Positions 1-64,000 of a stretch of DNA of 64,000 nt are shown in pieces. Numbering within the stretch: the stretch's first letter is position 1; the number at the start of each line of letters is the position of its first letter. Where the stretch lies: assembly GCF_008831045.1 (NCBI RefSeq), contig NZ_WAJS01000012.1:1-64000 (forward strand). Reading direction: 5' to 3'. This DNA comes from Adlercreutzia muris. GTDB lineage: Bacteria > Actinomycetota > Coriobacteriia > Coriobacteriales > Eggerthellaceae. A program made the translations under genes and the position numbers. The notes under the pieces are model-generated. The model was not told the DNA's origin. It searched no databases and worked only from the letters and a program-made list of their open reading frames with translations.

Positions 1-110
1 CCCTTGCGCCCCACGAGTCCCCGCCGCACCAGCCCCATCTCCCGCCAACCCTGATCTTTTGTGTCATAATGTTGCGAAACGGTGGGACACTAGCGGCGGA
101 AGGGCCGAAC

Positions 111-986
111 GTGTACAGCGAGCTCGTGATCGCATATCTGTTTCTCGGCGGCGCAGCCAGCGGGGCCTTCCTCGTCATGGCTGTATGGAGCCTGGGGTTC
201 CACCACCGCGAGGAGCGGGTGCGCGACCGCCGACTGCGGCTGGCGTTTCGGGTGATGAAGCGCGTGGTGTACACCGTGAGCTTCCTGCTGCTGCTCATCT
301 CGCTTGGCTGCCTGTTCGCCGATCTGAAGGTGCCCGAGAAGGCGCTGCTGCTGTTGCTGCGGCCTCAGCCCACGGCACTCACCTTCGGATTCTTCGTACT
401 CAGCCTAGAAGCGCTGGTGGGATTCGCCCTGTTCATCGCCAACGGGCTGCGCCCGCGCTTCATGACCGGACGTGCGAAGGCGGCCTTGGAGTGGGTCTGC
501 GTCGCCACCTCCCTGGCCGTGATGACCTACACCGCCGTGTACCTGTTCAACCAGAAGGCCGTTGCATTGTGGAGCTCGCCGTGGCTCATCGGGCTGTTTC
601 TCTGTTCGTCCACCTCATCGGGCATCTCGGTAGTGCTTTTGTGCAACTGGTTCGTCCAGGGTAAGACCCTGCTGCTGCGCGCCGCCCGGCCCCTTCAGCG
701 GGCACACCTCACCGTGCTGGCCGCTGAAGCCGTCACCCTGATCGCCTACACCGCCGCCGTGCTGGCCAATCCCGATGCCGCGTCGGCCCTGACCCTGCTG
801 CGCGAGCCGGGGCTGCTGCAAACCGCCGTGGTGGGCGCCGTCGGCATGGGACTCGTGATACCGCTGGCGCTGGAAACCTACGCGCTGGCATATAAAAGCT
901 GGCGGGCTATCCCCGTCTCTGATGTTATCTGTCTGATTGGAGGCTTTTGTCTTCGCTGGTGCTTGATCATGGGAGGAGCGCATTAG
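111..986 (+). CDS. NrfD/PsrC-like membrane quinone-interacting subunit
   Basis: The 291-residue product is almost entirely hydrophobic, with about eight membrane segments, and opens with VYSELVIAYLFLGG, the usual start of NrfD/PsrC family subunits. These subunits pass electrons between the quinone pool and a periplasmic Fe-S/molybdopterin or cytochrome partner. An ATG at 69 is in frame, but the GTG at 111 is preferred: GGAAGGG lies at 98-104, six bases before it, and the family-like N-terminus begins there. No Fe-S or catalytic partner is visible in the window; one could lie upstream of base 1. The next gene starts 3 bases after the stop, so the two are probably co-transcribed. The substrate cannot be inferred. 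Confidence 0.8.
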   Translation: MYSELVIAYLFLGGAASGAFLVMAVWSLGFHHREERVRDRRLRLAFRVMKRVVYTVSFLLLLISLGCLFADLKVPEKALLLLLRPQPTALTFGFFVLSLEALVGFALFIANGLRPRFMTGRAKAALEWVCVATSLAVMTYTAVYLFNQKAVALWSSPWLIGLFLCSSTSSGISVVLLCNWFVQGKTLLLRAARPLQRAHLTVLAAEAVTLIAYTAAVLANPDAASALTLLREPGLLQTAVVGAVGMGLVIPLALETYALAYKSWRAIPVSDVICLIGGFCLRWCLIMGGAH

Positions 987-989
987 CCG

Positions 990-1460
990 ATGAAACCGTA
1001 TCCGCACACCACCGCCGCGCGCGAGGCCACCACCCCCAGCGAGCTGGCGCCCGGCGACCTGTTCGCCGTAGACGAGAACTCCGACCTGCCCATCTGGGCC
1101 CAACTGCGCAACCGCTTCACCTTCCTCATTCGCACTGGCGCGCTGAAAGAGGGCGAGCAGCTGCCCAGCGTGCGCAGCCTGGCGGCCTCGGCCCACATCA
1201 ACTATAACACCGTGGCCCGCGCCTACCGCGATCTGGAACTAGCCGGACTCGTGGTGTCGCTACGCGGCCGCGGTATGTTCGTGCAGGCGGCCACGGGCAC
1301 CGATGACACCACCGCAGACGTGGACGCCATCTTCGAAGACTGCATCCGCCAGTACCGCGCCCGCGGCATGACCTACGAGGACATCGCTGGGCACCTGGAT
1401 GACATCCTGCTTTCCGCACGCCTATCCGCCGAGAAGGACGCCGACCCGCAAAGGAGCTAA
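990..1460 (+). CDS. GntR-family (YtrA-type) transcriptional regulator
   Basis: The protein has 156 residues. A winged helix-turn-helix covers about residues 30-100 (IWAQLRNRFTFLIRTGALK, then EGEQLPSVRSLA and YNTVARAYRDLELAGLV). It is followed by a short helical tail instead of a large effector domain, as in the YtrA subfamily, which commonly controls adjacent membrane or ABC-type genes. It sits 3 bases after the NrfD-like gene and 6 bases before the slipin gene, so the three look like one operon. A GGAGG lies 13 bases upstream, which is rather distant. The ligand is unknown. Confidence 0.88.
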   Translation: MKPYPHTTAAREATTPSELAPGDLFAVDENSDLPIWAQLRNRFTFLIRTGALKEGEQLPSVRSLAASAHINYNTVARAYRDLELAGLVVSLRGRGMFVQAATGTDDTTADVDAIFEDCIRQYRARGMTYEDIAGHLDDILLSARLSAEKDADPQRS

Positions 1461-1466
1461 GCGCCC

Positions 1467-2426
1467 ATGAAGAAGTTTCCCAAGTCCACACTACCCACCG
1501 GCTCGCAGCGCCGCGAGCGCGAGGACACCTTTTCCATCGAGGCCTACAACTCGCCCAAGACCCGTTACGCCGATGAGAACGCCGGCACCATCTTCTCGGC
1601 CGCTCTGTTCTGCGTGGCGGCTCTGGCTACCGTGGCCGCAGGCTGGCTTGCGGCTGGCGAAGTGAACGTGTGGGTGGTGGCCGCCTCGGTGCTCGTGGCC
1701 ACTTTCACCGTGCTCACCGTGCGGGTGGCCTCCCAGTGGGAGCAGGTGGTCATCCTGCGCCTGGGCAAGTACCAGCGCACCGCCGGCCCAGGCGTGTTCG
1801 TCACCGTGCCCTTCATCGACCACGTGGCCCTGCGCGCCGACTCCCGCGTGCAGCTGACCGGCTTCGGCGCCGAGGAGGCGCTCACTGCCGATATGGTGCC
1901 CGTGAACGTGAACGCCATCGTGTTCTGGATGGTCTGGAATGCCGAGAAGGCCTGCATGGAGGTGGAGGACTACTACGATTCCGTGGCCCTGGCCAGTCAG
2001 ACCACCCTGCGCGACGCTATCGGCCGCAACGCCATCACCGACCTCATCTCACGTCGGGTGCGCCTCGACGAGGAGTTGAAGGCCGCCATCGCCGAGAAGG
2101 TGGAGCCCTGGGGCATCTCGGTACTGTCTGTTGAGATTCGCGATGTGGTGATCCCCCGCTCGCTGCAAGAGGCCATGTCCGCCGAGGCCCGGGCCGAACG
2201 CGAGCGCGACGCGCAGATCGTGCTGGCCGAAGTGGAGAGCGATATCGCGGCCATGCTCCATGAGGCGAGTGACATTTACCGCGACGACGAGTGTGCCTTC
2301 AAGCTGCGCCAAATGCACCTGTTGAATCAAGGCGTCAAGGGCGCCGGCGGGACACTGGTGGTACCGAGCGCCTACACCCAGGGCTTCACCGATCAAGCCG
2401 CCGGCGAGCCCCTGCGCTCGCGCTGA
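1467..2426 (+). CDS. Slipin (SPFH/band 7, stomatin-like) membrane protein
   Basis: The protein has 319 residues. Two adjacent hydrophobic segments at about residues 40-90 anchor the N-terminus. The SPFH/band 7 domain follows, with typical slipin sequence (VILRLGKYQRTAGPGVFVTV, DSRVQLTG, YYDSVALASQTTLRDAIGR, WGISVLSVEIRDVVIP). The C-terminal region is rich in Ala, Glu and Arg and is likely helical. Slipins form membrane microdomain scaffolds; bacterial members are often coded next to a NfeD protease partner, but none is present here. AAAGGAG lies 11 bases before the ATG. It appears to be the last gene of an operon with the NrfD-like and GntR genes, an unusual combination. Confidence 0.88.
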   Translation: MKKFPKSTLPTGSQRREREDTFSIEAYNSPKTRYADENAGTIFSAALFCVAALATVAAGWLAAGEVNVWVVAASVLVATFTVLTVRVASQWEQVVILRLGKYQRTAGPGVFVTVPFIDHVALRADSRVQLTGFGAEEALTADMVPVNVNAIVFWMVWNAEKACMEVEDYYDSVALASQTTLRDAIGRNAITDLISRRVRLDEELKAAIAEKVEPWGISVLSVEIRDVVIPRSLQEAMSAEARAERERDAQIVLAEVESDIAAMLHEASDIYRDDECAFKLRQMHLLNQGVKGAGGTLVVPSAYTQGFTDQAAGEPLRSR

Positions 2427-2657
2427 AACCGCTGGCGAGGGCTCAGAGACCACCGCGGACGCTTTGAGCTGGGCAACCGGAGATGGACGCAGAAGACGCC
2501 CCTCCCAGAGGACGCGCTGCCAGCCCCCGTTCAGCGCCGAACGGTTGCTTCAGGATGACAAATGACGCAAGCGGATGACGTGATTGGGCACTGCAGGGGG
2601 GGGCAGAGCGTGCCGCCCGCTGAGTCGGTTCTGCGGGCGATGCCATCATGGGCTTTC

Positions 2658-3212
2658 CTACTTCACCAGCATGCCGGCGGCTACGGTATCGGCGGCATTG
2701 TCGCCGGCCAGCATGCGCAGCAGCTGGATGCCGAAGGGCAGCGCGGTGCCGGGGCCCGTGGCGGTGATGAGGTTGCCGTCGACGCACACGGCCACATCGG
2801 CCTGGTACACGCCGGCCGGCCAGCCCTCCTCGCAGCTCGGGTAGCAGGTGGCCTTGCGGCCGTTCAGCAACCCGGCGCGGGCCAGCAGCACGGGGCCGGC
2901 GCAGATGGCGGCCACGGGCTCGGCCGCTTCCATACGGCGCGTCAGCTCGGCCATGACCCGGGCGTTCTTTCCCAGGTTGTCCACGCCCACCGAGCCGCCG
3001 GGCACCACGGCCAGGGCGAAGCCCGTCAGGTCAAGGGCGGAAAGCGGCGCATCGGCCACAAGGGTCACCCCATGGGCCGCGCGAATCGTCAGATCGTCCT
3101 CGATGCTCGCAAGCACCACCTCCACCCCGCCGCGCCGGAGCACGTCGGTGGGCGCCACCACCTCCAACGGCTCGCAGCCATCGGCCAGAAACACCACTGC
3201 GCTCTTGCTCAT
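2658..3212 (-). CDS. DJ-1/PfpI family protein
   Basis: The 184-residue protein has the complete DJ-1/PfpI fold signature. An acidic residue occurs early (DGCEPLE, about residue 16), and the nucleophile elbow AAICAGP carries the conserved reactive Cys at about residue 105. The protein ends in the expected glycine-rich ATGPGTALPFG region. DJ-1 relatives act in oxidative or carbonyl stress as chaperones, glyoxalases or deglycases; the sequence does not distinguish these roles. AAAGGGAGG lies just before the ATG, and TACAAT (3254-3259, minus strand) is a possible -10. The gene is divergent from the decayed cluster at 3356. Confidence 0.88.
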   Translation of the reverse strand: MSKSAVVFLADGCEPLEVVAPTDVLRRGGVEVVLASIEDDLTIRAAHGVTLVADAPLSALDLTGFALAVVPGGSVGVDNLGKNARVMAELTRRMEAAEPVAAICAGPVLLARAGLLNGRKATCYPSCEEGWPAGVYQADVAVCVDGNLITATGPGTALPFGIQLLRMLAGDNAADTVAAGMLVK

Positions 3213-3311
3213 AGGGACCTCCCTTTCGAGAAACCGAACATCGCACGACTCCTATTGTAGGGCAACGGAACTTTCCGTCCGATCACAAAAGCCGACTGTC
3301 GGGGCAGCCGT

Positions 3312-3317
3312 TATAAT
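3312..3317 (+). promoter_or_regulatory. Probable -10 element of the DUF3791 remnant
   Basis: A perfect TATAAT lies 38 bases upstream of the decayed DUF3791 start codon. No good -35 is visible. A similar TTATAATAGATG sequence occurs upstream of the DUF3516 helicase at 18994. Confidence 0.5.
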
Positions 3318-3355
3318 AGATGCTAGTCCAACTGCAATTCTCAAGGGGAGACCCC

Positions 3356-3613
3356 ATGTCGCCACGACAGTCCGACATTGCCGATATGAAGTGCTGACTC
3401 TTGCGCCTGGCCCAGAAGCGCTGGGGCCTGCCGGCCGCCGAGATCGCACGAATCTTCCGTCACGCCGACGTGTGCGCCTACATCTCCGAGCTTTATGACC
3501 TGCTGCATCTGAGCAGCTATGATCGAGCGCTTGATGACGTCGAAAACCACCTCGCCGCAAAAAAATGCCCACCATGCTGCCGAACCGACTTGAAGACCAG
3601 TACTGTTTTCTGA
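3356..3613 (+). pseudogene. DUF3791-type protein broken by an in-frame TGA
   Basis: AAGGGGAG precedes an ATG at 3356. The frame reads MSPRQSDIADMKC, hits TGA at 3395-3397 and then continues as LLRLAQKRWGLPAAEIARIF and an ISELYDLLHLSSYDRALDDV stretch. This matches the DUF3791 family, small helical proteins coded beside DUF3990 toxins. A short form could start at TTG 3401, but it has no ribosome site and lacks the N-terminus. The C-terminus also departs from the family after a run of seven A at 3559-3565, where the remnant of the next gene begins. This is read as a nonsense mutation, not selenocysteine. Confidence 0.7.
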
Positions 3614-3669
3614 CGCCGGCGGCCATAGCATGTCTGGGATTCAAAGGGAGCGAACCCTATGGGATTTGA
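3565..3669 (+). pseudogene. C-terminal remnant of a DUF3990-type gene
   Basis: In another frame, directly after the DUF3791 remnant, 34 codons read LPNRLEDQYCFLTPAAIACL and end in a TGA that overlaps the start of the next gene by 11 bases. From memory of the family this resembles the final segment of DUF3990 proteins. The rest of such a gene (over 100 codons) is absent, which suggests an internal deletion joining the DUF3791 end to the DUF3990 end. The family call is an inference from a short segment. Confidence 0.45.
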
Positions 3670-3898
3670 CGAGGAGCTGGTAACTGACGCACAGCGCGAA
3701 GCCTGCGCGGTGGAGGTCATGCGCGCCATACTGGAAGACTGGTGCGACGACGCGGGCGCGTCCTTCGACGAGACCCTTGACGTTTTCGCCTCGTCGCGCA
3801 CCTACGAGCTGTTGTTCGATTTCTCCTCACGCCAATGGGCCGAAGGCCCCGACAACCTCCGCTTTGTATGGGAGCGGGAGCGGAAAACAGCTAGCTGA
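3659..3898 (+). CDS. Small conserved-looking protein of the decayed toxin-antitoxin cluster
   Basis: The 79-residue acidic, mostly helical protein contains FDETLDVFASSRTYELLFDF followed by WAEGPDNLRFVWERE. I do not recognise a named domain with confidence. The gene overlaps the end of the DUF3990 remnant by 11 bases, the spacing expected of translationally coupled operon genes, so it was probably the third gene of the original cluster. An AAAGGGAGCG lies just upstream of the ATG. It appears intact, but its partner genes are broken. Confidence 0.55.
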   Translation: MGFDEELVTDAQREACAVEVMRAILEDWCDDAGASFDETLDVFASSRTYELLFDFSSRQWAEGPDNLRFVWERERKTAS

Positions 3899-3990
3899 TC
3901 TGCTTGGCCTCGCCTGGAGCTCTCTCGCCGAGGCCGACGGAGCACCACAGCACTATCTCCCATTACGCCCTGATTTGTGTGAGTTTTGAC

Positions 3991-4043
3991 ACTTTTACGT
4001 CCTTGTTTTTGCGAATCTTCTTACTTTTACGTCCTTGTTTTTG
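3991..4043 (+). repeat. Two exact 21-bp direct repeats spaced 32 bp apart
   Basis: The same 21 bases (ACTTTTACGTCCTTGTTTTT plus G) occur at 3991-4011 and 4023-4043. The 32-bp period is about three helical turns, so a protein bound to both would lie on one DNA face. The second copy overlaps the predicted promoter of the ATPase gene. Confidence 0.7.
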
Positions 4044-4049
4044 TATACT
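4021..4049 (+). promoter_or_regulatory. Predicted promoter of the AAA/DUF4143 ATPase gene
   Basis: TTACTT (4021-4026), a 17-base spacer and TATACT (4044-4049) lie 30 bases before the ATG at 4080. The spacer coincides with the second direct repeat, so repeat-binding could control transcription. Confidence 0.5.
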
Positions 4050-4079
4050 CACAACGTCCACCGAGCAAAGAGGGTGTCT

Positions 4080-5381
4080 ATGGAACGTTTTCTTATGCGC
4101 GATCTCGAAGCATGGTGCGAGAATCCTCGCAGGAAGCCCCTTATCATCAACGGGGCTCGCCAGGTGGGGAAGACATGGCTCATCAAAGAGTTCGGAAGGC
4201 TCCATTACAAGAGCGTCGCCTATGTGAATATGGACAACAACGCGGCCATGCGCGAGCTGTTCGACATCGGGTACGACATCGACGTTCTTATCGCCGGCCT
4301 CCAGCTGCAAACCGGCGTTACCATCGAGCCCGACTCGACCCTCATCGTGTTCGACGAAGTCCAGGAAAATCCCAAGGCACTCACGGCCCTCAAGTACTTC
4401 GACGAGGACTCGCGCGGCTTCTCGGTCATCGCCGCCGGCTCCTTGCTGGGAATTCTTCTCCAAAGCGGGACGGGTTTTCCGGTGGGGAAGGTGGAAACAC
4501 TCGACCTCTATCCCCTTTCCTTCGAAGAATTCGCCTTAGCGGCCGAAGGAGAGCAGTTCCTTGCTTCATTGCAGAGTCCAAACCCGACACTCATCCAGGC
4601 CTTCAAATCACGGGCGATCGCTCTCTTGAAAACCTACTATTTCGTCGGGGGAATGCCCGAGGCAGTCAGCGTGTTTCTCGACAGCAGGAACTACGATGAC
4701 GCACGGGCCGTTCAGAAGCGGATTCTCGCCGACTACGAGCGCGACTTCTCCAAGCACATCGCCCCCCGCGAGGCCGAGCGGGTTTTCGCCGTGTGGGACT
4801 CCGTCGTCGCCCACCTGTCCCAAGAGAACAAGAAGTTCATTTTCGGCCGTCTCGCTAAGGGCGCCCGGGCGAAAGAGTTCGAGAGCGCTCTCACGTGGCT
4901 GAGGCAAGCCGGCCTTATCTACCAGGTACCGCGCGTGTCCAAACCGGGAATACCCCTTAAGGCCTATCGCGATCCGGGCGCATTCAAAGTGTTCCTGCTA
5001 GACGTGGGACTGCTCGGTGCCATGAGCGAGCTGGACAGCAAGAGCGTTATCGAGGGCAACACCCTTTTCGAGGAATTCAAAGGGGCGCTCACCGAGCAGT
5101 ACGTGTGCCAAGAGCTTATAGCCTGCTGCAAGCTTGTTCCCTATTACTGGTCGGCCGAGAACTCCCGGGGGGAGCTGGACTTCCTTGCGCAATCAGCGGG
5201 CACCGTCTACGGCATCGAGGTGAAGGCCAAGGAAAACCTGCGTGCCAAGAGCCTGCGCAGCTTCAAGGAGAAGTACCCCGATATTCAAGCCCGGCGCTTC
5301 TCGCTTTCCGACTATCGCGCGCAGGATTGGCTCACTAATGTGCCCCTCTACCTCATGGGGAACACAGCCCTCTGGTTGTAG
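4080..5381 (+). CDS. AAA+ ATPase with C-terminal DUF4143 (nuclease-like) domain
   Basis: The protein has 433 residues. The N-terminal AAA_14 ATPase has Walker A GARQVGKTW (about residue 22) and Walker B LIVFDEVQE (about residue 87). The C-terminal DUF4143 region ends with GELDFLAQ and YGIEVKAKEN, a PD-(D/E)xK-like arrangement, so nuclease ancestry is plausible. The biological role of this family is unsettled; such genes are common accessory genes, often near defence or toxin loci, and here the gene follows a decayed toxin-antitoxin cluster. The ATG at 4080 is chosen because AGAGGG precedes it; an in-frame ATG at 4035 lies upstream of the predicted -10. Flanking AT content is higher than average, consistent with transfer. 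Confidence 0.87.
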   Translation: MERFLMRDLEAWCENPRRKPLIINGARQVGKTWLIKEFGRLHYKSVAYVNMDNNAAMRELFDIGYDIDVLIAGLQLQTGVTIEPDSTLIVFDEVQENPKALTALKYFDEDSRGFSVIAAGSLLGILLQSGTGFPVGKVETLDLYPLSFEEFALAAEGEQFLASLQSPNPTLIQAFKSRAIALLKTYYFVGGMPEAVSVFLDSRNYDDARAVQKRILADYERDFSKHIAPREAERVFAVWDSVVAHLSQENKKFIFGRLAKGARAKEFESALTWLRQAGLIYQVPRVSKPGIPLKAYRDPGAFKVFLLDVGLLGAMSELDSKSVIEGNTLFEEFKGALTEQYVCQELIACCKLVPYYWSAENSRGELDFLAQSAGTVYGIEVKAKENLRAKSLRSFKEKYPDIQARRFSLSDYRAQDWLTNVPLYLMGNTALWL

Positions 5382-5403
5382 CGAAGAGCTTTCCGAAGCC
5401 GAT

Positions 5404-6033
5404 CTATTCGAATCGGATGTCGACGAAACCAGATCCCACCGTTGCGGCTAAATCCTTCGGGTTTTCCACCTCAATCCGCTTGATAACGCGGGCCGGGACG
5501 CCGCCGGCCACGGTGAGCGGGGGCACGTCGCGGGTCACAACGGCACCGGCGGCCACGACGGCCCCATCGCCCACGGTCACGCCCGGCAGCACCGTGGCGT
5601 TCGCCTCGATCCACACGTCATCGCCAATGCGGATCGGCGCGGGGTATAAGTCGGCGCGATGGGCCGGATCCATGCCGTGGTTCAATGTGGCTAGCACCAC
5701 GTTCTGGCCCACGAGCACCCGATCTCCCAGGTAGATGCCGCCCTGGTCCTGAAACTTGCAACCGGCATTGATGAACACGTCGCGGCCCAAATGGATGTTC
5801 TTGCCGCAGTCGCTGTTGAACGGCGGGAAGAGCGCAAAGCCCTCGGGCACGGGCCGGCCGGTCAGCTCGGCCATGAGCCCACGCAGCTCTTCGGGCGTAT
5901 GGTAGCGATTGTTGACCTCCATGCAAATGCGGATGGCCTCCTGGCTCACCCCGTGCATGAAGCGATGCTCCTCCGAGCCACCGACCACGGTACGGCCCGC
6001 ATTCAGGTGATCGAGGTAGCCTTGCATGTCCAT
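5404..6033 (-). CDS. Maltose/galactoside-type O-acetyltransferase (left-handed beta-helix)
   Basis: The 209-residue protein has an N-terminal Mac domain ([20 protein letters not shown]) followed by hexapeptide repeats ([53 protein letters not shown]). The catalytic His lies in LNHGMDP and the family ends with [19 protein letters not shown]. It would acetylate a sugar hydroxyl using acetyl-CoA. The first ATG at 6033 is used because AAAGGACG precedes it. The gene converges on the ATPase gene with only 22 bases between stops. Confidence 0.92.
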
Positions 6034-6171
6034 AAGGCGTCCTTTCAACGAAACAGGGCGACCCGAAGGCCGGCCCAAGGGGAGGAAGGGTCACCCCCAT
6101 TATGCTGCATCCTGTCGCACAAGCGCCAATACCCTCTTCTCATACTTTTCCATACCTGCAGGGCATGCCCC

Positions 6172-6744
6172 TCACTCGCCGCCCACGATCCTTCGGAGCT
6201 CTTCAAGGAACACCTGCGACGCCCGCGACAGGGGGCGCCCCTTCTTCCAGATGAGCGCGTTGCCCGTCTCCAAGGGAGGATCGAAGGGAATGCCGTGGGA
6301 ACCCAAGACGGAATCCTCTTCGTTCTGGAAATAAAGGTATCCCAGCATATGGCCCACGCGGCCCTCCACTAACCGACGCCAATGGCTGGGAAAGATATCC
6401 GTGGAAACCGCAGGCTTGATGCTGGCATAGCACTCGCCGGCCCATTGCTTCAGAAAACCACTCTTGAGAAACTGGCGCGACACAATGAGGGGCTCCCCCA
6501 CTAAATCCTCGGGACGAACGGAGGTCTTTCCCGCAAGCGGCGTGTCGGGCAGAGGATAGACGCCCCAAACATCCGCCCCGGGGAAGACCAAGCCCTCGTA
6601 GCCGGGGCGCGCAATATGCTCGACTTCGAGCATGAAATCGAGCTGGGCCCGCATTCAGGCGATCGAGCAGCGTAAGCGAGCTGCCGGCATGCAGATGGAA
6701 AACTACCCGCGGGTAGGCGCGGCGCACGGCAATGATGGCGTCGT
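6172..6744 (-). pseudogene. LysR-type regulator, effector-domain fragment with frameshift
   Basis: The segment codes only the effector-binding half of a LysR regulator: AIIAVRRAYPRVVFHLHAGS, then QLDFMLEVEHIARPGYEGL, DVWGVYPLPDTPLAGK and LIVSRQFLKSG. The helix-turn-helix half is missing; its place is taken in frame by the N-terminal part of a molybdopterin oxidoreductase. A second lesion is visible at about 6647-6650: the strand reads GCGGGCCCAGCTCGAT where GCGGGCCAGCTCGAT would keep LNAGQLDF in frame, so one extra C shifts the frame. Confidence 0.85.
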
Positions 6745-7810
6745 AGGCGCCTTCCACATATCCGCGCACGTTCTCGGCAAGCTTCGCGTCCGCCGGCATG
6801 TGGTCGTCGTCGAAACCCACGGTGTGGCTGTACAGGAAGTCCCAGTCGATGACGCTGCCGCGCTCCTCATCGAGGCGCAGCATCTCGTAAATTACCGCCG
6901 AGAGGAAGGCCGCGTCCGTCGTGGGGCGCACGGGAATCCAGCGGGCCTCCACCAGGGCGGCCGTCTGGCTGTAGTCCGGGCCGATGAAGATGAAGGGGAT
7001 TCCCGCCTCGTGGGCGCGCATGAGATGCAGCGGAGGCGAGCCGGCGGCCGCGTGCACGGGGTTGTTGCCGTGCAGCACGATGAGATCGCTCTCCAGCATG
7101 CTCAAGCGGTCGTTGGTGCCCATGGTGCCCGGTTCGCCGGCCGTGTTGTCGATGCCGATGGCATCGGGCTCGGAGCACCAGGAGCCGTAGGAGGTGAAGC
7201 CGAGATGCCACGTGTAGCCGCCCAGGGCCGGCAGCAGCGTTTGGGCCACCGGCGCGTTGTAGAAGGGAATGCCCGCGTAGTTGATGGCCATAGGCCCGTA
7301 GGTATCCGCAATGCGTTTCACCTCGGTTGCGCACAGGTCGAGCGCCTCGTCCCAGCTGATGCGCTCCCACTCGTCCTTGCCGCGCAGCTCGCCGTGGGCG
7401 GCTTCCCCGCCACCGGGCTGCCAGCTCTTGCGCTTCATGGGGTACTTGATGCGATCGGCGCTGAAAGCGTGCATGCGCTGGGCGCGGCCGCGCGGACAGG
7501 CGCGGTTCTGGAAGTTGTCGAAGCTGTCCTCTTCGATGTCGTCGGTCTTGATGCGCATGGGCATGCCGTCAACCACGTAGGCCTTCGGAAGGCAGCGGCC
7601 GCCGCAGCTCGTCCAGCAGCTCACCGGCACCCATTCGCCGGCCTGTGCCTCGTCGAATTCCGCGTCAACGGTATAGCCTTGTCCCGTGGCGCTCAGCGAC
7701 TGGCCCTCATCGGTCGCATCCAGCGCGTTCTCGGGCGCGCAGCCCGCCACCATGGCAGCAGCGGCGAGCGCGCTGGCTCCTACGAACGAGCATCTCGAAA
7801 TGGTGCTCAT
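6743..7810 (-). pseudogene. Molybdopterin oxidoreductase, N-terminal fragment fused to LysR remnant
   Basis: About 355 codons of a DMSO-reductase-family catalytic subunit remain. They cover the signal region with lipobox (MVAGC), the 4Fe-4S ligand pattern CWTSCGGRC followed by a later CPRGR, and the first molybdopterin region (WERISWDEALDL, LIVLHGNNPVHA, FIFIGPDYSQTAA). After VRGYVEGAYD (about 6743) the frame passes into a LysR fragment, so most of the enzyme is lost. The signal peptide reads SRCSFV where twin-arginine enzymes have SRRxF. AAGGGGAG precedes the ATG, so a dead product could still be made. Confidence 0.87.
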
Positions 7811-8019
7811 AGGGCTCCCCTTCTCTTTCGGTTCTCCAGCGGCACACGGCCGCTCTCTCTGGGAAAAATTCTATGAAGCGCCCGCGTAAAAGGCCAATAC
7901 GCGTCACGACTACTTGCGCATACGTGATTTGCATGGGTTGAGACAGCCACGCCTTTGAATCGAACACTCCGCGCCGCTTCAAGTACAATAGGAGAACTTT
8001 AGCGAGGGAGGGTGATGGG

Positions 8020-9564
8020 ATGGTCAAGGACGAGCCCCGGGAATGGGTGCCGCTGCGGCAGCTGGGATGGGCGTTTCTGCTCGCCTGGGTGTTCTGCGTG
8101 TTCTATACCAATGCCGCAGGAGTGTTGAGCGATGGGGCCGGCAGCGCGGCGGTGCAGGGCAACGATAGCGCCGTCGCAAGCTCGGTCGCCGGAACGCTGT
8201 TCTACGTCGCCATGCCCCTGGCCGCCTCGGTGGCCACTCTCATCGCCATCGTCATCGCCGAGCCCCGCTTCGGCTCGCCCACCGACCATCGGCGCCTCAT
8301 CGTCGCCGCGCCCCTGCTCACGGCGGTCAGCACGCCGTTCATGTTCGTGGCCGCCCCCGACCCGCTGGCCAACGCCCTGCTCTTCGGCGCGGGATCGGTG
8401 GCCACGGGCATCGGGAGCGCCCTGCTGTGGGTCATGTGGGGCGCGTACTACGCCGTGCTCCCCCGCGAGAAATCGGAGCTGCTAGCCCCAGCATCGGCCG
8501 TGTCGGCAGCCCTCATCGTGCTGCTCGTGTCGGCCATGGACGGCTGGGTCTCCATCGCCGTGGCGGCAACGCTGCCCCTCCTGTCGGGGCTTTGCTTCTA
8601 CCTTGTCTGGACTCCCGAGGCCGAACGCGCCGAACGTCGGCTCGCCCGGGCGCGGGGCGCTGCCGCCAGTCCAAGCCCCGCGCCCCTGGCTGGGCTCGGG
8701 CGCACGGGAGCAGGCATTCTCGGAGTGTTCGCCGTCATCAGTATCGCGGGAATGCTGCATCCCGAGCGCATAACGAGCCTGCCGCTGCAAATCATTTTGT
8801 TGTTCTGCGCGGTCATGATGGCCGTAGTGGCGCTCATAGCCGTATCGGGCCCGCGCCGCATGTCTCTGTTCTTCCTCTACCGCTGGATGTGCCCCACCCT
8901 CGTCATCGGGCTTTCGGCCGTCATTCTCTGGGGCGAGGCGGGGGCCATTGCGGCGGTGGCCGCCTCCCTGGGAGGCCGCTTCACGTTCTGCCTCATCGCC
9001 CAGGTCTATTTCGCGAACTACGCCGCTGCGGGGCGCGCCACCCCGGCCCAGTCGTCGAGCCTCGGTTGGCTGTTCGTCCACGGCGGCGACCTGCTGGGCG
9101 CCGCGCTGTGGGTCGTCCTCGAACCCGTGGTCGCTCTGCTGTCCGGAGGCATAACGGCCACGGCCGTGGGGTGCATCGTCGCCCTCGTCACCGTCACCAT
9201 GCTCGTCATGGGCGACACCACCACCTTCCTCCGGGTTCCGGAAGAACAGAAAAACAACCTCGGCAAGGCCCCGACGCCCGACTCGAGCGACGATGCAGCT
9301 TCCGCCCCGCCCCCCTCCGCCAATTCGGCCCGTACCGCCCCCAAGGCCGGAGGCGCCGAGCGCGTCGCCGAGCTCGCCTGCGCCGGCGGCCTCACACCGC
9401 GCGAGACCGAGGTGCTCGCCCTGCTCGCCCAGGGCCGCTCCATCCCCTACATCCGCGACGAGCTCATCATCAGCCGCGAGACGGCGGCCACCCACGCCAA
9501 GCACATCTACGCGAAGCTCGGCGTGCACTCCCGCCAGGAGCTCATCGATCTCGTCCAACGCTGA
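8020..9564 (+). CDS. Membrane-anchored LuxR-type regulator, Eggerthellaceae style
   Basis: The 514-residue protein has about twelve hydrophobic segments across residues 15-400, a low-complexity linker and a C-terminal LuxR helix-turn-helix (LTPRETEVLALLAQGR, IPYIRDELIISRETAATHAK, HIYAKLGVHSRQELIDLV). Regulators of this layout usually sit next to the respiratory enzyme gene they control. The divergent neighbour here is the decayed molybdopterin oxidoreductase, so this gene may be orphaned. GGAGGGTG precedes ATG 8020; an ATG at 8013 is out of frame. The stop codon lies inside the left arm of a long inverted repeat. Confidence 0.9.
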   Translation: MVKDEPREWVPLRQLGWAFLLAWVFCVFYTNAAGVLSDGAGSAAVQGNDSAVASSVAGTLFYVAMPLAASVATLIAIVIAEPRFGSPTDHRRLIVAAPLLTAVSTPFMFVAAPDPLANALLFGAGSVATGIGSALLWVMWGAYYAVLPREKSELLAPASAVSAALIVLLVSAMDGWVSIAVAATLPLLSGLCFYLVWTPEAERAERRLARARGAAASPSPAPLAGLGRTGAGILGVFAVISIAGMLHPERITSLPLQIILLFCAVMMAVVALIAVSGPRRMSLFFLYRWMCPTLVIGLSAVILWGEAGAIAAVAASLGGRFTFCLIAQVYFANYAAAGRATPAQSSSLGWLFVHGGDLLGAALWVVLEPVVALLSGGITATAVGCIVALVTVTMLVMGDTTTFLRVPEEQKNNLGKAPTPDSSDDAASAPPPSANSARTAPKAGGAERVAELACAGGLTPRETEVLALLAQGRSIPYIRDELIISRETAATHAKHIYAKLGVHSRQELIDLVQR

Positions 9565-9718
9565 ACTGCAACGAAAATGACGGTTCTCGTAGTTTCGAAG
9601 CCGTCTCCCAAGGGCTCATTGCGATAGGCGTGCTTGTTTTCCCAAGTCGCGTGTTTTCAAACAGACTCTTCGACATCCGGCGACTACGAGAACCGTCATT
9701 TTCATTGCAGTTCAGCGC
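9559..9718. repeat. 160-bp element with near-perfect 35-bp inverted repeats
   Basis: The left arm 9559-9593 (CGCTGAACTGCAACGAAAAT and 15 more bases) matches the reverse complement of the right arm 9684-9718 with one mismatch. The inner 90 bases do not pair and have no credible gene. The left arm contains the LuxR stop codon. No clear target duplication flanks it, so it could be a MITE-like relic or a structured 3' end. Confidence 0.85.
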
Positions 9719-9786
9719 CCTCACTTTCCGAAAGTCCTCCCCGTAACGGAAGCGGAGGACGTTTGACCGAACCGCCCCCATGCAAA

Positions 9787-9810
9787 GGGGCTTCCCCGAA
9801 GGGAAGCCCC
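9787..9810 (-). terminator. Hairpin downstream of the flavoprotein gene
   Basis: GGGGCTTCCC-CGAA-GGGAAGCCCC is a perfect 10-bp stem. On the minus strand it is followed only by TTTGCA, so it is a weak intrinsic terminator candidate for the gene ending at 9938. Confidence 0.5.
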
Positions 9811-9937
9811 GGAACGATCGCCTGCGGGGAGGGAGAGCAGGCGCACGATCGACTGATTGCGCCGCAACACCGCCGGGCGGAAGGGCGCGAAGATGTCCCG
9901 TGCCGCCTTCGCCCGGCGCTCGTCGCGGCGGCTCGCC

Positions 9938-11647
9938 CTACGCCACGCCGAGGGCGTGCTTGGCGGCGATGCGGGCAAAGGTGGCCACACGGCCGGCGTT
10001 GATGCCCGTGAAGTTGCTCGGATAGTTGTGCGGGTAAAAGCCGCCCTGGTCGTTGCCACACACGTACAGACCCTCGATGACCGTGCCGTCGCCCTTCAGC
10101 GGCTGGGAGTTCACGTCGGTGATGACGCCGTGGATGGTCACCAAGAGCTCGCCGCCGATACGGGCCGCGTAGAAGGGCGCGGTCTCCACATCGGACAGAC
10201 GGTAGGCCGGCTTGCCGAAATCGGTGTCCTCGCCGGCGGCCACCAGGCCGTTGTAGCGCTCCACCGTGGCCAGGAAGGTGGCCTTCTGATCAGCGTCGAA
10301 CTCCATCAGGTCGGCCAGGGCCTCCAGAGTATCGGCCTTCTTCAGCGTGCCGGCCTCCAGGCGCGGGTTCAGCCAGAACTCGTCCAGGTGCTCCTTGCTC
10401 ATGGCCTCGCAGTCGTACACGTCGGCGTTGAAGGCGGTGCCGGAGGGCGCCGGGTACAAACGCGAGCAGCCGCAGGTGTCGAACTGGGCGATGTCCTCCC
10501 AGTAGTTGCCGTCCCACACGATCCAGCTGTAGTGACGCGGCTGGTTGGCGCCGGCGGCGTAGCTCATGGGATAGCACTGGTCCTCGTTCATGAAGCGCTC
10601 GCCGTTCACGTTCACGTGCAGAAAAGGCTGGCTGCCGGGCAGGAAGATGTCGCCGCCCATGCGGTCCTCGTTGAATTCGAAGCCGTCGGGCAGGATGGCG
10701 CGGTTCCAGATCATGCAGGCGCCGCCGGCCTCCAGCTCGGCTCCGGCCCAGAGGGCCATGCGGATGCCGTCGCCGGTCTCCGTCACGGAATCGCGCAGAG
10801 CGCACCAGGCGGAATTGCCCGGAGCCAGGTCGGCCAGCATCTCGTTGTTGGCGCCGTAGCCGCCGGTGCACACGATGACGCCCTTGGCGGCGTTCACCTG
10901 GATGAAGCCCCCCTCAGTCTCGGCGACGACGCCGGTGACCTTGCCCGCCTCGTCCACGATGAGCTGCTGGGCCGGGCACTCGAAGCGGATCTCGCCGCCA
11001 AGATCTTGGGTAAACACGTCGCTCAAAACAGACAAGTGCGCGTAGGCGTTGTAGTTCGGGCCGTCGGGGTTGTACTCGCCGATGCAGGGGTTGTAGCACA
11101 TGGCCGGATAGTATGCGTGCTCATCGTCGGGGGCGTGCCATTCGAAGGGGAAGAGCATGCCCTTGGGACCCAGGGTATCGGCCATCCACTCGATCATCTC
11201 GCCGGACCTCTCGGCCCAGGTCTTGTACATGAGCATGTTGGCATCGCCGGACTGGGTCATGTTGGCGTGGTTCAGCAGCGTGGGCACGTCTACCTTATGG
11301 TCGGGCGCCAGCTTGGAATTCAGCGCGCCAATGGCCTCGCGGGCGGCGGCGATAGCCCCGGCCTTCTCCAGCACCACCACCTTCGCGCCATTCTGAGCCG
11401 CCGTAGTGGCCGCAACCAGACCGCCGTTGCCCGCGCCCACCACGACGATGTCGGCATCCACAGTCTCGATGAACTCAGTGGGCATCTCCGGCTTGTCGCG
11501 CCAGCTGGTCGCCGCGCCGGTGTCAGCGGCCTTCGCGTTGCCCTCGGCCGAGACCTGGGGCGCGCAGCCCGCCAGGCCCATGGCCGCCAGAGCGCCGGTC
11601 ACAGCGGCGCCGGTCAGAAATCCGCGACGGGAAAGGTTGGTCTCCAT
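9938..11647 (-). CDS. Secreted FAD-dependent oxidoreductase (fumarate-reductase flavoprotein family)
   Basis: The 569-residue protein starts with a twin-arginine signal (METNLSRRGFLTGAAV) and lipobox LAGC, so it is probably exported folded and lipid-anchored. The FAD dinucleotide-binding motif IVVVGAGNGGLVAATTAA follows at about residue 64, and the family C-terminus has VIEGLYVCGNDQGGFYP. Relatives reduce small organic acids or plant-derived compounds using electrons from membrane cytochromes; the substrate cannot be told. GAGGAGGAC lies directly before the ATG, which fixes the start. There is no adjacent cytochrome gene. It is followed by a hairpin at 9787. Confidence 0.92.
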   Translation of the reverse strand: METNLSRRGFLTGAAVTGALAAMGLAGCAPQVSAEGNAKAADTGAATSWRDKPEMPTEFIETVDADIVVVGAGNGGLVAATTAAQNGAKVVVLEKAGAIAAAREAIGALNSKLAPDHKVDVPTLLNHANMTQSGDANMLMYKTWAERSGEMIEWMADTLGPKGMLFPFEWHAPDDEHAYYPAMCYNPCIGEYNPDGPNYNAYAHLSVLSDVFTQDLGGEIRFECPAQQLIVDEAGKVTGVVAETEGGFIQVNAAKGVIVCTGGYGANNEMLADLAPGNSAWCALRDSVTETGDGIRMALWAGAELEAGGACMIWNRAILPDGFEFNEDRMGGDIFLPGSQPFLHVNVNGERFMNEDQCYPMSYAAGANQPRHYSWIVWDGNYWEDIAQFDTCGCSRLYPAPSGTAFNADVYDCEAMSKEHLDEFWLNPRLEAGTLKKADTLEALADLMEFDADQKATFLATVERYNGLVAAGEDTDFGKPAYRLSDVETAPFYAARIGGELLVTIHGVITDVNSQPLKGDGTVIEGLYVCGNDQGGFYPHNYPSNFTGINAGRVATFARIAAKHALGVA

Positions 11648-11778
11648 GGTGTCCTCCTCTAAGAATCGGTTCGCGCCCGCCCCTTCCACGGGGAGCAGTG
11701 CGCATCCGGCCCTCCCATAAGCGAACCGAACGAAACGCATCCTAGCGGAGGAACCCCGAGCCGCACATCGCCCGCATT

Positions 11779-11835
11779 CGGGTATTCACCCAGATGCTAC
11801 CTGGGAAAACGCCAAATATACCCGAGAACGGGTGA
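11779..11835. promoter_or_regulatory. Nested dyads upstream of the flavoprotein gene
   Basis: CGGGTAT (11779-11785) pairs with ATACCCG (11818-11824). Inside it CCCAG pairs with CTGGG, and TCACCC (11786-11791) can instead pair with GGGTGA (11830-11835). The position, between the flavoprotein start and the AKR terminator, suits an operator or leader structure; function is not shown. Confidence 0.3.
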
Positions 11836-11846
11836 GATGGAAAACA

Positions 11847-11878
11847 GCCCCGCCCGAGCTTCTTGCCGGGGACGGGGC
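11847..11878 (-). terminator. Intrinsic terminator of the aldo/keto reductase gene
   Basis: On the minus strand a GC-rich hairpin (GCCCCG with CGGGGC and an inner CCG/CGG pair) is followed by TGTTTTCC, 58 bases after the reductase stop. Confidence 0.6.
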
Positions 11879-11935
11879 CGTCGACGGGCGCAGATATCGG
11901 GTGCGCCGATTGGCAGGCGCCAGACGAGGCACCCC

Positions 11936-13096
11936 CTAGCAGCCGAAGAGCTCCTCGGTGGCCTCCATGCGCTCGGGGATGGGCACGCCGAAGGGGCAGC
12001 GGGGCTCGCACTGGCCGCAAGCCGTGCAGGCCCCGGCGGTCACGGCCATGGCCTCGTAGTGAGCCTGCACCGAGGCGGGCACGGGGGCCGCGCTGCCCCC
12101 GACGGCCATCTCGGCCAGGTCGTAGAACTTGTTCGCGAGCGCGATGTTGATGCCCACCGCGCACGAGGCGCAGTGGCCGCAGTAGGTGCACTGGCCCATA
12201 TAGGCGTGCTTCGGGGCGCCGGCCAGCACGCTGGCGTAATCGCGCTCGGCCGCCGTGGCGCCCTCGTAGCCCAAAGCCTCGTCCAGCTGTTCCACGGTTT
12301 CCACGCCCACCATGACGCTGGCCACGGCCGGGCGCGTGAGCGCGTAGTGGATGCACTGCACGGGCGTGAGGGACACGCCGAAGGGAGACGTATCGGCCGA
12401 AAGCAACCGCCCGCCCGCATAGCCCTTCATCACCGTGAGGGCGGTCTCGGTCGCCTCGGCCCGAGCGTACAGGCGGGCACGTACCGGCTCGATGCCGTCG
12501 CCGCCTACGTTCTCGTAGTCGCCGAACAGGTCGTCCAAGTTCTCCGAGGCCGGCATCATGTCGAAGGCCGGGTTCAGCGAGAACATGACGACCTCGATCT
12601 CCGGCTCGTCGCAGGCCAGAAGCGCCACCTCGGGGTTGTGGGTGGAAAGGCCGATGTGGCGAATGCGGCCCTCGGCCAAAAGCTCGCGCATGTAGGCGAT
12701 GAAGTCGCCGGCCATGATAGAGCGGAACTCGTCGCAGGCATCCACGTAGTGGATCATGCCGATCTCCACATGATCGGTACGCAGCCGCGCGAGCAGGTCG
12801 TCGAAGGCGGGACGCACCAGCGCCAGGTCGCGGGTGCGCACGTACTGGCCGTCCTGCCAGGTGCTGCCCACGTGTCCCTGGATGATCCACTCCTCGCGCG
12901 CAGGCGCGAGCGCCTCGCCCAGGGCCGAGCGCACGGCCGGGTCGCTCATCCAGCAGTCCACGATGTTCATGCCCGCCGCCGCGCCCCGGGCGGCCATGGC
13001 GTTCACCTCGGCCTGCTCCATCTTGCCGATCCACTCGGCCCCGAACCCGATGACGCTCGCCTGCAATCCCGTGCGGCCCAGCTTGCGGTATTCCAT
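11936..13096 (-). CDS. Aldo/keto reductase with C-terminal 4Fe-4S motifs
   Basis: The 386-residue protein has an aldo/keto reductase barrel (MEYRKLGRTGLQASVIGFG, later RIRHIGLSTHNPEVALLA). Its C-terminus has two cysteine clusters, CTYCGHCASC at about residues 303-312 and CTACGQCEPRCP at about 357-368, as in the ferredoxin-containing subgroup common in strict anaerobes. It is probably cytoplasmic, reducing or oxidising a carbonyl or alcohol with electron exchange to the clusters; the substrate is unknown. The ATG at 13096 follows GAGAGGAGC. It is divergent from adenine deaminase. Confidence 0.9.
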   Translation of the reverse strand: MEYRKLGRTGLQASVIGFGAEWIGKMEQAEVNAMAARGAAAGMNIVDCWMSDPAVRSALGEALAPAREEWIIQGHVGSTWQDGQYVRTRDLALVRPAFDDLLARLRTDHVEIGMIHYVDACDEFRSIMAGDFIAYMRELLAEGRIRHIGLSTHNPEVALLACDEPEIEVVMFSLNPAFDMMPASENLDDLFGDYENVGGDGIEPVRARLYARAEATETALTVMKGYAGGRLLSADTSPFGVSLTPVQCIHYALTRPAVASVMVGVETVEQLDEALGYEGATAAERDYASVLAGAPKHAYMGQCTYCGHCASCAVGINIALANKFYDLAEMAVGGSAAPVPASVQAHYEAMAVTAGACTACGQCEPRCPFGVPIPERMEATEELFGC

Positions 13097-13139
13097 GGTG
13101 CTCCTCTCGTCCCCTGTCTCGTTGCGGCCATTCAATCAC

Positions 13140-13170
13140 TTGAAGCGAACTCCAGGTCAACGATTATAGC
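13140..13170 (+). promoter_or_regulatory. Possible adenine deaminase promoter
   Basis: TTGAAG (13140-13145) and TTATAG (13164-13169) are separated by 18 bases on the plus strand. The transcript would have a leader of about 195 bases. No purine riboswitch was recognised in it. Confidence 0.35.
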
Positions 13171-13371
13171 GTGAAGCCCTTCTGCATTATCGGTCGTTGA
13201 CGCGCCGCCAGGGGCCGACGGGCGTACACTGACGCCATCGGACGAAAGCGGGCCCGAGCGGTCATGCCGCGCACGTCCCGGCCCCGGCCGCACCCGCGGC
13301 GCACACCTTCCGGGCCCCGACCCCACCTGCGCACGACCGCGCGGCCCGCCCGAGCGCTGAAGGAGGCGCCC

Positions 13372-15195
13372 ATGCTGAACCATTTCTGCAAGCAACCGCT
13401 CTGGGAGTGCACCCGTACCCTGGCCGCCGTGGCCCAAGGCCAGGTGCCAGCCGACACCGTCATCACCAATGCGCGGCTCGTGAACGTGTGCACCGCCGAG
13501 ATTCAGGACGACATCGCCGTGGCCATCGCCTGCGGGCGCATCACCTACGTGGGACCGAGCGCCGAGCACTGCATCGGCGCGGATACCCTCGTGATCGATG
13601 CCGCCGGCCAGGTGATCGCCCCCGGCTTCCTCGATGGGCACATCCATGTGGAATCCTCCATGCTCGGCGCCGGCGAGTACGCCCGGGCCGTGGTGCCCCA
13701 TGGCACCGTGGGCATCTACTGGGACCCCCATGAAGTGTGCAACGTGCTGGGGCTTGAAGGCGTGAAGGTGATGATGGGCGACGCCGCCCGCACGCCCCTG
13801 AAGGCCATGGTCACCACGCCCTCCTGCGTGCCGGCCGTGCCCGGCTTCGAAGACACCGGCTCCTTCGTGGGGCCCGAGGAGATCGCCGAGTCCATGACCT
13901 GGGACGGGGTGGTGGGCCTGGGCGAGATGATGAACTTCCCCGGCGTGCTGGCCGGCGCCGACCACGCCCACGGCGAGCTGGCCGAGACGCTGAAGGCCGA
14001 CAAGGTCATCACGGGCCACTACTCCATCCCCGAGACCGACCAGGGACTGAACGCCTACATTGCCTGCGGCGTGCGCTGCTGCCACGAGTCCACCCGGGCC
14101 GAGGACGTGCTCGCCAAGATGCGCCTCGGGCAGTACGCCCAGCTGCGCTACGGCTCAGCCTGGCTCGACCTGCCCCAGCTGGCCGCCGCCATCACCGAGA
14201 CCGACATCGACACGCGCTTCGCGAACCTCATCTCCGACGACACCCACCCGCACACCCTGGTGGCCGAGGGGCACCTCGACTACATCCTGCGCATGGCCGT
14301 GAGCCTGGGCATCCCCGTCGTGGCCGCCATCCAGATGATGACCATCAACACCGCCACCTGCTTCCGCATGGAGCACGAGCTGGGCTCCATCACCCCGGGC
14401 AAGTGCGCCGACATCGTGTTTCTGGACAACCTGGAAGATTTGAACGTCACCCGCGTGCTCATCGACGGCGACGTGGTGGCAGAAAACGGTGCCTGCATCT
14501 TCGATCTGGCGCCTTTCGACTACCCGGACTGGGTCACCCACTCCATGCACCTGGGGCGCGCCATCACTCCCGACACCTTCCGCGTGGAAGCGCCCGCCGG
14601 CGCCTCCGACGGCGATGCCGTCACCGTGCGGGCCATCGAGCTTCTGCCCGGATCGGTGCCCGACCGCGAGGCCTCCGTAGCCCTCGCCGTGCGCGACGGG
14701 GCCCTGGAAAGCGACCTGGACCAGGACATGCTGAAGACCTTCGTCTTCGAGCGCCACCACGAGACGGGCACGTTCGGCGTCGGGTTCACCAAGGGCTTCG
14801 GCATCAAGCGGGGGGCGATGGCCTCCACCGTGGCCCACGATGCCCACAACCTGCTGGTGGTGGGCACCAATGACGAGGACATGGCCCTGGCGGCCAACAC
14901 GCTCGCCGAGGTGGGCGGCGGCATGGTCGTGGTGGCCGACGGCGAGGTGCTCGGACTCGTGGAGCTGCCCATCGCCGGGCTCATGGATGCCCTGACCGCC
15001 GAGGAGATGAGCGCGAAGGTGCACCACCTGGAGGACACCTGGGCCGAGATCGGCTGCACCATGCCCTCCCCCTTCATGACCATGGCCCTCATTCCGCTGG
15101 CCTGCCTGCCCGAGTTGCGCCTCACCAACCGCGGCCTGGTGGATTGCACCACCTTCCAGTTCACCGATTTGGTGATGGACGGAGAAGCCGAGTAG
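13372..15195 (+). CDS. ade: Adenine deaminase
   Basis: The 607-residue amidohydrolase converts adenine to hypoxanthine and ammonia in purine salvage. It shows the metal-binding GFLDGHIHVESSML motif, the family pattern PHGTVGIYWDPHEVCNVLG, HYSIPETDQGLNAYIACGV with CCHESTR, and the C-terminal LPELRLTNRGLVDC segment. The length fits the bacterial Ade family. The ATG at 13372 is fixed by an adjacent GAAGGAGG; the longer open frame upstream is unlikely N-terminal sequence. The gene stands alone, divergent from the aldo/keto reductase. Confidence 0.96.
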   Translation: MLNHFCKQPLWECTRTLAAVAQGQVPADTVITNARLVNVCTAEIQDDIAVAIACGRITYVGPSAEHCIGADTLVIDAAGQVIAPGFLDGHIHVESSMLGAGEYARAVVPHGTVGIYWDPHEVCNVLGLEGVKVMMGDAARTPLKAMVTTPSCVPAVPGFEDTGSFVGPEEIAESMTWDGVVGLGEMMNFPGVLAGADHAHGELAETLKADKVITGHYSIPETDQGLNAYIACGVRCCHESTRAEDVLAKMRLGQYAQLRYGSAWLDLPQLAAAITETDIDTRFANLISDDTHPHTLVAEGHLDYILRMAVSLGIPVVAAIQMMTINTATCFRMEHELGSITPGKCADIVFLDNLEDLNVTRVLIDGDVVAENGACIFDLAPFDYPDWVTHSMHLGRAITPDTFRVEAPAGASDGDAVTVRAIELLPGSVPDREASVALAVRDGALESDLDQDMLKTFVFERHHETGTFGVGFTKGFGIKRGAMASTVAHDAHNLLVVGTNDEDMALAANTLAEVGGGMVVVADGEVLGLVELPIAGLMDALTAEEMSAKVHHLEDTWAEIGCTMPSPFMTMALIPLACLPELRLTNRGLVDCTTFQFTDLVMDGEAE

Positions 15196-15498
15196 GAATG
15201 CGAAGTGAGGGGCTCGACCGAGTCCCCGACGACGGGGCCGGACCCCATCACCCCTCGTCAGGACGAGTCCGCGGCGTCGTCGCACCCGTCGCCTCATCCT
15301 GCATCGCCGCACCCGTCGGCGCAAGCGCGACCGTGCCCCCGACGCATCGCCACCGCTGCGCCCGGGGCCATCGGAGCATCCCATGGCCCCGGGCGCCCTT
15401 CCACGCTTCGCCGGCGCTGCTTGGCCGATGCAAGACGAGCGCCCCTCGCGCATGGTGGTATGTTCGTACCTGAGAAAACAACCAGGGAGGAAATCTCA
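15196..15498. other. Intergenic region without a recognised gene
   Basis: The 303 bases between adenine deaminase and the class-C26 hydrolase are GC-rich, with short irregular dyads only. I see no convincing promoter, terminator or RNA. GGGAGG at its 3' end serves the GTG start at 15499. Confidence 0.5.
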
Positions 15499-16422
15499 GT
15501 GATTATCGGCATCACCACCACGCTCAACGAGGCCGACGGCTTCCAGCGCGTCAACGTGGAGTACATCAACCGCGTGGCCGCCACAGGTGCCGCACCGGTG
15601 CTGCTCACGCCCGTGCGCGGCGGGGCCGAGGCCAACCGCGCTCTGGCGCGGCAGGTCATCGATACGGTGGATGCGCTCGTCATCACCGGCGGCGGCGATG
15701 TGCACCCCCGCTACTACGTGCCCGATCCAGCCAAGAACCGCGATGCCCTGAACATGGACGATGTGGCAGCCCTCGGCTGCGGCTCGGCGTCCCATTGCCG
15801 TTCCACGGGCGCACCCGTGCCCTTCTGCGGCCACAACGCATCTGACGAGGCCTTCCGCCAGGCCATGGGCGGCCCTCCCGGCCCCGACGAGGTGACCACC
15901 TTGGACGGCCGCAACGTGCTCACCGACCCGGATCGGCCGGCGGTGCCCTGCCTGTCCGACCTGCTCGCCGTCAGCGAGGACCGCGATGGCTTCGAGCTGG
16001 AGCTGGCCCGCCTGGCCCACGACCGGCGCATTCCGTGCCTCGGCATCTGCCGCGGCATGCAGGTGATGAACGTGACCTTGGGCGGCAGTCTCTACCGCGA
16101 CCTGTACAACTGCGGCGTCACCGAGCGGGGCCACCGCCAGGAACCGCCCTACGACCGCACCACCGACACCATCACCATTGCCGCAGGCAGCCTGCTGGCC
16201 ACCGTGCTCGGTACCGCAGGGGCCTTCGACGTGAATTCCATGCACCACCAGGGCATCGATCACGTGGCCGAGGGTCTGACGGTGGCGGCCCGCTCGGATG
16301 ACGGCGTGGTGGAGGCGGTGGAAGATCCGAGCCGCCGTTTTTATCTGGGCGTGCAGTGGCATCCCGAGTACCTGGACCGTCACCGCGGCCTGTTCAGCGC
16401 CCTCGCCGACGCGGCCCGCTAA
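15499..16422 (+). CDS. Class I glutamine amidotransferase-like (peptidase C26) hydrolase
   Basis: The 307-residue protein matches gamma-glutamyl-GABA hydrolase/PuuD-type enzymes. It has DALVITGGGDVHPRYY, the nucleophile elbow CLGICRGMQVMNV with its Cys, NSMHHQGID, and the catalytic His-Glu in GVQWHPEYL. Such enzymes release glutamate from gamma-glutamyl amines. Between GGGDVHPRYY and EDRDGFELEL there are about 80 residues instead of the short loop usual in the family, including GCGSASHCRSTGAPVPFCGH. The GTG at 15499 is chosen because GGGAGG lies 8 bases upstream and the preceding frame is not protein-like. Confidence 0.87.
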   Translation: MIIGITTTLNEADGFQRVNVEYINRVAATGAAPVLLTPVRGGAEANRALARQVIDTVDALVITGGGDVHPRYYVPDPAKNRDALNMDDVAALGCGSASHCRSTGAPVPFCGHNASDEAFRQAMGGPPGPDEVTTLDGRNVLTDPDRPAVPCLSDLLAVSEDRDGFELELARLAHDRRIPCLGICRGMQVMNVTLGGSLYRDLYNCGVTERGHRQEPPYDRTTDTITIAAGSLLATVLGTAGAFDVNSMHHQGIDHVAEGLTVAARSDDGVVEAVEDPSRRFYLGVQWHPEYLDRHRGLFSALADAAR

Positions 16423-16480
16423 GGTTTACCCACGCAGCAACCGCCTCTGCGAACCGGCGCTGTGAGCACTTCGCAGAAAA

Positions 16481-16633
16481 GTGGACAAAAAGCCGTCGAG
16501 TGAGCTCTCGGAAGCCACTCGACGGCTTTGATTTATCACGTTTCGCTATCAGATAGGGTAATTTGACGCTGTCCAACGCTCTTTTGGCCCAAAATTGACC
16601 TCCGCAGAGCTCACTCGACGGCTTTTTGTCCAC
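16481..16633. repeat. 153-bp element with perfect 28-bp inverted repeats and a competing hairpin
   Basis: GTGGACAAAAAGCCGTCGAG and 8 more bases (16481-16508) are the exact reverse complement of 16606-16633. A third copy of the core, CACTCGACGGCT (16516-16527), forms a local 12-bp hairpin with 16491-16502, followed by TTGATTT. The left arm can therefore pair with either partner but not both. It lies between the C26 hydrolase stop and the SfsA start. Confidence 0.88.
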
Positions 16634-16664
16634 GATTCCGTCTTCTACTCGCAAGGACAGGCCC

Positions 16665-17426
16665 ATGACCTCCCCCAAAGCAAATACCGCTCCCCTTCTC
16701 TTCCCCGAGCCTTTGCGGGAAGGGGTCATCCTGGCGCGGCCGAACCGCTTCATCATGGACGTGGCCTTCAGCGACGGTGCTCCCGTGCGCTGCCATTGCC
16801 CGGCTGTCTCGCGCATCGGCGACCTGGATCTGACGGGACGGCCCTGCCTGGTGTCTGATTCCCACAACCCCCAGCGCAAGCTGCCCCTCACCGTGGAGGC
16901 CTTCTCGCTGCAGCAACCCGACGCGGCCGAGAAGCAATGGATCGGCATCAACCAGAATGCCTCGAACCGCTACGTGGAGCATTTCCTGCGCGAAGGCGCC
17001 TTCAGCGCCGTCACCGGGCCCGTGGACCAGCTGCGCCGCGAGGTGCCCTTGGGCTCCTCGCGCCTCGACTTCCTCGTGAACGAGAACCAGTACCTGGAAG
17101 TGAAGACGCCCCTCGTGCAGATACAGACCGCTATTCCGCCTTGGGTGCCCACGGTGCCCCCGGTTCCCTTCGACTCCACCGAGCGCGTCCAGCGCCATCT
17201 GCGGGAACTGGCCGCGTCCCTCCAGCACAACGAGCGGGCCGTCATCTTGTACTGCCTCTACTACGAGAACGACGGCTTCCGCTACTACCACGGCACCACC
17301 TACGAGGAGATGCTCGCCTGCGTGGACGAGGCGCGCACCGCCGGCGTGGAGCTCTGGCAGGCCGACTTCGCCATCACGCCCGAGGCTGTGGCTCTTACCG
17401 ACTACCACCCGCTGGAAGAGTGGTAG
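16665..17426 (+). CDS. sfsA: SfsA family nuclease / sugar fermentation stimulation protein
   Basis: The 253-residue protein shows the SfsA pattern: an N-terminal OB-like domain (ILARPNRFIMDVAFSDG, VRCHCPAVSRIGDL) and a C-terminal nuclease-like domain with SSRLDFLVN, then YLEVKTPLVQ, the PD-(D/E)xK-type Asp and Glu-x-Lys. Homologues bind or cut nucleic acid; the physiological role is not settled. The ATG at 16665 is used because CAAGGACAGG precedes it; the frame upstream runs through the inverted-repeat element. It may be controlled by that element. Confidence 0.87.
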   Translation: MTSPKANTAPLLFPEPLREGVILARPNRFIMDVAFSDGAPVRCHCPAVSRIGDLDLTGRPCLVSDSHNPQRKLPLTVEAFSLQQPDAAEKQWIGINQNASNRYVEHFLREGAFSAVTGPVDQLRREVPLGSSRLDFLVNENQYLEVKTPLVQIQTAIPPWVPTVPPVPFDSTERVQRHLRELAASLQHNERAVILYCLYYENDGFRYYHGTTYEEMLACVDEARTAGVELWQADFAITPEAVALTDYHPLEEW

Positions 17427-17478
17427 CGAGCGCCGAGCCGGGAGCCCCAACCGATAGCGAGCCCACGCCGCAAGAAAA

Positions 17479-17500
17479 AGGAGCGGCCTTGCGACCGCCC
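17479..17500 (-). terminator. Terminator of the NhaC-family gene
   Basis: On the minus strand a hairpin of about 7 bp (GGGCGGTCG / GGCCGCTCC region) is followed by CTTTTTC, 27 bases after the stop codon. Confidence 0.55.
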
Positions 17501-17527
17501 CTGCATCGTCGGGTATGCCCGGAACCC

Positions 17528-18895
17528 CTAAGCCTCTTCGGCCACTTCCAGGACCTCTTCCTCGAAGCCCGCATGATCGGGCTCGTAGCCGCGGTTATCC
17601 GGCACGAGGAAGATGAACACCAGCGAGCTCAGCAGCAGGAAGAACGGGTAGAACAGAAATGGCATGATCTGGAACGCCGACACATTGAAGCCCAACTCGG
17701 CGCAGGCGGAGATGGCCACGAGCATCTGAGCGCCGTAGGGAATCACGCCCTGGAACACGCAGGAGAAAGTATCCAAGATGGATGCGGTCTTGCGCCGGGA
17801 GATGTCGTAGGTCTCGGCCATCTCGTGGGCGATGGGGTTCGCCATCACGATGGCCACGGTGTTGTTGGCCGTGGCGATGTCCATGGCGCCCACGAGCAGA
17901 CCCATGCCCAGCTGGCCGCCCTTGCGCCCCTTGAACACGCGTTTGATGCCGGCGAGCAGGGCCACGAAACCGCCGTTCTCGCGAATGAGCGCGCAGATGG
18001 CGCTCACCAACACGGCCACCATGGTAGTCTCGAACATGCCGGCCGCTCCCGTGCCCATGCTCCCCAAAAGATCGGTGGCCGCCACCGCGCCCTCGGCCAC
18101 CACGATGATGGAACCGGACAGGATGCCCAGCAGCAGCACGACGAACACGTTGATGCCCAGAATGCCGCCCACCAGCACGATGAGGTACGGAACGAGCTCG
18201 ATGAGGTTGTAGTCGTTGTGCACCGTGCCCGAGATGTTGGATCCCAGGGACAGCGCCAAGATGAGCACGAGGGTCACGATAGCCGCGGGCAGGGCGATCT
18301 TGAAGTTCTCGCGGAACTTGTCCTTCATCTGGCAGCCCTGGCCCTGGCAGGCGGCGATGGTGGTGTCGGAGATGAACGACAGGTTATCGCCGAACATGGC
18401 GCCGCCCATGACCGAGCCCACGCACAGAGGCAGGCTGAAGCCGGAGGCAGCCGACACGGCCACGGCAATGGGGGTGATGAGCGTGATGGTACCCACCGAG
18501 GTGCCCATGGAGATGGACACGAAGCAGCTGACCACGAACAGCACGGCCACGGAGAACTCCGCCGGAATGATGGACAGCATGAGGTAGGCCACTGACTCGG
18601 CCGAGTCGCGCCCCACGGTGCCCACGAACACGCCGGCGGCCATGAAGATGAGGATCATGGTGACGATGGTCTTATCGCCGATGCCACGGCCCATAACCAC
18701 CAGCTTGTCATCGAAGGGCAGCTTGCGGTTCTGGAAGCAGGCCACCAGCAGCGCAATAAGGAAGATCACCACGATGGGGATGTTGTAGAACCCCATGGAG
18801 ATGCCCATGCCGTACTCGAACAGAACGCCGAGCCCCAGATACAGCACGAGGAACACCCCGATAGGCAGCAGCGCCGCCACATTTCCCTTTTTCAC
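17528..18895 (-). CDS. NhaC-family Na+/H+ antiporter-like transporter
   Basis: About twelve membrane segments span the 455-residue product. Family-specific stretches include CFVSISMGTSVGTITLITPI and MFGDNLSFISDTTIAACQGQ, with NNTVAIVMANPIAHEMAETY further on. NhaC-type proteins exchange Na+ or an amino/organic acid with H+; the exact cargo is uncertain. The start is not certain. The GTG at 18895 has AAGGTG about 8 bases upstream and gives VKKGNVAALLPIGVFLVLY, matching the family N-terminus. An in-frame GTG at 18949 would add 18 residues but lacks a ribosome site. Confidence 0.82.
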   Translation of the reverse strand: MKKGNVAALLPIGVFLVLYLGLGVLFEYGMGISMGFYNIPIVVIFLIALLVACFQNRKLPFDDKLVVMGRGIGDKTIVTMILIFMAAGVFVGTVGRDSAESVAYLMLSIIPAEFSVAVLFVVSCFVSISMGTSVGTITLITPIAVAVSAASGFSLPLCVGSVMGGAMFGDNLSFISDTTIAACQGQGCQMKDKFRENFKIALPAAIVTLVLILALSLGSNISGTVHNDYNLIELVPYLIVLVGGILGINVFVVLLLGILSGSIIVVAEGAVAATDLLGSMGTGAAGMFETTMVAVLVSAICALIRENGGFVALLAGIKRVFKGRKGGQLGMGLLVGAMDIATANNTVAIVMANPIAHEMAETYDISRRKTASILDTFSCVFQGVIPYGAQMLVAISACAELGFNVSAFQIMPFLFYPFFLLLSSLVFIFLVPDNRGYEPDHAGFEEEVLEVAEEA

Positions 18896-18993
18896 GTCGA
18901 ACTTCACCTTCTTCGTCTCTGAAAAAACAGCCCGCCTATAGTACACCACAAAAACCGCTGCCGATGCGTCATCTTCTTCACGCGGCCCTTACT

Positions 18994-18999
18994 TATAAT
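18994..18999 (+). promoter_or_regulatory. Probable -10 element of the DUF3516 helicase gene
   Basis: TATAAT in TTATAATAGATGG lies 38 bases before the helicase ATG. The -35 region is poor. Confidence 0.5.
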
Positions 19000-19036
19000 A
19001 GATGGTGAGACATCGCCCCGTCAGAACGGACATTCT

Positions 19037-21709
19037 ATGGACAACCCAGCCGAAAACCGCGTCGAGGAAGGCGCCTGCGAGACCTCCGACGACATCGCCG
19101 CCGAGGCTGCCGAGCGCACCACCTGCGCGGACGCCGACAACCCCGTCGCGCCCGTCGACCCCTTCGAGCCGGGCTCGCTCGGCTGGCTTCTGCCCTGGGC
19201 GGAAACCGGCGAGGGCGACGTGCTCACCCCCGACGAGGCCTTAGAGGTGTTCCTGGAATGGGTGGAGGCGCGGGGCATGGAGTTGTGGCCCCACCAGGAG
19301 GACGCGCTCATGGACCTGGCCGTGGGCGATTCGGTCATCCTGGGCACGCCCACCGGCTCGGGCAAGTCCATGGTGGCCCTGGGACTGTGCTTCATGGCCA
19401 TCGCCACGGGGCGCACTGCCTACTACACGGCCCCCATCAAGGCGCTCGTGTCCGAGAAGTTCTTCGACATGGTAGAGGTGCTCGGCCGCGACAACGTGGG
19501 CATGATCACCGGCGACAGCACCATCAACACCGAGGCGCCGGTCATCTGCTGCACAGCGGAGATCCTCGCGAACCAGGCTCTGCGCGAGGGCGCCGCGTCG
19601 AAGGTGGCCTGCGTGGTGATGGACGAGTTCCACTTCTTCGCCGACCCCGACCGCGGCTGGGCCTGGCAGGTGCCGCTGCTCACCCTGACAAACGCCCAGT
19701 TCCTGCTCATGAGCGCCACGCTCGGCGACGTGACCGACATCGCCGCCCTCGTGGAGGAGCGCACCGCACGCCCCGTCGACCTTGTCACCGACGCGCCGCG
19801 GCCCGTGCCGCTGTCCTATGACTACACCTTGGAGACGCTCGAGGCCACCGTGGAGCTGGGCCTGCGCGCCGGCGAGGCGCCGATGTACATCGTGCACTTC
19901 TCCCAAGACGAGGCGCTGAAGAACGCCCGCGCGCTCGCGAGCTACGGCGTGGCTGACAAGGAACAGCGCGAGGCCGTGAAGGCGGCTATGAAGGGCACGA
20001 AGTTCACCACTCCCTTCGGCAAGATCCTCCAACGGCTTCTGGCCGCCGGCGTGGGCGTGCACCACGCGGGTATGTTGCCGCGCTACCGGCTGCTCGTGGA
20101 ACGTCTGGCCCAGCAGGGGCTGCTGCCGGTCATCTGCGGCACCGACACCTTGGGCGTGGGCATCAACGTGCCCATCCACACGGTGGTGCTCACCCAGCTC
20201 ACGAAATTCGACGGGCAGAAGATGCGCCGGCTGCGTTCGCGCGAGTTCCACCAGATCGTGGGCCGTGCGGGGCGGTCGGGCTTCGACACCGAGGGCATGG
20301 TGGTGGCGCTCGCCCCCGAGCACGAGATCGAGAACCACAAGGCCATGTTGAAGGCCGGCGACGACCCGAAGAAGCAGCGCCGGGTGAAGAAGAAGCAGCC
20401 GCCCGAGGGCTTCGTCAGCTGGAACAAGCAGACCTTCGAACACCTCATCGAGAAGCCGCCCGAGAAGCTGAACCCCCACATGCGCATCACCCATTCCATG
20501 GTGCTGTCGGTGGTGAGCCGCGGGGGCGACGCCTGGGCCAACGTGCACCAGCTCATCGCCGATTCGGCCCAGTCCCCCGAGGAGAAGATCAAGCTGAACG
20601 CGCGGGCCGACGAGATCTTCCACACGCTGCTGGAAGCCGGCGTGGTGGTGCGCGGCACCGCTGAGGACGGCAGTGCCGCCTACGAGCTCACGGTGGAGCT
20701 GCCCGAGGATTTCGCCCTGGACCAGCCCCTGTCCCCCTTCCTGCTGGCGGCGCTGGACCTGCTGGATCCGGAGAGCCCCGATTACGCCCTAGACGTGATC
20801 TCGCTTGTGGAGGCCACGCTGGAGAACCCCGCCAAGGTGCTGCGGGCCCAGGAGCGCAAGGCGCGGGACGCCGCCATGGCCGCCATGAAGGCCGACGGCG
20901 TGGAATACGAGGAGCGCCTGGAGCGGCTGGCGGAAATCACCTACCCCAAGCCCCTGGAAGAGCTGCTCGCCCACGCCTTCGATCTGTACTGTCAGGGCGT
21001 GCCGTGGGCCCGCGACTACGAGCTTCTGCCCAAGAGCGTGCTGCGCGACATGGTGGAGACGGCGAGCGACTTCAAGACCTACATCGGCCGCTACGGCATC
21101 GCGAAGTTGGAGGGGACGCTTTTGCGCTACCTGTCCGACGCCTTCCGGGTGCTCGTGCGCACCCTGCCGCCCGATGCGCTGGACGATAGGCTGCGCGACA
21201 TCATCGCGTGGCTCGGGTTCATGGTGCGCACCACCGACTCGTCGCTCGTGGACGCCTGGGAGAATGCCGGCGCACTGCCCGAGGCCGGCGCCCCGCCCGT
21301 GGCCGCCGATGCCGTGGTGGCCGACCGTCACGGCATGGAGGTCATGGTGCGCAATGCGCTCTTCGCCCGCGTGCGCCTGGCGGCCCTGGAGCGCACCCGC
21401 GAGCTGGGGAATCTGGATGAGAACTGGGGCTTTACCGAGCGCGCCTGGGATGCGGCCCTGGACGACTACTTCGCCGAGCACAACGAGATCCGCCTGGACG
21501 GCGATGCGCGCAGCGCCGCCTACCTGGCCATCGACGAGGGACCGGAGCAGAAAGAGCATCTCTGGCACGTGCGCCAGATCTTCCTCGACGAGGACGGCGA
21601 CGGCGACTTCCGCATCGAAGCCGACGTAGACCTGGATGCCACCCAAGAGGAGGGCGAGGTCATCTTCAAGAACTACCGCGTGGGCTTTGTAGAAGATTTG
21701 GGCGAGTAG
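19037..21709 (+). CDS. Ski2-like DEAD/DEAH-box RNA helicase with DUF3516
   Basis: The 890-residue superfamily 2 helicase has an acidic N-terminal extension of about 70 residues, then Walker A GTPTGSGKS (about residue 100) and DExH box VVMDEFHFF. Helicase motif III is present as LLMSATLGD, and motif VI as FHQIVGRAGRSGFDTEG. The C-terminal third is the DUF3516 region. Homologues in actinobacteria are predicted RNA helicases acting in RNA turnover or ribosome metabolism, but their function is not established. The ATG follows a -10 at 18994. It stands alone as a single-gene unit. Confidence 0.92.
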   Translation: MDNPAENRVEEGACETSDDIAAEAAERTTCADADNPVAPVDPFEPGSLGWLLPWAETGEGDVLTPDEALEVFLEWVEARGMELWPHQEDALMDLAVGDSVILGTPTGSGKSMVALGLCFMAIATGRTAYYTAPIKALVSEKFFDMVEVLGRDNVGMITGDSTINTEAPVICCTAEILANQALREGAASKVACVVMDEFHFFADPDRGWAWQVPLLTLTNAQFLLMSATLGDVTDIAALVEERTARPVDLVTDAPRPVPLSYDYTLETLEATVELGLRAGEAPMYIVHFSQDEALKNARALASYGVADKEQREAVKAAMKGTKFTTPFGKILQRLLAAGVGVHHAGMLPRYRLLVERLAQQGLLPVICGTDTLGVGINVPIHTVVLTQLTKFDGQKMRRLRSREFHQIVGRAGRSGFDTEGMVVALAPEHEIENHKAMLKAGDDPKKQRRVKKKQPPEGFVSWNKQTFEHLIEKPPEKLNPHMRITHSMVLSVVSRGGDAWANVHQLIADSAQSPEEKIKLNARADEIFHTLLEAGVVVRGTAEDGSAAYELTVELPEDFALDQPLSPFLLAALDLLDPESPDYALDVISLVEATLENPAKVLRAQERKARDAAMAAMKADGVEYEERLERLAEITYPKPLEELLAHAFDLYCQGVPWARDYELLPKSVLRDMVETASDFKTYIGRYGIAKLEGTLLRYLSDAFRVLVRTLPPDALDDRLRDIIAWLGFMVRTTDSSLVDAWENAGALPEAGAPPVAADAVVADRHGMEVMVRNALFARVRLAALERTRELGNLDENWGFTERAWDAALDDYFAEHNEIRLDGDARSAAYLAIDEGPEQKEHLWHVRQIFLDEDGDGDFRIEADVDLDATQEEGEVIFKNYRVGFVEDLGE

Positions 21710-21767
21710 CGCCTGCGGGAGCTCTCTTGGGGCCGCCGCGGCAAGTCGACCACGCTGCGGACGCCGC

Positions 21768-21876
21768 GCCGACACCGTGGTACCGCGGCGCCAGTACCGA
21801 CACTGTGGCACCGTGGGGCCGCACCGCCGACGCCGACACCGTGGCACCGTGGGACCGACACCATGGCGCCGCTCCC
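21768..21876. repeat. Degenerate tandem repeat after the helicase gene
   Basis: Units resembling GACACCGTGGCACCGTGGG begin near 21768, 21798, 21836 and 21859 with irregular spacing (30, 38 and 23 bases). The block is non-coding on both strands as far as I can judge. Confidence 0.6.
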
Positions 21877-21895
21877 TCGCAATGCAAACGCTCAG

Positions 21896-22105
21896 CTAGC
21901 CGCTCACCCGCGAGAACTGCACCGTCTTGTGCTTCATCGAGATCTTCCCCACCTCCCAGCCGCGGCACACGAGCTCCTTCTTATAATTCAGAAACGAATG
22001 GTCCAGGGGAACACCGGCGTGCTCGCCCACCTCGTCGAAGGTGAGGGTCAGCTCCTCGCCAGGCTGGGCAGCTACCCAGTCCCACAGTTTGTCGTACTTG
22101 CTCAT
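21896..22105 (-). CDS. Small DUF7662-like protein
   Basis: The 69-residue protein (MSKYDKLWDWVAAQPGEE, LTFDEVGEHAGVPLDHSF, LNYKKELVCRGWEVGKISMK) resembles a widespread family of small proteins now called DUF7662, judged from memory of its SKYDKLW start and HSFLNYKKEL core. The fold is probably a small alpha/beta domain; no function is known. The ATG at 22105 is fixed by GAAAGGACGCGCC. It is transcribed toward the helicase gene. Confidence 0.72.
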   Translation of the reverse strand: MSKYDKLWDWVAAQPGEELTLTFDEVGEHAGVPLDHSFLNYKKELVCRGWEVGKISMKHKTVQFSRVSG

Positions 22106-22203
22106 GGCGCGTCCTTTCCGCATTTCAAAATCCTCGAAAACGCCCCCATTCTCCCGCTCCCTTCTCTTTTTAGACGAGCAGCGCGATTTTGTATCGAAAA
22201 CGC

Positions 22204-22329
22204 GACTTATGAGCGTCTCGATGCCCATCTCGCATGAACCGCTTCATCGACATTTCAAGAAATCCCAGGTCGCAGTTTTCCAACGCATAGCACCACTACC
22301 AAATTCCGTAACACGGACGCTCATAAGTC
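22204..22329. repeat. 126-bp element with perfect 14-bp inverted repeats
   Basis: GACTTATGAGCGTC (22204-22217) and GACGCTCATAAGTC (22316-22329) are exact reverse complements separated by 98 bases. A smaller dyad CGATG/CATCG lies inside. No coding signal was seen. Confidence 0.75.
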
Positions 22330-22428
22330 ACATTTTGCCTCATTTTTTCGACTTTCGCAGAAATCTTTCACGTCCGGTGCCTTTCGCGGACGATGCGGCA
22401 ACGAAACGAACGCTAACCAAAATAGTTG

Positions 22429-22457
22429 TTGATCGACAACGCGTCAGGGTGTAGAGT
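22429..22457 (+). promoter_or_regulatory. Promoter of the glycine riboswitch / AGCS unit
   Basis: TTGATC (22429-22434), a 17-base spacer and TAGAGT (22452-22457) would start transcription near 22464, about 110 bases before the riboswitch aptamer. The -35 is part of an imperfect palindrome, GTTGTTGATCGACAAC. Confidence 0.6.
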
Positions 22458-22577
22458 GGCCTGCGTCAATATTTCTGTGATGTCTTCGGGATGTGCAAGG
22501 CGCTCGCGTTGACGGCAGGGCGGCCCCGCCGCAATGTCGCAGCACGAACGCGACCCGCAAACCGGAGGCGGAGAAAA

Positions 22578-22657
22578 CTCTGGAGAACTCTTAAGTGAGT
22601 GCCGAAGGTGCAAGGCCCCGTTCACGGGCGCCGAATCTCTCAGGCAAACGGACAGAG
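22578..22657 (+). promoter_or_regulatory. Glycine riboswitch, single aptamer
   Basis: The segment has the conserved core of glycine aptamers: CTCTGGAGA near the 5' side, GTGCCGAAGGTGCAAG, and CTCTCAGGCAAACGGACAGAG at the 3' side. P1 is formed by CTCTG (22578-22582) with CAGAG (22653-22657). Only one aptamer is visible. The gene downstream is an alanine/glycine:cation symporter, a known target class for single-aptamer glycine riboswitches. Confidence 0.9.
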
Positions 22658-22691
22658 CGATGACGCGACCTTTTCGGCCGGCCACGCATAA

Positions 22692-22725
22692 GTTCCCCCG
22701 AGTTTTCTCGCGAGAAGAAGGGAAC
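22692..22725 (+). promoter_or_regulatory. Hairpin enclosing the AGCS ribosome-binding site
   Basis: GTTCCC (22692-22697) pairs with GGGAAC (22720-22725), around an inner palindrome TTCTCGCGAGAA (22705-22716). The right arm contains the AAGGGA ribosome site of the GTG start at 22729. This is the likely expression platform, acting on translation; whether glycine favours or disfavours it is not evident. Confidence 0.6.
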
Positions 22726-22728
22726 GCC

Positions 22729-24204
22729 GTGGAAGAGGCACTGCTTGGTATCGTTACCACCATCAACAACTATCTTTCCAACTACATCCTCATCATCCTG
22801 CTGCTCGGCATGGGTATCTGGTTCACCGTGCGCACCAAGGGCATCCAGTTCCGCTGCTTCGGCGAGGGCTGGCGCCGCGTGTTCGGCGACTTCAGCCTGC
22901 GCGGCGGCAACCAGGGCGGCGGCATGACCTCGTTCCAGGCCCTGTCCACCGCCATCGCGGCCCAGGTGGGCACCGGCAACATCGTGGGCGCATGCGGCGC
23001 CATCATCGTGGGCGGCCCGGGCGCCATCTTCTGGATGTGGATCATCGCGCTTCTGGGCATGGCCACCAACTACGCTGAGGCCGTCATGGCGCAGAAGACC
23101 CGTGTCGTGGACGAGGACGGCACCGTGCACGGCGGTCCGGTGTACTACATCACCACGGCCTTCAAGGGCGGTCTGGGCAAGTTCCTCGCCGGGTTCTTCG
23201 CCGTGGCCATCATCCTGGCGCTCGGATTTATGGGCTGCATGGTGCAGTCCAACTCCATCGCCGAGACCATGAACACCGCCTTCGGCATTCCCACCTGGGT
23301 CATCGGCCTGGCCGTGGTCATTCTGGCCGGCATCGTGTTCATCGGCGGCGTGTCCCGTTTGGCCGCCGTCACCGAGAAGATCGTGCCCATCATGGCCATC
23401 CTCTACGTGCTCGGCTCGCTTATCGTGCTCATCATGAACGCGGCGAACATCCCGGCCACCTTCGCGCTCATCTTCGAGTGCGCCTTCAACCCCGCCGCCA
23501 CCGTGGGCGGCGCCACTTTCGGCATCATCGCCGCTATCAGCCAGGGCGCCAAGCGCGGCCTGTTCTCCAACGAGGCCGGCATGGGCTCCACCCCGCACGC
23601 CCACGCGCTGGCCGAGGTGCGCGACCCCCACGAGCAGGGCGTTGTGGCCATGATCGGCGTGTTCGTGGACACCATCGTAGTGGTCACCATGACCGCGCTC
23701 GTGGTGCTGTCCACCCTGTACGTGGGCGACGGAATGCTCGCTACCGGCGACTACGCGAGCCTCACCGCCGAGACTATCACCAAGACCAACATCGCCCAGC
23801 TGGCCTTCGGGCAGTTCTTCGGCGAGGGCGCAGGTGCCTGGTTCGTGGCCATCTGCCTTTTGTTCTTCGCCTTCTCCACCATTCTGTCGTGGAACCTGTT
23901 CGCGAAGCTGAACGTGGAGTGGCTCTTCGGAAAGCGCGCCGTGCTGCCCTTTACCGTGATCGCGCTCGTGTTCATCTTCCTAGGCTCGCTTTTGTCCAAC
24001 GACCTGGTATGGGAGATGGCCGATATGTTTAACCAGCTCATGGTCATTCCCAACGCCATTGCGCTGTTCGCCCTATCGGGCGCGGTGCTGGCCATCGCCA
24101 ACGCCAAGCATGACAAACGCGCCCTGGATGTGGCCGAGGAGAAGCTCGCAGACAAGGAGCGCGCCGCCATGAACGCCATGGTGGAGAAGGACGAGCGGAA
24201 GTAG
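22729..24204 (+). CDS. Alanine/glycine:cation symporter (AGCS family)
   Basis: The 491-residue membrane protein carries the AGCS signatures: TSFQALSTAIAAQVGTGNIV and GGPGAIFWMWIIALLGMATN, followed by KRGLFSNEAGMGSTPHAHAL. It would import glycine or alanine with Na+. GTG 22729 is the start: AAGGGA lies 6 bases upstream and the N-terminus VEEALLGIVTTINNYLSNY fits the family. The long open frame upstream runs through the riboswitch and is not translated. The glycine aptamer and the hairpin over its ribosome site point to glycine-dependent control. A strong terminator follows. Confidence 0.95.
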   Translation: MEEALLGIVTTINNYLSNYILIILLLGMGIWFTVRTKGIQFRCFGEGWRRVFGDFSLRGGNQGGGMTSFQALSTAIAAQVGTGNIVGACGAIIVGGPGAIFWMWIIALLGMATNYAEAVMAQKTRVVDEDGTVHGGPVYYITTAFKGGLGKFLAGFFAVAIILALGFMGCMVQSNSIAETMNTAFGIPTWVIGLAVVILAGIVFIGGVSRLAAVTEKIVPIMAILYVLGSLIVLIMNAANIPATFALIFECAFNPAATVGGATFGIIAAISQGAKRGLFSNEAGMGSTPHAHALAEVRDPHEQGVVAMIGVFVDTIVVVTMTALVVLSTLYVGDGMLATGDYASLTAETITKTNIAQLAFGQFFGEGAGAWFVAICLLFFAFSTILSWNLFAKLNVEWLFGKRAVLPFTVIALVFIFLGSLLSNDLVWEMADMFNQLMVIPNAIALFALSGAVLAIANAKHDKRALDVAEEKLADKERAAMNAMVEKDERK

Positions 24205-24218
24205 GCCGTTCAGTCGTC

Positions 24219-24257
24219 ATGGCAGACTCACGTGTATACCACTCATGAGTCTGCCAT
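24219..24257 (+). terminator. Intrinsic terminator of the AGCS gene
   Basis: ATGGCAGACTCA (24219-24230) pairs perfectly with TGAGTCTGCCAT (24246-24257), followed by TTTCATTTT, 15 bases after the stop. Confidence 0.85.
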
Positions 24258-24311
24258 TTTCATTTTGTGTCAACTCTATTAAATATAGGAACATTTGTTT
24301 CCATATTGACA

Positions 24312-24340
24312 TTGCCGCAAAATGACGCACCTGCTATAAT
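24312..24340 (+). promoter_or_regulatory. Sigma-70-type promoter with no protein gene downstream
   Basis: TTGCCG (24312-24317), a 17-base spacer and a perfect TATAAT (24335-24340) lie in an AT-rich patch. A TTGACA also occurs at 24306. Transcription would start near 24347, directly at a 12-bp inverted repeat, and run toward the 3' end of the DUF3644 gene. Confidence 0.65.
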
Positions 24341-24346
24341 CTATTT

Positions 24347-24450
24347 CACCAAAGCCGACTTGAGTGGATACAAGCTGGGTTCCCGAATGGGAGTAGGCAT
24401 AGGTTGTATGCTTAGAATTCCTTTGCTCCTGGGGTCGGCTTTGGTCGTTT
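24347..24450 (+). ncRNA. Putative structured RNA convergent with the DUF3644 gene
   Basis: The predicted transcript opens with ACCAAAGCCGAC (24348-24359), which pairs perfectly over 12 bp with GTCGGCTTTGGT (24434-24445), followed by CGTTT. The 74 bases between can form ATACAA/TTGTAT and a TCCC/GGGA hairpin. The last 39 bases overlap, antisense, the end of the DUF3644 reading frame, including its stop. No ribosome site or credible frame is present. The evidence is a good promoter plus closed secondary structure; no family is recognised. Confidence 0.45.
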
Positions 24451-25464
24451 CGCAACTTCTTTCTTCAGGCGATCGATGATGCCTTCCGGATTCTCTCGTA
24501 TCTTATCCCAAATCAAATCCACCGCTTGCTGCGAATAAATGAAAGAAGAGGCCTCCCCTTCCAGCGAGTTATCGTAAGAGTATCGGCTATCGGTTTTCAT
24601 TCCATAGAATGAAGTAAACAGTCCGAACATATAGAGGTTGAAGGGGCGACGATTCTTTGTGCGGGCGCGCGTATCCGAGCCATCCTGCATCAGAACAACG
24701 TTCGACTTCGCCAGACGCTCGCAAATAGCCTTTACCACTCCACTCGGGCGATAGGGATATTTGTTCTTAACTTCAACAGGTGTCTTGATGATCGCCACGG
24801 GCACATCACCGCTCTCGGCAATGCGAAAAGTATGGTCGGCATCGCCTTTCTTCGTACTTCTCAACTCAGTTACATAGGTGCAGCTGAATTTTCTGTTATC
24901 GAGTTCATCAGCTGTGGTAAGGATGCCCTCGCGTTTTTCCAACATCTTCTCAAGAACAATGGGGTCGTAGCGGGCGCGGCACTCATCTTCATCCACTGCA
25001 GATTTGCGAACAGACAAAACAAGATAGTTCTCCGGAATGAGGTCGCTCACCTCGATACCTAAGAGCCTTCTTGCCTGACGATCGAAATTTTCAACGGAGG
25101 CTTGCAGAATGGGCCCGTAGAAACTTTCGTATTCAGGAACAACGAAATGAGCGCTGGTATTTCGCACATCGATGAGCTTGTCCATATTCCTGCGAAGAGG
25201 ATCTTTGCTGTTCGTAAACACTTTTTTGAGGCAATCCTCTAGGGAAAGAGTACGCGTATTTCCAGGATAATAGATCTCCCCAATTCCATACCGCTCAATA
25301 ATATGAGCTTTAAGCATGAGCTCCCATGCGTTGCAGAGGAAGAAAGAGCAGCCTTCTACATGGTACTGAATAGTAGGGCGATTATAGAGCTCGATGGCGA
25401 GCAAGAAAGCCTCCTGAGCCTTTCGTATAAGTCGATCGTACGTCTGTCGCTCCTGGTCGTTCAT
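24412..25464 (-). CDS. DUF3644 protein with HEPN ribonuclease motif
   Basis: The 350-residue protein begins with a helical region typical of DUF3644 (KAQEAFLLAIELYNRPTIQY, EGCSFFLCNAWELMLKAHII). Within it lies RNTSAH (R101 to H106), the RNxxxH form of the HEPN catalytic motif found in RNA-cutting toxins and defence effectors. The C-terminal two thirds show no recognised domain. The gene is visibly richer in A and T than its neighbours, suggesting acquisition. A GTGGGGGCG lies upstream of the ATG. Its 3' end is overlapped by the putative structured RNA at 24347. A role as toxin or abortive-infection effector is inference. Confidence 0.82.
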   Translation of the reverse strand: MNDQERQTYDRLIRKAQEAFLLAIELYNRPTIQYHVEGCSFFLCNAWELMLKAHIIERYGIGEIYYPGNTRTLSLEDCLKKVFTNSKDPLRRNMDKLIDVRNTSAHFVVPEYESFYGPILQASVENFDRQARRLLGIEVSDLIPENYLVLSVRKSAVDEDECRARYDPIVLEKMLEKREGILTTADELDNRKFSCTYVTELRSTKKGDADHTFRIAESGDVPVAIIKTPVEVKNKYPYRPSGVVKAICERLAKSNVVLMQDGSDTRARTKNRRPFNLYMFGLFTSFYGMKTDSRYSYDNSLEGEASSFIYSQQAVDLIWDKIRENPEGIIDRLKKEVAKRPKPTPGAKEF

Positions 25465-25556
25465 ATCGCCCCCACTTCCATATCCCCTGATAATGACGAA
25501 GCATCATAGCACGCGCGAAGAATCGCGCTCTTGGACCCGTCGAAAACTAATACTTT

Positions 25557-28500
25557 TTACTCTTCCCCCAAAAGCTCGGCGAGGCGGTCGCGGGTGAGGC
25601 CTTCCAGGGCATCGGCACCGGTGGCGGCCACCACGGAGTCGGCCAGGTCGCGCTTGGCCTCTTGCAGCGCCACGATGCGCTCCTCGATGGTGCCCTTCGC
25701 CACCACCTTGTACACGTCCACCTCGTGCTCCTGCCCGATGCGGTGGGCCCGGTCGGTGGCCTGGTCGGTGGCCGCGGCGTTCCACCACGGGTCGGCGTGC
25801 ACCACCACCGAGGCGCCTGTGAGGTTGAGCCCCGTGCCGCCGGCCTTCAGCGACACGAGGAACACCGGCGTGTCGTCCTCGTTGAAGCGCTTCACCAGCT
25901 CCACCCGCTCGCGCTTGGGCGTGGCGCCCGTGATGGTGAAGTGCGTAAGCCTTCGTCGGTCAAGCTCGTCGGCCAGCACCGATAGATAGCTGGTGAACTG
26001 GGAGAACACGAGCACCTTGCGGTCGGCCTCCTGGGCCTCGGCCACCAGCTCCATGATGGCGCCGAGTTTCTCGGCTCCGCCCCGGTAGTTCTCGAACACG
26101 AGGGACGGATCCAGCGCGATCTGACGCAGACGCGTGAGCTCGGCGAGCACCTCCACCGAGCTCTTCTCGGCCTCGGCCAGGCGCCCGCGCCGGTTCGCCC
26201 GCGAGGCGTTCTGGCACTTCTGGGCGTTCAAGTCCTCGCGCAGCCGCTGCTCGGCCCCGTCGTAGAGGCGCCGTTGCTCGTCGCTTAGGGGCACGTAGCG
26301 CACCATCTCGGTCTTCGCTGGTAGATCGGTGAGCACGTCGGCCTTCCGCCGGCGTAGCAGAAACGGCTCCACGAGCGCCCGCAGGCGGGCGGCCGCCTCC
26401 TCGTCTTCCCCTAAGATGCCCAGCTCGTAGCGCTCGCGGAAGCGCTCGTAGCTGCCGAGGAGCCCCGGCATGAGGAAGTCGAAGATGCTCCACAGCTCCG
26501 AGAGGCGGTTCTCGATGGGCGTGCCCGTCAGCGCGAAGCGCAGCGGGGCACGCAGGCGCTTCACCGCGCGGGTGGTCTTGGTGGCGTGGTTCTTGATGCG
26601 CTGGGCCTCGTCGAGCACCACCATGCCCCAGCCGACCGGCTGCAGGAAGGGCCCGTCGATGCGCACGCGGTCGTAGGAGGCCACGATGACAGCCGGTGCG
26701 ACCGCGGGGGCACCGTCACCGGCCGCCCGCGCACCGCGCCCGATCACGCTGCCCTCCTCCGCAGCCGCCCGGGCCACGAGCATCTCGCGCTGGGCGCGCG
26801 TGCCCTCCAGGGCCCCCACGGGCACGGCAGGCGCGAAGCGGGCGAACTCGTCCAGCCAGTTGAACACGAGGGAAGCCGGGCACGCGATGAGCACGGGCGC
26901 TTCCAGCCGCCCCGCGTCCCGCAGGCTCTGCAAAAGCGCGATGGTCTGGAGCGTCTTGCCGAGGCCCATCTCGTCGGCGAGGATGCCGCCGAAGCCGAGG
27001 GAGGCAAGCCGCGCGAGCCAGCGGAAGCCCTCCAGCTGGTAGGGACGCAGCGTGGCGGCCAGGCCCGCAGGGGGCTCCACGGGACAGCCCGGCTCCTCCA
27101 CCCGGCGCAGGTAGTCCTCGAAGGTCGCGTCGCGCACCGCGTCGGCGTATTCCCGATCGAGGTAGAACGCCTGGTAGGTGGGAATCTGCGCCGAGCCGTT
27201 CAGAAGATCGTCGGCCGACACGCCCAGATCGCGCATCATCTCGCCGAGATGCGCCACATCGCCCTCGGCAAGCGCCACAATGCGCCCGTCGCTCATGCGG
27301 TGGAAGCGCTTGCGGCGGCGCAGCGAGGAGAACATCGCCGCCAGCTCATCGCGGGACACGTCGCTGTCGCGCACGTCCATCTGAATGAGGTTCGCGACCA
27401 GTGAAAGACCCAGCTGCACCCGCGGCGGCCGCTCTGCCACGAGCCGATCGAAGGCCGGAGTGGTGAACACCTCGCCCGCGGCGCGGAACTGCGCGAGGCC
27501 CCCGTAGAGCAGCTCGCCGGCCAGGTCGGCCTGGCGCAGCGGCAGCGTCATGGAGCCGTCGAAGAACTGGGCGGCCAGCATGATGCCGGCGTCCTCCAAC
27601 GCCTGATCGCGGAAGGGCTGCTGCGAGGCGGGGCGCAGCTCGGGTTCCTCGCCCGAGTCGGCGGGGCTGGCCAGCACCACCTCGCGCTCGCCGTAGAACG
27701 CCTTCACCGTCAGGCGGATGAGCGCCGCCTCCTTCTTCCCGGTCTTATCGAAGTAGAAGGCAAGGGTGCCGGCCACCGGGCGCAGAGCCTCCCACCCCTC
27801 AGGCAGGCGCACGTCCACCGCCGCCTCCAGCACCGGCAGCGCCCGACGGCAGAACGCCGCCCCGTCGCCCTCGGCCACGAAGGCCGCGGCGCCGTCGGCA
27901 AGGCCCGCCTCCCGCAGAAACGCGAAGGCTGCCGCCGCGGCGCCCTCCACCCGCGCGGCCACGCCGTCGGCGAGCACGTAGGCCCGCTCCAAGCCCCGCA
28001 CCACCAGCGCGGATTCGGACAGGTGCAGGTCGTAGCCGCCATCGGCAGCATCGAACAGAAGGGCCGTAAGCGGTGCGTCGGCGGCCACACGCCACGGTTC
28101 AGGCGCAACGTCGGCGCTCGCCTCGGCGTTGCCGGCGCGACGCGCAAACGTGAAGGATCCCTCGCCGAGGGCGTCCAGCAGGGCCACTACCTCCGCCTCG
28201 CGCACCCGTGCCTCGCGCTTGCCGGTGCCGGCAGTGCGGAAGGCCGAGCCCCCGAACAGGCGCTCGTCAGGAAAGAGCCCGGCCACCACCCGGGCCACGG
28301 CCCGGGACGGCTCGTCGAAGGCCTCCAGGCGATGGGCGAAGGCGAGCTTCTTGCCGTAGGCGTGAAACTCACCGCGTTGCACGTGGCGGGCGAAGTCCTC
28401 GATGTCGCGCACCTGGTAGGTTCCGCGCGCACCGCCCACCGCCAGGCGCAGCGACCAGAGGCGCCCGTCGTAGACGAGCTGAACATCCAGGCGCACGCTG

Positions 28501-28967
28501 CCGGGCGTCACGCCCGAGGCCGTCCCTTCCGCACCACGCGAGGCAGGGGCGGCCAACCCCGCCGCGCCGCCTTTCCCCTCCGCCAACAGTCGGCCGAGGG
28601 CCTCGCTCGTGCGCCGTGCCATCGGAGCCGCAGCGCGCACGGCACCTTCCTCGAAGCTGCACGGTTGGGTAAAGTAGGAGGTCACCAGAGCTACGCAGTG
28701 CTTGCACAGGCCATCGAAGCGGGCGATGGCCGGGCAGGTGCACTCGTAGTCGACGATGCGCGACTCGTAGTCGCCGAACATCACCGAGGCGTCGAAGTAG
28801 TCGGCGATGCCCGAGGCTGAGGCCACGCGGGCGGATATCACCGTCACATCCTCGTCGCGACGCACGGTGCGCCCCGCGATTGACTTCGCGCTGGCGGCAA
28901 TGCCCACGCCCCGCGACACGGCACGCGGATCGGCGTAATCGGCCAGCTTGATGCCTCCGACGCCCAC
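25557..28967 (-). CDS. SWIM zinc-finger SNF2-family helicase/translocase
   Basis: The 1136-residue protein has an N-terminal SWIM zinc finger (CTCPAIARFDGLCKHC), a long SNF2-associated middle region, and a C-terminal Swi2/Snf2 ATPase: Walker A ADEMGLGKTLQTI, DExx box VVLDEAQRIKN, then ALTGTPIENRLSELWSIFDF, KAGGTGLNLTGASVVVHADP and DRAHRIGQ. Such proteins move on duplex DNA or remodel protein-DNA complexes. GTG 28967 is chosen because GGAAGGAGG lies 6 bases before it; an in-frame GTG at 29000 lacks a site. It stands alone between the DUF3644 gene and the small frame at 29240. Confidence 0.9.
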   Translation of the reverse strand: MGVGGIKLADYADPRAVSRGVGIAASAKSIAGRTVRRDEDVTVISARVASASGIADYFDASVMFGDYESRIVDYECTCPAIARFDGLCKHCVALVTSYFTQPCSFEEGAVRAAAPMARRTSEALGRLLAEGKGGAAGLAAPASRGAEGTASGVTPGSVRLDVQLVYDGRLWSLRLAVGGARGTYQVRDIEDFARHVQRGEFHAYGKKLAFAHRLEAFDEPSRAVARVVAGLFPDERLFGGSAFRTAGTGKREARVREAEVVALLDALGEGSFTFARRAGNAEASADVAPEPWRVAADAPLTALLFDAADGGYDLHLSESALVVRGLERAYVLADGVAARVEGAAAAAFAFLREAGLADGAAAFVAEGDGAAFCRRALPVLEAAVDVRLPEGWEALRPVAGTLAFYFDKTGKKEAALIRLTVKAFYGEREVVLASPADSGEEPELRPASQQPFRDQALEDAGIMLAAQFFDGSMTLPLRQADLAGELLYGGLAQFRAAGEVFTTPAFDRLVAERPPRVQLGLSLVANLIQMDVRDSDVSRDELAAMFSSLRRRKRFHRMSDGRIVALAEGDVAHLGEMMRDLGVSADDLLNGSAQIPTYQAFYLDREYADAVRDATFEDYLRRVEEPGCPVEPPAGLAATLRPYQLEGFRWLARLASLGFGGILADEMGLGKTLQTIALLQSLRDAGRLEAPVLIACPASLVFNWLDEFARFAPAVPVGALEGTRAQREMLVARAAAEEGSVIGRGARAAGDGAPAVAPAVIVASYDRVRIDGPFLQPVGWGMVVLDEAQRIKNHATKTTRAVKRLRAPLRFALTGTPIENRLSELWSIFDFLMPGLLGSYERFRERYELGILGEDEEAAARLRALVEPFLLRRRKADVLTDLPAKTEMVRYVPLSDEQRRLYDGAEQRLREDLNAQKCQNASRANRRGRLAEAEKSSVEVLAELTRLRQIALDPSLVFENYRGGAEKLGAIMELVAEAQEADRKVLVFSQFTSYLSVLADELDRRRLTHFTITGATPKRERVELVKRFNEDDTPVFLVSLKAGGTGLNLTGASVVVHADPWWNAAATDQATDRAHRIGQEHEVDVYKVVAKGTIEERIVALQEAKRDLADSVVAATGADALEGLTRDRLAELLGEE

Positions 28968-29239
28968 GACGCCCTCCTTCCCACAACGAATTGCGAACAC
29001 TTGAGGTTACCACAACAACGCCATGCGCGAAGAGCGCAGGCGATCTCCCGCAAAAACGGAAGGGAAATCGACACCGCCGGGCCACATCTCCGCGCACCCG
29101 CGAGCCCCACGACCGCCCGAAACGCCACGCCCAGCCGCGTCGTGCGCGAAAATACGGTCGCGCGGATGATGGGTACCGCGCCCGTCATGCTAGAATTCTC
29201 CCGCAATCCCATCGCACCCCGAGAATCGAGGAGACACCC

Positions 29240-29350
29240 ATGCGCCGCATTCTTCTGGCCCTCTGCACCGGCGAGATCTCCAGCCCCTCCTCGATCACCC
29301 TCGTCAACGCCACCGAATCCGGCCCCACCGATGCCGTCGTGAAGCTGTAA
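29240..29350 (+). CDS. Candidate 36-residue small protein
   Basis: ATG 29240 follows CGAGGAGACACCC, a good ribosome site, and an extended -10 TGCTAGAAT lies about 45 bases upstream. The frame reads MRRILLALCTGEISSP, SSITLVNATESG and ends PTDAVVKL. A 10-bp hairpin begins 5 bases after the stop. It has no recognised relative and could be a leader peptide or chance frame; it points away from the SNF2 gene and toward the ABC gene end. Confidence 0.4.
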   Translation: MRRILLALCTGEISSPSSITLVNATESGPTDAVVKL

Positions 29351-29354
29351 GCGA

Positions 29355-29390
29355 CTCCGAACTTCACCCACAAAGCGGGAAAGTTCGGAG
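29355..29390 (+). terminator. Hairpin after the small frame
   Basis: CTCCGAACTT and AAGTTCGGAG form a 10-bp stem around a 16-base loop. No T-run follows, so terminator activity is uncertain. Confidence 0.45.
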
Positions 29391-29430
29391 CCGGAGAATC
29401 ACCACGATGGCAAACCAGGAACTACGCGGA

Positions 29431-29457
29431 GGGAAGCGGGGCACAACCCCGCTTCCC
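29431..29457 (-). terminator. Hairpin at the end of the ABC exporter gene
   Basis: GGGAAGCGGGG and CCCCGCTTCCC form an 11-bp stem directly after the ABC stop codon. It has no T-run on the minus strand. Confidence 0.5.
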
Positions 29458-31241
29458 TACTCTTCTCCGTAGGCGCCGGTTTGGCGGTTCCAGAGGCGGG
29501 CGTAGTCGCCGCCCTTGGCCACGAGCTCGGCATGAGGGCCGTCCTCGGCGATCCTGCCGTGGGAGAGCACCACGATGCGGTCGAGGCTCGCCACCGTTGA
29601 CAGCCGGTGCGCCACCACGATGCAGGTGCGCCCCTCCATCAGGTTGGACAGAGCCTCTTGCACGGCCGCCTCGCTCTCGGAATCGAGCGCGCTTGTGGCC
29701 TCGTCCAGCACGAGGATGGGGCAATCGGCCAGCATGGCGCGGGCGATGGCGATGCGCTGGCGCTGACCGCCCGAGAGCTTGATGCCGCGCTCGCCGGTAA
29801 TGGTGTCGAACCCCTGGGGCAGCGCCTCGATGAACTCGAGCGCGTTAGCGGCACGGGCCGCCTCGCGAATCTCGTCCATGGTGGCATCGGGCCGCCCGTA
29901 GGCGATGTTCTCGGCAATGGAGCGGTGGAACAGCAGCGCCTCCTGGGGTACGTAGGCGATCTGCCGGCGCAGGCTCGTCTGGGTCACATCGGCCACGTTC
30001 TGGCCGTCCACCAGAATCTCGCCCTCCTGGATGTCGGCCAGCCGCAGCAAGAGCTTCGTGAGCGTGGTTTTCCCCGCGCCGCTCATACCCACCAGTCCCA
30101 CGCGCTGACCGGCGGGAATACGCAGGTTGAAGTCCTTGAACACCTGGGTTTTCACATCGCCGTCGGTGTACCAGAAGTTGATGTCCTTAAAGTCGATGTC
30201 GCCAAGCTCCACGGAAAGCGGACGCGCGCCGGGCTTGTCAGCCACCAGCCGCGGCTCGTCGAGCACGGCCGTCATGCCGGAGGCGTCGCCGAAGGCCTGG
30301 TTGATGCGCTGCAGGCCCGTGTTGATGAAGTTGAACTGGTTGGTGACGGTGTTCGTGTAGGTGAACATGAGGATGACCGTGCCCGGCGTGATGCCGAACC
30401 ACGCGTTGCCGCCCGAGATGAACACGGTGACCACGCTCATGATGACCACGGTGATGGCCGCCGTGGTGACGCCGCGAGCGAGCGAGGCCCGCATGCGCTT
30501 GGAGTCGCGGGCCACCACCTCGCGGTTCGCCGTGTCGAACAACCCCCGCTCGTAGTCCTCGCGCCCGTAGGTCTTCACGGCCAGGATGTTCGTGACCGCG
30601 TCCGACAGTTCGCCCGACAGCTGGTTCTGGGCGCTGGCGGCCTTCTCGTTCAGGTGCAGGATGCGCTTGTACATGAGGTAGCTCACCGTCGCGTACACCG
30701 CGAGCATGGCCATGAGCACGCCCGCGTACACCGGCACGGCCGGCAGCAGAATGATGCAGGTGAACGTGATGGAGCACAGGATGGGCAGAAACGGGAAGTT
30801 CATCGTCTGCAGAAGTTGGGTGTAGCCGGCCATGAACTTCGAGGTCTGACTCACGAGCGTGCCCCCGAAGCGATTGGAATGGAACGACAGCGACTGGTTG
30901 CACAAGCAGTCGAAGGCTGTGGTGGCCAAGTCGTAGTTCACGGCGATCTGCAACTTCCACAACGTGTAGTCCTGCAACTTGGAGCACGCCTGGCCGGCGA
31001 AGTTGATGGCGATGAGCGCCGCGATATAGGGCCCGAACACGGTGAACACCTCGTCGGCGGCCACCGGTGCCGCGCTGATGCGATCCACGATGAGACTCAT
31101 CACGTAGGGGTTGCCGTAAGTGAGAAACCCGCAGAACCCGATCGTGGAAGCCACCAGTGCCACAAACAGCCCCAGGTGGTTGCGCGTCGCCAGCCAGTAG
31201 TAGTGCAAACTGCGCATCGTCAACGATTGCCTTTTCGTCAT
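29457..31241 (-). CDS. ABC exporter, fused permease and ATPase
   Basis: The 594-residue half-transporter has six membrane segments in residues 15-310 and a nucleotide-binding domain with Walker A GMSGAGKTTL, signature LSGGQRQRIAIARAM and Walker B ILVLDEATSALD. It would export a lipid, peptide or drug as a homodimer or heterodimer; no second half-transporter is adjacent. The ATG lies 2 bases after the HelD stop, with GAGGT inside the HelD end, so translation is coupled. It closes the PDF-HelD-ABC operon. HelD and an exporter together suggest antibiotic or stress response, but that is inference. Confidence 0.92.
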   Translation of the reverse strand: MTKRQSLTMRSLHYYWLATRNHLGLFVALVASTIGFCGFLTYGNPYVMSLIVDRISAAPVAADEVFTVFGPYIAALIAINFAGQACSKLQDYTLWKLQIAVNYDLATTAFDCLCNQSLSFHSNRFGGTLVSQTSKFMAGYTQLLQTMNFPFLPILCSITFTCIILLPAVPVYAGVLMAMLAVYATVSYLMYKRILHLNEKAASAQNQLSGELSDAVTNILAVKTYGREDYERGLFDTANREVVARDSKRMRASLARGVTTAAITVVIMSVVTVFISGGNAWFGITPGTVILMFTYTNTVTNQFNFINTGLQRINQAFGDASGMTAVLDEPRLVADKPGARPLSVELGDIDFKDINFWYTDGDVKTQVFKDFNLRIPAGQRVGLVGMSGAGKTTLTKLLLRLADIQEGEILVDGQNVADVTQTSLRRQIAYVPQEALLFHRSIAENIAYGRPDATMDEIREAARAANALEFIEALPQGFDTITGERGIKLSGGQRQRIAIARAMLADCPILVLDEATSALDSESEAAVQEALSNLMEGRTCIVVAHRLSTVASLDRIVVLSHGRIAEDGPHAELVAKGGDYARLWNRQTGAYGEE

Positions 31242-31243
31242 AA

Positions 31244-33358
31244 CTACCTCAAGAGTTCCGTGAGCTCGCCGTTGGCGAGGATGGTGACGTGGCGGGTGGC
31301 GCGGCTGATAGTGGTGTACAGGCGCCGGCGGGCCAAGTCGCTGGCGGGAAACACCTGCGGCGAGGCATCGGGGACAATGACGCGGTCGAACTCCAGCCCC
31401 TTCGCCAACTTGAGCGGCAGCACCACCACGCCGCCATCGGGCAGGCTGTCGCGCTCGCCGAGCACCACAGCGGCCTCTCCCAGCACCTTTGCCACCCGCC
31501 GTGCCTCGCTCTTGTAGGGCACGATGACGGCCGTCAGCGTATCGGCGTTGGCCGCCTCATCGGCCACGCGCCGCAGCTCGGCGGCCCAGGCCTCTCCGTC
31601 CGCGGCCACGACGATCTCCGGCGGGGCGGCCTCCCGCTGCACCGAGGACACCTCCACCGCCTCGTCCGGCGGCAGCAGCGATGCGAACAGATCGGTGATG
31701 GCCGGGGTGGAGCGGTAGCTCGTCATGAGGCGACACTCGTCCACCGATCCGCGCTCGGCTTCGAACACGGCACGGATCTCGCCCCAGCCGGCCGTGCCCT
31801 CGGCGATGGCCTGGTTCGGGTCGCCCAAAAGCAGGAAGTTCGCCCGGCGGAAATAGCGGGCCATCACGGCCAGCTGACCTTCGGAATAGTCCTGCACCTC
31901 GTCGATCATCACGTACTTCGCATCGGGGTCGCCCATACCCGTGAGCGCCATCTTCAGATACACCCATTCCACTGAGGTGAGCCCGTCGCAGCCCAGAAGG
32001 CGACGGGCGATCTCGTCGATGTCGAGCCAGTCCATGGCACGCACCTGCTGAATGCCGGCCGCGTACTTCTCGCGCACGTAGGTGAGGACGAGCGTGCGGG
32101 CCTCCTCCTCGCTCTGCGGGTCGAAAGTCTCGCCGAACAGCCGCAGCTGCTCCTCGATGGGAAGGTCGGAAATCTCGTCGTGGGTGTCCTCGGCCGCCGC
32201 AATGCTCGCAAGCCGGCTCTGCAAGCGCGTTTCCAATTCCTCGTTCATGAGCGTCACGCGGTGCGGGCCGGCGGGCAAATGATCGAACTTCGCCGCCACC
32301 TTCGCCACGGCATCGCCGCCGACAAGGCGCGTGCCGGCCGCCGTGATATCGCGGAAGTCCGAACGCTCGAAGGCGAAGCGCGCCAGGGCCGCGTCGATGG
32401 CGCGCAGGCGCTCGTAGGAGACGTTGCCCTCCCCCGCCCCGCGCCCCGCGGGTAGAAGCGGCGCCAAGAACTCGGCCCAGGTGAGGATCTCGGGGTTGCG
32501 CTCGCCCAGATCGGGCAGCACGCGGTCGATGTAGCGGCCGAACACCGGATTCGGCGAGATGAGGAACACCTGCGTGGGGTCGAGCGTGCCGCGATGCTGG
32601 TAGAACAGATACGCGATGCGCTGCATGAGCACCGAGGTCTTCCCCGAGCCCGCCACGCCCGCCACCTGGAGCACCGGCACGTCGGCATGGCGCACGACGG
32701 TGTTCTGCTCCTTCTGGATGGTGGCCGTGATGGCCTGCATGTGGGCGGAGCGACCCCGGGAAAGCGAGGCTAAAAGCAGCTTGTCCTCGATGGCCACGTC
32801 GGAATCGAAGTAACCGAGCAGCTGGTCGCGATCGATCTCGAACTGGCGGCGCAGCAGCAAGTCGGCGTGGATGACGCGCCCGTCGGCCACGTACGACGTC
32901 GGCCCCATGGCCTGATTGTAGTACACCTCGGCCACGGGGCTGCGCCAGTCCACCACCAGGCGACGGTAGTTCTCGTCCGAGATGCCCGCCGAGCCGATAT
33001 AGAGCTCCTTGGCTGGCGCGCCCTCCTTGAACCGCAGGGCGATCTTCGCGAAGTAGGGTTCGCGCAGAAGCACCTCCACAGCGCGCAGGCGCTCGGCCTG
33101 CACGGAGTTGGCCATGTCGTGGGCCTCGATGATGTTGTTCATGGCCACGATGTCGGCGTGGGTCTCCAGAATGTCGTCCCAGGTGGCGAAGTTCACGGCC
33201 AGCTCGTCGGCCATGGACTTCTTGTCCTCGGCCGCCTGGGCCGCCACGGCCTCCATAGCCGCCACGGCATCGCGACCGATCTTCTCCAGCTTTCCGTAGG
33301 TCTCCGTTAAGTGCGCCTGCTCGGTGGTAAATTCGGGATCGGACGCGGCGCTAGACAA
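31244..33358 (-). CDS. helD: HelD-like UvrD/Rep-family RNA polymerase recycling ATPase
   Basis: The 704-residue protein has the HelD layout: a helical N-terminus, DWRSPVAEVYYNQAMGP, Walker A VAGVAGSGKTSVLMQRIAYL, DEVQDYSEGQL, and the C-terminal motor half with KLAKGLEFDRVIVPD. HelD pulls stalled RNA polymerase off nucleic acid and in some actinobacteria confers rifampicin tolerance. The start is TTG at 33358, preceded by GAGGGCATCC inside the deformylase gene and overlapping its end by 8 bases. It is translationally coupled to the ABC exporter downstream. Confidence 0.87.
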   Translation of the reverse strand: MSSAASDPEFTTEQAHLTETYGKLEKIGRDAVAAMEAVAAQAAEDKKSMADELAVNFATWDDILETHADIVAMNNIIEAHDMANSVQAERLRAVEVLLREPYFAKIALRFKEGAPAKELYIGSAGISDENYRRLVVDWRSPVAEVYYNQAMGPTSYVADGRVIHADLLLRRQFEIDRDQLLGYFDSDVAIEDKLLLASLSRGRSAHMQAITATIQKEQNTVVRHADVPVLQVAGVAGSGKTSVLMQRIAYLFYQHRGTLDPTQVFLISPNPVFGRYIDRVLPDLGERNPEILTWAEFLAPLLPAGRGAGEGNVSYERLRAIDAALARFAFERSDFRDITAAGTRLVGGDAVAKVAAKFDHLPAGPHRVTLMNEELETRLQSRLASIAAAEDTHDEISDLPIEEQLRLFGETFDPQSEEEARTLVLTYVREKYAAGIQQVRAMDWLDIDEIARRLLGCDGLTSVEWVYLKMALTGMGDPDAKYVMIDEVQDYSEGQLAVMARYFRRANFLLLGDPNQAIAEGTAGWGEIRAVFEAERGSVDECRLMTSYRSTPAITDLFASLLPPDEAVEVSSVQREAAPPEIVVAADGEAWAAELRRVADEAANADTLTAVIVPYKSEARRVAKVLGEAAVVLGERDSLPDGGVVVLPLKLAKGLEFDRVIVPDASPQVFPASDLARRRLYTTISRATRHVTILANGELTELLR

Positions 33359-33770
33359 GGATGCCCTCGCAGTGGTCGATCATGTGCTGCACGGCCTGGG
33401 CGGCGTTACCCTCGAGCTTCTTCTTGGCCGGCACGAGCTTGCCGTCCTGGAAGCGGTCGTAGCTCACGCGAACCCAGTCGTAGCGCTGCACCGCCGTGGG
33501 CTCCTCGCGGGAGAGGCACGCCTCCACCGCCGTGTAGGGCTTCAGCTTCTGGGTCACCTTCGGGTTGTACATGACCACCGGGCGCCCCGCCTCGTTCAGG
33601 TAGGCGACGATGCACTTCGTCTCGCCGATCTGGTTGGCGGCCAGGCACACCGCCTCGTCGCTGGCCAGCAGCGTCTCCACCAGGTCGGTACCGATGGAGG
33701 CGTCCTCGGCCGTGGCCGGCTCGCAGGGCTTCGACAGAATGTCCTCGTCGGTGATGATCTCTTTAATCAC
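33351..33770 (-). CDS. Peptide deformylase-like protein lacking the catalytic Glu
   Basis: The 139-residue protein follows the short clostridial peptide deformylase pattern: AANQIGETKCIVAY (motif 1, Gln47), VEACLS (motif 2, metal Cys85) and the zinc-binding helix VQHMIDHCEGI (His129, His133). In active enzymes the last motif is QHExDH; here the general base Glu130 is replaced by Met. The codons read CAC ATG ATC GAC CAC, so the change is clear in this sequence. Metal ligands are kept. It may be an inactive or altered-function paralogue. It heads the operon with HelD and an ABC exporter. Confidence 0.82.
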   Translation of the reverse strand: MIKEIITDEDILSKPCEPATAEDASIGTDLVETLLASDEAVCLAANQIGETKCIVAYLNEAGRPVVMYNPKVTQKLKPYTAVEACLSREEPTAVQRYDWVRVSYDRFQDGKLVPAKKKLEGNAAQAVQHMIDHCEGILV

Positions 33771-33949
33771 AGGGGCTCCTTTGCGTCGGCGGCGGCTCGG
33801 ACCGCCGCGTCTTCCGGAAAAATGCGACTATCGAGTATACACCACTGCCGCCCCGCGCACCCCCGCGCGACTGTGGCGTTTTCGCGGTATCGCCCTGCAG
33901 GCTGCCGGGTATCGCGGCAAGGTTCCTCCCCACGGGACGAGCCGTGCCC

Positions 33950-33986
33950 TATAATGAAGATGCAAGCCCCTGTCCGGGGCTTTTTT
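33950..33986 (+). promoter_or_regulatory. TATAAT directly followed by an intrinsic terminator
   Basis: TATAAT (33950-33955) lies 9 bases before AGCCCC-TGTCC-GGGGCT and six T (33965-33986), all on the plus strand, where no gene exists on either side. The hairpin could also serve the minus-strand gene ending elsewhere, but the T-run orientation favours plus. The -35 is poor. Confidence 0.4.
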
Positions 33987-33996
33987 CCGTGCTCTT

Positions 33997-35019
33997 CTAC
34001 CCTTCCATGGCCAGGGAATATACCACCCCGGCACCGTAGAGCTTCCCGAAGAAGTACTTGTTGCTCGCCGACTCGTCGGACACGTACACCCGGCCATCGT
34101 AAGACTCGATGCCCTCGGCCATGGGCGGCGCCTCCACATCGGCCCCGAGGCTGCGGCTATCCAGGCAGTAGAGGGGCACCTCGGCGCCATCGGCCGTAAA
34201 CGTGCCCGAGGGAGCCAGATGCGCGATATCGTAGGCCAGAAGGTGCGAGGGGGCGACGCCGTAAGACTGGGACAGCACGAGGCGGTTCTCCCCCGCCGTG
34301 CAGACCCCCTGAATCATGCCGGGAATGGAATAGACCCGTTCGGGCAGGGCGGCCACACCAAAGGGGGCGTTGGGATCCAGCGGATAGGCGTACATGACCG
34401 CCGGGTTCTCTGCGCCGTCGGGAGTGGCGATGCGATGGCTCTTCGGTGTCTCGTAGTCGCCAGGAAAGTAGAACTCGCCCGTGAGCAGCGTGTCGCCCTC
34501 GATGTTCATGAAGGCCGGGGAGAAATCGAGCTCGACCCGGGCCAGGGCCCGCACCGTGGCGCCGTCGGCGGCTGTGGCCACCTCCTCGGCGTCGAGCACG
34601 AGATAGCCCTCCTCGCAGGCCAGATAGGCGTACTGGTCGGTGCTCGTGATGGCCGAGCCGTGGCCCTGGTAGAGCTCGCCGTCCGGCGTCTGCACGAGCA
34701 GCCGCGCGATGGCGCCATCCACCGCCCGGCGGTAGAGCGGCGAGGGGCCGCTATCGACCATATAGCCGCTGAACAGCCACGCATCGCTCCCCTGGAGGTG
34801 ATCGAGGTCCTGGCAGACGAAGCCGCTGTCCACCCCGGGTATGGCAAATTCCCGCTCAGCTTGGTTGTAGAAGGACCCGAAGGCCACGCGCACGTACAGG
34901 TTGAGCCCGATGACCGCCGCCAGAACCAGGGCGGCCACCGAAGCCAAGACGATGCCGATGATCTTGAGCATCCGGTTCCGTCCGATGCCCGACGCGGGGC
35001 GCACTGCGCTCTCAGCCAC
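33997..35019 (-). CDS. Membrane-anchored extracytoplasmic protein of unknown function
   Basis: The 340-residue protein has a short basic N-terminus, one membrane segment at about residues 17-43 (LKIIGIVLASVAALVLAAV), and a soluble domain that would lie outside the cell. The domain contains repeated beta-rich stretches (YAYLACEEGYLVLD, NRLVLSQSYGVAPSHLLAYD, ESYDGRVYVSDESASN) that resemble blades of a beta-propeller. I do not recognise the family. GTG 35019 is the start, with AAAGGAG 7 bases upstream. It is a single-gene unit between the deformylase operon and a metallo-hydrolase. Confidence 0.72.
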   Translation of the reverse strand: MAESAVRPASGIGRNRMLKIIGIVLASVAALVLAAVIGLNLYVRVAFGSFYNQAEREFAIPGVDSGFVCQDLDHLQGSDAWLFSGYMVDSGPSPLYRRAVDGAIARLLVQTPDGELYQGHGSAITSTDQYAYLACEEGYLVLDAEEVATAADGATVRALARVELDFSPAFMNIEGDTLLTGEFYFPGDYETPKSHRIATPDGAENPAVMYAYPLDPNAPFGVAALPERVYSIPGMIQGVCTAGENRLVLSQSYGVAPSHLLAYDIAHLAPSGTFTADGAEVPLYCLDSRSLGADVEAPPMAEGIESYDGRVYVSDESASNKYFFGKLYGAGVVYSLAMEG

Positions 35020-35120
35020 AGGAAGCTCCTTTCCCAGGGCCGCCGCGCAACCCCGTGCCTCACGCTATGGGCTCAGCATAGGGCACCACCGCCTCGGGAA
35101 GGACGGCGCGGGTCAATCTG

Positions 35121-35972
35121 TCACGCCACTGTGACGGGACGATCCTGGAAGGCCACCGTCACGCGCACCTGCGGCGCCAGAGCCGGAGACGCTTCGGCAA
35201 GAGCCCGCTCCAGCGTCTCACGGGGCAGGCGGTAGGTGTTGTTCTCCTGGGACACGTGCATGGCCACGACGGCCTCGAGCCCCTCGTGGACCAGATCCAC
35301 CAGGGCCCGAGCGGCCTGCTCATTGGAAAGATGGCCCCGATCCGAGGCGATCCGCTGCTTGACCGGATAGGGATAGGGCCCCTCCCGCAGCATCCGATCG
35401 TCGTGGTTGCTCTCCAGCGCCAGCAGGCGCACCCCCGCCAGGACCCGGGAGGCCTCGTCGGTCATAAAACCCGTATCGGTCACGAAGCCGAGGGCATCGG
35501 CCGCGACCTCGGGCGCTCCGCCTTCCTCGACCCGGGGCACCGGCTCGTCGAAGCGGAAGCCGAAGGAGGCAGCCGCGTCATGGGAGGTGGCGAAGGGACG
35601 CACGGCAAGACCCGCGAGAGGCAACCGGTCGCCAGCGGCAAAGACCCGGCAGGAAACGCCCACGCTGGCCACGGCGTCGCGCAGGGGCGCCGAAGCCGCC
35701 AGCACCGCCTCGCTCGCGTACACCGCCGGACGCACGCCGGCCTTCGCCAGGCCCCGCAGCACCACGCCGAGGCCCTTCACGTGGTCGCCGTGGTCGTGGG
35801 TGATAACGACGGCGGCCAGGCCCGACAGGTCGAAGCCGCAGGTGGCGGCCCGATCGAGGAACTCCCGCTTGCAGATGCCGCAATCCACGAGCACGCCCTG
35901 CCCGGTGCGCCCGTTCTCCACAATGGCCGCATTGCCGCGGCTCCCGCTGGCCAGCACGTGCAACTTCAACAT
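35121..35972 (-). CDS. WalJ/YycJ-like metallo-beta-lactamase-fold hydrolase
   Basis: The 283-residue protein begins MLKLHVLASGSRGNAAIVEN, the YycJ/WalJ pattern, and has the metal motif THDHGDHVKGL plus later ligands in FATSHDAAASFGF, VTDTGF and LESNHD. Relatives act as 5'-3' exonucleases in DNA repair or cell-wall control. The ATG at 35972 is preceded by GAGAGGAG. No WalKR two-component genes are adjacent here, so it stands alone. Confidence 0.9.
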   Translation of the reverse strand: MLKLHVLASGSRGNAAIVENGRTGQGVLVDCGICKREFLDRAATCGFDLSGLAAVVITHDHGDHVKGLGVVLRGLAKAGVRPAVYASEAVLAASAPLRDAVASVGVSCRVFAAGDRLPLAGLAVRPFATSHDAAASFGFRFDEPVPRVEEGGAPEVAADALGFVTDTGFMTDEASRVLAGVRLLALESNHDDRMLREGPYPYPVKQRIASDRGHLSNEQAARALVDLVHEGLEAVVAMHVSQENNTYRLPRETLERALAEASPALAPQVRVTVAFQDRPVTVA

Positions 35973-36142
35973 TCCGGCATCGCTCCTCTCTCTGGAAAGG
36001 CCATCCTAGCGCGTCGGGGCCTCGAGGCACGCCCCCTCCAAGGTATCCCCACAGCGCCGCACGCCCCCCGACACCGCCGCAAAGCCGTGGGCGCCTTCAA
36101 CGCCGCCGCAGCGCGAGAGGCGCCGCACACAAAAGGAATATT

Positions 36143-36301
36143 TTTGTTCAAGTGCACTATTTGTCGATGATGACCTGTGGTTTCTCTCTCGCTTGATGCC
36201 TGACATTCTGTCAAATACCTGCATATGGCTCCTTTATCGGCCAACGGCATTGACAATGACCCTTCCCGTAAAGTTTAATGCACTTGCACAAAACGGTGCA
36301 C
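36143..36301 (+). promoter_or_regulatory. Promoter and repeated motif upstream of the triple RidA gene
   Basis: TTGACA (36250-36255) and TTTAAT (36274-36279) are separated by 18 bases. TTTGTTCAAGTGCA (36143-36156) recurs on the opposite strand at 36279-36292 as TTTGTGCAAGTGCA, overlapping the -10 and start point. A further GGTGCAC half site is at 36295-36301. A related palindrome is at 40227. This is a good operator candidate. Confidence 0.55.
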
Positions 36302-36324
36302 ATTCTACCTTGAAGGGGGTACCA

Positions 36325-37587
36325 ATGACCGATCCGAACGTGGTAGTGGCCCGCAACACCGAGAAGGCGCCCGTAAGCGACCTCTATTCTCAGACCGTGG
36401 CGTTCTCCCACTACAACAACCTCTCGGCCCAGCTGCCCATCGACCCGGCGACGGGTGCCATCGTGGCCGGCGGCGCTGCCGAGCAGGCCGAGCAGTGCCT
36501 CAAGAACATCCAGGCCATCGTGGAGAGCATCGGCCACGACATGAACGACATCATCCGCTTGTCCGTCTACCTGGCCGACATCATGGATCTGAATGCCGTG
36601 GAGAAGGTGCAGGCTTCCTTCTTCCCCACCTACCAGCCCGCCCGCACCGTGGTGGCCGTGGACGCCCTGCCCCAGGACGCCCTCGTGTTCATCGAGGCCC
36701 TTGTGGATAACGGCGAGGGCACTCAGTCCGTGCCCCAGGCCGGCGACCTGGTGAAGCTCACCAACAACACCCATGCCGCTCCCTACGACGCCCTCTCCAC
36801 CCAGACCGTGGCGTTCTCCCACTACAACAACATCACCATGCAGTTGCCGCTGTGCCCGAAGTCGGGTCGCCCGATCCTGGGCGATGCGGCCGCCCAGACC
36901 GCCCAGTGCCTGAAGAACGTGAAGGCCATCCTGGAGTCGGTGGACGTACCGCTGGACGACATCGTGAAGGTGACCATCTTCGTGAAGGACCTCGCCGATA
37001 TGGAGGCCGTGAACGAGGTGTACAAGACCTTCTTCCCCGATTCCGGCATCGCCCGCGCCGTGAACTACCTGCCGGCCCGCACCGTGGTGCCCGTGAAGGA
37101 TCTGCCTTTCCACTGCGACGTGGCCGTGGAGGCCGTGGTGTCCCATGGCGACGGCACCCCGCCCCAGGCCATCGAGGACCGTCACGGTCTCATCATCGAG
37201 GCGAACAACACCGACGCCGCCCCGAAGTGCCCCTTCTCCACCCAGACCGTGGCCTTCTCCCACTACAACAACATCTCTGCCCAGCTGCCCTTCGGCGCTG
37301 ACGGCAAGCTGATCGCCGGCGGCGCGGCCGAGCAGACCGCCCAGTGCCTCGCCCACGTGAAGACCATCATCGAGTCGGTGGACCACGTGGTGGAAGACAT
37401 CGTGAAGGTGAACGTGTTTTTGGCCGACCTGGCCGATCTGGACGCCATGAACGAGGCCTATGCCGCCTTTTTCGGCGACCACAAGCCGGCCCGCAAGGTC
37501 GTCGGCTGCGGCAAGCTGCCCTTCGGCGCCCGCATCATGATCGACGCCATCGCCGGCAACTGGGAGGGCACCCCGCCGGTGGCCTAG
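36325..37587 (+). CDS. Triple RidA/YjgF-domain protein
   Basis: The 420-residue protein is three RidA-family domains in tandem (about residues 7-129, 144-275, 289-412). Each opens with nearly the same sequence, QTVAFSHYNN(I/L) then QLP, and each has QCLKN or QCLAHV before a helix. RidA enzymes are homotrimers that hydrolyse reactive imines and enamines, with an active site at each subunit interface that uses a conserved Arg. That Arg is kept in all three repeats (R107, R252, R390). The nearby Glu is kept in two (E124, E269) and is Asp407 in the third. A single-chain pseudo-trimer is likely. AAGGGGG precedes ATG 36325. It converges on the kinase gene. Confidence 0.87.
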   Translation: MTDPNVVVARNTEKAPVSDLYSQTVAFSHYNNLSAQLPIDPATGAIVAGGAAEQAEQCLKNIQAIVESIGHDMNDIIRLSVYLADIMDLNAVEKVQASFFPTYQPARTVVAVDALPQDALVFIEALVDNGEGTQSVPQAGDLVKLTNNTHAAPYDALSTQTVAFSHYNNITMQLPLCPKSGRPILGDAAAQTAQCLKNVKAILESVDVPLDDIVKVTIFVKDLADMEAVNEVYKTFFPDSGIARAVNYLPARTVVPVKDLPFHCDVAVEAVVSHGDGTPPQAIEDRHGLIIEANNTDAAPKCPFSTQTVAFSHYNNISAQLPFGADGKLIAGGAAEQTAQCLAHVKTIIESVDHVVEDIVKVNVFLADLADLDAMNEAYAAFFGDHKPARKVVGCGKLPFGARIMIDAIAGNWEGTPPVA

Positions 37588-37630
37588 GATCTCGCGGCTG
37601 CACACGTCTCGCACTCATACATGCACAAGG

Positions 37631-37660
37631 AAGGGGAACCGAAGCGCTTCGGCTCCCCTT
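37631..37660. terminator. Bidirectional terminator between triple RidA and kinase genes
   Basis: AAGGGGA-A-CCGAAGC pairs with GCTTCGG-C-TCCCCTT, followed on the plus strand by CCTGTTTTC. It sits between convergent genes. Confidence 0.8.
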
Positions 37661-37775
37661 CCTGTTTTCTACAGCTTGACACGCCCCGACCGCAAGGACC
37701 GAAACGGACGCCACCCACCGTCCCGCCGCCCATAAGAAAGTGGACTCCAACGACGGAGGGGCGCGCCGCCTTCCC

Positions 37776-40115
37776 CTACTTCTCTGAAATGTGCTCGGCG
37801 AGCAGGGCGATGAGGGCGTGGGTGTTCAAAGGCTTGGTGGTCAGCGCCGTCATGCCGGCCTCCCGGGCGCGGCGCTGCCCTTCCTCGAAGGCATCGGCCG
37901 TCTCGGCGATGATGGGCAGGCTGGCGGCATCGGGGCGGTCGAGCGCGCGTATCTCGCGCGTGGCCTCGTCGCCGTCCATGCGGGGCATGCGCATGTCCAT
38001 GAGCACCGCATCGTAGTAGAACGGCACCACCGAGGCCACCTTGCGCACGGCCGCGTCGCCGTCGCGGGCCTCTTCCACCGCGAAGCCGTAGTCCTTCAGA
38101 ATTTCCATGAGGATCTCGCGGGACAGATCGTCATCGTCCACCACGAGCACCTTGCAGCCCGTAAAATCGCGGCGGCACTCATCAGTCGCAGAGCTCCGCG
38201 CCTCCTCGCGGGACACCTCTTCCGGCGATGCCAGGCGCAGCGGCAGCGTGATGGTGAAGGTGGAGCCGCGGCCCACGGTACTTTCCACCTGGATCTCGCC
38301 GCCCATTAAGTCCACGAGGCTCTTGGTGATGGTCATACCAAGGCCGGTACCCTCGGTTCGGTTGGCATAGCCCAACCCGTCGCGCTCAAAAGGCAGGAAG
38401 ATGCGGTCGAGGAACTCCGGCGTCATGCCGCAACCGGTATCGCTCACCGTGATAACATAGCTGCCGAACCCGCGAGGCGCCTCGCCGCTCTCGCTGAAGG
38501 TCACCGTGATCAGGCCGCCGGCCGGCGTGAATTTCACGGCATTGCCGACGGTGTTCACAAGTACCTGGCTGAGTCGCAGCGGATCGGTAACCACCCGGCT
38601 GTGGGAAAGCCCCGAGGTGCTTACCGTCAGATCGATGCCCGAGGCCTCGGCCTTGTCACCGAACATCGCGGCCACCTCCTCGGCCGCCTCGGCTAGATCG
38701 ACCACATCCTCGTTGAATGACAGCTTGCCGCTCTCGATGCGGCTCACGTCCAAGATATCGTTCACGAGGCTCAGCAAGTGATCGCTCGATACCATGATTT
38801 TGCGCAGGCAGTCGCGCACGCGGTCGGTATCGTTCAAGTGGTCGAGCGCAATGGAGGCGAATCCCGATATAGAGTTCATCGGCGTGCGGAAATCGTGGGA
38901 CATATTGGTGAGGAAGGTCGATTTCGCCCGGCTGGCATGCTCGGCCAGATCGAGCGCGTTCTGCAGCGCCAGCTTCTGCAGCAGCTGCTCGCGCATCTCG
39001 GCGGTGACGTTGCGCGCTGCGAGAATCACCTTGGAGCTCGGCCGCGGAAGACGGATGATACGCAGCTCCACGTACTGCTCCTCGTCCCCGAACAGGCGCC
39101 GGTAGCCCACCGAGAAATCGGCATCGCCTTCAGCGAGGCGCCGCCACAACGCATCGGGCCCCACCTCAGCGCGCACGCGGGCGCGATCCTCTTCCACCAC
39201 GTAGGTATCGATGTAGCGCTCCATAGCGACCGGATAGTCACCCTCCTGCTCGCTGATGAGGGCAAACTGAGTCGCGTTATCCGCACCGCGACGATATACT
39301 TCCAGCTCGTTGGTTTCCAGATCCACCAAATACAGCGCGAAGTTCTCGGCACCCAGGCTGTCGATGACCTCTACGTACTGCTCGCTTTTCTGCTCGGCCT
39401 GCTTGGTGCGCGTGAAGTCCTCCACGAAGCCGTAGGCGAAGCGCTCCGAATGGCCCGTGTGATCCAAGCTGATGCGCAGCCAGCGCCCGTCGGGCAGCTG
39501 GCCCTCCTGGTAGAGGCTCGTCTGGTCGTCGAGGAAGTTCTCCATCTGGCGGAGCAGATCATCGCCGGCGGTGGCGCCGAAAGTAAGCTCGATGAACTCA
39601 GGGAGGCTGATGTAGTTGGTATCCACTCCGCTCTGCTCGCGGGCCGAGTCGGTGAGCAGCAGCTGGCGGTAGCGCATATCGTAGAAGAACAGGCCCGCGC
39701 CGGCCTTATCGAGCGAGCGCTGGGCCGGCACGATCCAGCTCGTCACATCCTGCAGGGTGAAGCCGCACAGACCCGGGGCCACGGGGAAGGCTTCGGCGCG
39801 GAAGAACTGCTGCAGCATGTCGGAGAGCGTTTCGAACTGGACGACGCGGTCCGCGAAGGCCGCCTCGTAGAAGTGCTCGAGCCAGGTGGGATCGCCGCCC
39901 CACATGAGGTACATGAGCGCGCCGGTGAGCTCTTCCACGGTGTGGTCGGTCACCGCCGCCATGGCCGGATTGAGGTAGCGGTAGGCCGCATCGTAGGGGC
40001 GGCCGTCGTCGTCGACGAGCACCTCGACGATGCCGAAGGGCTGCGGGCTGCGGTCGAATGTCATCGCCCAAACCTGCAACATCTCATCCATGGTACGCTC
40101 CCATTGACAGATCAT
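37776..40115 (-). CDS. Hybrid sensor histidine kinase with PAS-like sensors and receiver
   Basis: The 779-residue cytoplasmic protein lacks membrane segments. PAS-like regions fill about residues 20-390. The dimerisation/phosphoacceptor motif FLTNMSHDFRTPMNSISG is at about residue 405, the ATPase follows (GNAVKFTP, DTGCGMTPEFLDRIFLPFER, GTGLGMTITKSLVDLMGG), and the C-terminal receiver has VLVVDDDDLSREIL and phosphorylatable Asp in AVLMDMRMPRMDG. No response regulator is adjacent, so output may be through a separate partner. ATG 40115 follows GCGGAGG; ATG 40091 with GGGAG is a second option. It shares upstream sequence motifs with the triple RidA gene. Confidence 0.9.
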   Translation of the reverse strand: MICQWERTMDEMLQVWAMTFDRSPQPFGIVEVLVDDDGRPYDAAYRYLNPAMAAVTDHTVEELTGALMYLMWGGDPTWLEHFYEAAFADRVVQFETLSDMLQQFFRAEAFPVAPGLCGFTLQDVTSWIVPAQRSLDKAGAGLFFYDMRYRQLLLTDSAREQSGVDTNYISLPEFIELTFGATAGDDLLRQMENFLDDQTSLYQEGQLPDGRWLRISLDHTGHSERFAYGFVEDFTRTKQAEQKSEQYVEVIDSLGAENFALYLVDLETNELEVYRRGADNATQFALISEQEGDYPVAMERYIDTYVVEEDRARVRAEVGPDALWRRLAEGDADFSVGYRRLFGDEEQYVELRIIRLPRPSSKVILAARNVTAEMREQLLQKLALQNALDLAEHASRAKSTFLTNMSHDFRTPMNSISGFASIALDHLNDTDRVRDCLRKIMVSSDHLLSLVNDILDVSRIESGKLSFNEDVVDLAEAAEEVAAMFGDKAEASGIDLTVSTSGLSHSRVVTDPLRLSQVLVNTVGNAVKFTPAGGLITVTFSESGEAPRGFGSYVITVSDTGCGMTPEFLDRIFLPFERDGLGYANRTEGTGLGMTITKSLVDLMGGEIQVESTVGRGSTFTITLPLRLASPEEVSREEARSSATDECRRDFTGCKVLVVDDDDLSREILMEILKDYGFAVEEARDGDAAVRKVASVVPFYYDAVLMDMRMPRMDGDEATREIRALDRPDAASLPIIAETADAFEEGQRRAREAGMTALTTKPLNTHALIALLAEHISEK

Positions 40116-40226
40116 CCGAAAATCCTCCGCTGGTGCACTATTACAGTGTAGCACTTTCTGATCAAAAGGATCATCTGAACACCTATCATACCCGTATAAT
40201 GCCTAGATTTAATACCTCTCGTCCTC

Positions 40227-40242
40227 TTGTGCAATTGCACAA
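40227..40242. promoter_or_regulatory. Perfect 16-bp palindrome TTGTGCAATTGCACAA
   Basis: This fully symmetric site lies upstream of the kinase gene and adjoins the terminator of the lipoprotein gene. Its half TTGTGCAA also appears in the two sites upstream of the triple RidA gene, and the 10-mer GTGCACTATT is shared between 36153 and 40133. Confidence 0.5.
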
Positions 40243-40244
40243 AA

Positions 40245-40273
40245 AGAGCCCGCCGCATGGTGCGGCGGGCTCT
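40245..40273 (-). terminator. Intrinsic terminator of the lipoprotein gene
   Basis: AGAGCCCGCCGCA, a 3-base loop and TGCGGCGGGCTCT form a perfect 13-bp stem, followed on the minus strand by TTTT, 35 bases after the stop. Confidence 0.88.
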
Positions 40274-40307
40274 CAGTTTCCACATAGGGAAGCGTTTCCG
40301 CAGGTCT

Positions 40308-40766
40308 TTAGGCCTCCGGGGTAGCCTCCTGCTCGGCGCCCTGCTCGGTCTCGCTGGCGGCCGTGGGGATGTCGCCGCGCTTGAAGTGCATGTTGTCGTC
40401 GCCGTAGCTCATGACGAGCTCATCGCCCTCCAGCTTGGCCTGCTCCGTGGAGCCTTCGAAAGTGAAGGACACGGTGGTGGCGTCCTTGGCCTCCCAGGTG
40501 CCCTGCATCTCACTACCCAGCACGTTCAGCACACAGGAGCCGTCCTCGTTGAACTGCATGTAGATGGACATGCCGAGCTTGGCGGCCTCGTCCATGACCT
40601 CGGGAGTCACTTCCTGACCGTCCACGTTACCGCTGGTGAGCACCCAGTTGCCCTGGAAATTCGCGGCGTTGTCGGCGGAATTGCCACCGCCGCCGCAGCC
40701 CGTGAGAGCCACGGTCAGGGCAATCGCGCAAGCTGCCACAGCCAAGATCTTTGCCTTCAGTTTCAT
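40308..40766 (-). CDS. Small secreted lipoprotein
   Basis: The 152-residue protein has a signal peptide (MKLKAKILAVAACAIALTVA) ending in lipobox LTGC, then a Gly/Asn linker. The compact domain that follows has FQGNWVLTSGNVDGQEV, GSCVLNVLGSEMQGTWEAKD and TVSFTFEGS. This looks like a small beta-rich, lipocalin-like fold found in many lipoproteins of this lineage; function unknown. The tail is acidic. GAAGGAG precedes ATG 40766. A strong terminator follows the stop. Confidence 0.82.
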   Translation of the reverse strand: MKLKAKILAVAACAIALTVALTGCGGGGNSADNAANFQGNWVLTSGNVDGQEVTPEVMDEAAKLGMSIYMQFNEDGSCVLNVLGSEMQGTWEAKDATTVSFTFEGSTEQAKLEGDELVMSYGDDNMHFKRGDIPTAASETEQGAEQEATPEA

Positions 40767-40876
40767 TCCCGCTCCTTCAGTTGATGGATAATCCCGTCGG
40801 CTCCTTTTACGGCCAACCCAGCCATGATAATGCTTAGCGGATTGATCGGCAACAAGCAAGTGATCTATCGGCTCGT

Positions 40877-41578
40877 CTAGCGCGGCAGGATAATTTCGAT
40901 AAGCTCGTTGCGGCTATGGATGTCAAGTTTCCGATAAATGCTCTTGATGTGGGTTTGCGCCGTTCCCGTTGAGATGAACAACCGACTTGCGACTTTCGAG
41001 AGGCTATAGCCTTGACCGTAGAGCCACGCAACCTCCGCCTCACGCTTCGAGAGTCCGTACCGACCGACGAGCTCGGGGGCGATGGCATCCGGTCGATCCG
41101 CTTTCATATCGGCCACCGTCCCGCTTGTGGCCACCGGCTCGCGATTAAGGGAAAGCGCGCCGAACGTGAGCGTGAGCATTGCGAGCAAGAAGAACAGGCT
41201 GAGCAAGATACTGCGCCCGCCCAACGATGAGAAAAACTCCTGGCTTTCCGTGGCAGCCAAGGGAATGATCAGGTAGCTTATGGTCCATGATGCAATTTCG
41301 GTAAGCACGCCGCATACGAGAAAGAGTCGGCACGTGCGCACGCGCTCGCTTGCGGCAATGCCGCACAGCAAGATCCACAGCAGGAAATCGAGCCCACTCC
41401 GCGCGACAACGACGATATGGCCACCGAGCGCATAGGATTGACTCGCAACGATAACCGCCATGCCCACAAAGAAGAGCAGAACGAAGAAAATCCAGCAGAG
41501 CAGCGTAAGGCGCTCTCCCTCAACGTACTCGCCTTTTTGGACGCCTATGCTCTTCAGAACATCGGCGCCCCCAGCTCG
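40877..41578 (-). pseudogene. LuxR-type membrane regulator, N-terminal half deleted
   Basis: The surviving frame codes about five membrane segments (from ERLTLLCWIFFVLLFFVGMA) and the complete LuxR helix-turn-helix (LSKREAEVAWLYGQG, LSKVASRLFISTGTAQTHIK). Full-length relatives in this window have about 500 residues and twelve segments. Upstream, the frame reads VLKSIGVQKGEYVEG and then meets a stop at 41579-41581, where the opposite strand turns into a flavoprotein. Roughly 250 N-terminal residues and the promoter are missing. A fragment from an internal GTG (41467) might still be translated. Confidence 0.82.
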
Positions 41579-43052
41579 TTACGATATCGTGGTTATCGGG
41601 GCGGGCACAGCCGGCGTGCCCGCCATTTTGACCGCCCTTGAAGAGGGCGCCACCGTTGCCTGCCTGCAGCGCGAGGACAGCGCCCAGGCTAACGGCAACG
41701 GCTCGTCGGGCATTATCCTCGAAGAGTCGAACCCGCTGGGCATGAAGCAGTACATCCAGGCATGGCGCAAGTCAGGCGGCTATCGCATGCAGAGTGATCT
41801 TCTCCAGTTGTTCATGGACCATTCGGGAGAAACCGCCATGTGGATTCTCACGCGCTCGGACGAAGAGGGCTTCCCGTCCTACAACGTTTCCGCAACCGCC
41901 AATAAGTACGAAGGCGACAAGGGCACATGCACAGCCGTCTTGAAGTCTTACGGCCCGAAGCCCGACAACCATGGCACTCTCATGCGTACCCTTGCCCAGC
42001 GAGCTGAGAAGGAAGGCGCCGTTTTCTACTACGGCACTCCGTGCGTGCAGCTTCAGAAAGACGACTCGGGCCGCGTAGTTGCCGCCATCGGCAAGAACTC
42101 CGACGGCTACGTCAAGCTCATCGCAAACAAAGCCGTCATCATCGCCGCAGGCGACTACCAGAACAACGAGAACATGGTCAAGGCGCTGTCCCCCGATGTC
42201 GCGCGCTTTGGTCGCAAGCAGTCCGGCCGCACGGGCGACGGTATCCTCATGGCAGCTTTGGCAGGAGGCCGGATTTGCCCGGTGAACCACGCGAAGACCA
42301 TGCACGACATGGATGCCCAGCCCATGCTCCTCACTCGCAAGCCCTTCATGGCCCTCGACGAGAGCGGCAAGCGCTTCATGAACGAGGACATCCCCATGGA
42401 AAGCTGGGATTTGACCTTGCGCGAACGCTCCCTAGATGTCGAGGATCCGGGCCGCTTCGTTCGCATCTTTGATAACGATTACCAGGCAAAATACGAGTTG
42501 CCGCCGTCGATGGGCGTAAAGACCCTGGAGAACTACATTCCCGGGTTCAAGGAAGATCCCGAGAACGTATACCCCGACCTCACCGATACCTATCGCGCTG
42601 ATACGCTTGATGAACTGGCCGAGCAACTTGACATTCCCGTCGATGCCCTGAAGAAGAGCGTCGAGGATTGGAACAAGATGTGCGAGACCGGCGAGGATCT
42701 GGAGTTCGGTTTGAGCTCTGAGCTCATGAAGCCCATCGACACACCGCCGTACTGGGGCACACGTCAATGGATTCGCTGCTCGGCCATCAATTCGGGCATT
42801 GGAGTTAACGGGAACTGCCAAGTGGTCGACGAGAACAGTGAGCCCATCCCGGGCCTGTATTCCGTGGGATCGGGCGCGGGCAGTGTGAGTGGCGGCCTCG
42901 AGTGGAACCTCGCCCAGGGCGGCCTGTGCTGCGGCATCTACATGACCATGGGCCGCTATGCCGTCATTCACGCCCTCACCGGCAAGATGGAACCGAAAAA
43001 TCCCATGCAATATGAGGAATGCAAGCATTACTGGGAGAAAAAGGGCAAGTAG
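41577..43052 (+). pseudogene. FAD-dependent oxidoreductase lacking its signal peptide
   Basis: From RYDIVVIGAGTAGVPAILTA onward about 490 residues of a fumarate-reductase-type flavoprotein are intact, through RFMNEDIPMESW and IPGLYSVGSGAGSVSGGLEW to the end. The twin-arginine signal and linker (about 80 residues in its intact relative) are missing. The open frame extends back to ATG 41460, but that part is antisense to the LuxR fragment and has no ribosome site. Both genes were divergent, and one deletion removed both beginnings and the control region. Expression and export are therefore unlikely. Confidence 0.78.
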
Positions 43053-43080
43053 CCCTCCCTACACGGCGCCCTCCCCTTAC

Positions 43081-43104
43081 AGGCCAGGCGAATTCGCCTG
43101 GCCT
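43081..43104. terminator. Bidirectional terminator
   Basis: AGGCCAGGCGAATTCGCCTGG and CCT form a perfect palindrome followed on the plus strand by TTTTCG, between convergent genes. Confidence 0.8.
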
Positions 43105-43161
43105 TTTCGTTCGACCAGAGGCACTGCGAATCGGGTGCCGCGCCCCTCGGCGGTGCCCCTC

Positions 43162-43617
43162 CTACCCTTCGCGCACCTTGCCCGTCACCGGACAGGTGAT
43201 GCACCCGTTCCGGTGCGCGTAGTGCACGACGAACCCGATGCCCGCCAGGGCCAGCGCTATGCCGAGCCCCGTGTAGAAGAACGCGATGAACCAGCCGGGC
43301 ACCAGGTGGAAAGAGCGCAGGGCCACACCGCCGCCCATCATAACGGCCATGATGACATAGCCCTTCACGTCGAAGAACTTCAGCACATGCATCTTCTCCT
43401 CCCCGTAGCTGCGGATGCGGGCGGCATGCTTGCCCACCAGCTTCGAGAACATCATATGGAAGACGAGGAACGTGGCGGGAATGCCGAGAAGCAGCAGCCA
43501 CAGATTGCCCTGGCCCGCGGCTATGGCCTCGATGCCCATGCGGGCCACCTGGCTTCCAGCGATAAGCCACACCGCGGCCGCGATGAGCAGCAGGTACTTG
43601 GAACGGACTTTGAGCAT
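43162..43617 (-). CDS. Four-helix integral membrane protein, unknown function
   Basis: The 151-residue protein has four hydrophobic segments (from KYLLLIAAAVWLIAGSQVAR and LWLLLLGIPATFLVFHMMFS to VIMAVMMGGGVALR and WFIAFFYTGLGIALALAGIG). It has a cytoplasmic loop with SYGEEKMHVLKFFDVKGY and ends CITCPVTGKVREG with a Cys pair. Similar uncharacterised proteins occur in many anaerobes. ATG 43617 follows GAAAGG. It is divergent from the Ogt-like gene. Confidence 0.7.
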   Translation of the reverse strand: MLKVRSKYLLLIAAAVWLIAGSQVARMGIEAIAAGQGNLWLLLLGIPATFLVFHMMFSKLVGKHAARIRSYGEEKMHVLKFFDVKGYVIMAVMMGGGVALRSFHLVPGWFIAFFYTGLGIALALAGIGFVVHYAHRNGCITCPVTGKVREG

Positions 43618-43753
43618 AACGAACCTTTCGGGGAAAGCGGCGCCGAGCACCGCGTGGTTTTCTTAGCGCACGATACCACCGCGCGCCCTCGGGAACCAGA
43701 AACTGCGCTATGCTGACAGCAAAACTTCAACGGGCGTCCACGGAAGGTCGGTC

Positions 43754-44230
43754 ATGGGAGATTTCGCCAATCGGGTATTTGCGGTGGTGCGGCGCATCCC
43801 CGCGGGGAAGGTGGCCACCTACGGCCAGGTGGGACGTATGATCGGGGCGCCGCGGGCGGCCCGCTACGTGGGCTATGCCCTGCACGGCAACCCGGAGCCG
43901 GGCACCGATCCGGGATGCATCCCCTGCCACCGCGTGGTGTTCAAGGACGGCCGCATGGCCACGGGCTTCGCCTTCGGCGGCCCTGACGAGCAGCGCAAGA
44001 TGCTGGCCGCGGAGGGGGTGGCCTTCGACGAGGAGGGCCGGGTGCTCATGGGCGCCCACCAGTGGGACGGCCATCCCGAAGGCGCGACGGCCGGCGGCGA
44101 CGGCGCGGCCGACGGGCCGCTTGGGCCGCCGCCCGACTTCGACTGGGAAGCCGAGCTAGCGGAACACCCCCTGCACCGCTGCGAGACCTGCGAGCGCCCC
44201 CGCGCCGACTGCCGCAAGAACGGCGCTTGA
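43754..44230 (+). CDS. Ogt/MGMT-family DNA alkyltransferase-domain protein
   Basis: The 158-residue protein is the methylated-DNA cysteine S-methyltransferase catalytic domain: helix-turn-helix part KVATYGQVGRMIGAPRAARY and active-site GCIPCHRVVFKDG with the acceptor Cys present. It lacks the N-terminal domain of full Ogt, as do short alkyltransferase-like proteins, which however lose the Cys. The C-terminal extension has CETCERPRADC, a possible small zinc knuckle. It probably reverses O6-alkylguanine damage. ATG 43754 has GGAAGG upstream. Confidence 0.87.
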   Translation: MGDFANRVFAVVRRIPAGKVATYGQVGRMIGAPRAARYVGYALHGNPEPGTDPGCIPCHRVVFKDGRMATGFAFGGPDEQRKMLAAEGVAFDEEGRVLMGAHQWDGHPEGATAGGDGAADGPLGPPPDFDWEAELAEHPLHRCETCERPRADCRKNGA

Positions 44231-44272
44231 GCACCCGAGGAGCGCGCTCGAACGCCGTGAAACGACGCATGC

Positions 44273-45394
44273 CTACGTGAGCAGCAGCGTGGCCGCCACG
44301 AAGGCCGCGGTCACGAGCACAAAGCCGGCCGTGAGCGCCCATGCGGCCGGGCGGCCCCAGTTGATCGTCCAGCCGATGCCGAAGCGCTCGGGCAAAAAGA
44401 GACTCGCGTCGCCGCGGTTCACGTAGAGGATGCCGAGCTTCCAGAAACGGTCGTCGTCGCGGGCCATGGCATCGCTCGCCTCCATGCGCGCGATGAGACG
44501 GCTGCCGTTCTGACCGTACACGACACTCACCGCGAGCGTTGCCACGAGGATGATCGCGACGATGGCGACAAGCGGCACGAGCGTCTGGGCCAAGGTGAGC
44601 ACGCCGACGAACGCGAGCTGCATGAGCGGGCCGATCAGGCTCGCAAGCAGCCCCATTCCCAAGATGAGGATGCTCTGGGCGTGGGCGAACATGCCGTAGG
44701 CCCAGGTGCTGGCCGCCGGACATGTCGGATCGCTCCCCTTCTTCGAGCGCAGGATAGACCACTGCCCCAAGGTGAAGCAGGCGGCCATGAACATGGCGAA
44801 GATGACCGGAAACGCCACGACACCCGGGGACTTGTCAGCCCAGCGGGTCACAGCACCGTCGAGGCTCACCTGCATGGGGATGCGCTCGGGCATAGCGCCG
44901 TAGCCGGCAAGGCCGATGGCGAGCGTGAGCAGAATGACGGGCACGTACAGCAGGCACCACCACAGCGAGAGGGGCTTGGGAAACGACTCGTCCGCCACGA
45001 GCGCGGTCATCTGCTCCCCGGCCGCCTTCCAACCGCGCTCGCGCTTGTAGGTGCGCACCTTCGCACGGGAACGCAGCATGAGGGCGTAGCCTGCCACCAT
45101 GAGCACGAGAAGCGCCGGGCAGAGCACCGCGAGGAAAGCCTGGGGCGAGGCGAAGGCCAGCGAGAGCGCGGAGAGCAGGGTGAGCGCCGCCGTGAGCCCG
45201 AGCACCTTCGCGGTAAAGGCGCGCTTGAGGCGACGCAGATACGGGTCGGCCTGGGCGGCATCGGGCACGGTGACGGCGAAGCACTCGCGCTTGGGCATCA
45301 GGTAGGGCGTGAACGCGAACAGGGCGCCGGTCAGGGGAAGGGCGATCACGATCACCCCCAGCAAAAGCATCATGGTCGGTTCGATGGATATCAT
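44273..45394 (-). CDS. DUF1648/DUF5808 integral membrane protein
   Basis: The 373-residue protein has about nine membrane segments. The central stretch YGAMPERIPMQVSLDGAVTR W is typical of DUF1648 proteins (SdpI-like), and the C-terminus RFWKLGILYVNRGDASLFLP followed by RFGIGWTINWG is a DUF5808 domain. Genes of this type are often paired with short GntR regulators, as here with the gene at 45637 on the same strand. SdpI-like proteins confer immunity to toxic peptides in Bacillus; whether that applies is unknown. ATG 45394 follows GAAAGGAAAACC. Confidence 0.82.
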   Translation of the reverse strand: MISIEPTMMLLLGVIVIALPLTGALFAFTPYLMPKRECFAVTVPDAAQADPYLRRLKRAFTAKVLGLTAALTLLSALSLAFASPQAFLAVLCPALLVLMVAGYALMLRSRAKVRTYKRERGWKAAGEQMTALVADESFPKPLSLWWCLLYVPVILLTLAIGLAGYGAMPERIPMQVSLDGAVTRWADKSPGVVAFPVIFAMFMAACFTLGQWSILRSKKGSDPTCPAASTWAYGMFAHAQSILILGMGLLASLIGPLMQLAFVGVLTLAQTLVPLVAIVAIILVATLAVSVVYGQNGSRLIARMEASDAMARDDDRFWKLGILYVNRGDASLFLPERFGIGWTINWGRPAAWALTAGFVLVTAAFVAATLLLT

Positions 45395-45475
45395 GGTTTT
45401 CCTTTCGCTCAGTAGCACCCGGTGCAGATGCAACGAGGCGTCACGGATCGAGTGGCGGACGGAATGCCCTCAGAT

Positions 45476-45571
45476 GGCGCATTTTTTCGATTTTGGTGCA
45501 TCTCGAGTCGCCCCTAAACGTCGAATCGAACCAAACTGCACCAAAAACGAAACCATGCGCCACGACTCGAG
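45476..45571. repeat. Interlocked inverted repeats between GntR and DUF1648 genes
   Basis: A 25-base arm (45476-45500, GGCGCAT...TTTTGGTGCA) matches the reverse complement of 45537-45561 at 22 positions. A second pair, CTCGAGTCG (45502-45510) and CGACTCGAG (45563-45571), is arranged in the order A-B-A'-B', so the two stems would interlock like a pseudoknot. Confidence 0.65.
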
Positions 45572-45636
45572 GGATTCCCGCCTTTGAGAGGCCTTCAGAG
45601 CCGGGGCTTGCACCATTTCCGCAATTTTGCGCCCGA

Positions 45637-46125
45637 TTACACGCTCGCTCCCTGCAGAGGCATTCCGCACGCCCCTGTTGCGAGGCGGTCCGCCGCGGAG
45701 GCGCCGGGCGTGGCGCTTTCGACGGAGGCGCCCATCACGCCGTAGGCGCGGGCAGCTTGGGCGGCTGCCGCCTCCAGGAAGGCGCCGCGCGCGCCTCCGC
45801 GGGCGCGGTGGGCCAGGGCGAGCTTGAACAGCTCGTCTTCCATCTTCACCTGGGCACGCTCGTCCGCATCGGCGCGATCGGCCGCGGCGGGGTCGGCAAT
45901 GACGGCGCCCGCGCGGCCCCGCATGCGCACGTAGCCCTCGTCGCGCAGGACGGCGTAGGCCTTGTTCACCGTATGCAGGTTGATGCCCAAGTCGCTTGCC
46001 AGCGAGCGCACCGACGGCAGCGCCTGGCCGGGCTCCAGCTCGCCAGTGGCGATACCGGCCACGATCTGGTTGCGAATCTGCAGGTACAGAGGCTCTTCCA
46101 GGGCCCCGTCCACGGCGAGCATCAT
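45637..46125 (-). CDS. GntR-family (YtrA-type) regulator
   Basis: The 162-residue protein has a winged helix-turn-helix at about residues 10-75 (PLYLQIRNQIVAGIATGELE, PSVRSLASDLGINLHTVNKA) and a short alanine-rich helical tail. ATG 46125 follows AAAGGGGAGCGCC; an ATG follows immediately at 46122. The region between it and the divergent CPBP protease gene holds a symmetric operator overlapping both promoters, so it very likely represses itself and the protease gene. The DUF1648 gene downstream may be in the same unit. Confidence 0.9.
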   Translation of the reverse strand: MMLAVDGALEEPLYLQIRNQIVAGIATGELEPGQALPSVRSLASDLGINLHTVNKAYAVLRDEGYVRMRGRAGAVIADPAAADRADADERAQVKMEDELFKLALAHRARGGARGAFLEAAAAQAARAYGVMGASVESATPGASAADRLATGACGMPLQGASV

Positions 46126-46141
46126 GGCGCTCCCCTTTCTC

Positions 46142-46196
46142 TTGACTTTCTGTTCTATTCGTATTATAACAGAAATTGTTATAGCTTCAATAGAAC
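46142..46196. promoter_or_regulatory. Overlapping divergent promoters with nested GntR-type operator
   Basis: Plus strand: TTGACT (46142-46147), 17 bases, TATAAC (46165-46170). Minus strand: TTGAAG (46190-46185), 16 bases, TATAAT (46168-46163). A two-level dyad with one centre at 46174 covers both: GTTCTATT (46152-46159) with AATAGAAC (46189-46196), and TATAACA (46165-46171) with TGTTATA (46177-46183). Confidence 0.82.
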
Positions 46197-46219
46197 AAAA
46201 TTGCTCCAGGAGGTACCCC

Positions 46220-47212
46220 ATGAAACGAGCGCTCATCTTCCTCGCCATCACCTTCGGCATCACCTACGCCTACGAGTTTCTCGTGGTGTATCCCCTGGCA
46301 GCGGGTACGGCGCCCTACATAAGCGACCTCGTCTCGCCGACGCTGGCCTACATGGGAGCCGTGGCCCTCGTCATGCTCTTCCCCGCGCTCGGCGTGGTGC
46401 TCACGCGCGTGGTGACGCGCGAGGGATTCAAGAACTGCGTGCTGAAGCCGACACCGCCGCGCCAATCGCTGCCGTGGTTCGCCGTGGCCTGGTTCGGGCC
46501 GATCCTTCTGGTGCTGGCGGGAGGGGCCGTGTACTACCTGCTGTTCCCCGGCGACTTCGATCCCGCCCTCATCTCCTTCGTGGAGGCGCAGCGCGCCGCG
46601 GCCATGGCGAACGGCGCCGACCCAGCGACTCTGGCAGCGTTCAATGAGGCAGCGGCTGCGCCCCTCGCGATGGTCGTCAGCCTCCTCGGAGCTTGCGCCA
46701 TCGCGCCCGCGCTCAACATCGTCACCACCTTCGGCGAGGAGTGGGGCTGGCGCGGCTACCTCATGCCGAAGCTGGCGACCCGCCTCTCCATCGTGCCCAC
46801 CCTGGTGGTCACGGGCGTCATCTGGGGTCTGTGGCACGCACCCATCGTGGCCCTCGGGCACAACTACGGCACCGGTTATCCCACCGAACCTTGGGGCGGT
46901 GTCCTGGCGATGTGCGCCTGGTGCGTGGCGCTGGCTGTGTTCCTCGGCTACGTGACCATCCGCACGCGCTCCACCTTCGCGGCGGCCATCGGCCATGGCG
47001 CGCTGAACGGGTCGGTGAACCTCGTCACCATCTGCTCCATCTCGGGCGGCAGCCCCTTCGTGGGACCCTTGTGCACGGGTATCGTGGGCGGCTTGCCCCT
47101 GCTGGCCGTAGCGGCCCTCATGCTGCGGGATCTGCGCCGGCGCGAGAAAGCGGGCACCCTGCACGTTCCCGAAGCGGGCCTTCCCGACGGGGTGCGGAAA
47201 GAGCACCGGTAG
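46220..47212 (+). CDS. CPBP-family (CAAX-like) intramembrane protease
   Basis: The 330-residue protein has about eight membrane segments and the CPBP motifs: FGEEWGWRGYLMP (the EExxxR motif), WGLWHAPIVALGH (His motif) and AAAIGHGALNGSVN (second His/Asn). Members cleave within membranes or act in bacteriocin immunity and protein processing; the target is unknown. CAGGAGGT precedes ATG 46220. The nested GntR operator immediately upstream implies repression by the divergent GntR gene. Confidence 0.92.
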   Translation: MKRALIFLAITFGITYAYEFLVVYPLAAGTAPYISDLVSPTLAYMGAVALVMLFPALGVVLTRVVTREGFKNCVLKPTPPRQSLPWFAVAWFGPILLVLAGGAVYYLLFPGDFDPALISFVEAQRAAAMANGADPATLAAFNEAAAAPLAMVVSLLGACAIAPALNIVTTFGEEWGWRGYLMPKLATRLSIVPTLVVTGVIWGLWHAPIVALGHNYGTGYPTEPWGGVLAMCAWCVALAVFLGYVTIRTRSTFAAAIGHGALNGSVNLVTICSISGGSPFVGPLCTGIVGGLPLLAVAALMLRDLRRREKAGTLHVPEAGLPDGVRKEHR

Positions 47213-47266
47213 GAGCGCAACGAACCGGAGCGAACGGGCCGCCACGGCACCGGGGCGCCGCTGCGG

Positions 47267-48703
47267 TCAGCCCGCGGCGGCTTCGAGAAGCGGCTCGATA
47301 TAGGCAAGGGGCGCCACGCGAATGCGACCGCAACAGGGCGCGGGAACGAGCGGGGCGGTTGCTGCGGCCGCCTGGCCGCCAGGCACCTGCACGGCGAGCG
47401 GCCCGCCCTCGGCACCGCCTCGCCCAGCGCAACCTTGATCGCGGACAATGTACAGTCCCGGTTTGGGAGTGATCATGGTGACCGTGACGTCGGCGCGCAC
47501 CGTGTCGGCGGCGGCCGCGCCCGTCTGGGCCGAGAGCCCGCTCGGCACATCGGCGGCCACCACCACGGTGCCCCGGACGCGGGCGTCGTTCAGGGCGCGA
47601 ATCCATCTGTCGAAGGGGGCTTTCACCGCATCGTGGGAGAATCCGGTGCCGAGGATGGCGTCGATGGCGAGGGGCGCGGTCGCCAAAAGATCGGCAACCT
47701 CACCGGAATCGGGCGCGACGAGCACCGCGGCGCGGTCGCTCAGGGCCGCTCGGGCCCTGAGCGCCGCCGAGCGCGCCGGCTCGGCCCTTAGGTCTTCGGG
47801 AGCCCGCGCCGTCACCACGCGCACCGGGATACCCCACCGATCCAGGTACTCGGCGGCCACCCAGCCGTCTCCCCCGTTGTTGCCGCTGCCGCAGAAGACG
47901 ACAACCGGGCTCTCGCGCCGGAAGCCCCTGTGCCCGGCGCCAACGGCTGCCGCCGACCCATCGAAGCCCGCTGCGGCGCCAACGGCGACTAGCGGCACAT
48001 CGGCACCCGCGGCACCGCTCTCTGCGGCAACGTTCCCGCCAGCCGTTCTCCCCTCCAGCATCTTGCGCGCCTCGTAGGCCAGGAAGCGGCCCGCGCGGCG
48101 CATGAGTCTGTCGAGCGGCGTGCCGGCGGCGGCGATGGCCCGTTCCAGCGCCACCACTGCGGACACATCCAGCACCGGTGGCTCGAAGCAAGTCACCGCC
48201 TCGGCCATGGGACGGTAGGCCTCCACGAGCCGCGGCAGCGACCAGGCGGCGTTGGCCGGGCTCGTGGAGGGCAGCTTCTGGGCCGCGATGCCGCAAACGG
48301 GCTCGCACAGCTTCTCGTAGAGCCGCGCCGAGGTGGCGCCGGTGCAGAACACGTGCCGCACGGGAGCCGCATGCAGAATGCGCGAGAGATCGTTGGGCCG
48401 GGCGTTGCGAATGGAAGCGTCGGAGGCGCCCTCGATGTCGCAGGAGGCGAGCACGTCCCACAGCGCTATATGGTGGCGCAGCAGCAGATCGGTGCGCTCG
48501 GCGTTGCCCTCGGGCACCGGCTCGTCGAACAGCGCCGCCAGCACGCGCCAGAACCGATTCTGCGGATGGCCGTAGAAAAACCCCGCCTCCCGCGATTTCG
48601 GCGAAGGCATCGTGCCCAGCACGAGCACCTCCGACCGTCCATCGAACACCGGCGGAATGCCGTGCTCTACCGATTGCGGCTGCCTCTGCGTCTCTTTCGT
48701 CAT
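47267..48703 (-). CDS. Fusion of DNA-deoxyinosine/uracil glycosylase and NAD(P)H-hydrate epimerase (NnrE)
   Basis: Residues 1 to about 168 match the DNA-deoxyinosine glycosylase branch of the uracil-DNA glycosylase superfamily: VLVLGTMPSPKSREAGFFYG, HPQNRFWRVL, and IALWDVLASCDIEGASDASI. From about residue 172 the chain is a YjeF N-terminal/NnrE domain: VLDVSAVVALERAIAAAGTP, VVVFCGSGNNGGDGWVAAEY and AIDAILGTGF. NnrE epimerises damaged NAD(P)HX. Each half alone has about the normal length of a stand-alone protein, so this is a gene fusion with no stop between. GAAAGGGCAAGG precedes ATG 48703. Common theme, if any: repair of deaminated or hydrated nucleotides. Confidence 0.85.
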   Translation of the reverse strand: MTKETQRQPQSVEHGIPPVFDGRSEVLVLGTMPSPKSREAGFFYGHPQNRFWRVLAALFDEPVPEGNAERTDLLLRHHIALWDVLASCDIEGASDASIRNARPNDLSRILHAAPVRHVFCTGATSARLYEKLCEPVCGIAAQKLPSTSPANAAWSLPRLVEAYRPMAEAVTCFEPPVLDVSAVVALERAIAAAGTPLDRLMRRAGRFLAYEARKMLEGRTAGGNVAAESGAAGADVPLVAVGAAAGFDGSAAAVGAGHRGFRRESPVVVFCGSGNNGGDGWVAAEYLDRWGIPVRVVTARAPEDLRAEPARSAALRARAALSDRAAVLVAPDSGEVADLLATAPLAIDAILGTGFSHDAVKAPFDRWIRALNDARVRGTVVVAADVPSGLSAQTGAAAADTVRADVTVTMITPKPGLYIVRDQGCAGRGGAEGGPLAVQVPGGQAAAATAPLVPAPCCGRIRVAPLAYIEPLLEAAAG

Positions 48704-48858
48704 CCGACCTTGCCCTTTCCTACCGTCTTTCCATGACAGCGTTATATATCAGGATGACCCCGCTGGCAACGGCCGACGGCCCCTTCAAATTCAAACGCCT
48801 CTTTTCCCATCGACCATCTATGCCTGGTAAAGGACGCCGCCTGACGAGGCGATCACAC

Positions 48859-48888
48859 CCTATAACGGGTATCACGCTCTAAGCTCAA
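48859..48888 (-). promoter_or_regulatory. Predicted promoter of the glycosylase-NnrE gene
   Basis: On the minus strand TTGAGC (48888-48883), 18 bases and TATAGG (48864-48859). The leader would be about 150 bases. Confidence 0.4.
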
Positions 48889-48902
48889 TCGACTACGCCT
48901 TT

Positions 48903-49571
48903 CTACATCAGGCGCACGGTGCTCTTGCGCTGGACGCGCGGGGTGCGGCAGGCGAACAGGCCGTGGCGGTTGCAATAGGCGAAAATGATGCCGAGACCGC
49001 GGTAAGGGAAGCGGGCATCGGCCGTCTGCTCGGGGTACAATTTGCGGAAGAACACCTGGTCAGTGGTCACGTATGCCATGAAGCTGATGAAGTGGTCCTT
49101 GCCCATGGGGTGCTCCATCGTAAGATACACCTCGCCGTCGGCCACCTCTACCCGGGGCAGATGAGCGGACGGGTCGGCCGCCGCCGCGTTCTCGGGAGCC
49201 GCGGGAATCCTCCCGTCGACGGCGTTCTCCACTTCCAGCACCGGCAGCGCGATGCCGCAGCAGCTGATGGAAGCCTCGCCCGTAGCGTGGATGACATTGC
49301 CGCACAGCGGGCACACGTAGAACTTCGCCCGCAGCAGGTTACCCGCGCGGTTGGCGTTCACGATCTGCTCGCCGGACAGAAGCTCGGCCACCGACACGCC
49401 GAGGGCGCAGGCCAAAGGCTCCACGAGCGTGATGTCAGGCAGTCCGCGATCCGTCTCCCACTTCGATACCGCCTTGTCGGTGATGCCGAGCCGATCGGCC
49501 AGGTGCCGCTGGGTCATTCCTGCCCGCTCGCGCAGGGCGCGGATGGACGCGCCGCTGATGTATGAGGTCAT
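48903..49571 (-). CDS. Xre-type regulator fused to a complete desulfoferrodoxin
   Basis: The 222-residue protein starts with an Xre helix-turn-helix (residues 9-64, MTQRHLADRLGITDKAVSKW). The rest is desulfoferrodoxin. Center I has CPLCG and CC (Cys87, 90, 104, 105), as in desulforedoxin. Center II, the superoxide reductase site, has all five expected ligands: His137, His154 (EHPM), His160, Cys200 and His203 (YCNRHGLF). This suggests a one-component regulator that senses superoxide, oxygen or iron state, or that both regulates and detoxifies. GAAGGAG precedes ATG 49571. It is divergent from the fluoride channel gene. Confidence 0.9.
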   Translation of the reverse strand: MTSYISGASIRALRERAGMTQRHLADRLGITDKAVSKWETDRGLPDITLVEPLACALGVSVAELLSGEQIVNANRAGNLLRAKFYVCPLCGNVIHATGEASISCCGIALPVLEVENAVDGRIPAAPENAAAADPSAHLPRVEVADGEVYLTMEHPMGKDHFISFMAYVTTDQVFFRKLYPEQTADARFPYRGLGIIFAYCNRHGLFACRTPRVQRKSTVRLM

Positions 49572-49606
49572 GGGGTGCTCCTTCTTCCGAATATTGAACG
49601 TCGCCG

Positions 49607-49635
49607 ATTATGGGCGCTCGCGACCGCCCTGGCAA
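49607..49635 (-). promoter_or_regulatory. Promoter of the HTH-desulfoferrodoxin gene
   Basis: On the minus strand TTGCCA (49635-49630), exactly 17 bases, and CATAAT (49612-49607), 36 bases before the ATG. Confidence 0.6.
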
Positions 49636-49810
49636 CCTACGCTTCGTAGACCCCATGTCCGTCTGCGAACCGTGCGACCACCGCCCGTCGGCCGCACGCC
49701 AACCGTCCTCCAGCCACACGGCAACCGAGCGCCCAGCGCCCGCGGACGCCCTTGCAGCCGCCCATCGCCTATACTGGCGAAAACGGAAACGATGGGGAAA
49801 GGGCAACATC

Positions 49811-50191
49811 ATGATGAGCGTGCTGTGCGTGGGGGCGGGCGGTTTCGTGGGCGCGGTGAGCCGCTATGGCCTCGGCCTCATTCCCCTGGCATCGGGCCTG
49901 CCGCTCGTGACCCTGCTCATCAACCTCGTCGGCTCCGTGGTCATCGGCGCGGTCGCAGAGGCCGCATCCCTCGCCCCAACCGCCCTGCCCCGCGAAACGG
50001 TGCTCTTCCTGAAAGTGGGCCTCTGCGGTGGCTTCACCACCTTCTCCACCTTCTCCTTGGAAACCCTGGAGCTCATCGAAGGCGGCCAATGGGCCGTGGC
50101 CGGCGCCTACGCCCTGGCCAGCGTCGTCCTCTGCGTAGCCGGCGTGCTGGCCGGCAAGCTGCTCGCCCGCGCCCTGCTGCCGGCCGCGTAG
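49811..50191 (+). CDS. crcB: Fluoride channel FluC/CrcB
   Basis: The 126-residue four-segment membrane protein has GGFVGAVSRYGL near the start, the conserved TLLINLVGS segment and the pore motif GLCGGFTTFSTFSLE. FluC dimers export fluoride. Only one copy is present here, consistent with a homodimer. GGAAAGGG precedes ATG 49811 (a second ATG follows directly). No fluoride riboswitch was recognised upstream; TATACT at 49769-49774 is a possible -10. Confidence 0.93.
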   Translation: MMSVLCVGAGGFVGAVSRYGLGLIPLASGLPLVTLLINLVGSVVIGAVAEAASLAPTALPRETVLFLKVGLCGGFTTFSTFSLETLELIEGGQWAVAGAYALASVVLCVAGVLAGKLLARALLPAA

Positions 50192-50206
50192 ACGTCGAAG
50201 ACTTAC

Positions 50207-50235
50207 TTGACTTGGAGTTTACTCGAAGTTATACC
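50207..50235 (+). promoter_or_regulatory. MerR-type operator/promoter upstream of the cupin gene
   Basis: TTGACT (50207-50212) and TATACC (50230-50235) are 17 bases apart. Between them ACTTGGAGT-TT-ACTCGAAGT (50210-50229) is a near-perfect dyad (8 of 9 pairs), of the form bound by aldehyde-responsive MerR regulators such as AdhR. No merR gene lies in the window. Confidence 0.5.
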
Positions 50236-50267
50236 GTTGAACCCAGCCCTCAACGAAAAGGATCCCC

Positions 50268-50738
50268 ATGACCAAAGTAGTCCAGACCGCCGGCCGCGAT
50301 GCGCTCGGCACCGAAAGCCCGACGTCCCATGGCGGCATCTTCGGCTTGGGCGGCCCGAACGACGCCTATGCGCAGTACTTCACCGGGCAGTCGTACTTAA
50401 ACCCGCTGACCGACCCCGCGCAGACCCAGTTCATCGCCAACGTCACCTTCGAGCCTGGCTGCCGCAATAACTGGCACATCCACCATGCGGAAGACGGCGG
50501 CGGCCAGATCCTGCTCGTCACCGATGGCGAAGGATGGTACCAGGAATGGGGCCAGCCGGCTCGCAGGCTTCTGCCCGGCGACGTGGTGGTCATCCCCGCC
50601 AACGTGAAGCACTGGCACGGCGCAACCGCCGACAGCTGGATGAGCCACGTGGCCTTCGAGGCTCCGGGCACCGCCTGCGCGAGCGAGTGGTGCGAGCCCG
50701 TCACCGATGAGGAGTATGCCGCGCTTTCCTTGCAGTAA
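50268..50738 (+). CDS. Cupin-domain protein
   Basis: The 156-residue single-domain cupin has the metal-binding pattern GCRNNWHIHHAEDGGGQILL and, in the second motif, GDVVVIPANVKHWHGATAD. Relatives occur with carboxymuconolactone decarboxylase-like proteins and are induced by carbonyl stress. The sequence alone does not identify a substrate. An AAAAGGATCCCC lies upstream of ATG 50268, and a MerR-type dyad promoter precedes it. Confidence 0.9.
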   Translation: MTKVVQTAGRDALGTESPTSHGGIFGLGGPNDAYAQYFTGQSYLNPLTDPAQTQFIANVTFEPGCRNNWHIHHAEDGGGQILLVTDGEGWYQEWGQPARRLLPGDVVVIPANVKHWHGATADSWMSHVAFEAPGTACASEWCEPVTDEEYAALSLQ

Positions 50739-50814
50739 GAGAAGGATTCCCAACGCCCAGAGGCCGTAAGGTATACTGACCGACGCTGGCAAACTCCCGT
50801 TGAAAGGCCGTCCC

Positions 50815-52068
50815 TTGAAGCCGCTATCCCCCATCGCGTTTCTGCGCGAGCATGCCGTGCTTGCGGTGTCGGCCGTGGCGGCGGTAGCCTCCATGGTGGC
50901 GGTGCCGCCCGACAGCGCGTATTGGGGATATTTCGACTGGAAGACGCTCGGCTGCCTGTTCTGCGTGTTGGCCGTAGCGAGCGCTCTCAGGCTCATGGGC
51001 GCCTTCGACCGCGCGGCCCGAACCGTCATCGCGCGATTCGGGAGCCCGCGATCCCTTGCGCTTGCGCTCGTACTCACCACAGCGGCACTCTCGTGCGTGG
51101 CCACCAACGACATGGCCCTCATCATGATGCTGCCGCTGTCGGCCGCCACCCTCGTGGGCGCGGGGCGGGCACGGCTGATACCGGCCGTCTTCGTGTTGCA
51201 GAGCCTGGCGGCGAACCTCTGCGGCATGATCGTGCCCTTCGGCAATCCGCAGAACCTGTACCTGTACTCGTACTACGGGCTGCACCTCGGCGACTTCCTG
51301 CGCACCATGGCGCTTCCCTTCACCGTATCCGTGGTCGGCGTCGTTGCCGCTACTTGGTGGCTCGCAGGGCGACCCGGCAGGAAGAAGGCAAGCGCGGAGG
51401 CGACCCGGGGCATAACCACGGCGAAGGCTCCCGCCTCCTCGACACCTGCGGCTCGTGCCGCCATCGGGGCCGCCGCCGAACCCGCAACCGCGCCCGTCCC
51501 TCGCCGTCCCATGCCGCTCAGTCGCCGTCGTCTCGGCGCCTACGGCGTGCTGCTGGCCCTCACGCTGCTGGCCGTGTTCCGCGTCCTGCCCATCGCCGTG
51601 GCCGTCGCGGCAGTGGCGGCAACCCTCGCCGCACTCGACCGCCGGGCGCTGGCCGCCGTGGATTGGTCGCTGCTCGCCACCTTCGCCTGCTTCTTCGTGT
51701 TCGCGGGGAACCTGGCCCGCATTCCCGAGCTGGCGGCCATCCTCGGCCCGCTCATGGACGATCACGGCCTCATTATTAGCGCCGGCGCAAGCCAAGTCAT
51801 CAGCAACGTGCCCGCCGCCGTGCTGCTGTCGCACTTCACGGACGCGTGGCAGCCTCTGCTCGTCGGCGTGAACATCGGCGGCGCGGGCACCCTTGTGGGC
51901 TCGCTCGCCAGCCTCATCACCCTTCAGCATTTCACCAGCGTGCGCAAGGTGTTTCCCCAAACGCGCGACGTGCCCGAGCTGTCAACTGGCCGCTTTCTCG
52001 GTCTGTTCACCCTGCTGAACGTGGCCTTTCTCGTGATATTGCTTGTGGCTTGCGGACTGTGCGGATAG
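50815..52068 (+). CDS. ArsB/NhaD (ion transporter superfamily) permease
   Basis: The 417-residue protein has about ten membrane segments. Conserved stretches include CVATNDMALIMMLPL, LAANLCGMIVPFGNPQNLYL and the duplicated counterpart ASQVISNVPAAVLLSHF, as in ArsB/SLC13-type carriers. A low-complexity charged loop (about residues 190-235) separates the two halves. The substrate may be an anion or organic acid; arsenite is not supported by neighbouring ars genes. TTG 50815 is the probable start, with GAAAGG 7 bases upstream; TTG 50800 is an alternative. Confidence 0.85.
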   Translation: MKPLSPIAFLREHAVLAVSAVAAVASMVAVPPDSAYWGYFDWKTLGCLFCVLAVASALRLMGAFDRAARTVIARFGSPRSLALALVLTTAALSCVATNDMALIMMLPLSAATLVGAGRARLIPAVFVLQSLAANLCGMIVPFGNPQNLYLYSYYGLHLGDFLRTMALPFTVSVVGVVAATWWLAGRPGRKKASAEATRGITTAKAPASSTPAARAAIGAAAEPATAPVPRRPMPLSRRRLGAYGVLLALTLLAVFRVLPIAVAVAAVAATLAALDRRALAAVDWSLLATFACFFVFAGNLARIPELAAILGPLMDDHGLIISAGASQVISNVPAAVLLSHFTDAWQPLLVGVNIGGAGTLVGSLASLITLQHFTSVRKVFPQTRDVPELSTGRFLGLFTLLNVAFLVILLVACGLCG

Positions 52069-52092
52069 GTGTGCGGGCCCTATTATTCTCCC

Positions 52093-52121
52093 TTGCGAAT
52101 ATTCCAGGAATTCGCTAGAAT
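52093..52121 (+). promoter_or_regulatory. Promoter of the MOSC gene
   Basis: TTGCGA (52093-52098), 17 bases and TAGAAT (52116-52121), giving a leader of about 105 bases. Confidence 0.6.
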
Positions 52122-52143
52122 TTTCCCGCGCCGAAGTTTCCCC

Positions 52144-52217
52144 CTCTCGTCGTGCAGCGGGCCGGGGATATGTCCAATGCACCGGGCGGGTCGAGAGTGG
52201 CGCACGGCCTGTCGCCA
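52144..52217 (+). promoter_or_regulatory. Structured 5' leader of the MOSC gene, possible Moco riboswitch
   Basis: CTCTCG (52144-52149) pairs with CGAGAG (52192-52197), enclosing GTGCA/TGCAC (52152-52156, 52178-52182). A second hairpin TGGCG/CGCCA (52198-52202, 52213-52217) holds CACGGCCTGT in its loop and is followed by GCGAGAAAGG, the ribosome site. Moco riboswitches precede genes of this type and end in a similar GAAAGG context, but I cannot match the full consensus. Confidence 0.35.
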
Positions 52218-52233
52218 GCGAGAAAGGTGCATC

Positions 52234-52665
52234 ATGGGCGTTGTCAAAGCCGTATGCACGAGCAGCATCAAGGGAATCCAGAAAACCGAACAGGACGCCA
52301 TCGAGCTGAAGCCCGATTGGGGCATCGAGGGCGACGCCCACGGCGGGCCGTGGCACCGCCAGGTGAGCCTTTTGTCCTACGAGCAGATCGAAGCCTTCAA
52401 GGCGCGCGGGGCCGACGTGGGCCACGGTTCCTTCGGCGAGAACATCGTCGTGGAGGGCTTCGACTTGAAGAGCCTCCCCATCGGCACGCGCTTCGCCTGC
52501 GGCGACGCGGTGCTGGAGCTGACTCAGGTCGGCAAGCAGTGCCACGCCCACTGCGCCATCTACCACCAGGTAGGCGACTGCATCATGCCCCGCGAGGGCG
52601 TGTTCTGCAAGGTCATCGAAGGCGGTACCATCGCCCCCGGCGACGCCATCGAAATCGCGCAGTAA
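52234..52665 (+). CDS. MOSC-domain protein
   Basis: The 143-residue stand-alone MOSC domain has WGIEGDAHGGPWHRQVSLLS, GSFGENIVVEGFDL, and the conserved Cys in ELTQVGKQCHAHCAIYHQVG. MOSC proteins bind molybdenum cofactor or handle its sulfur, in keeping with molybdo-oxidoreductases in this lineage. GAAAGG precedes ATG 52234. An 89-base part of this gene recurs, damaged, at 53721. A bidirectional terminator follows. Confidence 0.92.
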   Translation: MGVVKAVCTSSIKGIQKTEQDAIELKPDWGIEGDAHGGPWHRQVSLLSYEQIEAFKARGADVGHGSFGENIVVEGFDLKSLPIGTRFACGDAVLELTQVGKQCHAHCAIYHQVGDCIMPREGVFCKVIEGGTIAPGDAIEIAQ

Positions 52666-52728
52666 GCTGGAGGCGAGCCCTCAGCGATGAGAAGCACGCC
52701 GCCCTCTAGGTCAGTGCTCTCCGAAAAT

Positions 52729-52756
52729 GCCCCGAGCCAGCAGTCCGACTCGGGGC
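52729..52756. terminator. Bidirectional terminator
   Basis: GCCCCGAG (52729-52736) pairs with CTCGGGGC (52749-52756). TCAATTTT follows on plus and ATTTTCGG on minus, between convergent genes. Confidence 0.85.
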
Positions 52757-52784
52757 TCAATTTTCGCCTGGGCAACTCACCTTA

Positions 52785-53567
52785 TCATTTCAGAAGGTAC
52801 CTCACATTTCGCGTACCGCCCTCCCTTACAACGATCCCCTTGTCGATAAGGTCGTTGAGCACGTTGATGGTCTTGGTCTGGGAAAAGCCCGCCGCCTCTT
52901 GAAGGGCGCTTCGCGTCGTCTCGCCCTCCGCAATGGCGCGGGCCACGGCAATTTCGTCGCGCGTCAGCTCTCCCACTGGCACATTACCGAGCCTCCTCGC
53001 GTTTCTGTTGGCCAGTGCCACGGTGAAGGTATTGGGTGTGACCGAAAGCTCGACTGCCGCGGGCCGCCCCTCGTAGGCCGATCGCATCCGGCCAATGCCC
53101 GTCCCCCATGCCTCGATAATTCCCAGGCGATACAAGACCGAGGCAAGCAACTTGTTTCTTGGAACTGATATGTTAGCAGTCAGATCTGCAAAGGTGATCC
53201 CCGGCACCAGACCGCCGAGCGTCACGATCTCGATGCGAGACGGCATAACGCTCACCAACGTTGGACCGGAAAGGGCATACTCGCGATGGGCCACGGCATT
53301 CACCAGCGCCTCCCGCAATGCCGTCGACGGATAGTCGTCGAAGTCCACGCGCTCCAATCCATCGTAGCGCGTCTTGAACTTGTTGTGCGACTCAAGGAAC
53401 TCATAGGCGCTATCGAGCTGGGCCAAAAGGGATCCGGTGTACTCTTCGCGTTCCAGAAAGGCGTTGCGCTCGTCATCGTCAAAGGCGGCCGCTTTGAGAA
53501 AGGAGGGGCACTGATCCGAGAGAAGGAGCGCAAGATTCGTGAAACCGGCCTGAAAGTCAAGTTTCAC
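52785..53567 (-). CDS. ATPase-type regulator (HATPase_c_4) lacking its AlbA_2 domain
   Basis: The 260-residue product corresponds to the middle and end of Schlafen/AlbA_2 putative DNA-binding regulators: TNLALLLSDQCPSFLKAAAF, then the GHKL-like ATPase RVDFDDYPSTALREALVNAV, SRIEIVTLGGLVPGITFADL and RLGIIEAWGTGIGRMRSAYE, and a C-terminal winged helix (RDEIAVARAI, SQTKTINVLNDLIDKGIV). The usual N-terminal AlbA_2 domain of about 200 residues is absent. GTG 53567 has AGGGGAG 6 bases upstream and could start a short form; ATG 53597 lies in the repeat array without a ribosome site. It is either a truncated remnant or a functional short version. Confidence 0.72.
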   Translation of the reverse strand: MKLDFQAGFTNLALLLSDQCPSFLKAAAFDDDERNAFLEREEYTGSLLAQLDSAYEFLESHNKFKTRYDGLERVDFDDYPSTALREALVNAVAHREYALSGPTLVSVMPSRIEIVTLGGLVPGITFADLTANISVPRNKLLASVLYRLGIIEAWGTGIGRMRSAYEGRPAAVELSVTPNTFTVALANRNARRLGNVPVGELTRDEIAVARAIAEGETTRSALQEAAGFSQTKTINVLNDLIDKGIVVREGGTRNVRYLLK

Positions 53568-53588
53568 GACCGTCTCCCCTGGATTGGT

Positions 53589-53633
53589 TTCTAACATATT
53601 CTAACTTTTTCTAACATTCTAACATTTTCTAAC
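53589..53633. repeat. Five TTCTAAC repeats in helical phase
   Basis: TTCTAAC occurs at 53589, 53599, 53609, 53617 and 53627 (spacing 10, 10, 8, 10). The array lies immediately upstream of the ATPase-type regulator gene (GTTAGAA on its strand). It resembles an iteron-like binding array. Confidence 0.7.
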
Positions 53634-53720
53634 ATAATACCAGGTCAGAAATTGCAATAGTTCGCAAGGTGCGCCCAAGCCATATGCATCAGCTCTGTCG
53701 TGCCCGCCTCAGCGCCAGCG

Positions 53721-53809
53721 CACTGTGCCATCTACCACCAGGTGGGCGACTGCATCATGCCCCGCGAGGGCGTGTTCTGCAGGGTCATCGAAGGCGGCGC
53801 CATCGCCCC
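53721..53809 (+). pseudogene. Fragment of a second MOSC gene
   Basis: These 89 bases match 52549-52637 of the MOSC gene at 84 positions (HCAIYHQVGDCIMPREGVFC in frame). The rest of the gene is missing on both sides. It joins directly to an unrelated fragment at 53810. Confidence 0.85.
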
Positions 53810-54001
53810 TTCTACGACGACGCCGATCGGCAGCTGCGCCTTGCGAGCGACACCTCCTGGCTCGACTTCGACAAGCTGGCGGGCTTTCCCGAATGGGCCA
53901 CCGACTTACTCGACGAGAACCCCTCCATGTACGGACGCACCGATTTCATCTATGAGGGATTGCAGAAGCACATCGACTTCCTGCAGCTCCTCTTCGGCTA
54001 A
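53810..54001 (+). pseudogene. C-terminal fragment of an unrecognised gene
   Basis: In a different frame from the MOSC fragment, 63 codons read FYDDADRQLRLASD, WLDFDKLAGFPEWATDLLDE and RTDFIYEGLQKHIDFLQLLF before a TAA. The amino-acid composition is protein-like, but no start or ribosome site exists and the upstream part is replaced by MOSC sequence. I do not recognise the family. Confidence 0.5.
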
Positions 54002-54021
54002 GCCGCGGAGTGCCGGAGACG

Positions 54022-54699
54022 CTATTTCACCTTCGCGGCGCGCTGGGCCTGAAGCCAGTCCACCAGCTCGGGGATGCCCTCGCCGGTGCGGGCGGAAGTG
54101 ACGAAGATGTCGAGCGCGGGGTTCAGCAGACGCGCCTGTTCCTTGAGGCGGTCCATGTCGAAGTCCTCGTTTAAGGGCAGATAATCGCACTTGGTGACGA
54201 TGAGGGCGTCCACGGCGGCGAACATGGGCGGGTACTTCATGACCTTGTCCCAGCCCTCGGGGACCGAGAGCAGCATGACGCGGGTGTGGGCCCCGGTGTC
54301 GAAGTCGGCCGGGCACACGAGGTTGCCGATGTTCTCCAGGAACAGGTAGTCGAACCGCGAGCCGTCGAAGGCCTCGAAGGCCATCTCCACCATGCCCATC
54401 TCCACATGGCACACGCCCCGGGTGTTCAGCTCCACCGACTCCACGCCGGCCTCCTTGATCTTGAGCGCATCCACGTCGCTCTCGAGGTCCGCCTCGATGA
54501 CGCCGAGCGCCTCCACGCCGCGGCCGCGCAGCTCGGCGATGATGGCGAGCAGGATGGTGGTCTTGCCGGCGCCCGGGCTCGCCATCACGTCCACGAAGAA
54601 CGTGCCGTCCTCGGCCCGCGCGGCGCGGAAGGCGTCGGCGGCCTCGTCGTTGGCGGCCAGGATGTTCCTCTTCACTTCGATAACGCGCTTGCTGTCCAC
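54022..54699 (-). CDS. hypB: Hydrogenase/urease nickel incorporation GTPase HypB
   Basis: The 225-residue SIMIBI GTPase has Walker A VMASPGAGKTTILLA, VIEADLESDVDALKIKEAGV, the metal-site CHVEMGMVEMAF and FLENIGNLVCPADFD, and TKCDYLP for guanine binding. HypB delivers nickel to NiFe hydrogenase. The His-rich stretch and the N-terminal CxxCGC nickel site of some HypB proteins are absent. No hypA or hydrogenase gene is adjacent. GAAGGAGACC precedes ATG 54699. Confidence 0.93.
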   Translation of the reverse strand: MDSKRVIEVKRNILAANDEAADAFRAARAEDGTFFVDVMASPGAGKTTILLAIIAELRGRGVEALGVIEADLESDVDALKIKEAGVESVELNTRGVCHVEMGMVEMAFEAFDGSRFDYLFLENIGNLVCPADFDTGAHTRVMLLSVPEGWDKVMKYPPMFAAVDALIVTKCDYLPLNEDFDMDRLKEQARLLNPALDIFVTSARTGEGIPELVDWLQAQRAAKVK

Positions 54700-54852
54700 A
54701 AGGGTCTCCTTCGTTTAAGGCCAGCGCCCTCGGCGCGGCACGTCCGCTTTTCCTCTTGAGACCATAGTAACCGCGCGGCCCCCTTTCGCGCAATTCACAA
54801 AGGGAATCGGCTATGCAGATTATCGGAATAGCCCCTGCGTATTTTGCAACCG

Positions 54853-54869
54853 GCAGCCCGGAAGGCTGC
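54853..54869 (-). terminator. Small hairpin after the LuxR gene
   Basis: GCAGCC and GGCTGC form a 6-bp stem around 5 bases; the minus strand continues GGTTGCAAAAT. It is a weak terminator candidate. Confidence 0.35.
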
Positions 54870-54897
54870 GAAGATGCGGGGCCAAGCCTACGCGCCG

Positions 54898-56394
54898 CTA
54901 CCCTTGGGAAGCGACCGCCGTCACCAAGTCGATGAGCTCCTCTTTGGAATGAATGCCGAGCTTCTGGTAAATGTGCTTGATATGCGTCGCCACCGTGTTC
55001 TTCGAGATGAACAGCTTCTCGCGAATATAGGGGCGACTGCGGCCCTGAGCCAGGAGAAACGCTATCTCGGTCTCGCGATCGGACAGACCGAAGCGCTCCT
55101 GCAGGCGCAGGCAGCCTTCCATCAGCGCACGCTCCACCGCGTTCGCCCCGACAAGCTGATCGGCATCTTCGGTCGGCTCGCCGGAAGGCGCCACGACGCC
55201 GGCAAACGAGACCAGGCAGATGAGCAGCAGTCCCACCGTGGTAAGCGGCACGCCCGCGGCAACGCACAGCTCGCCGCCAACGTTTCCCACGAGCACCCCC
55301 GCCTGCACCGCGCCGTTGAGCAGTCCCACGCCCAGGGCTGCCGGCACCTTCCCCTGTTTGGCGAGCGTCAGCGCGAAGAGATAGACGAGCACCTGGATGA
55401 GCGAATCGAAGGTCTCCCCAATGGCACTGGCGGCGAATCCCGGCCACAAACCCGGCATCTCGCGCAACACAAGCGTCACCACGGCGAAGGGCACCGCCCA
55501 GCGGAACAGGCCCGAGAAGCTCACCTTCTTCGAGAAGAAAACGATGGCCACCCCCAAAGCCACGCTGGCCAAGCTAGAGAGGAGCATGGCGACATCGAAA
55601 TCAACGAGCTCGTGAAGACCGTCGCGCGTTTCCGCAAGCGAGGAGAGCCAACCCACCGACACATAGAGAACCGCCAGCACGAGAACTACACGGAGAAGAT
55701 AGACGCGCCACGATCGCTCGATCGGGATTCGCGCAGCGCGATTCCCATCCACGCAAAACTCGGCGCACGGCAGATCCCCTTTGTGCGAGGAGCCCTCGGC
55801 CCGTTCCCCCGCCTCGCCGTCGCGGGCGCACAGCAGAAGCAGTACCCCCGACGCCAAGGGCAGCAGCACCGTGGCCGCCAGCCCCGACAAGCCCCGCAGG
55901 TGGGGAAAGACCACTACGCACGGCACGATCACTATAAAAGAGAGGGGAATGGCGACCTCCATCTCCTCGATGTCGAGCACCATGAGGGCCTGGGCCCACA
56001 GCAAGCTGAGCAGAGCGTAGCCCACGCCCGTCAGCAATCCGCCTGCGCCCGAAAGCATCGGAGCGCCCACCCCCAGATAGGAGAGGATCGTGCCAACCGC
56101 CATCAGCAGCGGCGCTGCCAGGCGCAAGGGAAGCCACAGCGACGAGGTTCGGGGAATCCGGCTGAGAGCCATACCGCCGACGAGAAACACGATCACCACC
56201 GCCGCAGCCGAGGCGAGCCACGACGCGTCGGCGTTTATGGACTGCCCTTGGCGCTCGGAAAACAGCGCCGAGGTGGAATACGAGCAGTACAGCCACGCCC
56301 AAACGAGCCCGATGCCCATATAGCGCAGTTTGAAAGCAGATTCGATATATCCCAGCGATGCCAAGGCTCTCCCCCGAGCCGTCACGCTCTTCAC
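54898..56394 (-). CDS. Membrane LuxR-type regulator paired with a flavoprotein
   Basis: The 498-residue protein has about twelve membrane segments and a C-terminal LuxR helix-turn-helix (LSDRETEIAFLLAQGR, RPYIREKLFISKNTVATHIK, HIYQKLGIHSKEELIDLV). It is divergent from a secreted flavoprotein gene, with 289 bases between starts. This is the standard sensor/enzyme pairing of this lineage, so it probably senses the substrate in the membrane or outside and activates the flavoprotein gene. GTG 56394 has a GGGGGGG stretch 6 bases upstream; the start is moderately certain. Confidence 0.88.
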   Translation of the reverse strand: MKSVTARGRALASLGYIESAFKLRYMGIGLVWAWLYCSYSTSALFSERQGQSINADASWLASAAAVVIVFLVGGMALSRIPRTSSLWLPLRLAAPLLMAVGTILSYLGVGAPMLSGAGGLLTGVGYALLSLLWAQALMVLDIEEMEVAIPLSFIVIVPCVVVFPHLRGLSGLAATVLLPLASGVLLLLCARDGEAGERAEGSSHKGDLPCAEFCVDGNRAARIPIERSWRVYLLRVVLVLAVLYVSVGWLSSLAETRDGLHELVDFDVAMLLSSLASVALGVAIVFFSKKVSFSGLFRWAVPFAVVTLVLREMPGLWPGFAASAIGETFDSLIQVLVYLFALTLAKQGKVPAALGVGLLNGAVQAGVLVGNVGGELCVAAGVPLTTVGLLLICLVSFAGVVAPSGEPTEDADQLVGANAVERALMEGCLRLQERFGLSDRETEIAFLLAQGRSRPYIREKLFISKNTVATHIKHIYQKLGIHSKEELIDLVTAVASQG

Positions 56395-56683
56395 CAAATT
56401 CCCCCCCCGACTCCGCGAAAACAAACAGGCTGCCACGCAGCGCGAATACCGCCACGTGAATTTTCCTCGGAAGAGTATACCGCTGTCCCTCCCCCGCCCT
56501 TCGCGAAAAGCCCTGATAACGGCATCACCTCAGAAGGGTGATTTCTCCAATCGCCGCCAGAGGGCGATAGATAGCGCCCTCGCATTTTCCTATGGTGCCC
56601 TTGCGTCGCGCGCTTCGCCCCGCCCGTTCGTGACGAAGCGGCAGGAGAGCGGCGCGCCCGAGTATCACCGACAGGAGGGACCA

Positions 56684-58387
56684 ATGAGCAACAAAACCAT
56701 GAGCATGAATCGCCGCGATTTCCTCGGCCTCGGGGCCGCCGGAGCCGCCGTCGTCGGCGCCCTGGGCCTTGCGGGCTGCGCTCCGAGTGCTCCCGCCGAG
56801 AAGAGCCTCGGCGAAACAGGTGCGGCAACCGATGCTGCGGCCGCATCCGATTGGCTCGGCACTGAGCCGGAGGTCGCCGAGGGCGATATCGCAGAGACCC
56901 TGGACACCGACTTCCTCATCATCGGCGCGGGTACGGCGGGATTGGCCGCCGCCGGCGCCGCGGCCGACTTGGGACTGAACTTCATCATCTGCGACAAGGC
57001 GAACCAGGTGCCCGAGACCCGCGAGTACCTGGGCGGAGTCGACACGGCCTACGCCAAGGCGAACAACGTGGAAATCAACAAGCCGAAGCTTCTGAACGAG
57101 CTGACGCGCTATGCCTCGGGCAAGTGCAACCAGAAGCTCATCAAAATGTGGATCGACGAGAGCGCCGAGTACGTGGACTGGGTCACCGAGGTCATGAAGG
57201 ATCAGGGCAAGGAGGTCATGCTGGATATGCCGCCCGCCCACGCCACCGGGGGCACTGACTACTACGTCCCCTATGTGCAGCACCTGTGGGAGCCCTCCTA
57301 CGTACCGCCGACCCGCAACGACGTCATCGCCGAGCGGCTTTCCGGCCAGGGCCACGACATCCTCTTCGAGCATGAGATGGTGAAACTGCTCCACGGCGAG
57401 GGCACGGTGACCGGTGCCATCTTCAAGACCAAGGACGGCTACAAGCAGATCAACGCCAAGAACACGCTTTTGGCCACCGGCGGCTATGCGGCCAACCCCG
57501 TCATGATGCGCGCCCTTCAGCCGGCCGCCGTGGCCTGCTGCACCGCTTCCAGCTTCAACCCCACCTGCACCGGCGACGGCATTCGGGCAGGAATCTGGGC
57601 CGGAGCCTCTAAGGACATCGATGCCGCTCCCATGATCTTCGACCGCGGCGCGGTGGCCCCCGGCGTCGATGCCGGCTACGAGGGTACGGACGAAGCGGCG
57701 GTCTTCCGCGGCAACATCTTCCAGGAGAACATCGGCAGCCAGCCCTTTATGAAGGTGAACCGCCGCGGCCAGCGCTTCGCCAACGAGTCCACCCCCTACG
57801 ACTTCGTCTGCTTTGCCGCCACCTACCAGCCCGGCGGCGTGTGGTGCCAGGTGTACGACGCCAACATGATGGACGACATGGTGCGCTTCGAGACCGTGGG
57901 CTGCTCGCGCGTGGTGCCCTACATCGAGATGGGCATGACCTTCGACGAGTACACCGCCGCCTCCCAGGAGTCCGGCATTCTCATGAAGGCCGACACCTTG
58001 GAGGAGCTGGCCGATATGCTCGGTTTCGCCAACCAGGATAAGGAAAACTTCCTCGCCGAGGTAGAGCGCTACAACGGGTTCTTCGACAAGCAGGTGGACG
58101 AGGACTTCGGCAAGGAGGCCTACCGCCTGTCCGCCATTCGCCAGGCACCCTTCTACGGCTGCTGGTTCGGCGGAAGCCTGCTCACCACCATCGACGGCCT
58201 GCGCATCAACGAGAACTGCCAGGTGCTCGATCCTGAGCTGAACGTCATCGAGGGCCTTTATGCGGCCGGCGACGTATCCGGCAGCTTCTTCAGCGGCAAC
58301 TACCCCGAGTACATCGTGGGCGTGGCCTGCGGCCGCAGCTCCGTTGAGGGCCGCCACGTGGCCAAGCTGCTGGCCGGCGCTGCCTAA
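56684..58387 (+). CDS. Secreted FAD-dependent oxidoreductase (fumarate-reductase flavoprotein family)
   Basis: The 567-residue protein begins with a twin-arginine signal (MNRRDFLGLGAAGAAVVGAL) and lipobox LAGC. The FAD motif FLIIGAGTAGLAAAGAAAD is at about residue 84, RFANESTPYDF lies mid-protein, and the family C-terminus VIEGLYAAGDVSGSFFSGNY is complete. It is probably a terminal reductase or dehydrogenase on the outer membrane face, fed by separately coded cytochromes. ACAGGAGGGACC fixes ATG 56684. It faces away from its LuxR regulator and is closed by a strong terminator. Substrate unknown. Confidence 0.93.
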   Translation: MSNKTMSMNRRDFLGLGAAGAAVVGALGLAGCAPSAPAEKSLGETGAATDAAAASDWLGTEPEVAEGDIAETLDTDFLIIGAGTAGLAAAGAAADLGLNFIICDKANQVPETREYLGGVDTAYAKANNVEINKPKLLNELTRYASGKCNQKLIKMWIDESAEYVDWVTEVMKDQGKEVMLDMPPAHATGGTDYYVPYVQHLWEPSYVPPTRNDVIAERLSGQGHDILFEHEMVKLLHGEGTVTGAIFKTKDGYKQINAKNTLLATGGYAANPVMMRALQPAAVACCTASSFNPTCTGDGIRAGIWAGASKDIDAAPMIFDRGAVAPGVDAGYEGTDEAAVFRGNIFQENIGSQPFMKVNRRGQRFANESTPYDFVCFAATYQPGGVWCQVYDANMMDDMVRFETVGCSRVVPYIEMGMTFDEYTAASQESGILMKADTLEELADMLGFANQDKENFLAEVERYNGFFDKQVDEDFGKEAYRLSAIRQAPFYGCWFGGSLLTTIDGLRINENCQVLDPELNVIEGLYAAGDVSGSFFSGNYPEYIVGVACGRSSVEGRHVAKLLAGAA

Positions 58388-58463
58388 GGCGAGCTGCCCG
58401 CCTCGTCGCGAAGGGGTGCTCTCGAAAACGCGCCCTCTGCGATTCACTTCCCAGCCCTCCCTG

Positions 58464-58502
58464 CCGAAATCCAGCCATCGCGTGCTGGATTTCGGTTTTT
58501 TT
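58464..58502 (+). terminator. Intrinsic terminator of the flavoprotein gene
   Basis: CCGAAATCCAGC (58464-58475) pairs perfectly with GCTGGATTTCGG (58484-58495), followed by seven T. Confidence 0.92.
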
Positions 58503-58718
58503 GGCTTGGAAAGCACGACCTTGGTACCACACGAGCGCCCTTTCCGCTTCCTTGTCATACGCTACCTGGGAAAATGCCGCCGCTGTAATACGGAGACACC
58601 TCTTTTGTGCCGTTTTCCGTCCCAAAGTCGTGTTTTTCAAGCCAGAATACGCGTTTCGAGCGTGCTATAGTGGACGCGTTGGCTTCAAACGCAGCTCAAA
58701 CGACCCCGAGGAGCCCTC
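58503..58718 (+). promoter_or_regulatory. Intergenic region with extended -10 for the gene at 58719
   Basis: TGCTATAGT (TATAGT at 58666-58671) is an extended -10 about 48 bases before the start codon. Nothing else is recognised in the stretch. Confidence 0.4.
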
Positions 58719-59174
58719 ATGACGACGACGGAAGTTGCCTTCGCCCGTTCCACCTGGCGAAAATCCCGCGAGTTCAGCACGGCCCTGCACGATTTGGCCC
58801 AGCGCATGCCCATGGAGCTGGTGCGCCTCTACGTGACCGAAGGGGTGCGCACCCCGCGCGTGCGCATCGACTACTACGACCGCATCGACGAACTGCGCGA
58901 ACTGCGCCGCGAGGCCCTGCTCGGTGAAATGCCCTACGTGGAAGCCCAGGCCGAGATGTGGCTCGAAGAGCATCCCGCCGAGGCGGCTCGCATCGCCGCC
59001 GACTGCCGCCGCAGCCAGGCCACGGCCGAAATGCTTCTCGGAACCAGTGTGATGAACGGCACGAGCCCCGCTTTCGGCTTCTCCCCGGAAACCTATATCA
59101 TGGCCCCGAGCCTGCGCGTCTACGAGCTGTTCATGTGGTACGACGAGAGCGAGCACTGGGTCCGCGAGCGTTAA
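58719..59174 (+). CDS. Hypothetical helical protein
   Basis: The 151-residue soluble protein is rich in Glu and Arg and probably all helical (WRKSREFSTALHDLAQRMPM, YYDRIDELRELRREALLG, AEMWLEEHPAEAARIAADCR). It ends ETYIMAPSLRVYELFMWYDE. I do not recognise a family. CGAGGAG precedes ATG 58719. It is a single-gene unit convergent with the S10 peptidase gene. Confidence 0.7.
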   Translation: MTTTEVAFARSTWRKSREFSTALHDLAQRMPMELVRLYVTEGVRTPRVRIDYYDRIDELRELRREALLGEMPYVEAQAEMWLEEHPAEAARIAADCRRSQATAEMLLGTSVMNGTSPAFGFSPETYIMAPSLRVYELFMWYDESEHWVRER

Positions 59175-59291
59175 GGGAAAGCCCGAACTACCCCCGGCCA
59201 CGGCCCCGAACCGCCTCCACCCGTCGCACAGGCGCTCGTGCGACCCCATGCACCTGCGTGCCCGCTTTGCGGATATGCCGCGCCCGCCAAA

Positions 59292-59327
59292 AAGGGCCGT
59301 CGACCTCTTTGCCGGTCGGCGGCCCTT
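59292..59327 (-). terminator. Intrinsic terminator of the S10 peptidase gene
   Basis: On the minus strand a stem of about 14 bp with one mismatch (AAGGGCCGCCGACC with GGTCGACGGCCCTT) is followed by TTT, 73 bases after the stop. Confidence 0.8.
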
Positions 59328-59399
59328 CTCAGGCAGCTACTCGCAGGCGCAGCCCCGAGTCCGGGACGGTGCACAGCGCGAAGACGCCGCGCCAGCCCC

Positions 59400-60887
59400 T
59401 TAGGCCTCGTGGCGCTTCGCGTAGAAGGCCTCCAGCTCGGGAATCATCTTCTCCAACGTGGGCAGGTCCTCGTAGGCCATGTGCCCGTTCTCGTGCACCT
59501 TGTACTCGATGCGGTCCGTGATGGAGGCGGGCATGAACATCTTGGAAATGGAGTGCTTCACGTTCCAGAACGGCGTGGCCGCATCGTGGATGCCGCCGAA
59601 GAACAGCACTCGGCAGAACGGGTTACGGCGCAGGGCGGTGCCCATGTCGTAGGCGGTGTTCGGGCACACGGGGCTGCCCATGGTGCCGGGGGCCTGGTGG
59701 GTCCAGTTCCATTCCTCGTTCACCTTCATGGACAACAGCATGTTGATGGACGAGCCCTTAAAGCCAGTTTCTTGCACGAGCTTCATCCACGCGGACTGGT
59801 CGGGGGTCATGATGGCGTCGCCCGAGGGATCCTCACCGGCGAAGAACTCGTTGTCACCCTGGACGTCCATGTAGGCCGGCTCGGTGAAGCGGGTGTCATA
59901 CCGGCCGCAGAACAGGCCCTCATCGGCCATGATGTTCTTGCGGAAGGTGTCCAGTTCGATGCGCAGATGGCGCTTCTCGATGAACTCCGCGGGCAGGCCG
60001 ATCAGCTCGCTCATCTCGACGGCCAGCTCGTGCTCCTCGGCCGGGGTGATGGAATCGCTCGCAATGAGGGCGCGGCCGTACTTCTCGTCCACGAACTTCC
60101 ACGCCTTGTCAAACCACGCGAACTGGTCCACGCCGGCGCCGGCCTTCCCGAAGTAGTTGGCCGTAGCGGCGTACACCGGCAGCATGCCCATGTAGTACAG
60201 GTCGTTGCCGGCCAGGGTGGGCGCGTAGTCCAAGATGGAGGACTGCTCGATGACGCCCGTGAGCGCAATGCCGCGCTCGCCGAGGACGCGCATGAGCACC
60301 GAGTTGCGCATGGTGCCGTAGGACTCGCCATAGAGGTACAGCGGGGTATTCCAGCGCTCGTGGGCAGTGAGCCATTGGGCGATGCCGCGCATGAAGGCAT
60401 CCGCGTCGCCGTCGACGCCCCAAACCTTCTTCGGGTCGTAGTCCTTGGCCACCTGGGAGTAGCCGGTGCCCATGGCGTCCAGGTACACCAGGTCGGTGGT
60501 GGGCAGCAGCGAATAGGGGTTATCCTCGGGTGCCGTGGGACAGGGCAGCTGCCTCAAGCTGTTGATGGGCACGCGGCGCGGGCCGAGGCCGCCGATGTTC
60601 ACCATGGCCGACGAGCCGCCCGGGCCGCCGTTCCAGCAGAAGGTGACGGGGCGGTCGGTCTTGTCCTTCTCGTCGCTGACGTAGGACAGGGCGAACATGT
60701 GCCCAATGAGCTCGCCGTCGTCGGTGTGCAACGGCAGCAGCTCGGCGGTGGTGGTGTACTTGACGGTCTGCTTGCCGTTTGTCCAGGTCATCGCCTTGCT
60801 GGCCGGCTCGGGCACCGGCTGGGCGGGCGCGGCGCCCTTCGCGCCGTCGTTCATGGTCACGGTAAAGGACGGAGTTGTCTCTGCCAT
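59400..60887 (-). CDS. S10-family serine carboxypeptidase-like protein
   Basis: The 495-residue protein has the S10 hallmarks: oxyanion-hole TFCWNGGPGGSSAMV, nucleophile elbow LYLYGESYGT, Asp in GGIHDAATPFWN and His in ENGHMAYED. There is no signal peptide, so it appears cytoplasmic, as do many bacterial relatives that hydrolyse short peptides. ATG 60887 follows AAGGAG. It is divergent from the amino-acid permease gene, which suggests a shared role in peptide or amino-acid use. Confidence 0.9.
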   Translation of the reverse strand: MAETTPSFTVTMNDGAKGAAPAQPVPEPASKAMTWTNGKQTVKYTTTAELLPLHTDDGELIGHMFALSYVSDEKDKTDRPVTFCWNGGPGGSSAMVNIGGLGPRRVPINSLRQLPCPTAPEDNPYSLLPTTDLVYLDAMGTGYSQVAKDYDPKKVWGVDGDADAFMRGIAQWLTAHERWNTPLYLYGESYGTMRNSVLMRVLGERGIALTGVIEQSSILDYAPTLAGNDLYYMGMLPVYAATANYFGKAGAGVDQFAWFDKAWKFVDEKYGRALIASDSITPAEEHELAVEMSELIGLPAEFIEKRHLRIELDTFRKNIMADEGLFCGRYDTRFTEPAYMDVQGDNEFFAGEDPSGDAIMTPDQSAWMKLVQETGFKGSSINMLLSMKVNEEWNWTHQAPGTMGSPVCPNTAYDMGTALRRNPFCRVLFFGGIHDAATPFWNVKHSISKMFMPASITDRIEYKVHENGHMAYEDLPTLEKMIPELEAFYAKRHEA

Positions 60888-60981
60888 GGTGGGCTCCTTA
60901 GTCGCGTGGAATTTCCCCGCGCGAACGCGCACGGGGTGTAAGAAGGAGCCTACGCGCTCGCGCGCAGGCCGGCGCGGCGCG

Positions 60982-61093
60982 ACGGCTCCTTGTCACGGAA
61001 CATGGGGGGAGCCGTAGTCTGGCCGTGAACTAAGAGGCGCTGCGGTTAAACCTGAGTTCGTTTCTTTACTTTATTACAGTAGAGTACTATAGT
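60982..61093 (+). promoter_or_regulatory. Control region between S10 peptidase and APC permease genes
   Basis: TTTACT (61065-61070), 17 bases and TATAGT (61088-61093) form a plus-strand promoter; the -10 lies in the palindrome TACTATAGTA. ACGGCTCC (60982-60989) can pair with GGAGCCGT (61008-61015). Confidence 0.5.
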
Positions 61094-61188
61094 ATGGGGC
61101 GCATTGACGGACCGTCGGTGCCACGTTGCCGGGGCGCCCGTCGCACGCCCCGGCAACGCGCTTCGCCCGCTCGCGAGAGGAGCCTGCC

Positions 61189-62703
61189 ATGAGCGCACCT
61201 TACGACGACAACAATCCTGCCGCCACGCCCCCTACTCTGCGCCGCCAATTCGGTCTGCGCGAGGCCGTCACCATCACCGTGGGCACCGTCATCGGGGTGG
61301 GCCTGTTCACCACCGGCGGCAACATCGTCGGCCTCATGGGCCCATCGGTCATCATTGCCACCCTGGTGGCGATGCTCGTCTCCATCTACCCGGCGCTACT
61401 GTACGCGGAAATGGGCGCGGCCCTCCCCTATGCCGGCGGTACCTACCAGTACGCGGGCCTGGGACTCGGCCGACCCTTGGGCATGCTCGCCGGCTGGAAC
61501 TTCATCATCTCGCTCGTGGCCGTGACCGGCGGCGAGTCGCTGGCCTTCGCCTACTATTTCAAGACCGTCTTTCTTGCCATCGGCATCGAGCTGCCCGTCC
61601 CCGACGTAGTGCTGGCCTGCATCGCGCTCGTGCTGTTCATCGTCACCAACGTGCGCGGCGTGCAGATCACCGGTCGCTTGCAGAACGGCTTCATGTTCTT
61701 CTTCTGGGGCGTGGCCGTCATCTGGTTCCTCACCATGATCCCCGAGGTGAGCCTGCCCACCTTTGTGACCGCGCCGACCTTCTTAGGCTCCATGGACGCA
61801 TTCGGGTTCATCGCCGCCGTGGCCATGATCTGGTGGTGCTTCGCCGGCTTCGAGACCTGCTGCGGCATGGGCGAGGAAATTCGCTACCCCTCTATCAACA
61901 TCCCCCGGGCCTTGAAGCTCGCGCCCTTCATCATCTTCGCCGTGAACGGGGCCTTCCAGTGGTTCCTCGTGGGCATCACGCCGGTAGAGGCCATCCCCGG
62001 CCTGGCCGAGGCGGCCGCGCCCTACGCCGAGGCCATGATGTCGGCGGGCATTCTAGGGCTGCCGCTGCTGCTTCTGGCCCTGGGCGTGGCCTTCGGCGGC
62101 GACTTCTCCACCCTGAACGCTTCCATCGCCGTCCCGCCGCGCTACCTGTTCACCATGGCCCGCGACGGCGCCATGCCCCGCGTGTTCGCGAAAGTGCACC
62201 CGCGCTTCCGCACGCCGTATGTGGCCATCATCGCCCTGGGAGCGCTGTCCATCCTGCTCGTGGCCACCTCCACCCTGGATTTCATCGCGTCGCTGTCGCT
62301 GTTCGCCGACTTGTTCTACTACATCATCGGCATCGCGGCGGCTTTGGGACTGCGCCGGCGCATGCCCGATCTCGCCCGACCCTTCCGCGTGCCGGGCGTG
62401 GCCGTGGGCGTGCCGGTGTCTATCGTCATCTACGCCGTCATGATGAGCCAGCTGGGCACCGAGCCTTTGGTGGTGGGCGCTGCCTGGTGCGTGATCGGGC
62501 TGGCGGTGTTCTTCATCTGCCAGAGCCGCTACGGCAAGCCCGAGCCGGTATCGGTGGCTGAGGCCCTGCCCGGCGCCGATGAGGTGCCCGGCGCCGAAGA
62601 GGCCGCGAAGATGGATCGCGAGTACCGCGCGTGGAAGATCGTGGTAACCGCTGCCTGTATCGTGGTGGCCCTGCTGTATGCGGTGCCGATGCTCGCGGGC
62701 TAG
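61189..62703 (+). CDS. APC-family amino acid permease
   Basis: The 504-residue protein has about twelve to fourteen membrane segments and typical APC sequence: EAVTITVGTVIGVGLFTTGG, ALLYAEMGAALPYAGGTYQY and WWCFAGFETCCGMGEEIRYP. It would take up an amino acid or exchange it with a product by a H+- or antiport-based mechanism; specificity is not readable. GAGAGGAG precedes ATG 61189. It is divergent from the S10 peptidase gene and is followed by a minisatellite and terminator. Confidence 0.9.
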   Translation: MSAPYDDNNPAATPPTLRRQFGLREAVTITVGTVIGVGLFTTGGNIVGLMGPSVIIATLVAMLVSIYPALLYAEMGAALPYAGGTYQYAGLGLGRPLGMLAGWNFIISLVAVTGGESLAFAYYFKTVFLAIGIELPVPDVVLACIALVLFIVTNVRGVQITGRLQNGFMFFFWGVAVIWFLTMIPEVSLPTFVTAPTFLGSMDAFGFIAAVAMIWWCFAGFETCCGMGEEIRYPSINIPRALKLAPFIIFAVNGAFQWFLVGITPVEAIPGLAEAAAPYAEAMMSAGILGLPLLLLALGVAFGGDFSTLNASIAVPPRYLFTMARDGAMPRVFAKVHPRFRTPYVAIIALGALSILLVATSTLDFIASLSLFADLFYYIIGIAAALGLRRRMPDLARPFRVPGVAVGVPVSIVIYAVMMSQLGTEPLVVGAAWCVIGLAVFFICQSRYGKPEPVSVAEALPGADEVPGAEEAAKMDREYRAWKIVVTAACIVVALLYAVPMLAG

Positions 62704-62730
62704 GGGCAGCGGCGCACGGTGGCGGGCCCC

Positions 62731-62830
62731 GGCTCCGAAGTGCTCGTGCGCGGCGGCAGCTCCGGCTCTGAAGTGCTCGTGCACGGTGGCAGCCCCCGGC
62801 CCCGAAGTGCTCGTGCGCGATGGCGGGGCT
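62731..62830. repeat. Three-copy 33/34-bp tandem repeat
   Basis: Copies start at 62731, 62764 and 62798, each with GGCTCCGAAGTGCTCGTGCG-like sequence. The array lies between the permease stop and its terminator. Confidence 0.8.
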
Positions 62831-62881
62831 AGACGGCCGACGGAGGCCCGCATGTTTTCGAACGGCCCTCGGGCCCGCTCA

Positions 62882-62908
62882 AGCGCTCGTCCTCCGGGAC
62901 GGGCGCTT
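62882..62908 (+). terminator. Intrinsic terminator of the permease gene
   Basis: AGCGCTCGTCC and GGGACGGGCGCT form a stem of about 11 bp around TCC, followed by TTTT, placed after the tandem repeat. Confidence 0.75.
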
Positions 62909-63402
62909 TTCAGTGCGCCTGGTTTCTACGGCCCGCTCTTCTGCGCGGAAAAGGTCTGATTCTCTATTTCCTAAATTTGGCCACTAAACTCTGCAAGATA
63001 GACTCGGCCTAGTGAAAAACCGCTGAAACGGGGCCGCAATAGATCAAATATGGGCCTTTTCGACAAACCAGACATCTATTTCGCGAAGTTTGCTGCACAA
63101 AAAGCAGCATTACAGAAACAGCGGACGGGAGCCAGCTGCCGAATCTGAAGACGTACTTGGGTTTTCAGGTGAGATTTCCCGTCTGCCCGCGGAAACATCG
63201 ACGGGAGCGGCGGCCTCCGAAAACGTAAGCCCCTACGAGTCCATGCGTGGAGCCGGCCCGTGCGATTTCCTTGCCCTCTCGCCGTCACGACATGGAGATA
63301 CTCCAGCTGGGCCAGAGGATCGCGAGACTCCCCCCTTCCTAAGGCGACGAAATGCGCAGTAGCTGCTTTGTGCACTGAAGACCAGCGGCACCCGAGACTT
63401 CG
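62909..63402. other. AT-richer intergenic stretch without a supported gene
   Basis: About 490 bases. A 32-codon frame at 63050-63148 (MGLFDKPDIYFAKFAAQKAA) has no ribosome site. Small hairpin GCTGC/GCAGC lies near 63091-63107. The lower GC suggests a relic of acquired DNA, but nothing is identifiable. Confidence 0.4.
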
Positions 63403-64000
63403 CTACCCGAGGGCCACGTCCAAGACCATCATGAGCACGAAGCCGAGGGCCACGCCGATGGTGCCGATGTTGGTGTGGCGACCCTGCTGGGTCTGGGGGA
63501 TGAGCTCCTCGGTGACCACGTACATCATGGCGCCGGCAGCGAAGGCCAGCACGTAGGGCAGAAGAGGAGTCACGAGCCCTGTGATGGCCAGCATGAGCAT
63601 CGCGCCGGCTGGTTCCACCGCGCCGCACAGGGTGCCCGCCGCAAAGGCGCGGGGCCGCGAGAGGCCGTTGGTCGTCAGCGGCAGCGACACGATGGCGCCC
63701 TCGGGCACGTTCTGGATGGCGATGCCGACAGACAGCGCCACCACGGCCGACAGCGTAATGGTCGCGTCCCCCGCCAGAAAGCCCGCGAGCACCACGCCCA
63801 CGGCCATGCCCTCGGGCAGGTTGTGGATGGCCAGGGCCGCCATCATCATCGCCGGCTTCTTCAACGTAGAAGCCGGGCCCTCCGGTTCGTCGGAGCCCAC
63901 GTGCAAATGCGGCGTGAAGTGGTCGATAGCCAAAAGCAGGAGCATGCCGCCGAGAAAGCCCACGGCCGCGGGCAGCCATGCGGGCACCGGACCTCCCTCG
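63403..64000 (-). CDS. ZIP-family metal transporter, 5' end outside the window
   Basis: About 199 codons are visible and the frame remains open at the window edge, so the N-terminus is missing. Motifs ALAIHNLPEGMAVGVVLAGF (fourth segment) and VGIAIQNVPEGAIVSLPL (fifth segment) contain the metal-binding His, Asn and Glu of ZIP transporters. LFLGG-like membrane segments and a His-containing loop (FTPHLHVGSD) precede them. It would take up zinc or a related divalent metal. Confidence 0.9.
   Translation of the reverse strand, partial: EGGPVPAWLPAAVGFLGGMLLLLAIDHFTPHLHVGSDEPEGPASTLKKPAMMMAALAIHNLPEGMAVGVVLAGFLAGDATITLSAVVALSVGIAIQNVPEGAIVSLPLTTNGLSRPRAFAAGTLCGAVEPAGAMLMLAITGLVTPLLPYVLAFAAGAMMYVVTEELIPQTQQGRHTNIGTIGVALGFVLMMVLDVALG

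Follow-up and report, generated by a model that had tools for sequence, protein, structure and literature searches.

What does a protein do that carries a DNA-binding domain and a superoxide reductase (SOR) module on a single chain? The question is raised by a gene in the window, the 64,000-nucleotide stretch of Adlercreutzia muris DNA analysed here. The initial annotation described its product as a helix-turn-helix (HTH) protein with a full superoxide reductase, and suggested direct sensing by an enzyme centre. The architecture is not novel, as an HTH-Dx-SOR class (Dx, desulforedoxin) with 19 proteins was already present in SORGOdb in 2011 (PMC3116461). We found no functional study of this class in the open-access literature searched.

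Architecture of the HTH-Dx-SOR protein

The gene and its coding features in the window are as follows.
48903-49571, minus strand: HTH-Dx-SOR protein gene of Adlercreutzia muris, 222 aa
49578-49583, minus strand: Shine-Dalgarno sequence AAGGAG, preceding the ATG start of the gene
49380-49544, minus strand: XRE/HTH_3 DNA-binding domain, residues 10-64, from Pfam HTH_3 and structural matches
49254-49313, minus strand: centre I, desulforedoxin-like, Cys87/Cys90/Cys104/Cys105, codons 87-106, CxxC-x13-CC
48951-49163, minus strand: centre II SOR domain, His137/His154/His160/Cys200/His203, with Ser135-Ala136 as the equivalent of Glu47-Lys48

The proposed combination of an HTH and a desulforedoxin-superoxide reductase module on one 222-residue chain was borne out by Pfam, an AlphaFold model and a ligand alignment. 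HTH_3 matches residues 10-64 with an E-value of 5.7e-14 (52.3 bits, gathering score 23), and the Desulfoferrodox family PF01880 covers residues 137-207 at 22.2 bits, exactly its gathering score. The N-terminal Dx model falls below threshold (14.3 vs 23 bits); all four Dx cysteines are nonetheless there. Desulfoferrodoxin/SOR structures match the AlphaFold model (mean pLDDT 88) over ~116 residues with VIA-align Z-scores of 14.0-14.7, and P22 c2-type HTH domains match it with a Z-score of ~10.7. The HTH domains of SinR and DdrO are further structural matches.

All nine ligand positions originally assigned (Cys87, 90, 104 and 105 in centre I; His137, His154, His160, Cys200 and His203 in centre II) are exact. 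The wording "full superoxide reductase" is nevertheless too strong: the metal ligands are complete, but Ser135-Ala136 adjoins the first His ligand in place of the Glu47-Lys48 pair, and the Dx loop is CxxC-x13-CC where canonical Dx-SORs have x15, the spacing that SORGOdb states for Dx in general (PMC3116461). Against the TIGR00320 equivalog for canonical desulfoferrodoxin, the protein scores 45.2 bits, below the cut-off of 146.9. The sequence does have the N-terminal HTH, the CxxC...CC Dx site and the predicted centre II Fe(His)4Cys ligands of the HTH-Dx-SOR class. Its HTH domain above the gathering score and the conserved palindromic dyad at its own promoter, a putative operator, also place it among the XRE/HTH_3 regulators.

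Adlercreutzia orthologues are 92-97% identical. Their dN/dS of 0.15-0.20, lowest in the HTH, together with relatives in several classes, indicates that the open reading frame is a real gene. The family is common in gut anaerobes, with at least 569 candidate loci in one scan. A plasmid or mobile origin was rejected, as both near-full-length matches in a plasmid collection are distant relatives. A separate open reading frame in the window (47270-48703, minus strand) encodes a uracil-DNA-glycosylase-superfamily domain fused with a YjeF_N domain.

The upstream dyad and promoter

Two elements lie upstream of the gene in the window.
49637-49649, minus strand: predicted dyad operator CTACG-AAG-CGTAG, centred at about -43, conserved across classes
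49607-49635, minus strand: sigma-70-type promoter TTGCCA-17-CATAAT, directly downstream of the dyad, with spacing conserved in a motif matrix of 101 loci

Together they span 49649-49607, with the -35-like TTGCCA at 49635-49630 and the -10-like CATAAT at 49612-49607. Upstream of 111 relatives, the k-mer CGTAGGT is present in 71 and the exact dyad CTACG-N3-CGTAG in 33. The consensus reads TCTACG-N3-CGTAGGTTGY, in which a -35-like TTGYNN is followed after 17 bases by a TATAAT-like -10. At least 12 of the 15 fixed positions were matched in 96 of 105 upstream regions, compared with a shuffle mean of 0.45, and a matrix trained on non-Coriobacteriia alone scored the window site at 27.1 (maximum in 740 shuffles, 3.2). 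The HTH-Dx-SOR genes of Coriobacteriia, Clostridia, Negativicutes and Spirochaetes nearly all have the element in front of them; in three apparent exceptions (L050, L121 and L030) it lies farther upstream, in two of them at the head of an apparent operon, preceding its first gene. This conserved operator-promoter, predicted from sequence comparison, is the main new result of the analysis.

The position of the dyad upstream of the -35 identifies it as a DNA element and not an RNA leader. Positions 49572-49640, initially put forward as the gene's own promoter region, lack nine of the 13 dyad bases (49641-49649), and this fragment could give a false negative as a binding probe since the operator is cut. 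Covariation between the operator and the recognition helix was considered for the CGTTCATTGC clade (L041-L048), where helix 3 is unchanged and no inference could be drawn.

The element is also highly specific. In the home genome the exact dyad occurs once, at the HTH-Dx-SOR promoter, and a wider regulon there was rejected, with 38 weaker matches (mostly with 2-3 mismatches) vs 33 in a reversed-pattern control. Exact dyads occur in 16 of 138 family genomes, nearly all at the HTH-Dx-SOR gene or its remnant; the off-gene exact sites are a chance-like one in G064 and extras in G008 and G108. Operator-promoter searches covered 50 carriers, 396 genomes of the same class and 391 of the class of G154, and they returned mostly HTH-Dx-SOR genes, among them a new one in the last class (L239). 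These genome comparisons establish both the conservation of the element and its near-exclusive link to the HTH-Dx-SOR gene.

Few second targets emerged, and the single clear one is a gene of the NADPH-dependent FMN reductase family, preceded by the element in G154 (L232, G154:C20:93723-93765). It was rejected as a general target, since a close homologue was found in 3 of 50 carriers and two of the three are without the element. A different XRE regulator, hydrophobic in its C-terminal part, has a near-match and a -10 upstream of it (L234, G152:C64). A short open reading frame behind the element in G008 (L237) is a weak remnant; it was not accepted as a deleted FMN reductase, since the similarity is limited to an NGSP start and a weak match at the C-terminus, and the sister-species stretch compared with it is without the region. 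Two more matches (L214 and L229) are without plausible promoter context. Clustering of the open reading frames in 82 loci yielded no conserved neighbour genes; nothing recurred apart from ABC transporters of a generic kind and antisense artefacts, so no signal can be read from gene context.

The element outlasts the gene in a sister species, G001 (G001:C1 1480674-1480949; L162, L006), where the HTH and Dx parts are gone, a remnant of ~71 residues is left, and operator and promoter are intact. The apparent deletion is flanked by 13-bp direct repeats, GGAGCACCCCATG, one at the ribosome-binding site/start and the other near codon 153. Both are carried by the window (49581-49569 and 49116-49104), and the loss appears to have arisen by deletion between them. 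Separately, the frame of L172 (G088) is apparently broken after the HTH by a frameshift or sequencing error, with its operator intact.

Metal ligands and catalytic residues

Across 106 deduplicated HTH-Dx-SOR relatives, the nine metal ligands are 92-100% conserved per position. Such near-invariance suggests that the metal sites matter. Lys48, by comparison, is kept in 4 of the 106 and absent in 102. Among 30 canonical SORs from carrier genomes, 29 retain Glu-Lys-His at the first His ligand, the odd one out (L245) being a SOR of different build, and most of the set have the x15 Dx loop. Two positions ahead of His160, every one of the 106 relatives has Lys or Arg (Lys158 in the window protein), whereas the home genome's own canonical SOR (G000:C18) has Glu. 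A strong canonical SOR match (PF01880) was found in 36 of the 50 carrier genomes surveyed, the other 14 being without one.

The loss of Lys48 and the presence of canonical SORs in most carriers suggest that selection probably does not act on enzymatic activity. The original idea of DNA binding and superoxide chemistry on one chain thus divides. DNA binding is strengthened, the protein being very probably a DNA-binding autoregulator given a dyad-promoter that is conserved across classes and nearly confined to its own gene, but superoxide chemistry as an enzyme is weakened. Natural SORs without Glu or Lys are mentioned in the SORGOdb article, N. equitans being an example (PMC3116461). The I. hospitalis SOR, counted as naturally without Glu or Lys, appeared among the structure matches as PDB 4brj, a T24K mutant. 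By analogy with such enzymes, HTH-Dx-SOR proteins may have residual SOR activity.

Substitutions at the ligands themselves are rare: His137 is replaced in five of the 106 relatives and His203 is Asp in eight, so that some of the family may rely on another site or another metal. In five proteins (L032, L033, L034, L035 and L040), centre I Cys105 is changed to His together with the His203 to Asp change in centre II. Three relatives of 324 aa (L037, L038 and L039) have an added C-terminal TipAS antibiotic-recognition domain.

Proposed mechanism and known systems

We infer that the N-terminal HTH would bind, as a dimer, to CTACG-N3-CGTAG abutting the -35 of its own promoter; autoregulation through this predicted operator is highly probable. 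The C-terminal module derives from a desulforedoxin-superoxide reductase, with both metal sites, presumed to hold iron, retained and the Glu/Lys assist mostly lost. It would most likely serve as a redox or superoxide sensor, altering DNA binding or RNA polymerase contact. The pattern of ligands and Lys48 is in keeping with retention of the metal site for sensing once catalysis had relaxed, but is no proof of it. We lean modestly towards redox sensing by the metal sites, and more tentatively, with less than even confidence, regard superoxide as the specific signal. The dyad centre near -43 resembles the operator position of lambda cI at OR2/PRM, which leans towards activation without being proof.

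A working superoxide reductase whose HTH merely limits its own expression would be a self-regulated enzyme and not a sensor. Most members retain all five centre II ligands, the known (predicted) regulatory site is the protein's own promoter, and the SORGOdb article, through its reference B112, reports natural SORs without Glu to work (PMC3116461). Yet Lys48 persists in just 4 of 106 relatives, a strong match to canonical SOR is present as well in 36 of 50 carriers, and the protein has diverged from the TIGR00320 equivalog (45.2 vs 146.9), making this unlikely. Conserved metal ligands beside unconserved catalytic residues would suit a regulator that answers to the status of iron or zinc, to nitric oxide or to O2, as would the paired Cys105 and His203 changes in five relatives and the extra TipAS ligand-binding domain of three. 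Fold and pentacoordinate ligands, however, correspond to those of the superoxide-reactive SOR, and no metal-transport gene recurs nearby in the 82 clustered loci; we give this reading some weight, as an improbable one.

An HTH fold joined to an iron enzyme does not necessarily bind DNA, and HppE structures match the window HTH; some other widespread regulator could then read the operator, leaving the HTH vestigial. This is very unlikely, as the operator follows the HTH-Dx-SOR gene from genome to genome and hardly occurs elsewhere, and no part of the protein is more constrained than the HTH. An autoregulatory XRE-family transcription factor with a SOR-derived iron site as probable sensor is accordingly the reading that we consider reasonably likely as a whole. 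Its strongest form, in which a widespread family of autoregulated transcription factors of gut anaerobes recruited a SOR Fe(His)4Cys centre, with the catalytic assist largely dropped, to sense superoxide directly, is a possibility that we hold with some doubt.

Few cases of direct superoxide sensing are known in bacteria, and we know of no precedent for a direct superoxide sensor built on a SOR centre. For a class named in 2011, without a functional study that we could find in the open-access literature, there is now a precisely defined and conserved operator-promoter, along with structural grounds for supposing that an enzyme domain became a sensor. A single protein and a single DNA fragment would suffice to test this role.

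The protein has the same sequence of parts as the SORGOdb HTH-Dx-SOR class, from an N-terminal HTH through a desulforedoxin Cys4 site to a SOR Fe(His)4Cys site, but the main text describing that class gives no function, operator or loss of Lys48 (PMC3116461). Desulfoferrodoxin/2Fe-SOR (PDB 1dfx, 2ji1 and 1vzg) has the same fold (Z ~14) and all nine metal ligands, whereas the window protein has an added HTH, no Glu47-Lys48 and a shorter Dx loop; it also differs from the home genome's canonical enzyme in having Lys158 in place of Glu. With XRE/HTH_3 repressors such as P22 c2, SinR and DdrO it shares the DNA-binding fold and a short palindromic operator, predicted here, but its effector part is a metal-binding SOR module and theirs is a dimerisation or protease-sensing domain. 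SoxR, a MerR-fold protein with a 2Fe-2S cluster, is likewise a metal-centre transcription factor (a predicted property here) tied to oxidative stress and with a small regulon. The folds are unrelated, and the SoxR operator lies between the -35 and -10, whereas the window dyad is upstream of the -35.
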